Assembly: GCF_964204645.1 (NCBI RefSeq) | Contig: NC_134028.1 | Location: 806,001 to 870,000, forward strand | Source: Tubulanus polymorphus | Lineage: Eukaryota > Nemertea > Palaeonemertea > Tubulaniformes > Tubulanidae | Direction of reading: 5' to 3' | DNA length: 64,000 bases | In this document: piece by piece, positions 1 to 64,000 of the stretch | How positions within the stretch are numbered: position 1 is the stretch's first letter | How the letters are laid out: every line of letters begins with the position of its first letter | The notes under the pieces: model-generated | What the model saw: only the letters and a program-made list of their open reading frames with translations | Database searches by the model: none | Told to the model about the DNA's origin: nothing | Translations under genes and position numbers: made by a program

Positions 1-200
1 GATTACAGCATGGATACAGCTTGGATACAGCTTGGATACAGGATGGATACAGCTTGGATACAGCATGGATACAGCTTGGATACAGCATGAATACAGCATA
101 ATACAGGATGGATACAGGATGGATTACAGCATGGATATAGCATGGATACAGTATGGATACAGTATGGATACAGGATGGATACAGTATGGATTACAGCATG
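1..200. repeat. Minisatellite, about 11-12 bp unit (TGGATACAGCA-like)
   Basis: The left edge is a run of about 16 imperfect copies of a GGATACAGCAT-type unit. By position it sits in an intron of the alpha2/delta gene, just downstream of the exon ending at 261. Confidence 0.85.
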
Positions 201-260
201 AATAAAACTATGAATCTAGAAATATGAATCTAAAATCATCAGTAATTGTATGTCACTTAC

Positions 261-3200
261 TGGCTTGAGTCAGAGTAGACAGCTTTAAACGCGGTTACAA
301 TAAGACCGAGACCTGATTTATCCAGATACGGCGAAGTCCACATCGTTTCATTCAGAATTCCTGAACTATCGACTAAATATTCAAAATAGTTTGACATCTG
401 TTTAATGACGTCATTATCATGTTTAGTGACCGGTATAAATAAACCACCTCCGGAACAAGCCAGTTCACTGAGTAGAGCAATGTTTTGAGCATTAGTCAGG
501 AAGGTGAATACTTTTATCTGAAACACATAATAAAGATGCATGATTAGATGAGTGCAATGTGTGAAACAGTAGCCGTATAGTTTATTAGATACTTACATCA
601 TCTTTAATCACTCGATGATTTTCATGAACAAGTTTTAGAAGTTGTTTATATCTATAACGACAAACTTCACCCGGGACGTATCTACGTCTGCTGTGACCGT
701 CGTAACGATGGTAACCTAGACAATGACAACAATACCACAATAAAACGTACGGGTATGTCACTAAAGCAGTCAATAGCACTGGAATTTGTGACGGTGTATA
801 GTTTTTAAGTAGCTCATTTAGAGAACTTGGTAGCCCAGCCCGGTAGTCTGACCCGGCAGCCCAGCCCGGTAGTCTGACCCGGCAGCCCAGCCCAGACTCC
901 TGGCCCTAAGCGGTACCATACCTGGATCACATCTCTGTAAACCATCAGAATCATCACCATCTCCAACAAATAATATCAACATCAACTGTTGCTGCTGACA
1001 ACCAGATTTCTGTTGTTTGTGTAACAGTTTATAAGCCATTTTAAACGCAGCCCTTGAGTAAAAATAAAGAAAAACATTCAATTAATTTCTGTACAACACG
1101 TACTCATGTCCCTACGGAAGTTAACTTAACCATCCGGACCCATAGTCCCACAGTTGTGAGTTAAGATTTGACTCAGAGTTAACTCTAACTCATCTATCAA
1201 CTGGCTTACTTAAACCGACTTTATATCAACTGACCCCTGATGGAGTGTACACGGTACTCACAGATGATCAGATCCACCCTTAGCTTCAATTGAATTAATT
1301 CTTGAAAGTAAATCTCTCCGATGACTCGACGTCGCGGACAGCATTCGATGACCTTGACAACTGAGCACTTCCGGGTCATGGTCAACTTTTCCCCCACTCG
1401 TCTTGTAATAAAATGACCTTGACACGATGACGCTGACTAAATCTGACTTCGTTAAAGTTTCAATGAGCGCACTGGCAATTTTCTTCATACGAGAAAGTCT
1501 GAAATTAATCATATAACAATTCAACTCCGTGGTGGTAGACAGGGATCCACTGTGGTGGTTGATACTATATTCATTCACTATCAATTGTGACAAGTGATAG
1601 ATCCAGTCCTGTGATACCGGTAGATAGACCCAGTCCAGTTGATTCAGTCTAGTCCAGTGTTAAGGGTAGCGGTAGTCTGATCAGACAACCTTTTATGGGC
1701 TATTATAACCCAATAATATCAGACAGGTTAACAGTTGTTGTTTTAGGGACAACAGCTTTAGTTCCTGGTGATCAAGTCCCCTTCTAATAGTGAGGGGATG
1801 ATACCTAGTAAGATAAGGGATAATAATAGATGGTTTTAGATACTAGTTGCGCATTGCTTACCCATTGTTATATGACATAGAAAAACTTCCATCTAAAATG
1901 ATGACTAAATTCTTTGGTCCCGAAGTGGCGGACACATACCACGGTCTTGTACGGGGGTCGAAATCTTCTTTAAAACCGATGAAATTATTCTGCCATTCTC
2001 TACCGGGGTATTGTCTACTAACACCAGTTACTGAACCAAAATACTGCCATCTAACAACAAGAATCAGAGATCAGCTGATAAGTTACAAAAGACAAGTTAC
2101 AAAAGTTCAGTTGAAATACTATTTATTGGAATGGGGATATTTGTGTTCAGTGCTTGAATCATCAGTATCTGCTCTTCTGATTACATCATTTTATGGAAAA
2201 ATTGAAAGCTTAATTATTTTTTCTGGAATCAAATTATGGTAATAAGGAGAGGTATGGAAGAGGCTGTAGTGGATGAGGTGATAAAGTGGATGCAGTGCAG
2301 ACTGCTCACTTGACTGAGAATAAATCAATTCAATTACTTTATGAGCATAGAATGGATCAATACATTTACATAATCAATAACTACTGATGATTGAATCAAT
2401 AAATAGATGTTTATACAGTGAGATATAGTATCTAACTGACTGATTGTGAGTGTGCAGTGTATCAATCAGCTTCATACACTATATAGGCCGAGCAGTTGCA
2501 GTGTGTGTGGAGGGAGGGGGGTATCTGTTAAAATCCTATAAGTGCCTACATTTCTGGTCGCCTAAGATGTGATTCATCATTAGGAAAAAAGGCAACAACA
2601 ATCAGTTGATTTGGGTACTCAAAATCAATATTTTTCTATAAATCTATCGTTAGTGAAATACTATCTTATTGTTCTGAGTTTAAGTGTAAGTTTGTTTGAT
2701 CATGTTATTGTCTTCACTATGATACAATATAAGGTTGATAGGGTATGATTTGACAGTCACCTCGCCCGACTGGTGACTAATTAGCTGTAGCCTATTGACT
2801 GAGTAACTGTAGTCACCACACCTGAGTGGTCACCAAGGCACACAGGTCAACCCTAAGCAGACAAACTTCCCGAGTCAGTCACCAGAGCTCAGTGGTCTAG
2901 GGGTTTGGACAGTGGACTGGCAAGTAAGGGACCCAGGTTCAAATCCCAGAGGGGCTGAAGGGTTAGCATTAGCGATGACCTAGGGTTAGGGTTAGCAATG
3001 ACCTGGGGTTATTTTGACTGATCCTTTGGTCCAGATGACACCAGTTTGGCATAAAATTTTGAATTTTTTGATTTTGTAAATTCCTAGCAATGGACTGCTG
3101 ATATTTGACCGAGATAGCACATGGACTCTTCAACTGGTTCAAAGTGTATTTATGATCTGATCCCAGTGATCGAGAGACGTCTGTCTGTATCCATCCAATC

Positions 3201-5942
3201 CAATAGCAGACCAGAAAATATAATCTCACAGGAAAAACAGAATATTGATATCTTACACAAACACGACGAGATTTATTCATTTATCTCAATACAACGTAGA
3301 ATATCAGAGAGCCTAGTATAGTGTACATACATAGAAACACACTCTACACACTTAGAACTCGGATTTTCAATAAGTCTGTTTATGATTAATGGTAGCGTTT
3401 AAATGAGTTATAAATGAACTCTTAAATGTGCAGAGATAAAAACCATTTCATCAACACTCAGTCAAACAGAGTTATCAATATCAATTATAGTTCTTATATT
3501 AATTATAGTTATAATATTTAATGTATTTAATAAAAGATGATATTATTATAGTAAAAACATTAGCCGCAGTAAACTGTACCGACTACAGGTACCGGTATAT
3601 CAGACTCACATGAGAGTAATGGACTATGTTATAGCAGGTACTGGTATATCAGACTCACATGAGAGTTATGGACTACTGGTATATCTAACACAAAACCCTC
3701 ACAAAAACATTCTATGATTTATAATGAATTAAATGCAAAAAGCTAAAACTCCTCAAATGCTGTAACTCAAAATCTCCATCAGTCACTCATTCAACAGCTA
3801 AAAGCTTTCTATAGCTGTTTTTATAAGTAGGGGTCATTCATTTATTACGTACGCATTAGGGGAGGGGGAGGGGGTCAGTGCAATTGCGTACTGTAATGCT
3901 TAATGTATATGAAAAAATGTCCGATTTTGCGTACAGAGGGGGAGGGGAGTTGAAAAATTCAAATTTTATGCACACGTAACAAATGAATGATCCCGTAATC
4001 GATATAAATGCTGTAAGCCACAACAAAACAATCAGATGTTAGTTGAATGTAAGTTATGATCTGTGAATGAATTCAATGAGTTTTAAACTCACTGTAACAG
4101 TGTTAAGCCGATGGATTCAATGAGTTTTAAGCTCACCTGATGTCGTTGTTTATTTGTATATTTGATTGGAAAGTTTTATCTAATTTTGACGTCCAGTTGA
4201 CAGTGTTTATCACATAAGGGTCCGAGCGACTAACATCATCAGGAATCTTAACAGAGCTTGAATTCCACATAACAGGCCAACGAAACTTACTGAAAATACA
4301 ACATGTCAATGAAAAATAACTAATCATTTAATAAAGAGTTGTTCAAAATAAAGTTACAGTTTAACTTGTGTTGAATTATCATTTCAATAAGTTGTCACAC
4401 TGACACTGAAGGTTATTTTGAGTCTCGATCTGTATTTCTAATTCAATTTACTTAATGTAAGTCATTTTGAGGTCCTCACCTCAATGACTGTCACAACTAT
4501 ACGACTTAAGCACTTGTTTGATTGTGGTACAAGCCCCCAGCCTGTAAGGAGTAATGTATTACTCATTACAGGCTGGGACTCAAAATGGGTACTCCAGACC
4601 AGCTGGGTTCTTAGAGGTCACTTACTCGTTTGATTGAAGCCATCCTCGAGGAAATGCTAAAGAATCATCGGCATCAATGAATACATGTTGAGGTAAATTT
4701 TTTAATGACGATTGTTGATGATCAGTAAGTTCTGTAGAATGTATACGTTTTACTGCTTCACTCAATTCATCTACAGCTTTTAACTGACCCTTAAAAAAAT
4801 TCTCTGAAACAAACAACAAACAAACAGTGATTAGAATACAATCGATTAAACAAGTTTTATCGAATTCAATTTAGTCTTAAATTACATATAGATATATAGC
4901 ATGGATAGAGTTAAAAGACTTAAAATCAAGTCTTGAAATAACTTCTTTAGAATAAGCTACAACTATCAGATATTCTAAGATACGAACCTAGTTTAGTTTG
5001 AATATCGTGAATGACTCGTGAAGCGTTTTTAAAACGACTGAAATATTTCGCCTCAGAATAAACCGACTGAATCTGATCGTCGAACATCGTCGATTCAGAG
5101 ACAGACGTCAGGTCACGTGATATCTCTTTTGACCAATCAGAGACGTTTATACTCGACGCATGAACCGGTGAAAATAGAGACAGTAAAATGATCACAAAGA
5201 ATACGAGCTCCGCGACACTTCCTCGTACGCCCCATCCTCGTCCACTGCTGCTTGATCGACCATTTTCATTATTGCGTTTCGTGAATTGTTTTAAAGTCAT
5301 TGTTGGCGTTGTATCCACGGAGATGAGAGCGATACAGATTGATATAACGATGATTTCGATGGATAAGTTGTACCCGCTACGAGCCGAACCGTTATAAACA
5401 TCCTCCATCTGATGATTAAAACATCTCTTATCATTACCGACCTCGAAACGTCGACTCTCGCAGAATTTACGTCCGTTGTCGTAGAGATCGCGGATTACCG
5501 AACCTTTCAAGATGGCCGACTTACAGACGTTATAGAACGCGTCGCAGAACGGTTCACAGACCGTCAGACGCTCGCGACGATAGAATTTATTCTGATCCGG
5601 AGCGCAGATATAACACATGAGATAGTTTAAATACCTCAGACACGCGGGAGACGCACCTTGTAGAGGTTTCACTTTCACAAACGTCGAGTCTATTTCACGT
5701 TGTAAACAGCAGCTATTCGCGCGGAACCACGTACAGTTTTTTAACTCCGGTTGAGGAGTCGGAGCTCGATTGTTAAAGAATGAACACCACTGGTCGGATT
5801 TAGATTTTTTGGCGGCTGAAGCCGGAATAACGGAATATTGAGTGATTTTGTCTCCTCTCATCGGAGTCAAACTGATGAGGATTGCTATGAGTAATACAGG
5901 ACACCAGGATAACATCACTACAGACCCGGACCAACCCATCAT
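261..5942 (-). CDS. CACNA2D-like: Voltage-gated calcium channel alpha2/delta subunit with N-terminal folate-receptor-like domain (partial, 3' end off window)
   Basis: Exons on the minus strand: 5942-4988, 4803-4626, 4289-4137, 2050-1862, 1498-1262, 1052-922, 778-597, 517-261. Phases chain without a stop for about 760 codons, then the gene leaves the left edge. Alpha2/delta subunits are extracellular, membrane-anchored partners that traffic and modulate CaV channels. From about residue 262 the protein follows the family: a VSDW...SRDL start, NWTSKLD in the VWA_N region, DPRTRPWY before the VWA domain, a DGSFS MIDAS motif (DxSxS), and KVFTFL followed by a TSPYLD segment. The first exon adds a signal peptide, a Cys-rich folate-receptor-like domain (about 52-175), a hydrophobic segment (about 192-209), a basic loop and a second hydrophobic segment (about 242-260). 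The start is the first ATG of an ATGATG pair after a CT-rich 5' leader. CACHD1 is a related alternative, but the NWTSKLD and PRTRPWY motifs fit alpha2/delta better. Confidence 0.85.
829..895. repeat. 26-bp tandem repeat in alpha2/delta intron
   Basis: About 2.5 copies of a GC-rich unit containing CCCAGCCCGGTAGTCTGACC lie in the intron between the exons ending at 922 and starting at 778. The copies are nearly identical, so the array is recent. Confidence 0.8.
2755..2965 (+). mobile_element. tRNA-derived SINE, copy 1
   Basis: A tRNA-like part runs from about 2885 to 2962, with an A-box-like segment (AGTGGTCTAGGGG) and a B-box (GGTTCAAATCC). It is preceded by a stretch rich in GTCACCA motifs. 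The same order (GTCACCA stretch, then A-box, then B-box) recurs in reverse at 51900-52120, which makes this an interspersed family and not a functional tRNA. It lies in the large intron between alpha2/delta exons 3 and 4. Confidence 0.65.
3575..3690. repeat. Tandem duplication, about 65-70 bp unit
   Basis: Two and a partial third copy of a unit containing GGTATATCAGACTCACATGA, followed by GAGAGT and a nearby GGACTA, occur in an alpha2/delta intron. Confidence 0.7.
3828..3998. mobile_element. MITE-like element with terminal inverted repeats
   Basis: The left end reads GGGGTCATTCATTTATTACG and the right end is nearly its reverse complement (from GTAACAAATGAATGATCCC), with about 170 bp between the outer ends. 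The interior has G-rich runs and no ORF. This is the layout of a non-autonomous DNA transposon. I did not resolve the target-site duplication. Confidence 0.6.
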
Positions 5943-6500
5943 CTCTCTCTCTCTCTTCTCTCTCTCTCTCTACGTCTCTCACTAATCTCTTCTTATCCGT
6001 AACTTAGAATATTCCTACTACCTGTAAAAACATAAAAAACTCTAGAGACTACAGTCCGCGCCTAAGTGTAAAAACCCTTTATTTCTTTATCTTGACCTGT
6101 TATAGTGTTTCTATTGCTTATCACTAGTTTTATTTTGGGATTGGCAATAACATTAGTCATAATCACATAAACAATGAACACTAAATACCGGGTTGGGCTA
6201 GGGTTGTTAATAAACAAGTGTGATGAGGCTCCCCAACCCACAGTCACCAATCAATAAATAATAATGCTGGATGGAATGGATGATAAGGTGTCAGGTGATG
6301 CTGGCTCTGGCTGCTGCTGCTGCTGGGGCCGGGGGTTTTATTTGGTCTCCTTACCTAAATTGTCTTGCGCTGAAAACCTGTCCATCATTTAGATATCAGT
6401 CTCAACCCGTGTAGAATATCGGATACATTCAAATAAATACTGGAGAATTCTCTGTATCATCAGCTGTCAAAATCACAATACACTGACCGACGACTTCATC
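5943..6500. other. Alpha2/delta 5' leader and upstream region, no gene seen
   Basis: A CT-rich run at 5941-5985 (GA on the minus strand) is probably the 5' leader of the alpha2/delta transcript. The rest, to the TMEM220 promoter, contains a GCTGCTGCTGCTG microsatellite near 6311 and no credible coding sequence. Confidence 0.5.
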
Positions 6501-6577
6501 ACTTCCGGGTTTGCGTAATACGCATGCGCAATACGCGCCGGAAGTAAACAGACAGCGAGGGGAACCCGGAAGTAAAA
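6500..6577 (+). promoter_or_regulatory. ETS/NRF1-type promoter of TMEM220
   Basis: Three ETS cores (ACTTCCGGG near 6502, CCGGAAGT near 6538 and near 6566) surround an NRF1-like palindrome (CGCATGCGCAA near 6521). They sit within about 75 bp directly upstream of the proposed TMEM220 start. Such clusters are typical of TATA-less housekeeping promoters. The region is also 0.6 kb upstream of the divergent alpha2/delta gene, so it could serve both. Confidence 0.55.
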
Positions 6578-8606
6578 ATGACAGGTCGGTTAACAGTGTG
6601 ATTATCAGCAGGGGTTTTATTGAAACGGAGTCGAGGAATGAGTTAGCGAACACAGTAGTGTGTACAGCTAGCTTTATCAGTCAGTGATACAGGGGGAGGA
6701 GAGGGGAGGGAGGGGGAGAGGGGGCTAGCAGTGTCAGTGACGACAAGTCAGTTTGACAATTCAATTCAATTATCAATCTAGCAAAAAGTAAAGGCTTGAA
6801 GGAGGCTATGGTGTAGGGATGTTGTCAGGTTTATACCCACCAATCAGCAGCCAGTTTACCCTCACACAGGCTCAGACTGTCCCACTGATGGGTGGCAAGT
6901 TTAAATCCACTGTCACGTTATCGGGTTATTTTGGGGGCCAACCGGCAGCATGAAATTGAAGGGTTAATATGAATTATAATTGCAGATACCGCGAGAACGA
7001 CTCCGAGTCAGGAATATTCATATTACCCATTATCAACATCGGAGAATGATCCACATTCCGGTTCCACCGTTCCACGTGTGGATGACAGCAAATGGAAATG
7101 GATTTGGAGAGCTACTAATTTATTGATGTCGATATTTTTTGTACTGGCGGCTTACGTTCAGATCAACGATCCTGATCCATATATCTGGATTCCTGTCTAT
7201 CTGATACCGGCTTTATTTACATTATCAATTACAATCACACCTAAAATAACAGGTACGGCTATAACAGAGAAACATTATCATTGTTGTGAGAATTCCATCA
7301 ATAATTGAGGGAATTATTATCTCATGTGGGATTTCTCTTGTATATTCATGTTGACTGAAATTCATATTTAGCCTAACAGATAGTCTATTGACAGGAAACC
7401 AGGGTCCTCACAGATCAGGGAAAATTGGGAAATTCGGATTCTTTTCATCAAACTTGTTCTTACTGGTGACAGAAATAGCTCCCTCTCTGAGGATATCTCG
7501 TAATCTAATCAGGGAATTTCTGATCCCTGCTATACCATACATTCATACACCTTCAAGTACAGTAAAACAGGACATTATTTGATTATTTTGTAGATAATAA
7601 AGTTTGGAAGGTTGCTATAATAATTCATATAGCTATCAGTATTGCGGGAGCGATGTATTTATTAGCTGTAGTCATCGAAATGTTGAGTTTAAATCTATCG
7701 AATCCACTTCAACACGAAGAAGGAAGGTAAACTAATTATATTCAACATTTTTGCACAAATGATTTTAGATGATTTTAAATGTTTGATTATGATGCAGATT
7801 TTGAGCCTGGTTGGCTGTATGTTAGTTTCTTAACTATGCAGAGTTTTGAATTGTTTCTTCATCTTATTTCAGAGAATTATCAGGACTTGTGATTGTAATT
7901 ATCTGGCTGACGCTCTGTCGATTTTCTCCACTTGGAAGGTAACTTTTCAGGCACTGTTTCATAAACATAGATAATAAGTAGCTCTGCCACTTTGAACCCA
8001 ATTCTGAAGTTGTGAGTTAAGATTTGACTCATGTTTTAAACTCTATAATCAAACTTACTTCAAAGACATTTATGGGTCCTGATATACAATGTTTAATGAA
8101 GATACTTTGGTTAGATTTACCAGAGAGCCATGCATGGTTCTATGATTGTATTTGTTTTGTATTTCAGTAATGAACCAGGTCATGGTTCTATGATTGTATT
8201 TGTTTTGTATTTCAGTAATGAACCAGGTCATGGTTTTATGATTGTATTTGTTTTGTATTTCAGTAATGAACCAGGTCATGGTTCCATGATTGTATTTGTT
8301 TTGTATTTCAGTAATGAACCAGCTCGTGGTTCTATGATTGTATTTGTTTTGTATTTCAGTAATGAACCAGGTCGTGGTTCTATGATTGTATTTGTTTTGT
8401 ATTTCAGTAATGAACCAGGTCATGGTTCCATGATTGTATTTGTTTTGTATTTCAGTAATGAACCAGGTCGTGGTTCTATGAATGCGTTGATTTTACTCAC
8501 CGGCACGCTCGGTACTATCCCGCTGATTTTCTGGTCGCTATGTTTTATCAGTGATTGGCATAAGAGAATTGGACATTGTAAAGACATGTTTCCTGATTGG
8601 AAATGA
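6578..8606 (+). CDS. TMEM220: Transmembrane protein 220 homologue
   Basis: Exons 6578-6584, 6986-7252, 7594-7726, 7873-7938 and 8456-8606 give 207 codons plus stop. TMEM220 is a small multi-pass membrane protein of unclear molecular function. Recognisable blocks are the first membrane segment with YVQINDPDP, the following VYLIPALFTL, the RELSGLVIVIIWLTLC segment and the last helix PLIFWSLCF. An N-terminal extension of about 35 residues before DDSKWKW is longer than in vertebrates. The first coding exon would be only 7 nt (ATGACAG, then a GTCGGT donor), chosen because it restores a frame-compatible Met right behind the promoter; it is the least certain exon. The last exon's acceptor lies at the end of a 48-bp repeat in which each unit carries its own in-frame acceptor. 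Confidence 0.85.
8133..8468 (+). repeat. Seven tandem 48-bp units, each carrying a splice acceptor and exon start
   Basis: Each unit contains TTTTGTATTTCAG followed by TAATGAACCAGG. These are the polypyrimidine-AG acceptor and the first codons (S-N-E-P-G) of the last TMEM220 exon. Acceptors lie at 8168 + 48n, the last giving the exon start at 8456. As 48 is divisible by three and no unit contains a stop in this frame, every acceptor is frame-compatible. Confidence 0.95.
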
Positions 8607-11600
8607 AGGCTGTAATCATTGGTTGAACGTTTGCTGCGAATGTTTGAATGCTTTCTCAATTCAGATATTTGAACGTTAGGAACTCATTTAAAGAAATCCA
8701 TGTCATCAACAGATTTAACTAATATTATCAATAGATATTCTTTAAAAAAACATTGATATTCATTTATTTTTTTATATCGATTGAAACGTGTTATTAATGA
8801 TAGTATCTAGTAGTAAAACCGTAGTCAGTATTCGTGTATTTCCAAGTAAAATAGAATTCATTCAAATCATAAATATTTTTACCCAGTTGTCAAAATACTA
8901 GAAGATACCGCTTTAAAAGAGTCTATCACTGTACGTCTTAATACAGCTTTAAGTAGCGCTTCATTTAAAACCAAATCAAAATCTAACCCTCCTGATCTGT
9001 TAAAATCATATGAACGTTCAGAAAGCCAAAAAAAACTTTGCATTTAGTATAGATATTGGTGTGTGGAGGGAGCGAAGCACTTAAATATCACATGCATATT
9101 GATAGAATTGATGATAAGAAGAAACGTTTAGATTTATGTAGAAGTTACACCCGTGATCATGAATAGAACAAACTGATTTATGATTGTGAGTTTGATTCCT
9201 ACGTAGATCAACCGTAGTCTAATACAATCTCGATAATATATATATATATATATTTATATTTGATTAAAGATCTAATTGTATTCCTCCTCTCTGGTTCCAA
9301 CTAGGTCCATTTTTTTAGCTTCCCTTATACCGGTATATGATATGCATTAAATATGAATTAGAAATCTTAGAAAATCTTTATCGTTTTCCTGCAGCGAACT
9401 CTTCATATTAAACGGTTGTCTGGTTATTAGAAATTACTAACGTTTTAGATGTAACTCTGAAGTCAATTTCATGATTTTCTTTGTGGTGTTTTGCTAAAAA
9501 TCAAAGCGTTCTAATTAACTTTCTTACTTCGAATCAATCAAATGTAAAGATTTTTGATCAAAAAGCTTCCATAAAATTCCTAAATTTGTACAACTATTAC
9601 AGTAATTGTAGTCGGCCATTATCTGATGTTTTGTTATGTTTATATATAGGTTTATGTGATTATGTGCCATTTGTAAAGTTCTAACTCTGTATATTTATGT
9701 AATATAATAACTGTATGTACCAAAAATCTGCTCAACATGAATTGTGACATAATGCACTGGCGGCAAGTCCACATAGCCTCACATACCTGTGGTTGACGAT
9801 GGACTAACCCCAGCTGTTAACCCTAACCCTAGGGTTAGTGTGAACTGACCCTAGGTACCTAACCCTAGGATTAGAATCAACTAACCCTAGCTGTCAACCC
9901 TAGAGGTAGAATGGAATAGCCCTAAGGTCAGCAGACCAAACACAAAAATGTTGGTCATATTAACAGTTTGAGTAATTATAAACCCAGAGGAGACACAAAT
10001 GTTGAGCAGACTTTTTGGCATGATATGAACATGTCTATCGATTATTGAAGTCTTATTGAAAAACTTGCATCCAATATGTAGAAATACAGGACAAATCAGA
10101 GAAAACTGAAATAAATGTAATTATTATTCGGGTAATTCATTAAATATGCAAGATTTGTGAACAGTTGCAACGAAAACTAATTAATTGTGTGGGTATCCTG
10201 AGCTTTACCCAATATAATGAAGGTACATTGGAAATGTTGGAACTAATCACAATAGAAGCTGATGAGGGTTTGGTACTTATCCATTTCTGTGCCTTGTCTC
10301 TGTTGTAGTTGTATGAACTTGTATTATTTTGTATATAAATAAGTACTACATGAACCACACACGTGCATACAAACATACATTCTAGTCATCCTGTAGAAAT
10401 TGTATAATGTAAAGACTTCCCTTCCGACAAAAACTGATGAGAAATTTAACCAAAATTGAAATAAGATAATGACCCGAGTGGGCGGAGTCTACTGTCTGTT
10501 AAAGGCGGAGTCTACTGCTGTCAGTTGCCATTCAGTCATTTAAATAAGTATATGCATTTTTTGTTTAAACAGTTTTAAATACAACTGTAACATTGATTGA
10601 TTGATTGATTGATTGATTTTCTTGAATTATTGATGATTTTGTGGTGAGAAATTATTATTATAATCAGATAGTGTTTTATCCACTTGTGATTCTCTTTTTG
10701 ATATTTCATATTGAAATAAATTATATTTTTTCCATAGAATTTGCCGCCTTTTAGTTTTATTTTGTGTTTTGAGTGGAAGCTGGGTCATAATGGCGGTGGC
10801 GTATGCGATATCACATGACACTTGATGTATGAAGTAGGCCTACATCCTCCGCATGGTCTGTTTAGTAGTAAGGCAGCATAGAAAGCACTGAGACATTGAA
10901 ACTGCTGATTTGTCAAACATCACGATATATAAAGACTGACCCTGATTAAATACTTATATATCCAACCAAAATCGGATTAGTTGTGTTACACACAATTGCC
11001 CAGAAATGATAAATGCTTGGCTTTTGATTATTTGTTCAACACTGACTATCTACGATGAATGCTTTCAGATAAAAGATAAGTTTTTGTGAAAAATTATCAC
11101 AATTTGAGGCCATAACAATTTTTTCCAAAAGTAGCACTTAGTGGACTTGCTACATACCATGATCTGACACCATGCGGGTCAATTAATCAATCTGGGTCAA
11201 GTTCCAAAAACCCAATCATTCAAAAAAGTAAGCAAAATTCAATATAGTTGTTTAATATTAAAGTACATGTACATAGCTTTCGGATTGATCAGTTTTTAAA
11301 ACTGATTGCATAATAATCAATAATTCAAACTGTAACTGTTTTAATTGTTAAACGCATCGAAGCTGCTGAATATCATCCGAGACAAGAAGAGCTCGGACAA
11401 CAACTGACCGTCCAATAGTTCACAAGTCACTGGTACAGACACTAAAGTTAAGCCTTATGCACAAACATATAATCAGTTGAAATTGCTTAGCTATTTTAAT
11501 CAAGTGCACTGCGCACGTTAGGCTCTGACTCAAAATCTTAATTACAAACCTGAGAACAATTCACGCTTATCATACACAATCCCACACTTAGGAAGAAAAC

Positions 11601-12631
11601 AGTTTGAGAGTCTTGAGCTGATGTTTATATCATATATATCCTGATAGCCATCTTCACGAATACAAGAGTTATAACGCAAAGTTATGAAATATTCATTTAC
11701 AATCCAGAACAAAGGGACAAATTAAGTAATAAGATTATATCGATAAAAACAAGGGGGTGATATACAACCATTAAAACAATTACAAGTTATTATTTCTCTC
11801 AAAAAAAGGTGAATATATCAGCTCAAGGAAACATTTTGGAATTTTTCTTTTCCCAGTGTGGGATCATTACAACATGGACTGAGAGTGTTTCATCAATAGT
11901 TATTCATCCTTATACACTGTATACCATTAAAACATATAATCACAATGTGTGTACTGTTCACAGAAGAGACACTTTGGTCCCATTCATTATTTCAACTGGA
12001 AACTTTACAAGTTCAGTAACAATTTGTTCACATTTGTTGTAAAACCAATCGAACTCATTTACGCTACATTGTATGTGACGTCTGTAAATAAATATCTTTT
12101 TTAATAGCACCAAAAACACTTTCATTCAGGAAACAATAATGAACGCATTCAGTTTTAAATCTACCCGATATAAAAAGCTTAACAGTAATAATCAGTTTAT
12201 TTTACTAGTTGAGCAAGAGACATGAACGCATTTATTACAAAGCTGTATATTGCAGTAAGAAGCTCATATCGATTACTAAATGCAAATAAACGTGAACATC
12301 GATTGAAGCAGTCTTTAAAACATTACATCTACAACATTTCAATCATGAACCAGGAAACACAGTCAGGGAGGGTTAGAGCTGCCTGAACCAAAGCGAAGAA
12401 CCATAAAACCATAAACAAGGTTCTTACTTCTCTAAATATATATATGTATATCGGTACGAGTTTATAGGATATTGAAATTAAGTAGACATCAAAATGTTCA
12501 TATACAATTAATCATTAAAATGTAAGTGATTTTAAGAGCTGCGAGTCAGAATCGTTTATTTATTTGTCTGCCATTTCTGCTGATATGAAGCATGATGTGA
12601 GTTGCGCTGAATGTGAGTCCGTAGAATGTTA
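8607..12631. other. Intergenic region between convergent TMEM220 and HIF1AN, no gene seen
   Basis: This should hold the 3' UTRs of both genes. It includes a TA run at 9237-9251, a CCTAA-rich degenerate stretch at 9800-9925, and a TTGA microsatellite at 10592-10617. The open frames here are short, AT-rich and lack family signatures or splice context. Confidence 0.5.
9800..9925. repeat. Degenerate CCCTAA-type repeats
   Basis: AACCCTA and TAGGGTTA hexamer-like motifs occur in both orientations within a short non-coding stretch. They look like interstitial telomere-like or SINE-tail sequence, too degenerate to assign. Confidence 0.45.
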
Positions 12632-14364
<1,733 letters not shown>

Positions 14365-15517
14365 ATTGATCCGAGAATTCAAACATGCCGCGAAGCTCGG
14401 CTCCAGTATCCCGCTGTCTCTTTGTCACGTCGTGGATGACGTGATTTTTGACATGTTTCGATGTTTTGGGTTGAACTAGTACTAAAATCTTTCAAAGCAA
14501 ATATGTTGACTCCGGCTGTAATAAATATCACACAAAAACAAAGGTCACGTAAACTTTTGTTGAAAATAATACTCATAGATATTGCCTTCAAACATTAGAA
14601 ATGAATCTAAGAATTACCATTTGAATCTTTGAAAATGAATTAGGATAGATTAATTCAAATTTCATTATACTGTACGTTGAATATTGGTTCGAATCCCATT
14701 TTAATCGGATCCGCTATAAAGATACCGGACTAAATTAACGCAATCTTCTGCGCATAACTCATATAGAACTGTACAAAACTAGCATTAGAAATGCATAAAA
14801 AGCTATGTTTTATTAGATTTTGAACAGAAGGCGTGGTTTGAATAAAGAAGTGTTAAAGGTTAAACCGCAACACACGAAGGATATAGGGCATTCTAAAGAG
14901 TTTGGAATTTCTGTTACGTGGAGTCCCGTGCCATCACATGAACAGCTCAGCCCAGTCATTTCGAGCCTTAATAAAAACAAAATCTTTATCTTGACAATAG
15001 GAAACGTCCATCCTTTAAAATATTCTAATATTTCACTCTTACGCTAAGTGTCGATGCAATATTAGTTTGATAAATGCACATGATAATCAGCCTGGTTCAT
15101 TTTGAATATTTCATCACTTAAAACCGTAAAAACTGCTCGATACCACCGACCTTAAACATTTCAAATCGTACATATCATTTGATGAAAGAAGTTGATTCAT
15201 AACAAAAGACAAAAACAACAATCACACTCCTATTCTTTAGTTGTTTATTTCTTAATTTTACATATTTTCCAGTTATAATATCCGCCGGTTCGTTTATGTC
15301 AATCAGGTGTGATTAGTATTGTATGAGGTACCGTCCCGAGAAATGCTCGAGTGGCCCGTTTACGTACCGAAGACTTTACACTGATTGATCTGTCAAACTG
15401 ATAAATAGATAAACGTGTGGCGGTGGTAGCAGTATCAGCGTTATTGAACCTCAGTCATATCGATGAGGGAGGAATTAAACTACTCTCAATAACAACAGAG
15501 ATACGGATCAGGAGAAA
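14365..15517. other. Divergent upstream region of HIF1AN and prominin
   Basis: This is about 1.15 kb with no convincing ORF. Close to HIF1AN there are several ACGT-core motifs: TCACGTCGTGG and GATGACGTGA near 14426-14445, and GTCACGT near 14542. Near the prominin start, 15420-15517 is probably its 5' UTR. Confidence 0.45.
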
Positions 15518-31000
<15,483 letters not shown>

Positions 31001-32328
31001 CTGTCTCTGAGTTTATGTTGAGGGGGTTGGCATGACTTAAAACTAACTACTTTTTACTACCAGAAACCATAGTATGACTAACTGACATCCGTGGTACCTG
31101 TCCTTCTGACCAATTTGACTTCCCCTTTGTTTATCTTCAAATTCTAAATCTGCCCTGATAACTTTCAAATTTATGAAACATATTATTCGACGGTCCACCA
31201 CTATGGGTGTTAGACCCGTCAAAGGTGAGAGTAAAATAGAGTTTTATTATTTCAAATTGAATTCTAGAATCATAAGAAAATTACTTGTAATTCATTTGAT
31301 TATTTCAAGTAATTTAGAATTTCTAATTTTGTGAATGATTCTTATGTAATCAATGAATCGAATGTTTTACTATAATTTGATTTTTTTAGTTTTCAGTTTG
31401 TTTTGTTCAAACCTACAACGATATGAATCAGCAATACTTGAATATAAATTTGAATTTAATTTGTTTTTTTAATTTTGAGTAATTGTCATTGTTTCATCAA
31501 TGGGTGTAATTGCTGCTGCTGCTCAAAGCATCTTGAATTCTAATCTGCTTCATTTGCTTGTATTTATGTAATGTATTTATGCTTTTCTAATCGTGATATA
31601 TTTGCATTATTTCATCTATATAGGTATCATTAAAATTATCATTAGATATTTTTTGTGTAAGTATTTCTAGTCCAGTACGTGTGTACTCTAACTCCCCCTG
31701 GTGGTGAACGGCTTCAAATGTACTGAGAATTTCACAATTAACACAACCACAATTTCCTTATAATTAATCGAACAATGTTTTGTCGTGTTAAATAATGGTT
31801 CTTGGTCAAGTTTCACGAAAAAGTTAAACACAATGTTTTGGTTTAATATCAATTGTTTACTTCATATGTTACACCACTGAAGGCAACAATAATATTAACC
31901 ATTTTAAGAACTTTTTCATGAAACTGCACATAAATCACCACGGTGTAATGATTATATCATCACTAATGACTTTCGGGTGAATTACCGTTTTTTTCAGCCT
32001 TGAAAACTTTTCACCAAAATCATTTATTATCATAGAATAAAATAAATCGATCAATAATACAATTATAGAATTTCACAATCAGATTCATCATCGCTAATTC
32101 AAATATTCAATTTGAAATTGTTTCGAGCTCAGACAGATGAAAAGGAGTTTACTTTATTCAATATATACATCTATATCCTTAAAAAGCTTATTCAAAGTAT
32201 ATAATTAAGGTTAAAAGTGTGTCATTGATTTTGAAATTAGATGAATTAATTACATGTAACAATTATTTGTTGGTAAAATCATCATTTATTTTATGGATAT
32301 TTAATTTGTTTTTTATCTCGTTTTACAG

Positions 32329-32365
32329 CAATCGGATGCGATCACCTCATCCTTACTATTACTAG
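32329..32365 (+). other. Candidate alternative terminal exon of prominin
   Basis: A strong acceptor (TTTTTTATCTCGTTTTACAG) is followed by a short open stretch. Joined in phase to the exon ending at 30225, it would encode N-N-R-M-R-S-P-H-P-Y-Y-Y and a stop. Its Pro/Tyr content matches the preceding tail (PPPQYSPPN). Confidence 0.35.
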
Positions 32366-32949
32366 TGGCTCCACCTGTTGGTTGACTGCTCAAACTACAC
32401 TGCTTCACCTCGCTGAGTGCCTTCAGTACAATAGTATCATCACATCATGTCATGTTTGTGTGCGTCGTAGCTAAACGTAGATGGAAACTGTGACGAATAC
32501 CGGAAAATATTCAAACTCAGATTGTGATCACTCAAATATGGTCACAGATTGTGAGCTGTGGAACACCCCCTCACTGGGATCTTCCTCACTGGGTTACCCC
32601 CCTCACTGGGATCTTCCTCACTGGGTTACCCCCTCACTGGAATACTCCATCAGATTTCAGTATATTTCATGAGCCGAGTTGTTTAGGATTGGTGTTGCTG
32701 ATGGTGCTATATTTCTAACAGGGTGGCGATTGCTCACACCTAGCGTTGAGCGGTGCTCTTGCATGGCGCTAGTGTGGCTCATATGGTGTTTTTGCGTCCA
32801 TTGTTTTCATCGTCAATAGTGATAACCGATGTTTTGAATATTTATTTATTTTTGTCGTTTGTTTTTCAACGGATACTATAGAGCGTTCATAAACTAATTT
32901 TCAAGCATCATTGATGAAATATTTTATTCCTATTAAAACTATAGTGTGT

Positions 32950-33093
32950 TCATTCAGTTTTATCTTTGCAATCTACGCATTCATGACATACTCGCTGACA
33001 TTCATTGCACTCCATACATGGCTCAGTTTCACAATTAACCCTTTTATTGCAAACTCCTACTACGAGAGGATGTAATTCAGTAATTAATGCTCG
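32950..33093 (-). pseudogene. Cys-rich coding relic (CxxC repeats)
   Basis: A minus-strand open stretch of 47 codons ends at a TGA at 32950. It contains eight Cys in the pattern C-x6-C-x5-C-x2-C-x2-C-x4-C-x2-C-x2-C. Upstream, across one TAA (33094-33096), the same frame continues with a basic, charged peptide (IDEMRRELNNIELYKQ) for another 35-40 codons. I do not recognise the family. A decayed gene or transposon fragment is the simplest reading; an exon of an unmodelled gene is possible. Confidence 0.35.
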
Positions 33094-36007
33094 TTAAACT
33101 GGGCTTTGTTTATAGAGTTCAATGTTGTTTAGTTCTCTACGCATTTCATCAATTTTTGTTTTGCTTTGCCAGGAGTGATTTCTGAATGTACGAAATCGAA
33201 ATTTGTAAATAGCTCAATCTATGATAATGAAAATAACATTTACATTTATACGTTCCCTTTACATTTATACGGCTCCTTTACATTAATTCTACTCATTTCT
33301 AACGAACTATTAGGTTTATTATTGAAGTCAGATTTTGTGTAGAATACTTCGCATTCAGAAGTTTATCTGATCATCTGTGATTTTATAGAGTGATTTTAAC
33401 GTTATTATCTTTTATTAGACATTGCCTCTTTCATTGCCGCGAGGAATTATAATCATTGCACAAAATGTAGGACTGGAACCTAATTATACCCTTAAATAAT
33501 ATTTTGCAAATCCTCTCCATGAGTGCAAAATATGTTTTCTTTTTACTCCCGCTAGAACTGGAGTGGAGCCTCCTCATGATTTAGTGCAATTTTGATAATC
33601 ATCATCAATTTTCTTAGATGTACAAATTATGCATATTTTAATTTGTGTAGTTATGAATATATTGTTAAACTCTGACACTATTTTATTTCCTTACATCACA
33701 AACACACGTTTTACTGGTATACACTCAGTTTCTATGCAATGTGAATTTAATCAAATCATTCCTAAACAATTGTATTCATTATAAAGCTGTATTAATGAAA
33801 ATTTGCTTATTTGCGTTCATTACTATAAATATAAAGGTAAAACATTGGGTGAAAATGACATTGTATTTATTAACATACGTTGCCTCTTAATTTTATATCA
33901 ATATCGATATCACTTAATTACTGTACAAATTGTCTTTCATGTCAGAGAGTAGAGAATATTGTTCAACTGGAACTGTACTTGACATCAATACTGACAAAAT
34001 ACCTGTACACCTCATGAGGTAGAGCTGTACTGGTACATTCTACCCTGCCTTGCGGTGAAATAGTCGATGAAACTAGAACTTCATTTCAGTAAAAATTATG
34101 TTGAAGACTTATGTATTACTGGTATTACAAAAGTATATTACAAAAGGTATTACCGCTATAAGTAAACAACTTGATGTATATTTGTCTGCAGCAGAGTTGA
34201 ACCCATTAATGAATGAAGCCTGTTTATAATAATGAATACAGAACATTTGACAATATTTACCGGTACGATACATCTGTGTGTAATTTTGATTATGTTTAAA
34301 TCATATAATTTATACATCTCACGTGCAGCTTGGCACATGATTAGATTTTGTACATTATGTTGGTTATGTCATTATGTATGTATGTACATAGTCATTATAG
34401 AGGGATTGTGGCGTAATAACTACCAAATATGGGAGTATTTCATTATATTTAGTCCAGTGAGTTATGTATATATATTGCCGTGGTCGCTGTGTGACTTGCA
34501 AATGTTGTTACTTGACCTCACATTTTGAAGGTCATCACTTGACCTTCATAATTAAATTTCAGCCCATGCTTCAAAATCTATTTCATATTTTTGCCAAAAT
34601 ATGCACAAAATACAATGAATTTTGCCCATGCATCATTTCACTCAATTAGAGGCTGTGTTTTGCTGGCAGTAGCTCCCATAGGACATTCGGTACAGTAGTT
34701 ATTTAGTGCAATTCCTCAACGATTTATACACAGACTAATCAAAAACAAAACAACGAATTTTACAATTATTAATATTTATTTCAATCAGACATTTTGGAAA
34801 AACTTTTTGATGTCGGGTTTTTATGTCTTGTGCAGAATGTAATCATGATTTCTATTGTTGAACAATTTCGAGAAAAGTTCCAAATAAAATCCATCTTTTA
34901 ATCTGGATTTGCTGCTGCTGCTCTTGCTGAAATCTATTGAATTTTCAGTATTAGAATCAAACAGCTCAAAGTTTATAGGTCCAAAGTATATTTACATCTA
35001 TTGAATACTGACATGATTCATACTATACTAAATATTGTCTTGATTTTTTGTGCTCACAGTAATTTACGAAAATTTCTAAATCTAGATTTTATAATCGAGC
35101 GTCGAAAATTTGATCTCGTGATATTTTGTAATTCATACTTATGAAATTTTCTATCGTGTAATTTGTGCACCGTGTCTGAAGACAACGTCGAGAACGTTGT
35201 GTATTTTTTGTACTGTTTTGAAGATAGAAAATTCACTGCTGTCAATAAGAAGTGTTTGTAATACGTTCAGGTTGTGAATTACGTCCTATTTCATCGCGTT
35301 CATATTTCACAATATTTGCAATGAACAGTATTAGAAAAATAGATTGGTAAATGGATATAGCTACTGTGTAAGCTTCATTCTGTAAACTGGTTAAAACAGA
35401 GGTTTTAACTATGTATAGCACCGCCTTATTAGAGTTATCTACGTATCCCATGACACAAGGGTTCATTCACAATAGATATACATATAATATTTGATGTTGA
35501 AATGATGACTTATGCTATGAATTTTGTACTGATCGATGTAACTCTGTATCAATGGAACCATGTACGCAAATATTCTCCTATTTATTGCTTCACATGATGA
35601 AGTATATATACAGGTCCGTGCCGAGGGGGGTCCAGGGATAGCGAACAAACCCCCTTTTATTTTCATGTTCAAGTAATCCATTATCAAATGATTTATTCAG
35701 GTACTGAGGAGGATCCTATTTAAGATCTGTCTTTTTTCAAAAGGAAAGTGCCCCTTTTCACGGGAAAAGGTGCCCTTGTTCTTGAAATAGAACAGCCCCT
35801 CAAAAAAGCCTGGCACAGGCCTGGTATATATCACACTATTATATAGTTTGTATGTCCGTCAGAATAGAGCTTGATTTTATGACCAACGCGCGTCACTAGA
35901 TTCCATCGTCGTTCGTAGCTTATTTCCTTCCCAATATCCAGTGAATTATTAGAGACAACATTTTAATGATTTCTGAATGAAATCTGTGGATTTCTTGTCC
36001 AAGACCA

Positions 36008-36136
36008 GGTCCCAGCTGCACAGTCGCGACTTTAAGTCCAAAAGTGGTCTTAACTCGTAAGGTCTTAAGTTGTTAGAATTGGCTATAAAACTAAGTTGGT
36101 CTTAGACTAGTCTTAAATGTAAGCCATGACTGCAAC
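36008..36136 (-). mobile_element. Small TIR element, CAGTTGCACAGTC family
   Basis: It begins CCCAGCTGCACAGTCGCGAC and ends in GCCATGACTGCAACTAGCAA, with CTTAAGTTGTTAGAATTGGC inside. This is the reverse orientation of the copies at 18895-19030 and 62195-62315. Confidence 0.6.
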
Positions 36137-37369
36137 TAGCAACTGATTATTTTCATTAGATATATTTGAACCATTCCGACCCAATTTTAATACCAAAATA
36201 TCTGAGGTAATTAATGAAACGTTATTTACTGTATGTGTATAGTGAGGTTGTATATTTATTTATTATACTCTATGTAGCTCCGTCCCCTGAGAGTGGAATA
36301 GACTGTATGTGACTCTACTAGGAAGAGATGGCCGACTCTATAAATCTCCTTATGACATCACCACTGACTTGAACAACAACTAAATTACGTAGGTTTTTCT
36401 GATGTATCAGGTTGCAGGTTTTATGGAGGTTGACATCTTTTCTCGAAGAGAATGTATTGATTGAAGGAGGGGCAGAAATAATACATTAAATATAATTATT
36501 TTAATATTTATTATAATCTGCGTTGTAATGAACCACACGTAACTACTATTATATGAAATAAAAACAATTGTTAAAGTCACAATTTATTTGAATAAAGTAA
36601 GAAATGGATCAAATTTCGCTAGGATGTTAATTTTTTTGTCTGGACGTTTAAAGAAATTCGAAAAGAACTTCCTCGCGAAACTGCAGCCTGGAACCACTCT
36701 CGTGGAAATAGTGCTGGAAAATAAAATGGCGGCTTTTTGAATGGTAGAAAGGTTCCACAGAGCCTACCACCTCATGTAAATTGGTTTTCACTAATTTGAA
36801 AACTTCTTTTATTAAGTTTAGATTGGATAAGTTCTGTTGATGTATCTTAAACGTGGTTGTCAAGAAGCCCCGTCCTCGGTTAAACATCATCATCTCTATT
36901 TGACCTAACTCTGTCCTAGATCAGACATCCTCACATGGAATACGAGTGTAGCCTCGTCCCGGGTCAAACTTCCTCATTTGTCCATAATTCAAGGAATAAA
37001 ATCATCATTTATTACAATACGTTATATTCTTTATACGTTAAACGTATTCTAATACAATCTTATAATATATAGTTATTGTATAAATTAATGGAAAGCATTG
37101 AATAGAAAGAAACAATTAATAATAAACATATATATATATAAACATAATAGACATTTCATCAGAAAAGTACAAAAGAACATTACTGTTTAAAAAGCATAGT
37201 TAATTATAATAATGGTAACTACTGAATCAAATACATGTACAATAATAATACCTGTTTATACAGGGGTAACTGGAGCACGGCCCTGATTAATACATTACCA
37301 AGCAAGAGGCACAGTAAAAGAATTCTATGGCTTAACTACAAAATAAGTATTCAGTTTTAAATGTTTTGA

Positions 37370-40300
37370 TTAATCGGCCATTTTAACCGATTTCGCATTT
37401 TCCACGTCGAACATCGGATCCCGTTTGAGATATTTGCGTCCGGTGAGAAAATAAAACACGTTGAGAATCTCTTCACCGCTGGTTAAACCGCTGACTGGAG
37501 CATGCGAGAAAAACGCCCACGTCTCTCCTTTAGAGATCGTGTTTAACTGCCATTTTAATACGTATAAACTCATAGCGAGAGTAATAACCGTCAGATAAAC
37601 ACAACCCATAATCCAACCTTCGAGAGAGAAAACTGACATCAGTAGATTATCGGGATGTTTAATAGTAGCGAACGCGTAAACCGAACCGAGAAATAAAAAC
37701 CCAGCGATTATCGTAACAATCGTGTAATAGAGGAACGCGCAGTGGTTCCTGTCACCGATACAACGCATAAAAAACAAACAATGATGATCGAGATTGTTCA
37801 CACATTTACGACAAAGACGACAATGTTTCGTTAGAACTGGTTGAATTATCTGAAACAAAACATTCATCGAAGTAAAACTGATGAGAAGATTTTGACGTTT
37901 TGACAATGCTATGAACAAAGTCAACTTGTCCAGGGAACAGGGAAATATATCTGCGTTGAAAATACCTCAGTCAAAACTTCTAAATCGTCTATTAATCAGG
38001 GTTATTGATATCTGCAGATATCAGTTGAATCAGACAGTAATTTATACCATACAGGTTTGTGTCGTTATACGTACCTCGCATTCAGAACAGAATCTTTCTG
38101 AAGGAACGAGTCCAATAGCGATATCTCTAACTGTAAACTCACCACTAACGTGATCTTTTACCGCAGATCGAGTCTCAAAACCTTCAAATACAAACACATC
38201 ATTATCAGGCTTTCTCTTTAGTTATACAAGCAATTCCGCTTCTAATGGATTCCTTCCACTGATATTTAAACCTTTATACCGTTAACTGTTTTACATTTTG
38301 TCCCAATTTCAAGTAGGAACAAATAGTGATTGCATAATGATGAAACGAATTAATACCAGTGACTGAATTCAGTCTGCAGCTTCTCTAGGATCAGTCTCAC
38401 AGTTGTTGATTTAGACTATTTTAAGTTAACTACCAGTAGTTCATTCCCAATGTTTTAACTTCAAGAGTCAAATCCTGAATTCTATACCGGTAACTGTTAT
38501 TTTACCTGGATCTTGAGTAGCGATTTTCAAACACAAATATAGATAGATGGGAGCAGTGATTATTACAGGGATCACTATCGGATATAGAAACTGTTTATAA
38601 ATTACTGAATCATTCGTTAAGGTCATCATTCATTTATACCGCGACAAATCATCGTAATAGTTTCTAGTTTGAAAGGATACTCGGCAAAATATGAATCAGA
38701 AAACAGAGCAGTAACTGAAGCTGTCCTCCAAAATATCCGCCCAGCTGTGAGGGACACGCCCATCTGAAATAATACAATAATATCTGTAAACAATTCCAGA
38801 AAATGTCTGATTGAGAAGAAGAAAGTATAGAAATAACGTACTGAGACATATGAGTCATTCGATGACCGTCCGTCCAAATCCGATAAATCAAACTTATCAC
38901 AACTAATAACATGACTAAACCTTGACTTTCAGAGAGAACGTACTGTAAACCAGTAACAACGCATCCAAATATAACAAACGACATCAGTAGCTTCCAGTAG
39001 TATAGAAATACAGGTCCTCTCGGGTACGAGTTCCTGTCTGATTTCAGTAACGGTTCAATCTTCTGTATCAGTGCTGTATTACTGAAATACATAATATAAC
39101 ATAAACAGTTCATCACTCAATCGAACTGACTTTCTCAACTGATTCCTTAACAACGGATTCTGATGCAGATTATTTGCAGGCGATGTTAGATTTTACCTTG
39201 GAGTGTTATTAGCTCGAGTATAATCTATCGGAGTCATTCCTTCGTTGTTTTTAATATGAATCGCTTTATTTCCGGCGACTTCCAACAATCTCCATACGTT
39301 CATTGAATTACCGTTTTTACAAGCGTAATGCATCGCGGTATTACCGAATTCATCTTGATTCATCGGGTCACAACGCTGCTGCCATCAAAATACAGTATAT
39401 TAACAACTTTCACTTTCTCAAAATAACACATTTTAAACTGTCTGAACTGACCTGATTTTTCAGTATATATTTCACAGCCTCTAGATGTCCGTGTGAACAC
39501 AGTACGTGGAGAGGAGTCATCCCGTTTATATCTGCCACTTTTAAACTCAAATTACAAACTGTCGATAGAAAATGTAGCGTCAACCTGAAATAGAAATTAA
39601 TCAAATAAGTTTCTAATCATATTCCTTACTCATATTCCTTACTCCCCTATCCACCCGAGCAGCCGGGGATCTCCCCCCAGCTGCCGGGGGATCTCCCTCC
39701 AAGCAGCCGGGGATTTCTCCCCAGCGGTCAGGGATCTCCCCCAGCAGCCGGGGATGTCTACTCCAGCAGCCAGGGATCTCTCCCCCAGCAGCCGGGGATC
39801 TCCCCCCAGCAGCCGGGGATCTCTCCCCCAGCAGCCGGGGATCTCTCCCCAGCGGTCAGGGATCTCCCCCAGCAGCCGGGGATGTCTACTCCAGCAGCCA
39901 GGGATCTCTCCCCCAGCAGCCAGGGATCTCCCCCCAGCAGCCGGGGATCTCTCCCCCAGCAGCCGGGGATCTCTCCCCAGCGGTTGAGGGATGAGTTCTG
40001 ATACTTACACACTACCCCCGACACACGCATGCAGCACAGCTCCACGGTTGACTTTATCCACTGAGTTTAGATCAGCTCCACGCTCCAGTAACATGTGAAT
40101 AAAACCTATATTTCCATTTCTACAAGCGAACATTAACGGAGTCTCGAGGAAATCATTCACACAGTTTACATCGGCGTTCAGGTGCAGCAGCATCTGCAGA
40201 ATCTTAGCATCTGTTCGTAGAGTCGCTTTATGTAGAGCAGTTAAACCATGCCAACCTACAATATAAACCCATACTACTGCTTACTAGATGAGTAGGGGAG

Positions 40301-40596
40301 GTATACCACCACACAGGGGCGGGGGGTGGGGGGACAGAGGGAGTTAAAACTGTACCTTTATCATTTATGGCTCCTCTATTTTGCATAATCATAAACATCA
40401 CCTCTTGCGCGTTACCCCCGGAAACAGCATCAATTAAACTGGGGAACTGTCTGATATCAGCAGCAGGCGCCTGCAGCATCCCTCCTGCTGCAGCAGCAGG
40501 GAGGATGTGATTACCCAGTTGTATCTGATGATGATTACAGCACTCCTCATCTCCTCCTCCTGCTCCGTGCTGATGATGATGAGATTGATGAAACAT
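37370..40596 (-). CDS. ZDHHC17-like: Ankyrin-repeat DHHC palmitoyltransferase (HIP14/ZDHHC13-17 type)
   Basis: Exons 40596-40356, 40255-40009, 39584-39452, 39378-39197, 39081-38842, 38763-38681, 38604-38495, 38215-38075 and 37849-37370 give about 618 aa (HIP14 632). The enzyme is a multi-pass Golgi/endomembrane S-acyltransferase that transfers palmitate to Cys of target proteins. The N-terminus is His- and Ala-rich, followed by about six ankyrin repeats (GLTALHKAT, TPLMFACRNGN, TPLHVLCSHGH, NTAMHYACKNGN). Membrane segments come next, then the DPG motif. The Cys-rich domain reads ERFCSECE, TKHCRLCRKC, NLDHHC, with the catalytic D-H-H-C intact. The start is the first ATG in the open frame (MFHQSHHH); an upstream in-frame codon is not ATG. 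The donor after DPG is uncertain: phase requires a weak GTTACC site at 38494, while the stronger GTAAAA site at 38505 would break the frame. Confidence 0.88.
39655..39990. repeat. Minisatellite (CCCCAGCAGCCGGGGATCTCT, about 21-22 bp)
   Basis: About fifteen copies lie in the ZDHHC intron between its second and third exons. They are organised in a higher-order block (CAGCGGTCAGGGATCTCC and GGGGATGTCTACTCC variants repeat together). Confidence 0.9.
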
Positions 40597-40784
40597 GTTT
40601 AACCGATACTGAATATCATCAGATACAAAAAAACTTTGACATATACACTCAATAAATTCCAATTCAATTCATTTCCTCATGCTCCACACACATCGCGCGA
40701 GTTACATTCATTGTAACCGCACGGCAACACTCACGTGCCAGGGCTAGCCTTGCTTGCGTAGACTGGTTACCGGTCTCTATCCAG

Positions 40785-41232
40785 GCCAACACTTAGGGTT
40801 ACTGCGTTTATTAAAGAGGCCAACACTAGGGTTTCTGCGTTTATTAACAAGGCCAACACTAGGGTTACTGCGTTTATTGACCAGGCCAACACTAGGGTTA
40901 CTACGTTTATTGACCAGGCCAACACTAGGGTTACTACGTTTATTGACCAGGCCAACACAAGGATTTCTCCGTTTATTGTCCAGGCCAACACTAGGGTTAC
41001 TACGTTTATTGACAGGCCAACACTAGGGTTACTGCGTTTATTAAACAGGCCAACACTAGGGTTACTACGTTTATTGACAGGCCAACACTAGGGTAACTGC
41101 GTTTATTAAACAGGCCAACACTAGGGTTACTACGTTTATTGACCAGGCCAACAATAGGGTTTCCGCGCTTATCAAACAGGCCAATACTAGGGTTACTGCG
41201 TTTATTCATCAGGCCAACACTAGGGTAACTGC
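40785..41232. repeat. 33-bp minisatellite (AGGCCAACACTAGGGTTACT...)
   Basis: About thirteen copies, each with AACACTAGGGTTACTGCG or ACTACG and TTTATTGACC or TTTATTAAAC. The unit length is divisible by three, so both strands show false open frames of an 11-residue repeat. Confidence 0.93.
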
Positions 41233-41764
41233 TATTAAGTTGCTTCCTTCCTTTTTGAGATTGACAATCGGTGACAAATCAAAATGTTTTTTTACAACGA
41301 CATTTATTCATTTAAACATGATATGATACGTCATTGATTGCTGTTAGCTCAGACCGAAGAATGCGCGGGTTAATGATAAAAATAATAGTAATAATTTCTG
41401 TTCTTTTCTTTTATAGTGCATTACCATAATATAATCACTGTGCTTTACAATCTTTACAATATAATTAAGACAACAGAACAGAAATATTGAAACAATGCTT
41501 TAAAAAAAGCACAATTAATAATAAGGTCATGGAAAATAGGTGCGTTTTTAAAAAGATATGTTTTGAAATTTAATCAAAAATATTCAAGTGTAAGATTTAA
41601 CTTGAGCAGGAATCGCATTCCAAAGTCTTGGACCAGCAAGCTTTTGCCAAAGTTGAGGTCTGATGTTGGCTTGACAAATTGCTTTGAGCGACTAGAGCGA
41701 AGGGATCGTGTATGTACACAATAAACACGAAGAAGTGACTTGAGGAGCAGCGGCTAAAGAGATG

Positions 41765-42575
41765 GGTGAGAGGGGATGAGGGCACAGATAGGGAACAGGG
41801 GAGCCGATTAGGGGATGGGGCACAGGTAGGGCACGGGGGAACCGATTAGGGGATGGGGCACAGATAGGGAACAGGGGAGCCGATTAGGGGATGGGGCACA
41901 GGTAGGGAACAGGGGAGCCGATTAGGGGATGGGGGCACAGGTAGGGCACAGGGGAACCGATTAGGGGATGGGGCACAGATAGAGAACAGGGGAGCCGATT
42001 AGGGGATGGGGCACAGATAGAGAACAGGGGAGCCGATTAGGGGATGGGGCACAGATAGGGAACAGGGGAGCCGATTAGGGGATGGGGCACAGATAGGGAA
42101 CAGGGGAGCCGATTAGGGGATGGGGCACAGATAGAGAACAGGGGAGCCGATTAGGGGATGGGGCACAGATAGAGAACAGGGGAGCCGATTAGGGGATGGG
42201 GCACAGATAGGGAACAGGGGAGCCGATTAGGGGATGGGGCACAGATAGAGAACAGGGGAGCCGATTAGGGGATGGGGCACAGATAGGGAACAGGGGAGCC
42301 GATTAGGGGATGGGGCACAGATAGGGTACGGGGGAACCGATTAGGGGATGGGGCACAGATAGGGCACGGGGGAACCGATTAGGGGATGGGGCACAGATAG
42401 GGAACAGGGGAGCCGATTAGGGGATGGGGGCACAGGTAGGGCACGGGGGAACCGATTAGGGGATGGGGCACAGATAGGGCACGGGGGAACCGATTAGGGG
42501 ATGGGGGCACAGGTAGGGCACAGGGGAGCCGATTAGGGGATGGGGGCACAGGTAGGGCACAGGGGAACCGATTAA
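41765..42575. repeat. 38-bp minisatellite (GGGGCACAGATAGGGAACAG...)
   Basis: About twenty-one copies of a unit containing GGGGAGCCGATTAGGGGATG. Variants (GAACAGGGGAGCC against GCACGGGGGAACC) cluster in sub-blocks, indicating amplification of groups of units. Confidence 0.95.
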
Positions 42576-42661
42576 AGGAAACATAGACGTAGATAAAATT
42601 AAAGCAAACAAGATGCCCACATTGATTGTGGTCGTCTTCATTCTCCCGATGCAACATTTGT

Positions 42662-42692
42662 TTAGTGTCTGTTTTGATTCTGAACATTTCGA

Positions 42693-42753
<61 letters not shown>

Positions 42754-45700
42754 GATGAGTATTAGCGGTTGGATTGTTGTCTCTTGCTTTCAAATCGATA
42801 GATGAGAACGTGTAGAGAATGGGGTTAATAGCCGAGTTGATGGGTAAGATAACTACAGCTACTACAGCTGCCCAGGTCGGGGCTATGAATATCCCACAAA
42901 CAGCCAATATACCCAGCACTATCACCGGTACCCAACATACTATTTGCGTCAGAAATATGGGCATCAACCTACGCGCCAGAAATAGTTCGGTCTCGTTGCA
43001 TCTTCCCGATGTCTGACGGGACTTCTTCACCGTGTTGTAAATGATGAGATAAGCGATGATGATTCCGACAGTGCAAACAGAGTTAAATACTACATATATA
43101 CCGAAGGAGTAACCCCAAGCCTTTACATCAATCGAGCGCAGGTTCACTGGTAAACACACTCCTGCCTGGCCGTAGAAATTAGTGAAATATCTCACCGGTA
43201 GGAGGGGTAATATGGCTATCATGAAACATAACGTCCAAACACCGGTTGATAACGCCAGCGACAACCGAATCGGAAACCACTCGCCAACTTTTAAGAAACA
43301 GAGTTTAATCGCTCGTTCAAGCGAAATCAATAACATGAATATTAATGAGCCTTCCGACGCGACCGTTATGAAAAAACCTGCTAATTTGCATAACGCCCCC
43401 TGGCGCCATTCTTCGGAATAGATCATATAGACGCCTTTATAGAAGAGATCGGCTGCAGCGATCAATATCAGATAAACACCCATCAATAAATCACCGATAG
43501 CTAAATTTATGGTGAAAATTATCGAAGCGCTTTTCTTTTTGTCGACAAGTCGCCAGACGATTACAAACGTGTTACCGACGAACGCAATAATGCCGACAAT
43601 CCAAACCATGACTCTGAGGAATCCACTGGCGATCAGGTCGTCACATGACGAAAATTCATCAGCTTCCGGTAAACAAGATTTAGTCTGAGGAGCTAGACAA
43701 CAGAATTTGAACGAATCGCTGACCAATTCAATCAGAGATTCGATTTTATTCAAACTATCGATTTCAACGTCAACGATCCAGTTTTGGCGGAGGTCGAGAC
43801 TCTCAAGATGAGGGAGACCAATAAACGTCAGTGCACTTAATGATTCCAGTTTATTTCTGCTGATATTTATAGAGGTGAGTTTGACCAGACCGCTGAATGC
43901 TTCATCGCCTATTGTACTGATTTCCAACTGTTCCAGATGTAGATTTTCAATCGAGACCAAACCTCGGAACGCGTTAGATGAAATAACAGCGAGTGGATTC
44001 CCGTCTAGGGAGAGATGTCGTAGATTAGTGAGTCCGTAGAACGTGCCTTCATACAGAGCATCGATCGCGTTAAAACTCACGTCCAGATAGAATAGATTAT
44101 GTAGAGCTGAAAACACCGATTTGAATAAGTTTTGGACGCGATTGAATGAAATATCTAACTTCCCTAAAAATCGATACTCGCTGAATAGATCTGTATTATT
44201 TGTAACATTGAGACTGATGTTTGAGAAGGAAAGGGTGCGAATTTCCGGATACAAATAACTAACGGTTTTACACGTGACGCTCAAACCAACACACTCGCAG
44301 CTGATTGGACATTCGCCCATATCGCAGAATATTTCATCGTCTCTCATTGGACAGTTCACCGTGACGTCACAAACCCGCGTATCAGTAACGCAGGAGTCCG
44401 AGCCTCTACATCTCAAACGACCTTGACACTTGTGCCGCTTACCGCAGTCGCGTTCGTCGTAGCCTGCGACGCAATCCCAAACACCGTTACAGACCTTATA
44501 GTAGGGAATACAATACGACGCGGGACATTTAAACATCGCCGGAGGACATTCGAAATCATCGCAATGCAGTAGATTCTCCATTCTATTACATACAGATTTA
44601 TTCAAAGCTCGCATTTCAAAAATGCAGCTCATTTCACGCGGGAAACATTGAGGCGAGGTGGACGAGCATCTTATATCAGTGGTCGCATTCAGACAGGTGC
44701 CGGAGTTATTGATAGAATTAGATTCATCTTCACCAGTCACACCGGGACAATCTACGATACTGTCATTCACCAGATCTGAGTGGATACAATCACCGTTAAA
44801 ACACTGGAAACCTTTACAACGGTTGAACAGCCCGCATCCGCGCTCATCAGAACCATCAAAACAATCGACTAAACCATCACAGAACTTAGTCTCACTGATA
44901 CACTGCTCGTTCGTACACCGGAACTCGTCCGGGTCGCAGTCCGGATACTTACAACTGTATTCGTCACTTCCGTCAGCGCAGTCGGTCACGTGATCACAGT
45001 AGGATGAGATAGAGATGCATTGCGTACCGGAATCACAGTTAAACTGATTCCAACCACAAGTGCAGTTTAATTCATCCTCACCGGACGGACAATCAGCCAC
45101 CGAATCACAAACTCGTATATTCAAAACACAAGAACCGTCGTCACATTCGAACTGATTTTGGGAATCGCATTTTAGTATCAGGGAGTCCACGTGGTCTTCG
45201 CAAAGGACGCCGGTTATTTTGGGCATGGATTCATCGCCGCAAGCGCCGCGATAAACAATTCCCGTAGCGGCTCCTTGTGATAGTACAATACATCCACCGT
45301 TAGAATCATTGCTGAAAGCTACAACATTGCCATCAACTTTCAACGTTAAGAATAGATTGACCAGTTGTGAAATATCGCTGATGATGGATATATTCGCCAC
45401 GGAGCCACCGAGACCTCGACAGACATTAGAGAAATTACGATCAGGATTCGTGATAGAGAAAACATTGAGACAACGAGAAACACTGAAAATCCAGCCGGGT
45501 TTACAAGCGAATATATCAGTCGAGAGGGAGGAGTTATCAGTGATAGTTTGATTGACGTCGGTATTTGGAACGACATCGAGTTTACAAAATAAAGCAGTTT
45601 TGATTTTATATTCGCACGGAAACATGGCCCAGTTGGCTTTACCGTACGGGGTAGACAACTGCATAATCGAACAAACAGTGGAATCATCACGAACTGGTTG

Positions 45701-48700
45701 ATACCTCTTCACAGGCACGAAACTCGTCAGTCCTGGGTGAAGGGTCTCGTTAAATGTTGGCTGATACCATTCAGTGTAAGACAGTGGACTTCCATCAGAC
45801 CAGATAAAACGCTTCAACTATAAATATACAAACACATTGAACTATACAATGGTTTCTTTATGATCAGGAGGCGGGCGGCTCCGGGGTAGCCTATACCATT
45901 TAAATCAATGAAAATGAACAGAATTTAACTGAGAGTTGTTGATAAATCTTACTGGAAACTGGGTTGTTTGGGGCAACTCCGTGAAATGGTCTAAAGTTTC
46001 TAACACGTATCATGTCTTGTATCACTTTGTTTCACGCGTATTCTATGAAGAGACACCTCAGCTGATACTGACCTGTTTCTCATATCTAAGACCGATGTAT
46101 ATAAGTGGTATATGTAGCCGGTATAGTTGGTTGATCCAGTGTCGGGTGAGTAGATATTTGAATCGTTCAGATTGAGAACGGGATGTTATACTCATTAGTT
46201 CACCGCGACTGTCGTTATTACGACAAAGTTCCATCGCTGAAGTCCACGAAATGTTGCCAGTTGTTTCTATGAATGCGATGCATTCGTTTCGCTCAAACCG
46301 CTGATAACCGTCTGGGCAAATGTCACTTTTTACATCTTCGTTATCTTTCTTGCGATGTTTTTCGTAATTGATAATGACGTCTTGTTCGCGGTGAAAATTA
46401 TTCAATCTGATTTCGAGGGTTGAATGAGCGAACGGTATCGTGTGCAACACAGCGCCCTCTTTCGCCTTTCCGCAAAACCTTCGGCGATGAATGACGTCAT
46501 CAACTACGTATTCACTGAGTTGCACGAACGAGTCCTCACACTTTCCCAATACGAATTTAACGATGTTGAATTTGTAGTAGAATTCCGAGTAGGAATCCCA
46601 GATTTCCATAAACGACATCGAGAAAATGTAGTAGCATGTTTCGGGTGACTGGCCATACGTTCTGGATATGATGCCACAGTTTTCAGTATCTATGATGAAG
46701 CCTGCCCAACCACCCGGACTACTCCCGCATTTCTACAATAGAAATTTAAGAATTTTCAAAATGTCAGATTAAAGAGTTGCAAGATGGCGCACGATCGATA
46801 CATACTGGTTTTATTCGTAGTGAATATATTTCGATGAAATTTGAACTGGTATTTTATAGGCTCCCAAATCAAAATATCATAAAACAAGTCATTGAACAGA
46901 CAAACGAATTGACTTTCTCACTCCCAGTGTATGGTATAGATTTAACTGTTAATTTGTATTGAAAAAATTTTATTAGGATTCAACTGACATATTGAAGAAA
47001 TTGAGCGCTACCACTAGCGCACCTGGTGGATCCACACTCGCCACAGTAGCATCTTTTACTTACCATTTCAAGTGAGCATTTATTACGTAGTTCAAATTCC
47101 CATTGGCCATATTTGGTAAGACAGGATTTCTGATCGAGAGTCGCGTAGGATAATTCAGTAAGGTTGCCACCAGGGGTCGCTGGGCTGCTGCATCGTGTAC
47201 TATTATGCGGCCACAGTTCGGAACAATCCAAGCGTCTTAACGTCCCGTGGGAACTATACTGGCATTCACCTAAACTATTGCATAAACAAGCTGTAAAACT
47301 CGTGTAGGATGAGCCGCAATGGAGAGAACTTCGAACCGCTGTTAGTTCTAACCCTGATTTATTGTCGAACGCCAGTTTAATTAGAGATTGATTTCTGGGT
47401 GGTGGATGGGTAGTGAGGTGTATGTTCTGTATTCTATAACAGCTTTGTCCCGCCTCCATATTTACAATGACGTCTTGTTCAGTTTCCGATGTAGTTAGGA
47501 ATATACCTTTACAAGGAACTGTTTTGTGTTTTATTTCAAAACTACTTTTGTATCGGTAAGAATAGATAAAAATGATCACGGAGTTATAAGATGACGTCAT
47601 TTTCAGTTGAGGCAAACCTTCGTGCGCATTAGCGGCACAAAATGGACCTAAAGCTGTCGCGCTGGAGTTCACGTCTGCACCGTCGATGACGTAGGCGCCG
47701 ATCTGTTCGCATGGTTTACTAAGGGTCGATTCCGGTTGAAAACTCAAAGCTACATCTACAAAATAACTGGGATGTTTTGCGTGTATTGCGATAGCGCAGA
47801 GGGTAAAGTCGTTCTTCTCACAATTACCGATAGACCCGAGTCCATCATAGAATCCACATGAACACGAAAAGGGCTTCTGATTTGTGACAGAAAATGATCC
47901 GTGTTGTTTCCTCCAACCTATCGACACAATTATTCCGGTATCGGACACGTTTCCGATCCGATTCAGCGGGACTCTGAACGCGACCAAAACCCGAAATCCT
48001 TCAGTTTTAGATGTACCATTCAGTGATTGGAGAAGCATATTTTTTGTAGCAAACAAAGACGGCGAAATTTCAACATCAAACTCGCTGAAGTGTAAACTAG
48101 TCTGGGTCGGGTCTACTTCAATAGATGTGCGCCATGATAGTTCGAAATTCTCTCTCACATCTGCGTGCAGGATGAATCCATACATGGCATGGGCGTCAGT
48201 TATTATATCCGGCATCAGATTCGCTGTGAAATCAAAATGATCAGAGACATGCGTGTCTACAGAACGGATTGTCTGACGAACTGTCGTAAACATCCACTTG
48301 TTACTGGGGATATCAGTTATCAGTATAGAGATATCAACACCGTGTTCACTACACAGCGGAAAAAAGGTAAATTCTAACGAAATATAATCTGCCACGACAC
48401 TCCACGGCTTTCTGATACCAGTAAACTGTCCGATTTCTGTACCATTAGCCGCAGTTAGTACTAGTACATTCATATTGACAGACATTTCTCTGGGTATTGG
48501 ACACAGTAGAAAACGTAGAAATGTGATATTCAACGAGTTCAACGATTCGAAAGGGCGTAGCTCAGCTTTATAGACGAGCACGTCTTTTGTTATGAGATGA
48601 TGGATATCGATATAATGCGGTCCAACTTCGATATCTCTGTGAATTTCTTCGTGAAATATCTGAAATGTGTTTCGCACGAACTCGACGAGTATAATAAATC

Positions 48701-49085
48701 TTGATTTCGAGGACGAGCGAAATATGACGTCATAACGCGTCATGAAAGCCACGCTCGACGTCACTTCCGTTTCTGTGTCGTTACCGATTATCTTACGCAG
48801 GGAGTTTGAACGATCGTTTTTAGCGCCGCCGTAATCATCATTAATGTTAATTTTTACTCTCAATCCATGTGTCGTATTTGAGTTGATTTTCCAAACGCAT
48901 TCGACATCGTCGCGTTCAGCAGTTTCGGGTTTAGACTGCAGTAACACCGCCGGTTGAATCAGCCTACTAACCATTAACACTTTACCGTCGCATAAATCGA
49001 TTTCTGTTTTGTTATTGACTGATAGTGCAGGATCGGCAGATGGACCACACGTCTGTTCTACTTTACCTTCATTATTACACGATAC

Positions 49086-49127
<42 letters not shown>

Positions 49128-49160
49128 TAGCGACAACAGCCGCATCGGTAGTTTCATCAC
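42662..49160 (-). CDS. Large GRL101-like receptor: CUB, C-type lectin, LDLa, LRR and 7TM
   Basis: Coding exons 49157-47064 (exon starts 49160), 46732-46073 and 45817-42662 are all phase 0 and give 1969 aa. A non-coding first exon probably ends at 49947 (donor GTAAGT). Order: poly-Leu signal peptide; about 700 extracellular residues with a CUB-like region near the start; a CUB domain (about 699-830); a C-type lectin-like domain across exons 2-3 (ICPDGYQRFERNEC to FCKL) and a second, divergent one; about seven LDLa repeats (about 1133-1416, with DGSDE signatures); an LRR N-cap and about six LRRs (1421-1623); a Cys hinge; a class A 7TM (about 1651-1924) with ERA in place of DRY and an intact NPILY; and a tail with 20 Ala. 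LDLa-LRR-7TM matches Lymnaea GRL101 and relaxin-type LGRs. The ligand is unknown. Confidence 0.9.
42693..42750 (-). repeat. GCC repeat encoding poly-Ala in the receptor tail
   Basis: About nineteen GGC triplets on the plus strand read as Ala codons on the minus strand, close to the C-terminus of the receptor. Confidence 0.93.
49083..49130 (-). repeat. CTG repeat encoding poly-Leu in the receptor signal peptide
   Basis: About fifteen CAG triplets on the plus strand (one CAA) read as Leu codons and make up the hydrophobic core of the signal peptide. Confidence 0.9.
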
Positions 49161-49946
49161 CTGGAATAAAATCATTCATTCTAACGCCTTTATTTAATCT
49201 GGTTCTATAACATATATGGATGAAAAAATCATTCAAACAGAAAACATAAAATCTATCAGAAAATGTACCATTCAATGATCGGAAAAGAGAAGCATATGTC
49301 AGAAAAGAAATCTAATCGATTTGTGTTTCGTATTTCAATTTTCATGGTTTCAATTCGATTATTTCATTTGATTCAGTTAAATGATTGTGAAAATTCATGT
49401 TAATATCACGGAAGAGCATCATAGACATAGATGATTTCTTTTCAAAGCGGATATTTCGATTGTAACAAAGATCAGGTCCGACTTAATCGGAGCAAAATTG
49501 TTGACGATATAAACATGATTGGAAAACAAAATGTTTCAATACTTCATTTGCTTTATTTCTAAATTGTAACTGCGCAAATATTGTATTGTACGCTTATTGT
49601 ATTTTGTTTAAGAGTTGTAAGGACTTAGAATTCGAAATGAAATACATCATTAATTATCAATCGTCAAATCTCGAATAAACCTCGAAAATTAATTGCAGGC
49701 ATCTGCTGCAATAGTTCGAGGTAACATGAGTCCAGCGCTCGCAGTTGGTTCACTGGTTTAACTATATAAAACTATATAGTTTCACGTCCCGCTAAGACAA
49801 TACTTTTTTTCTGAAATACTTGTTTGCTTGATACTTCATAAAATTCTTTTACCCAGCACATCCAGCACCCCCAGCACATCCAGCCACTCCACTGGTTCCG
49901 ACCCCGGATTGTCATCACGACATACAATATCTCTTATTTTACTTAC

Positions 49947-51196
49947 CCTCGATTCTGTGATTTTATCGATGACCTCGATGAAGCATCTCTGACAGATCTG
50001 AGCAAAACTCTTTGAAGTCGAGCGAATTTAAAGCGTGAAAGCGAAATCTTATAATTACCAATTATCCAACAACAGCACGAGCGCGTGCGAAACCTTAACT
50101 TATAACAGCATCATTAGCATCAGTTTCATGACGAAATTAGAAACATGAAAACCGCTAAAAACAGGTTCTGTATCTTTAAGTGGAAGCAAAACCGCAAACT
50201 GATTATGATTATTAACTCGAAGAAACAAAACTCAATAATGATGAATCATTGTCTTTATTCGGAAACTAGAGACAATAATTGCGCGAATTTACCAACCGTA
50301 AACGTGGTGTTTAGATCTAATTATATACAAGCATAAATATACACGTTAATTTATTTAGTTAAATTTTCACAGCAATAAAAAACCATATCTTATTAAATAA
50401 CTTGGTTTTAACTTTAGTAGGCTATTCCTGTAGATGAAAATTACGATAAATTCGAAAGGTCGAGTAAAAAATCAGCTCAAGGAAGTATTTCTAACTCATT
50501 CCTATCTCTTATTGTGGGATTTTATAACAGGTCGACTCAGGGTAAACAACTCCTAGAGGCCAAAATATTCAAAACATATTTGATGAAATTGAAACAGTAT
50601 TCGGCATGTTTATGTGAATTGCTTATTCGTGCCGTTCCTCTATTTCAGTGGTGCAAGGATTTACTTAATAATTTGAAAGAGTTCGTGTCACAGGTTGAAA
50701 CAGTAGAAATTCTAACATTGTATTCTGTATTTGCACGTACTCGGTCAGTGTGTTCAGTCTGACCGGTCATAACTGCACATAGAGTTCATAACTCGAGTTT
50801 TTACACCACCCGCAGTTCTAGACATTTTTACCCGGTTAATAGTTTTTTAATGTCCGCGGATTGACGCGCTTCTGACCAGTGACAGTAGCCTGTGTAAATA
50901 TGTAAATAAGAATTCGAATATTGTTTTGTTTTCGATGCGTGGATTGCGGTGCACAGGTTGTACGTGTATACGGGGCACTTTGCGAGAATATTCACCAGCA
51001 TTTCAAACATCTGTTCCGCGACCATTATTTATTCAATTCAAGTCTAGTGATGATACACACAACATACCGAATCATAAAACTATAACATACATGGATATTT
51101 CAGACTAATAACCGACAGGATTTCAAAAGCAAATAGTTATAGAATTTGTTGTTGTTTTTCTAAGAAAATCGAATAGTGAATTTAACTATAAACAGG
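49947..51196. promoter_or_regulatory. Divergent 5' region between the large receptor and villin
   Basis: It includes the probable non-coding first exon of the receptor (minus, ending 49947 at a GTAAGT donor) and the upstream region of villin. Open frames at 50145-50336, 50514-50762 and 50926-51108 show no domain or splice logic. Confidence 0.4.
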
Positions 51197-54100
51197 ATGC
51201 CTGTTGACCAAGTGTTTATGGGAGTTGGTCAAACTCCAGGGCTGGAAATCTGGCGCATTGAGGTAAAATATGTTCTCTTCCAGCGGTTTTATAATTAAAC
51301 GGTTACGGCTATTCTTGTACATATAACACTTGGGTCCAGTGCCTTGCTATTTGAAAGTACAGTCCTCAAGGCCCGCAGTAGATCTCACATTTAACGTATA
51401 TCTATCATTTATTCAGAATTGTGAAAATAGCTTTAAAAATAGATTAATATTATCGAGATATTTCAGACAGATGACAGATAATTTCCGATGTAATGAAACT
51501 CACAGGGATCTATTCCCTTTATTGTCCATTCAATAAAATTGATGATGATATCTATAACCGTTCTTCTTTCGGTTACATCTGTGTTTTATAGATAAATCAA
51601 TACATTAATGGGCAGGTATGATATTACATATGAGACTGACGGACGAGTTGTGTAGCAGGTGGTCGGGTATTTGAAATATCAAATATATATCAGTGTTTAC
51701 TGTATAAAATAGAGAATTGCACCTCAAATGTGTTCATAAAATCATTGTTACCCCTGAATTGCCAGAAATACATCAATGGCGTATATATTTTATATATTTT
51801 TAAAAAACATGGCCTCTCTCTAAACTATCCTTGAATACGGGATCTACTGCATGCTAAACCAAAAACACAGCTCTTCCGAACCAAAAATACGTAAGACTAG
51901 CCCGTCGTCAGGTAACCCTCACCCACAGCCAACCCACAGCCCACATAACCCTAACCCTAGATTCGAACCCGGGTCGCTTGTGTGCCAGCCGAGCATGCTT
52001 ACCACTAAACCACAGAGCTGTGGTGATTGAACGGGTTTGTAAATTTGTCTGATCAGTGTGGTGACCATTTGGCTGTGGTGACCAGTCAGGTGTGGTCTAA
52101 CAATACCAACTGTCATTCTCTGATTATTTGAAGGGTTTATCAATCATTTTCAAGCACCCTCCTGCGCCACAATATAAAGACTATTTCAGTCGGAAGATAA
52201 AACCAATTAGAATTCATTTTCTTATTTTCAGAAACTGAAAGTCGTTCCAGTCGATCAGAATCAGTACGGCGAATTCTACAGCGGTGATTCCTATATAGTT
52301 TTAAGTGTAAGTGCAGTGTATATCACATATTTCTGATGATCAATCCACGTTTTGTAAAAGTTTCAAAAACATTCTATCGACAGCATGCTTGTGTGTGCGT
52401 CAGTTTCAATTACAAACTCTATATAAAAACCTGGTGCCAGTTTTAATAGATCAGTTAGACAATATTAACCCCATCAGTTAACTGTGATAGATCAGTTAGA
52501 CAATTAACCCCATCAGTTAACTCTGATAGATCAGTTACACAATTAACTCTAGTAGACGAATTAACCGCAGGGTGAAAGATAAAACCGGTTTACTATAGAT
52601 GTGGTGCATATTACGGAAAATAAACGTTGTGTTGATCTATTATTGAAGATATATTTGATAACGGTTATGATTTCTATTGACATCAAATCAGGGAAAGTAT
52701 TTAAAATCGGTGTCGAATTTCATGGCGATCGATCGACTGGAGTGTCATAGTGAAGTCAAATAACCTGATTAAACCTTCCTTCCTTCAACCTATGACCTAT
52801 CGATGACCTTGAGACGGGTGTTACGCGGGTCAAGGAAATTCCGGGTCATATAGACTTTAAACTCCATACAAGGCTTAGTCCTAACTTTTATGATTTTTAT
52901 TGTTTTTTCTTCCAGACGGTTAAACCACCGAAATCGTCCGCGCTCAAGTGGGATCTTCATTTTTGGTTGGGTAAAGAAACGTCTCAGGTCAGTAGATTTT
53001 TAGTTCAGTTAGACATTGAATTAGATCTTGTTTTATGTGAAGTCGACTGTTTGAATACAAATAGTTGCTTTTGGTTGTTACTTCATGCATTCAGCGACGA
53101 TTACGATTCAGATTTCAATGTTTTGAGCTTAAACTTTTTCATAAAACTGCACCCTGTATAGACACAATCCTTAATATTGTTTTAATTACAATCAATGCTT
53201 TAGGATTCGATGATAATTTTCAGGATGAAGCTGGAGTTGCAGCTTATAAAACTGTTGAACTCGATGATAGTCTCGGTGGAGGACCAGTTCAACATCGTGA
53301 GGTAGGTGTAGGCTACGTTCACCGTATAAGAGCCCAATAATATTCACTGTGTTCTACACATATTGTGAATGATAATCCTCGAATAAAACCAGTGACAGTT
53401 CTGTTCAAGTGATAAATCAATTGTAGTATTCAATAAGCTCAGTTGTTCACAGTTATTAGTATGAAAGCACAGATACATACAGTTAAACTGGGATATAATC
53501 ACTCTATGTTCCAATGTATATTAACATCAAAATGTAAACTCGTATTTCTTCTAATGCTCGAAATTAGAATTTTTATACGTGAATGAAATTATTATATTTT
53601 TCTTCTTATTAACTGTAGGTTCAAGACCACGAATCCAGTTTGTTTCTTTCATATTTCAAGAAAGGAATTAGGTACGTTTTAATAATAGATATCTACAGAA
53701 ATAAGGAAGACGTCGTGTTGATTGAGTCAAAAATGTTGTAGAGTTTCACATTGACATTTTACGATGAATAATGTGTATTTGATACTGTGGCAGATATTTG
53801 GAGGGTGGAATTGAATCCGGATTCAGAAAAGTGGAAAGAGGAAAATACGAAAAACGTCTGCTTCACGTGAAAGGAAAACGTAACGTGCGAGTCACGCAGG
53901 TATGTGTGCGTGTCACGCACACCGATAAAATAAATCCGATATGAAAATCATAAGACCGATACCTGCGAAAAACATCCCACAATAACAAAAAAACAAGTTA
54001 AAATGTAGCAGAAAATTTTGCAATTCTAAAATAGATACTATTCATTAGAATTTTTGTTACATTTTACAACAAACAAATTTGGTATTTTGTAATACGTAGA

Positions 54101-57100
54101 ATGTGATAAATACATTTCGTAGTAAATTCTTTTTGGAAACAGTGCGCAGCATTAATCGAACCTTTTAAAAAATCAATATCTCGCTGTTTTCTACATAAGG
54201 TTGAACTACACGTGAATTCTCTAAACGACGGAGATGTTTTTGTTTTGGACGACGGCGAGAAAATATTCGTCTGGACCGGAAACGAGAGCAGCATCAAAGA
54301 GAGAATGAAGGTGAAGGTCACGGATAAATATTTTTGCCTCGAATTGAATTAATTTTAACTGGTTGAATATTTTTGTGTGTAGGGTATGGAAGTAGCTAGA
54401 CAGATCAGGGATGAGGAAAGAGGTGGTAAAGCCCAAGTTATTGTAGTCGGTAAGTTTTAAAGAACTTAAATCGTATGTCTGAAGAGTTCAAGTAGATTTA
54501 AGACATAAGTCATACAGTTTGGAACTTAGCCTGTATAATTGGTAATCGAAGGGTCCTACTTAAACCGTGAAGTTAAAACTGTGTCTAGTAAAACCCATGT
54601 TAAAAAAGTTGAAACTGGTGTATGAAACCAGTTTCAACAAGTTGTCGTTTAATTTTCAACTCTGTCAGTTGAGATTAGTTTATTTTCGATGTTTTAGCGA
54701 AGTCAAACGACGTAACTGAATCCAGGTGTTTCAATGTAAAGCTAATCTCAATATCGACGTATACATTTTTTTGTATATTTTTTCTAGAACCGAAACAATC
54801 GACGTATCACGCGGGTTTCTTCAGAGCTCTGGGTTCGGAGGGTCCGATAAAATCAGCAGCAGAAGGAGGCGACGATTCCGAGTTCGAATCCAATCTGTCT
54901 AGAGATATTAGATTATACAGGTCGGTATAGGGCAGTAGACACTGTTCCTTTCAAAAAAATATCATGTAAACAAAGTTTGAAACAAGTCTAAAATACCTAA
55001 TGTAAAATCGATGGCAATAATCACTTTGATGAACAACGATTATGATTATTCTATATGTTCATGGACTCCGACTCAAGTCTGTCATTCAGTCTATGAATCA
55101 ATTGATATATTCACTAATTCTAGAGTCAGTGACGCTAGCGGTGAATTAGAAATCAATCTGGTCGGTGAAAAGGTCATAAAACAAGAAATGTTAGATACCT
55201 ACGTGAGTTGGACAGCATTGCCGGATGACGGTTACTGTTAGCCTGTAAAACATTAATCTTATAACAGATTTTAAGATGAATGTTTGTTTTAATTGTTAGG
55301 ATTGTTTTATATTGGAAGCTGGACGAGCCGGTCTGTTTGTATGGGTGGGAAAAGGCTGTACAGATTATGAAAAGAAAAGTGCCTGGTCGAGGGCGTTGGT
55401 AAGTATTTTGCTATCGCTCGCTTGTCACAGCGGCGACGGCGAATCTTACTTGTAGTGATTCAGTTTCGTCTCGGAGAAAATTAGATTAATTTTGCCATTT
55501 TGTCCTCTGTAAGGCACTCCTTGAATCGGTACGTAAACAAAAAAAAATATTTCTTAAACTAACAAACTTTTGACATTTATGTATATTTTTTGTAAAGATT
55601 TGTCTTTAATTTGTGACGCGTGAACATCTTAACGTCTGTTTCAGATTAGTTTTTCTAACAATGAAAATTCTATTATTCAAAACATCTTATATATTATATC
55701 ACACATTGTAGATTTTCAATCTAACCAAAAGCAACGTTAAATACAATATAGTCCACTCTGTGACATTGTAACTTTGTAACACTGTAACTATAACATTGGA
55801 ACCAAATTAAAACGTAATGCGGTAACATTATTGGTGTCATGATTTTAATTGCCCTTTTCATTTGGTCAAAGATCGTTAAAACCTCCAAATCTAACCTTCG
55901 TCCTTCCGAAAATTGCATATTTTGGATGTTTAAAAAAACATCAAGTAACAAGGGTGGGGGCCCAGTAGCCTATGAAACGGTCTGAAAAATACCTTTTATT
56001 TTTTTCGGGACCCCGGTCTCCCAAATTTCCTAGATCCGCCCCTGTATTGGTTTCCACATTGGAATCTTTACCAAAAATAATCTATGATGTTATATTTATT
56101 ATCTACCAATTTTACATGTATCAGGTTCTCGATTATTTCAATAGGGATTTCTAGAAGAGAAAGGCTATCCTAATTGGACTAAAGTAACTCGTGTTGTCGA
56201 AGAAGGTGAAACTCCTTTGTTTAAACAATGTTTTACGGGTTGGAGAGATAAGAACGTAGTTAACGGTTTCGGTAGCGCTCAGAAGAGTAATATCGCCAGT
56301 ACGTATTTCATTTATCAAATCATTCTTAACCGAGATTTAAAAGCGTCTTATAAAAGCGTATTATATTTCAATTGATAGAGGTGAAAAGAGAGAAGTTTAA
56401 CGCCACTAAGATGCACACCGTTAGTGTGGAAGAAAAACAAAGACTTCCCGATGACGGGACCGGTCGTTTACAGGTATATCTAGTTTCATTTCAAATATAT
56501 TTTAAATATCAAAAAGAAGACAGAATTCTGCAGTATTATGCCCCGGTCAAACAAGCTGGCTACGGGAGATATACCACGTTAGATACATTACCTATAACTT
56601 GTCGTGAACCCCGTAGAGTTAGTTGGACAGGTTTTACAGCTTAAATACAACATTTCAGCGCCGATATTCATTTAAGGGTTAGTTATGATATTATTTACAG
56701 ATCTGGCGCGTGGAAAACTTTAATTTAGTTGCAGTACCGGAGGAAATGTATGGTATATTTTTCGGCGGAGATAGTTACGTGGTGCTGTACACGTACACTC
56801 GGTCAGGAAAGGAAGAAAATATCATATATTTCTGGCAGGTATGACCTATAAATGTACTTTGATCGAAAGTATGGTCAAGAGCCCAGTTGCATCCCGAAGT
56901 CAAAAAATGTCTTGAACAACAAACTCTACATTTTTTTAAATTCATTTTGTTTCTTCATTTTTTATTCGCAGGGATTAAAAAGTTCGACCGATGAAACGGC
57001 ATCGTCAGCGATGTTGGCTTCAAACATGAATGATAAATATTTTGACGGTAACTCACAAATGGTTAGTAAAATCCACCTCTAACCGTGTCGTTTAAAGAGG

Positions 57101-59854
57101 GTTAGGGTTAGAATCCCTGAGAAAACGATTGCCAAAATAGTCCTAGTCATCGTTAGGAATAAGAAATAGCCCAAGGAAACACATCTGACTCTTAGTAGTC
57201 TTAGTCTAAGATTTCATATCGTAATTGTGGCGGCCTGTTTGTTTACGTTACCGGCAATTATCTATTAGTTAATTTGTTTTGATGTGTTACCTTCCAATAA
57301 TTGTTAATCAAAGGCTCCAATATAAGGCGTATGCTATCTATGAACAGGTTCGTGTTGTACAGAATAAAGAAAATGAACACTTTTTACTGATGTTTCACGG
57401 AGAGATGGTGGTTTATATGGTGAGTGTATTTCATAATCTCTAAACATTGAGTCTCTCGTGGAATGTGCGCAATAATTGTAACCTCTTTATAACAAACAAA
57501 CAAAATGACTTCCTGGGAGAGAGTAACTTGGTTACCTGGCTCAACACCACTTACACATTCTTGTTTGTACGACTTGCCATTGTAAACCTGGGAAAGTATG
57601 ATTCAAACAAGATAAGAATAGTCGCACGATCCATACTTGTGTCCAACCGCCACCCTGGCTCATCTTGTATCCTCTTATTTCTCTATTATTGTCTATAGGG
57701 TGGAACTGCCAGTGGATTCCGTAATCGCCAGGAAGTGGAGAGAGTACGAAGTGACGATAAAGAATCGATGTTATTCCAGGTGCGCGGTACGACCCCGTCG
57801 AATACTCGGGCAGCAGAAGTACCCTGTAAATCCTCATCACTCAATTCAAACGATGTATTTATACTATCTATAGCTAGAGCTAAACTGAACTTAGTTTGGT
57901 ATGGTTTGGTAAGTGTGTCCATCAGCTACTCTACCCTCGGTATCCTAGCAAAAACAGTTACTTTAGGCATACTAGGATATTGGGTCGGGGAGATTTGGGA
58001 TCATATATACTCTAAATGCATATATTATAAGTATTTTCAAAAGTATTTTAATTTGTAGGGTTCGAGCGCCGAGGAACGAGAAACTGCTATTAAAGTTTGT
58101 CATTGTATCTCACCAGCAAGGTCTGTGTCACTTCAGTCATTTACAATCTATTTCAAACCTTAACACGTGTAGTTTGTTATGTTATTACAATTGGCAGTGA
58201 AATGGCTATAGTTCAAGAAAAAGAAGAACCCGCTGAGTTTTGGCAATATTTGGGAGGGAAAGGTGAATACGCATCTGGTTCAAGCACGACGGTAAGATTG
58301 GAATCCAGGACCTAGTTACACAGTTCTCAGATCCGTCTATATCTGAATTACATGTACTTCATGTGTGCTTTATAGTTAGCTCTCAAATCAGTGGAACTTG
58401 GTTCATTAAGGGCACTTCTGTATATACTTTTTGTGATCATAAAGTATATGTTTGTCTATCAAATTCAGTATAATTTGTTTGTATTTTACAGGACAGCTCG
58501 AACCCATTTTCTGTGATGCCGAGATTGTTCCAATGTTCGAACGCATCTGGAAATATTGACGTCGAAGAAATCGTCGACTTCCAGCAGGACGTAGGGAAAA
58601 TTCTGATTAAATCTAACAAAAATCATTTTATCATCGGCCACAATTCTTCAAACCAGACTTGAATTCATATATTTCTGTTTGTAGGATCTGTGTTCAGACG
58701 ATGTAATGATATTAGATTCCTATGATGAAGTTTATGTTTGGATCGGAACCGGGGCAAATGCAGAAGAAAAGAAAGAAGCGCTTACAATAGCAATGGTAAA
58801 ATAACCTAACCTAACCTCATATATAACAAGAAGTCAATGGCTGGGCGAATTGTAAATTTGCCTGTACTGTATCTAAGTTGTAGAAATTTGAAGTGTCAAA
58901 ATCCGTTCACGCGATTCTGCGATTTTTCTACATTTCGATACTTTGTGTAATTCATCGCATTCTATTCAATTTTACAGCAATACATTAAAACAGATCCGTC
59001 TGGTCGAACTGTAGATACTACGAATATATTCCAAATCAAACAAGGACATGAACCGATTAATTTCACATGTCATTTTCTGGCCTGGGACGAAGAAAAGTGG
59101 AAGGTGAGAACAATACGTACATCTCGAGATCTAGCAGTAGTTAGGTATTCAAATAATGAAGTAGTTCATGAAGTGGTTGTATCTGTACGAGACGCAGCTG
59201 TACAATCCCGATGTAACCATGGTGAATCATGAAAATAACTATTAGGATATGGCCGAAACGCTGTTGAATCAACTATTAGTTCATGGAAAAATTTCGGATT
59301 TTATATCAACTTATACGTTTTTATTATATGGGATCGAGTTGATATATAGTATTGCACCTTCATGATACCTGCAACATATACACAATATCATTGATATGAC
59401 TTTCAAATCTTGATATATTTCTTTATAGAATGAAAAATCCTACGAGGATATGTTAGAAGAACTAGAAGCTGATAATGCCAAAGTGACATTAGTTTCAGAG
59501 GTACTCTCACACGTCATTTCGAGAAGTCAGGTTTTCGATGTCTCTTTTGTAAACTTATATTTCTGTTGCAGGAATTAGCAAAATACGATCAAACATATCC
59601 ACTAGACGTGCTAAAACAGAAGTTTGTTCCAGACACTATTGACCCAACTTCTAAAGAGGTAGATATATCTTATCATCACTAGATACTGAATTCCAGGTTC
59701 CATTGGATGCGTCTAATTCCATGAATTGTTCTCATTACAGATGTATCTTTCCGACGAAGATTTCCAAAGTGTGTTTCAAATGTCGAAAGATGATTTCGGT
59801 AAATTGAAGGAATGGAAGAAAGTTCAATTGAAAAAACAGAAAGGCTTATTTTAG
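51197..59854 (+). CDS. VIL1-like: Villin (six gelsolin repeats plus headpiece)
   Basis: 25 exons: 51197-51262, 52232-52306, 52916-52987, 53224-53301, 53619-53671, 53794-53899, 54200-54310, 54383-54449, 54788-54920, 55124-55202, 55300-55398, 56145-56298, 56379-56473, 56701-56838, 56972-57061, 57348-57419, 57699-57908, 58059-58120, 58198-58291, 58492-58590, 58685-58795, 58978-59103, 59429-59500, 59572-59658, 59741-59854. They sum to 2463 nt, or 820 aa (human VIL1 827). Villin is a Ca2+- and phosphoinositide-regulated protein that caps, severs and bundles actin in microvilli. Gelsolin repeats are visible in [37 protein letters not shown], a second half starting LQIWRVENF, and [10 protein letters not shown]. 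The headpiece follows [10 protein letters not shown] and ends in KKQKGLF, which distinguishes villin from gelsolin. All boundaries are GT-AG. It could equally be called advillin-like, because the vertebrate split is later. Confidence 0.95.
51900..52120 (-). mobile_element. tRNA-derived SINE, copy 2
   Basis: On the minus strand it reads A-box-like GGTTTAGTGGTAAGCATGC and B-box GGGTTCGAATC, then a TAGGGTTAGGG-type tail. GGTCACCACA motifs lie 5' of the tRNA part. The order matches the copy at 2755-2965. It lies in villin intron 1. Confidence 0.65.
52440..52560. repeat. Short tandem repeat (AGATCAGTTAGACAATTAAC)
   Basis: Three decaying copies of a unit containing GATCAGTTAGACAAT and CCCATCAGTTAACT lie in villin intron 2. 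Confidence 0.75.
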
Positions 59855-60824
59855 ATACATCCGTAAATATTGTATATCTGCAATTTGTCAAAACTATTTT
59901 TTACACGCTTTTTGATGTTTTGATTTTTGATGTTTTGCTTTTTGATGTTTTAAGTGAATATGCTTTAATCAAAGGGTATTATTACATACACGCAATCAGT
60001 CATCAGTCATAAGTCATTAGACATGATAATATATTTATTATTATTGGTAGATTTTGTGGGTAATTTATTTATTTCTGGGACTGTGAAAGATATTATATTT
60101 TTAAAGAATTATTTGCACGGTTATAAATGAAGATTAACATTATTAGTATTATTAGTAATGACCAGAACAACGAACTGTTATATATTATACAGACATATAA
60201 TAAACTTGATTTATATAATTATATGTTTTAATGTTGATATGCAAATTTCTCTCGGATGCTCTTGTTTCATTGGTCCAATCAGACATTTCATTTAATAACC
60301 AAAATGGTCGACAAAAGTAACAATCGAAATCGAAATGATTTCGAAGGTGTTTTGTATAACTAAAAAGCTGATGGTTTTTCAAGTCAAGCTGCTACGAACA
60401 TGGGATATCTTTATCAAAGTGACATGTACGTATAATGAGTGAGTGCATCATTACGGAATAACATTATATATTATGGTACAGAATTCCGGCTTAGGCACTA
60501 ACATTTTATACCAGGCCTTGGACGAAAAAGAATTGACAAAATTTATCAATTATATACAATCTACGTAAAAGATGTTTAATTCAGTATAAAGAAACTATCA
60601 TTGATCCAAAAATCAACATCGAAATTACGATTTATTGATGATTCATGCAACTCTGAGAGTTTCCTTAAAACTCGGACACGAAAAAAATGTATATTCTAAA
60701 TTGAAGAAAAAACCATTCATTAGATCAAATACAAGTATACACGAGTAGTTGACGTTTTAATTCTATTTCTGTGGCAACTGGTTTAACTGATAAGCAAGAA
60801 AGACGTTAAGAATTTGTTCTTGAA
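59855..60824. other. Villin 3' UTR and intergenic DNA
   Basis: AT-rich, with GATGTTTTG repeats near 59910-59950 and no gene seen. It probably holds the villin 3' end (AATAAAC near 60198) and the promoter of the following GPCR. Confidence 0.5.
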
Positions 60825-61829
60825 ATGGATGGAAACATTTCAGATGATGTTTTCATACACATGTTGTCAGCTCGAGTCAGGGTGGCTTTACTATCAGGCG
60901 CTGTTGTATATACGGGCTGCTTTATTGTATTGGGTTTAATCGGTAATACCTTAACGCTGGTTGTAATACCTCGAATTCGTAAACACGTCGGAACGAGGAC
61001 GGTTAATTATCTATTACCATTAGCCGTCTGCGATTCCGTTTGTGTTTGTTCGGTTGGAATCGTCGCCTGCGAAAATATAGCTTTCTTCACCGGTATTCAG
61101 CTACCAGTCCGTATCGCTACTTCTTCTACGATCGCTTGTAAAGTATCGATGACTTTATACAGTACTAGCATCGGAATATCGGCTTGGTTAATTCTACTTT
61201 TTTCGTTTGAAAGAGGCGTCGCCATTTTGTTCCCGATAAATCGAACACTTCACCTTTCACCGCATCAACGACGTGTTCAAATCACTTCCGTTACGATCGC
61301 TTTGTTTTTATTTCTGTCGACAGTTTTTGCGACTGGTTCTAATCTCCGCTATAAAGGACCGAGTTTAGCAATGTGCACGTACGACCCTCATCGCGTTGTC
61401 GCACGTGGTTTTATTCTGGCTTCCCTATCCCTGCTGTTGATGTATGTGGTCCCGTTTTTAGGCTGCACTATCAGTATTTGCATGGTATTCCTAGGAATCA
61501 TCCGCAACCGAACTACAAGCCGCAAAGTCGTTCAGACCTCTACATCGGTATCGTCCAGTGAAAATAAATGTATTCTGAATCTCATTTGCATAATTGTAGT
61601 CTATTTCATATTTATCTTACCGTTTGTAGGGACCACGTTCATTTCATTGGTTGTAATACCCCTTCGCCTAATTGTTAACGTCGGCCCACAATTAATCCAT
61701 ATTTTGAATATCACCGGTCTATTTTCTGTTCTGTTTTCTATCGGAAATAATGCGGTGAATGTGATCATATTCACGTTTACGCTGAAATCGTTTCGCGCCG
61801 AAATTCATTCGTTTTTATTGAGAAAATAA
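60825..61829 (+). CDS. Orphan class A (rhodopsin-like) GPCR, intronless
   Basis: A single uninterrupted frame of 334 aa starts at ATG (TTGAAATGG context) and ends TAA. Seven hydrophobic segments are clear: TM1 with GLIGNTL (conserved Asn), TM2 with NYLLPLAVCDS (LAxxD), a Cys after TIAC at the top of TM3, and TM3 ending FERG in place of DRY. TM6 reads FIFILPF, without the usual CWxP. TM7 has NNAVNVIIF, so NPxxY is changed. A Cys in CTYDP of extracellular loop 2 can pair with the TM3 Cys. The N-terminus has an NIS glycosylation site; the C-tail is very short. It resembles peptide-type receptors expanded in lophotrochozoans. The ligand cannot be inferred. Confidence 0.85.
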   Translation: MDGNISDDVFIHMLSARVRVALLSGAVVYTGCFIVLGLIGNTLTLVVIPRIRKHVGTRTVNYLLPLAVCDSVCVCSVGIVACENIAFFTGIQLPVRIATSSTIACKVSMTLYSTSIGISAWLILLFSFERGVAILFPINRTLHLSPHQRRVQITSVTIALFLFLSTVFATGSNLRYKGPSLAMCTYDPHRVVARGFILASLSLLLMYVVPFLGCTISICMVFLGIIRNRTTSRKVVQTSTSVSSSENKCILNLICIIVVYFIFILPFVGTTFISLVVIPLRLIVNVGPQLIHILNITGLFSVLFSIGNNAVNVIIFTFTLKSFRAEIHSFLLRK

Positions 61830-61879
61830 TTTTAAGAGTGCATCCCTCGTTTTCAAACACTGACTGAATCATACCGGAG

Positions 61880-61995
61880 TGGCCTGAGAGGCGAATTTAG
61901 CTTCTGCAGATAACGACACGCCCTGAGAGGCGAATTTAGCTTCTGCAGATATCAACCTGCCCTGAGGCGAATTTAATCTTCTGCAGATATCGACC
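61880..61995. repeat. Tandem repeat of about 50 bp (GGCGAATTTAGCTTCTGCAG)
   Basis: Three copies of a unit with CCTGAGAGGCGAATTTAG and TTCTGCAGATATCGAC follow the GPCR stop codon. They may lie in its 3' UTR. Confidence 0.85.
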
Positions 61996-62194
61996 TAAAA
62001 TTATTGAAATGCCATTGCAAAACAAGAACATAAAAACACTGAAACTGAACATTATTCAATTAATGGTAAAAAGCTTTCCTAAAAAGATGTTTTGAGGTAT
62101 GCGTTTAAAAGTATCGACGTATTCCCGAATACAATAAAACATTCCATCTCAGCGGGGCGTTATACTTCATTTAGAAAGTAGGCCAGCCTCTTCA

Positions 62195-62315
62195 GGGGCC
62201 TGTTGCATAGTCACGGCTTAGATTTAAGACTGGTCTAAGACCAACTAAGTTCTATACTCGATCTTAAGATTTAAGACCACTTTTGGACTTAAGTCACGAC
62301 TGTGCAACTGGGCCC
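62195..62315 (+). mobile_element. Small TIR element, CAGTTGCACAGTC family, intact-looking copy
   Basis: The ends are GGGGCCTGTTGCATAGTCAC and GTCACGACTGTGCAACTGGG followed by CCC. These are imperfect inverted repeats of about 20 bp around a 120-bp core with TTAAGATTTAAGACC palindromes. It belongs to the same family as 18781-19030 and 36008-36136. Confidence 0.7.
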
Positions 62316-63224
62316 AGTAGTCTACCAACTGCGTTCACCATTGAAGGAAATTCACGTTCATTTTATATAATTAAGTTGGTTGATGTTTTGTTTTGTATTT
62401 CATTACGTAGTATAACCGTCGGTAAATGGTAAACAAACTTCGTTGCAACCAAGGCTCTGAAAACGACCAGTTTATTTTCATGGCGGCATCATCGCAGCAT
62501 AGGAGCAGCGGGGATTTAAATTTTTTGCTATTTAGCTTTCGATCAAGTTTATTCCATATGCCGGGTGTATAAAGGTGACGCTGACTCAGGAACAGCAGTG
62601 CAATGTTTGGATTGTTAATCTTAAGCATTTTAGTCAGAGTGAATTCGTGGTTTTATCTGTCAGATTGAAGGTTTTATGTTGAACCGTCGTTTTGTTTCCA
62701 ATATCGACAACAAATTCGGCTTTCGTATCTCGTCGACTAACCGAATGCGCTTAACTTCCGAACTATCCTCCGGAATATGGTTCCGATTTACTGAAAATTC
62801 GGTTTCGCATAGTTGAACTTAGTTGGAGTCGACTAACTTCAGTAGATAACCGAAGTTGGCCTTTACTGTGGCATGTGAGTATAAAAATTAGTTCACAGAA
62901 ATACCGCTGATGATAAACATAGCGGCAGCACTTGACGGTCAAGATCTGACACTGTTCGCCGTTCCTTCTGTGGCATGCGAGATTCCGTACCTCCATAAAG
63001 AATGTTATATTTCATGGCACTAACTCCATATTATCTACTTAGATGCAAAATTGGTGTTTTTTCAATAAGAAAATAATTGAGAATCAAATTCCTATATGAT
63101 TTATGTAACCACAATCGACGTTTCATGAAGAGATTTTAACGGTGGCCGCTACTAAATTGATAACTCATATTTACTTCCGCGTTTGTGAAATATTCGCATC
63201 TAGGGCAATCTTAAGACCTGCTGC

Positions 63225-63845
63225 ATATGGCGTCACAAGCCCCGAGGCTTGTCACGCCATATTGGGGCCTGACACGCCATGTGGTAAACGTAAAATGAAA
63301 ATCAAATCCTATGCAGGAGATGAAACGTCGACTAAGTCTCGCGGGTTTTTCTTCCGAAGTTGAAATATTCGGTTGGATATTAATTTAACTTAGATGATTT
63401 ACAACGTATTATATATACATAATAAGAACTACATATTACATCGCATTTACACTAAAATGAGTTTTACAGAATAGAAATTGATCGTTGTTTGTTAATCTAA
63501 TGCAGTGTACACACATTTTGAAACACAATTTAAACAATCATATATTTCGCCAGCATATGAAAAATACAAAAACATTACATATATATCTACTGAATGAGTT
63601 TTACAGAATAAAGATTTTAATTAACTATCTTACATTTCAATGAATCATTCATCTATTTCACATGATTTGTTGATCAATTAGTCTAAGAAGAACATGGATA
63701 ATGTTAGAAAAACATATATGGTGAGCCAGGCTCCAATCTAGTGTGATCTGCAGTCATATGGCTCCTAAAATCGCTAAGCCTTCTACATGGCGTGTCAGGC
63801 CCCAAATGTTCTGCAGCCAATATGGCGTGTCAAGCCCCAAATTGT
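63225..63845. repeat. Inverted repeat pair about 0.6 kb apart (ATGGCGTGTCAGGCCCC)
   Basis: The left arm (63225-63286) contains GGCTTGTCACGCCATATTGG and GGCCTGACACGCCATGTGG. The right arm (63784-63840) contains ATGGCGTGTCAGGCCCCAAA and CCAATATGGCGTGTCAAGCC, its near reverse complement. Each arm can also fold on itself. Confidence 0.65.
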
Positions 63846-64000
63846 CTACAGAATAGCTTCAATAATTGAAACATGGTTTGTCGAACGGTTTTCTATGGAA
63901 GCAATTAAATTATATGTTTAGTTTCAATTAGTTATATATTGTTCATGATTTGATAATCACAAAACAAATACTGCTAGAAAAACCGCGATTTGTCTTCTAT

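Follow-up and report, generated by a model that had tools for sequence, protein, structure and literature searches.

An open exon of Tubulanus polymorphus in which a folate-receptor-like protein appears to run in frame into an alpha2/delta- and CACHD1-related protein

The window, a stretch of 64,000 nucleotides of Tubulanus polymorphus DNA, carries on its minus strand (5942-4988) a single open exon that encodes a receptor-like protein together with the N-terminus of an alpha2/delta-like protein. The stop-to-stop frame (5969-4947, minus) holds 340 codons, 318 of them between the first Met (5942) and the splice donor at 4988. It ranks third in length among the 2009 open reading frames of at least 20 aa in the window, and the frame stayed open in none of 3000 Markov resamplings of the exon. 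Hydropathy of the exon protein peaks at residues 8-26, 193-211 and 242-260. An earlier, sequence-only reading had placed in one uninterrupted exon a signal peptide, a folate-receptor-like domain, two hydrophobic segments, a basic loop and the start of a mature alpha2/delta protein, and all of these parts were recovered, the last of them as SSINVSDW from residue 263. The features are listed below with residue numbers counted from Met1; splice scores come from generic weight matrices, and a slash marks the splice junction.

6022..6354, minus: predicted 5'UTR intron (donor after 6355, TAG/GTAAGG, 6.0; acceptor before 6021, TTTTTACAG/GTA, 8.2)
5847..5942, minus: first signal peptide, residues 1-32 (Met codons at 5942 and 5939; aligns with the signal peptide of the relative on C7)
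5415..5789, minus: folate-receptor-like domain (FRD), residues 52-176
5310..5366, minus: first hydrophobic segment, residues 193-211 (hydropathy 2.19; placed like the C-terminal segment of the C7 relative)
5298..5300, minus: in-frame Met215 (CCAACAATGAC), possible start of the alpha2/delta-like protein alone
5217..5309, minus: basic loop, residues 212-242, predicted cytosolic (6 K/R against 1 D/E over 212-244)
5157..5216, minus: second hydrophobic segment, residues 243-262, ending VHA (hydropathy 2.3)
4988..5156, minus: N-terminus of the alpha2/delta-like ectodomain, residues 263-318, ending at donor 4988 (TAG/GTTCGT, weak, -0.7)
4626..4803, minus: coding exon 2 (splice model, as for all following exons)
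4137..4289, minus: coding exon 3 (VWA_N, found on the spliced protein)
1862..2050, minus: coding exon 4 (end of VWA_N and start of VWA, with DGSFS)
1262..1498, minus: coding exon 5 (VWA)
922..1052, minus: coding exon 6
597..715, minus: coding exon 7 (5' junction uncertain, with close alternatives)
261..517, minus: coding exon 8 (exons 9-17 lie left of the window, to C4:800865)

Acceptors as strong as the one at 6021 are expected at only 0.013 in the 340 nt upstream, and the exon 5942-4988 is probably the second exon of the mRNA. On the other side of the presumed start lies a divergent neighbour (window 6973-7308, plus) with a TMEM220 match of 51.8 bits (cut-off 27), which perhaps shares its promoter region with the putative C4 fusion gene. 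To the left of the latter, two cadherin-domain ORFs, 494 and 483 codons long and each uninterrupted, lie in tandem at L008 1882-5294 (minus). Further uninterrupted frames occur elsewhere in the window: one of 1051 codons (42662-45817, minus) combines LDL-receptor class A repeats, leucine-rich repeats and a rhodopsin-like 7TM domain, a layout that we take to be that of the snail receptor GRL101; one of 731 codons (46980-49175, minus) has a hydrophobic start, as judged by eye, and no Pfam match at E 0.001; and one of 339 codons (60810-61829, plus) encodes a rhodopsin-like 7TM receptor. The window sequence gave no match in a plasmid collection, an NCBIfam scan returned nothing exceeding its cut-off, and the output of a bacterial promoter scan is meaningless for an animal genome, a character that shows in genes such as the cadherins, the HHIP-like gene, TMEM220 and alpha2/delta.

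The affinity of the first protein is set by its cysteine-rich domain. A Pfam search of the receptor part, which had been proposed together with the sequence-only reading, returned Folate_rec (PF03024) at 62.5 bits against a cut-off of 29.8, spanning residues 55-161 of the exon protein; by the curated cut-off, the domain is a member of this family. The likewise proposed comparison with HHIP also gave a positive result: a profile of three FRDs (the window, C7 and an HHIP-like gene on C1) matched riboflavin-binding protein in the PDB at E 4.8e-8, HHIP at 1.4e-7, a match that owes something to the profile's own HHIP-like C1 row, and Juno at 0.0018. Single-sequence PDB searches are weaker than this profile; with the window exon alone, the best match was an NPC1-related protein (E 0.0033), and with the C7 protein alone there was none up to E 1.

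Homology of the second protein begins inside the exon. With the uncut query, from Met1 to residue 788, the best match to alpha2/delta-1 had an E of 1.2e-33, and the alignment crosses the splice junction between exons 1 and 2. For twelve of 13 alpha2/delta-1 chain sequences the alignment starts at residue 260-263, opposite chain position 26-29, and for the thirteenth (3jbr) at residue 379. The signal peptide of alpha2/delta-1 is 24 residues long, which puts the start of homology just past it; the second hydrophobic segment does lie, as had been suggested, at the place of an alpha2/delta signal peptide. The splice model comprises 17 coding exons and 1419 residues with no internal stop and continues about 5 kb past the left end of the window, ending at C4:800865; exon 15 of the model uses the second-ranked acceptor (8.8 vs 9.0). 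On the spliced protein, VWA_N scores 91.6 bits (cut-off 34.7) and VWA_2 34.6 (cut-off 27), and of the Cache models MCP-like_PDC_1 reaches 45.7 bits (cut-off 27), while dCache_1 stays at 28.7, under its cut-off of 45.

Against alpha2/delta-1 the mature second protein reaches 125.5 bits, and against CACHD1 124.6. No VGCC_alpha2 domain (PF08473) was found in the spliced model at E 0.001, in a scan where the alpha2/delta protein of C11 gives 176 bits. An exon-by-exon genome search for VGCC_alpha2, in which four candidates were scored, gave C11 and one place on C3 and none on C4, a search that can miss split domains and that misses the other C3 relative and the C1 relative. We call the protein alpha2/delta- and CACHD1-related, rather than a channel subunit, because its two scores are equal and VGCC_alpha2 was not found; judged from these matches, it is a VWA-Cache protein of that kinship. 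The earlier view of a receptor ectodomain joined ahead of a whole alpha2/delta frame therefore gains in one respect and loses in another. What precedes, in frame, is itself an apparently complete receptor-like ORF, and each of the two ORFs has its own signal peptide; the label of a calcium-channel subunit, on the other hand, had to be rejected as a settled identity, given the equal CACHD1 score and the missing VGCC_alpha2 domain.

The region between the two proteins is short and composed of recognizable parts. Met215 (5300) precedes residue 243 by 28 residues, as the earlier reading had noted of a Met about that far ahead of the second hydrophobic segment, and its codon has an A at -3. The second hydrophobic segment combines a short core and one Pro with a terminal SPVHA at 262, in which V-H-A takes positions -3 to -1. 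V-H-A (260-262) fits the usual -3, -1 rule for signal peptidase, and the segment is a probable internal signal peptide with putative cleavage after Ala262. Sequons at residues 69, 184, 192, 266 and 306 all fall on predicted lumenal sides, that at 192 touching the membrane segment. When the linker (residues 212-262) was resampled by itself 2000 times, 14% of the copies remained open, although in nearby noncoding DNA only 129 of 3255 overlapping 50-codon windows are open. Its codon score shows little preference for the true frame (0.52 vs 0.45 and 0.44 in the other frames) and exceeds that of noncoding DNA (0 of 333 overlapping windows equally high), making it coding-like in a way that is not frame-specific. 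By its sequence, the exon would appear to abut two whole proteins with no stop in between. Two cistrons on one message can be rejected, as no stop separates them. GPI-anchor signals must be C-terminal, on which ground we also reject GPI anchoring at the first segment within the long protein.

Relatives of both parts were sought in the window's own genome (267.8 Mb, 77 contigs), with matches grouped into loci by hand and all counts being lower bounds. Folate_rec was found at no fewer than five places in at least four loci, and VWA_N at six or more places in at least five; the two domains occur together on C4 only, that is, at one of the five VWA_N loci and one of the four Folate_rec loci found. 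A search with the exon protein, insensitive enough to miss the FRDs of C1 and C5, returned itself and the gene on C7. The latter stands alone, with four coding exons (splice sites chosen by eye, without scores), 199 aa, its own stop codon and a Folate_rec match of 61.6 bits. Its local score against the window FRD is 271 (maximum 52 in 300 shuffles), as compared with 82 for the HHIP-like C1 domain (maximum 49 shuffled) and 68 for a FOLR-like domain on C5 (maximum 52); the two agree at 51 of 124 aligned positions and have 12 of 12 domain cysteines in common. The last C7 residue aligns opposite window residue 211, four codons ahead of Met215; over the hydrophobic segments the alignment follows position and composition, and few residues there are identical. 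The end of C7 probably marks the former end of the first protein; by this alignment, the first ORF appears whole up to that end, and the second could start four codons on, at Met215.

The front part of the C4 gene is probably an inserted receptor copy that later lost its stop codon. The copy may perhaps have arrived via reverse transcription, as the three coding introns of C7 are absent from it. The HHIP-like FRD on C1 is also contained in one exon, in a gene where Folate_rec is followed by GSDH as in HHIP, so that the absence of introns alone is no proof of a retrocopy. As a separate matter, the canonical alpha2/delta gene on C11 (L019 2255-5596, minus) appears as one uninterrupted ORF of 1114 codons, compared with 17 coding exons in its C4 relative; a retrocopy or massive intron loss is possible there.

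What could such an arrangement produce? The sequence itself shows both homologies, the unbroken frame, the abutment and, through the C7 relative, where the first protein probably ended. The best explanation in our view, to which we give about an even chance, is that two complete secretory-pathway proteins lie in one frame and are cut apart at the internal signal peptide in the manner of IGSF1. The main transcript would start upstream of the 5'UTR intron and be translated from Met1; the receptor domain would enter the ER lumen until the first hydrophobic segment stopped the transfer; the basic loop would remain cytosolic, and the translocon would then be re-opened by the former signal peptide. 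Signal peptidase would presumably cut after Ala262, a site suggested by V-H-A and by the start of homology at 260-263, and would leave equal amounts of a receptor-like protein, fixed in the membrane through its own hydrophobic segment, and of a normal alpha2/delta-like protein. One message may in this way make both proteins, in an unusual arrangement known from one genome. We would entertain, with rather less confidence, the wider idea of a cellular polyprotein of two unrelated surface proteins: once a folate-receptor-like copy had lost its stop before an alpha2/delta-like gene, signal peptidase would bring both products in equal amounts to one membrane, and there the receptor part might bind a ligand and act as partner to the VWA-Cache protein.

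Signals within the exon leave room for other products. The stretch from the end of the FRD to exon 2 is free of AATAAA and ATTAAA, which were found at 6083, 5591 and 4706, and from the end of the FRD to the exon donor only one other GT exceeds -2 (5374, -1.8). The FRD is intact and without a stop, so that any receptor product translated here would have to continue into the second protein, unless splicing intervened. In the part that encodes the signal peptide and the FRD, twelve GT sites outscore the weak donor of exon 1, the best at 5657 (5.0; 0.18 expected), and the receptor part may be partially spliced out. A choice between transcripts would go further, with the long message accompanied by a second one, begun or spliced near 5408 or before Met215, that gives only the alpha2/delta-like protein; the longer product may then be the minor one. 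We hold this to be unlikely, if worth serious attention. It draws on an acceptor inside the exon, at 5408, which an in-frame ATG follows at once and whose score of 3.3 falls within the range of the gene's modelled acceptors (1.3-10.3), on the A at -3 of Met215, and on the rodent CTD-only Igsf1 isoform that is begun inside the gene and made beside the long one (PMC9162367). Yet by chance the exon should contain 0.72 acceptors of like strength, and the receptor domain, being intact, points to continued production of the long form.

The second hydrophobic segment might also simply span the membrane, leaving an uncut two-pass protein with the receptor as an extra domain. Both segments are hydrophobic enough to span, on a rough scale, and the loop between them is basic; the short core, the Pro and the V-H-A at -3 to -1 speak against it, however, as does a homology that sets in at 260-263 opposite chain 26-29, just past the signal peptide of the relatives. 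Next to signal-peptidase cleavage after VHA, the membrane-segment reading seems the less likely of the two, and we regard the uncut protein as quite improbable. That the proteins are independent neighbours only seemingly fused, through an untranslated or decaying receptor copy or through an assembly error, appears very improbable indeed: while the case rests on one assembly and openness of the linker alone is not rare, the receptor domain has kept 12 of 12 cysteines, neither signal peptide has been lost, and the 17-exon model runs without an internal stop.

If processing at the internal signal peptide is true, the C4 gene would be a second cellular case of its kind, and one drawn from two unrelated genes. 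It would mean that cells can evolve virus-like polyproteins through simple stop-codon loss, and would link the alpha2/delta and CACHD1 superfamily with a domain like that of vitamin receptors. In the open PMC literature, as judged from titles and abstract openings, no paper describing the fusion was found, and papers there on alpha2/delta and CACHD1 evolution and on internal signal peptides do not describe it in the parts so covered.

Each part taken by itself resembles known proteins. The C7 gene is like the C4 front part in its signal peptide, 12 domain cysteines and C-terminal hydrophobic segment, and unlike it in being split into four coding exons and closed by a stop codon. Alpha2/delta and CACHD1 share with the second C4 protein VWA_N, VWA and, by the MCP-like_PDC_1 match, Cache homology along its length, while from alpha2/delta it differs in that the VGCC_alpha2 domain was not found and an extra protein stands in front. 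To our knowledge, HHIP and amphioxus FrLRR have no second signal peptide between their parts, whereas in the C4 fusion the hydrophobic end of the first protein and the signal peptide of the second lie there. In HHIP and in FrLRR (PMC10199209), a folate-receptor domain precedes another ectodomain, as it does on C4. Speaking against the proposed cleavage, a Trypanosoma GP82 signal peptide moved inside the protein was not cut (PMC6513831); in that construct nothing opened the translocon first, unlike in the layout proposed for C4.

The closest parallel is IGSF1 of mammals, for which PMC9162367 describes co-translational cutting by signal peptidase at an internal signal peptide and proposes an origin from a gene copy placed before one whose signal peptide was retained; its authors in 2022 were aware of no other cellular protein processed in this way. 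Its halves are duplicates of each other, whereas the C4 parts are two unrelated proteins, and the cleavage reported there is predicted here. IGSF1 is like the C4 exon in its order of signal peptide, ectodomain, membrane segment, short cytosolic loop, internal signal peptide and ectodomain, an order that on C4 lies within one ORF, with the topology as predicted from its sequence.

Follow-up and report, generated by a model that had tools for sequence, protein, structure and literature searches.

A folate-receptor-like domain joined in frame to an alpha2/delta-like protein in Tubulanus polymorphus: a candidate tandem precursor with an inner signal-peptide-like segment

Introduction

How does one uninterrupted reading frame come to encode the beginnings of two surface proteins, and what would become of the translated product? 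The question is raised by a gene of Tubulanus polymorphus in the stretch of DNA analyzed here, hereafter the window (64,000 nucleotides; contig NC_134028.1, positions 806,001 to 870,000). A first-pass annotation, made from the sequence of the window, had described a single exon with a signal peptide, a receptor-like domain, two hydrophobic segments and a basic loop running into an alpha2/delta subunit. It had assumed a mollusc setting, which was mistaken, as the organism is a nemertean, more precisely a palaeonemertean. No account of a folate-receptor/alpha2/delta fusion was found in the literature searched, mostly at abstract level.

A single exon spans both proteins

All features of the gene lie on the minus strand of the window. 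A frame scan of the window revealed a stop-to-stop frame of 340 codons at 5969..4947; the earliest ATG in this frame is at 5942. The first coding exon (4988..5942, 955 nt) is a single open frame spanning both proteins. It ends at a canonical GT donor after 4988 (G/GTTCGT), which joins in phase to canonical AG acceptors before 4803, 4289, 2050 and 1498. Exon 2 (4626..4803) was placed by splice phase and canonical sites and is present in the predicted protein P0001. Exon 3 (4137..4289), coding VWA_N, and exon 4 (1862..2050), coding the end of VWA_N and the start of VWA with the MIDAS motif DGSFS, were placed by Pfam matches and splice sites, and exon 5 (1262..1498), coding VWA, by its translation and splice sites. 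A later exon (261..517), whose translation is found in P0001, codes the end of VWA and the start of the first Cache region; between exon 5 and this later exon the gene model has a gap. The gene runs on past the window start, with further matches on the same contig (C4) down to 801293.

The 330 queried residues of the window exon were 100% identical to P0001 (LOC141904238, T. polymorphus), a protein of 1419 aa with the database name uncharacterized protein. Because the frame, the donor and acceptor phase and the Pfam matches agree, we consider the coordinates and the layout to be right. Frame, Pfam and hydropathy were likewise in agreement with the one-exon layout of the first-pass annotation. 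The stretch at about 6965..7253 (+), arranged head-to-head with the fusion gene, looks like a TMEM220 exon; the two genes may have a common promoter in about 5970-6570.

The receptor-like domain

The predicted N-terminal signal peptide covers residues 1-30 (5853..5942), with a hydrophobic core at about 8-26 by hydropathy and a helix at 9-25 in the AlphaFold model. It precedes a Cys-rich folate-receptor-like domain at residues 53-175 (5418..5786). The Pfam search proposed in the first-pass annotation matched Folate_rec (PF03024) to residues 56-161 with an E value of 6.4e-17 and 62.4 bits, above the gathering score of 29.8, while profile positions 131-172, the C-terminal part, were unmatched in the Tubulanus domain. 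A profile search of PDB sequences gave riboflavin-binding protein as the sole match at E<=0.001. Identity of the Tubulanus domain to the fold group of folate receptor, JUNO, riboflavin-binding protein, the NPC1 N-terminal domain and HHIP-N was low (17-25%). Because of this low identity and the unmatched profile end, folate binding by the predicted domain is not to be assumed.

The alpha2/delta-like half

The mature alpha2/delta-like start corresponds to residues 263-318 and the first base of codon 319 (4988..5156). Its placement rested on the alignment with the alpha2/delta-1 chain 8if3 and on a match at 263-318 to an HMM in which the Tubulanus row was one of seven seeds, so that its own match should be read accordingly. 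P0001 aligned from residue 260 with 8if3 from residue 26 (E 3e-36), in accord with the earlier claim that alpha2/delta begins right past the motif SPVHA, and from residue 412 with CACHD1 (8s7c; E 5e-35). Pfam matches on P0001 were VWA_N (2e-25), VWA_2 (5e-8) and MCP-like_PDC_1 (2e-11), with dCache_1 below the cut-off. The domain order VWA_N-VWA-Cache is thus present in P0001, as in the CACNA2D family. The MIDAS motif DxSxS was found in four of five full-length fused proteins (P0001, DGSFS; P0002, DVSSS; P0004, DGSTS; P0005, DASSS), and the fifth, Helobdella P0006, has DTSFT in its place. VGCC_alpha2 (PF08473) was matched in Owenia P0005 (3e-11) and had no match at E<=0.001 in P0001, P0002, P0004 or P0006; the unfused Dreissena alpha2/delta P0137 is also without a match at that threshold. 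The NCBIfam search returned nothing useful. We regard "alpha2/delta-like" as the safest name for the second half.

Fused relatives in three phyla

A search with residues 1-330 gave seven matches. Full-length fused predicted proteins were those of T. polymorphus (P0001), Lingula anatina (P0002), Lineus longissimus (P0004), Owenia fusiformis (P0005) and Helobdella robusta (P0006), and P0003 was a fused fragment of 542 aa. The five full-length proteins, which are predicted gene models, are 1379-1443 aa long; in each, PF03024 precedes domains of the alpha2/delta type, with the matches to VWA and Cache in P0006 below the Pfam cut-offs. Identity to the Tubulanus fused protein was 37-41% for Lingula, Lineus and Owenia and 28% for Helobdella. 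These full-length proteins and the 8if3 alignment bear out the proposal that a receptor-like ectodomain stands ahead of a whole alpha2/delta-like frame, and in predicted proteins this layout is present in three phyla: Nemertea, Brachiopoda and Annelida.

With the domain alone as query, 301 matches were obtained, 120 of which were listed. Seven fused sequences were used to build an HMM of the alpha2/delta N-terminus, which was run on the 127 domain-bearing proteins of both searches. Among these listed matches, 30 of the 127 folate-receptor-like proteins carried an in-frame alpha2/delta N-terminus; two further proteins judged by eye to be fused, P0046 and P0090, were missed by the HMM and are outside the 30. 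Short exon-like frames of 285-542 aa made up 25 of the 30 listed fused sequences. By eye, 24 of these 25 reach the position of the Tubulanus exon end, stopping 1-62 residues past the HMM match, which is what a shared intron at this point in their genomes would produce; the remaining one, P0020, ends before it. If the short frames are taken as genomic, the block from the first signal peptide to the alpha2/delta start is probably one exon in the relatives too.

In Glandiceps talaboti, the source of the seventh match to residues 1-330, a related receptor-like domain stands ahead of an acyl-CoA-synthetase-type protein (P0007). This join may be a gene merge or another fusion.

Stand-alone relatives and the GPI-like tail

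Among the domain-search matches listed, 30 named proteins were not fused: 24 from molluscs, 4 from echinoderms and 2 from annelids. The first-pass annotation had proposed looking for the same fusion in other molluscs; all 24 named molluscs among the matches listed were unfused. The 28 named mollusc and echinoderm stand-alone proteins among the matches listed are about 185-252 aa long (e.g. P0034 of Pomacea and P0099 of Patiria), and P0034 shared 63% identity with the window domain over 143 residues. Most of them resemble the fused proteins in having a hydrophobic tail at the place of the first inner hydrophobic segment (H1), but all differ in stopping soon, without the loop, the second inner segment (H2) or alpha2/delta.

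Among the matches listed, 87 stand-alone proteins measure 175-259 aa, and 81 of them have such a tail. In these listed proteins the tail starts a median of 19 residues beyond the last conserved Cys, and a median of 5 residues remain after it (no more than 12 in 62 of the 81), a layout inferred from sequence to be that of a GPI signal. In the 30 listed fused sequences, H1 also starts a median of 19 residues beyond the last conserved Cys (range, 16-55). Because the spacing is the same, the simplest reading is that H1 is the old GPI-type tail and H2 the alpha2/delta signal peptide. The pattern FD...D.S occurs just before H1 or the tail in 16 of 30 fused and 26 of 87 stand-alone proteins among the matches listed.

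The annelid proteins Lamellibrachia P0024 (partial) and Paralvinella P0026 appear unfused among the matches listed, and may be broken gene models. The long frames P0008, P0040 and P0047, also among the matches listed, have H1 and no clear H2. These five speak against a simple fusion rule for annelids.

Two stand-alone proteins, P0066 of Plakobranchus ocellatus (227 aa) and P0083 of Elysia marginata (206 aa), have the public name alpha-2/delta-3-like and consist of the receptor-like part alone; the names were probably taken over from a fused relative. In the Tubulanus genome, no stand-alone receptor-like copy was found among the best candidates scored with the window exon and Pomacea P0034 as queries. 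The only other Tubulanus match among these candidates, obtained by both queries, was C7:17178925-17179131 (L002), which was rejected as a stand-alone orthologue since it is a different paralogue and apparently contains introns. This is a second Tubulanus gene of the folate-receptor type (L002 1507..1758, minus strand).

Conserved segments around a diverged loop

Within residues 1-330, H1 and H2 are the only strongly hydrophobic stretches beyond the N-terminal one. H1 covers residues 195-209 (5316..5360) by hydropathy, with a helix at 193-209 in the AlphaFold model, and H2, the inner signal-peptide-like segment, covers residues 243-257 (5172..5216), with a helix at 243-257. Between them lies a basic loop of net charge +4 (residues 210-242; 5217..5315), predicted to be cytosolic, which holds Met215 (codon 5300..5298) and was modeled with low confidence (pLDDT <50 at 215-218 and 220-241). 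Model confidence of H1, loop and H2 as blocks was low to moderate (pLDDT 45-72). H2 is followed by SPVHA (5157..5171), where the (-3,-1) small-residue motif predicts a signal-peptidase site after Ala262. The alignment with 8if3 puts H2 at the position expected of an alpha2/delta signal peptide, as had been noticed in the first-pass annotation.

The same arrangement was seen in the fused sequences among the matches listed. Hydropathy over 15 residues exceeded 1.6 for H1 in all 30 and for H2 in 28 (1.21 and 1.24 in the remaining two), and the net charge of the loop was positive in 29 and zero in one, as expected of a cytosolic loop. The loop sequence itself has diverged: in 28 of the 30 listed fused sequences, its median pairwise identity was 0.23, compared with 0.22 for shuffled loops, whereas the median was 0.68 for the receptor core and 0.32 for the alpha2/delta start. 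In 21 cluster representatives among the matches listed, the loops held no stop over 1162 codons, a count that is biased because only open frames can score as fused. What is retained through this divergence is the reading frame, both hydrophobic segments and, in most sequences, the cleavage motif.

A proposed tandem precursor

Because the frame, H1, H2 and mostly the motif were kept while the loop diverged, we infer a tandem precursor that is cut after H2. We think it rather probable that a former GPI-type receptor gene was fused ahead of an alpha2/delta-like gene, giving a precursor with a predicted signal-peptidase cut at this point. The N-terminal signal peptide would take the receptor domain into the ER, and H1, the former GPI-type tail, would halt transfer. 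The basic loop would remain cytosolic until H2 resumed transfer, and a signal-peptidase cut past SPVHA would release the mature alpha2/delta N-terminus. The receptor domain would stay anchored through H1, loop and H2, so that the end products would be two surface proteins out of one precursor.

The fate of H2 is where this proposal parts from the first-pass annotation, which had the old signal peptide kept as a membrane segment. The segment is indeed kept, but it looks cleavable. Of the 30 fused sequences listed, 23 have a small-x-Ala motif closing H2 and 10 have one closing H1; the motif is a short (-3,-1) consensus pattern, and its tested form is absent after H2 in 7 of 30. By this difference, H2 reads as a cleavable signal peptide and not as a lasting membrane segment. 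If H2 were left uncut, the product would be a single polytopic protein in which a two-pass hairpin links the receptor domain to alpha2/delta, both of them extracellular. Signal-anchor segments with long N-terminal extensions can evade signal peptidase, and the seven sequences without the tested motif fit such an outcome; the excess of the motif after H2, despite a loop whose similarity is at shuffled level, makes it unlikely in our view. A second alternative is that alpha2/delta is made alone from an internal promoter or a loop Met (Met215), with the receptor frame as an upstream leader or a separate isoform. Met215 lies, as first described, 28 residues ahead of H2 with an A at -3, and 23 of the 30 listed fused sequences have a Met in the loop. 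The internal-start claim is weakened by the 7 of 30 loops without Met and by three of the 30 (P0002 of Lingula, P0035 and P0065) having none anywhere between the receptor domain and H2. Internal initiation is therefore disfavored as a general mechanism, and an in-frame join is not expected to last if the halves are always translated apart, so that we regard two starts as quite improbable. A promoter scan of the loop region used a bacterial consensus and was uninformative for this animal gene.

A more trivial explanation is that gene prediction wrongly merged two adjoining genes. The relatives are predicted models and the receptor protein stands alone in named molluscs and echinoderms among the matches listed, which would suit a merge. 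The Tubulanus exon, however, has no stop codon between the halves, predicted proteins from three phyla show the same join, and 25 short frames among the matches listed share it, 24 of them reaching the same exon end. We give a merge hardly any credence. Chance read-through or annotation merge was rejected on the recurrence of the join in three phyla and in 30 of the 127 proteins among the matches listed.

Evolution of the join

The closest unfused alpha2/delta proteins found were from a hemichordate, an echinoderm, a cnidarian and Dreissena, and four more; by sequence they are not clear orthologues of the fused alpha2/delta half. Dreissena P0137, considered as an unfused orthologue for the question of mollusc linkage, was rejected because Tubulanus C2:22766821-22774874 matches it better. 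In a 17-row tree with long branches and partial alpha2/delta-1 and CACHD1 rows, the fused rows lay on one side of a branch with weak support (48/87). A single origin of the fused proteins fits this tree, though weakly (52% of 200 bootstrap replicates), and no claim was rested on it because support was weak and branches were long. Only the distribution of the join suggests an origin common to Annelida, Nemertea and Brachiopoda that leaves molluscs out, and two named annelids among the matches listed appear unfused.

Other alpha2/delta-like sequences were seen in the Tubulanus genome. The region G000:C2:22766821-22788437 has a first gene-like part that matches Dreissena P0137 with 44-81% identity per stretch and a second that matches by two stretches only; it is perhaps two adjoining alpha2/delta-like genes. 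At G000:C11:2297203-2297808 (-), an alpha2/delta-like match lies within a stop-free frame of 1114 codons, possibly an intronless alpha2/delta copy.

Other features of the window

An uninterrupted frame of 1051 codons at 42662..45817 (-) codes LDLR-A-like and leucine-rich repeats and then a seven-helix receptor, presumably of the snail GRL101/relaxin-receptor type. A frame at 37370..37966 (-) was seen by eye to have the DHHC-type palmitoyltransferase motif LDHHCLF. Long purine/pyrimidine-strand repeats occupy 19098..21095 and give spurious open frames on either strand.

Discussion

If the precursor is cut as predicted, this is a cellular gene that gives two membrane-attached extracellular proteins from one frame via an inner signal peptide, two surface proteins that in other animals would come from separate genes. 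The two halves are likely made one to one and in the same place because they share a single precursor, which is what one would expect of cooperating partners. Fusion of two proteins in some species often goes with joint action of their counterparts elsewhere. The fusion points to a partner for alpha2/delta-type proteins, which can be tested where the two are separate, as in snail and sea urchin. Direct contact between the receptor-like and alpha2/delta-like halves is a guess.

CACHD1, an alpha2/delta relative, is reported to bind the Frizzled CRD (PMC7615972). A bolder and more doubtful idea is that this is a cellular animal polyprotein whose halves are obligate partners, that the GPI protein of molluscs and echinoderms is an unrecognized alpha2/delta partner, with docking to a CRD-related fold as in CACHD1-Frizzled, and that the join is a rare genomic mark grouping Annelida, Nemertea and Brachiopoda apart from molluscs. 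Even without this idea, a join seen in three phyla and in none of the 24 named molluscs among the matches listed offers a discrete character in a disputed region of the animal tree.

The Frizzled CRD fold and the folate-receptor-like domain are distantly related in structure. Compared with CACNA2D1 structures (8if3, 5gjv), the alpha2/delta-like half shares VWA_N, VWA with DxSxS, a Cache-type domain and a short hydrophobic C-terminus. Its N-terminus begins directly past a signal peptide, as in alpha2/delta subunits, but the fused proteins carry the receptor-like domain and an extra hydrophobic segment in front, in the same frame. CACHD1 (8s7c) matches the VWA-Cache part nearly equally well, but it possesses a transmembrane domain with a cytoplasmic tail (PMC7615972). 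The fused proteins differ in ending in a short hydrophobic stretch and in keeping DxSxS in four of five; by eye, a CACHD1-type cytoplasmic tail was absent from all five full-length fused proteins, which end in or just past the last hydrophobic stretch.

In viral glycoprotein polyproteins, signal peptidase cuts at inner signal sequences. Bunyavirus reviews (PMC7926653, PMC4974537) are relevant here. The processing proposed here would follow the same logic, with the difference that the Tubulanus case is an animal gene.
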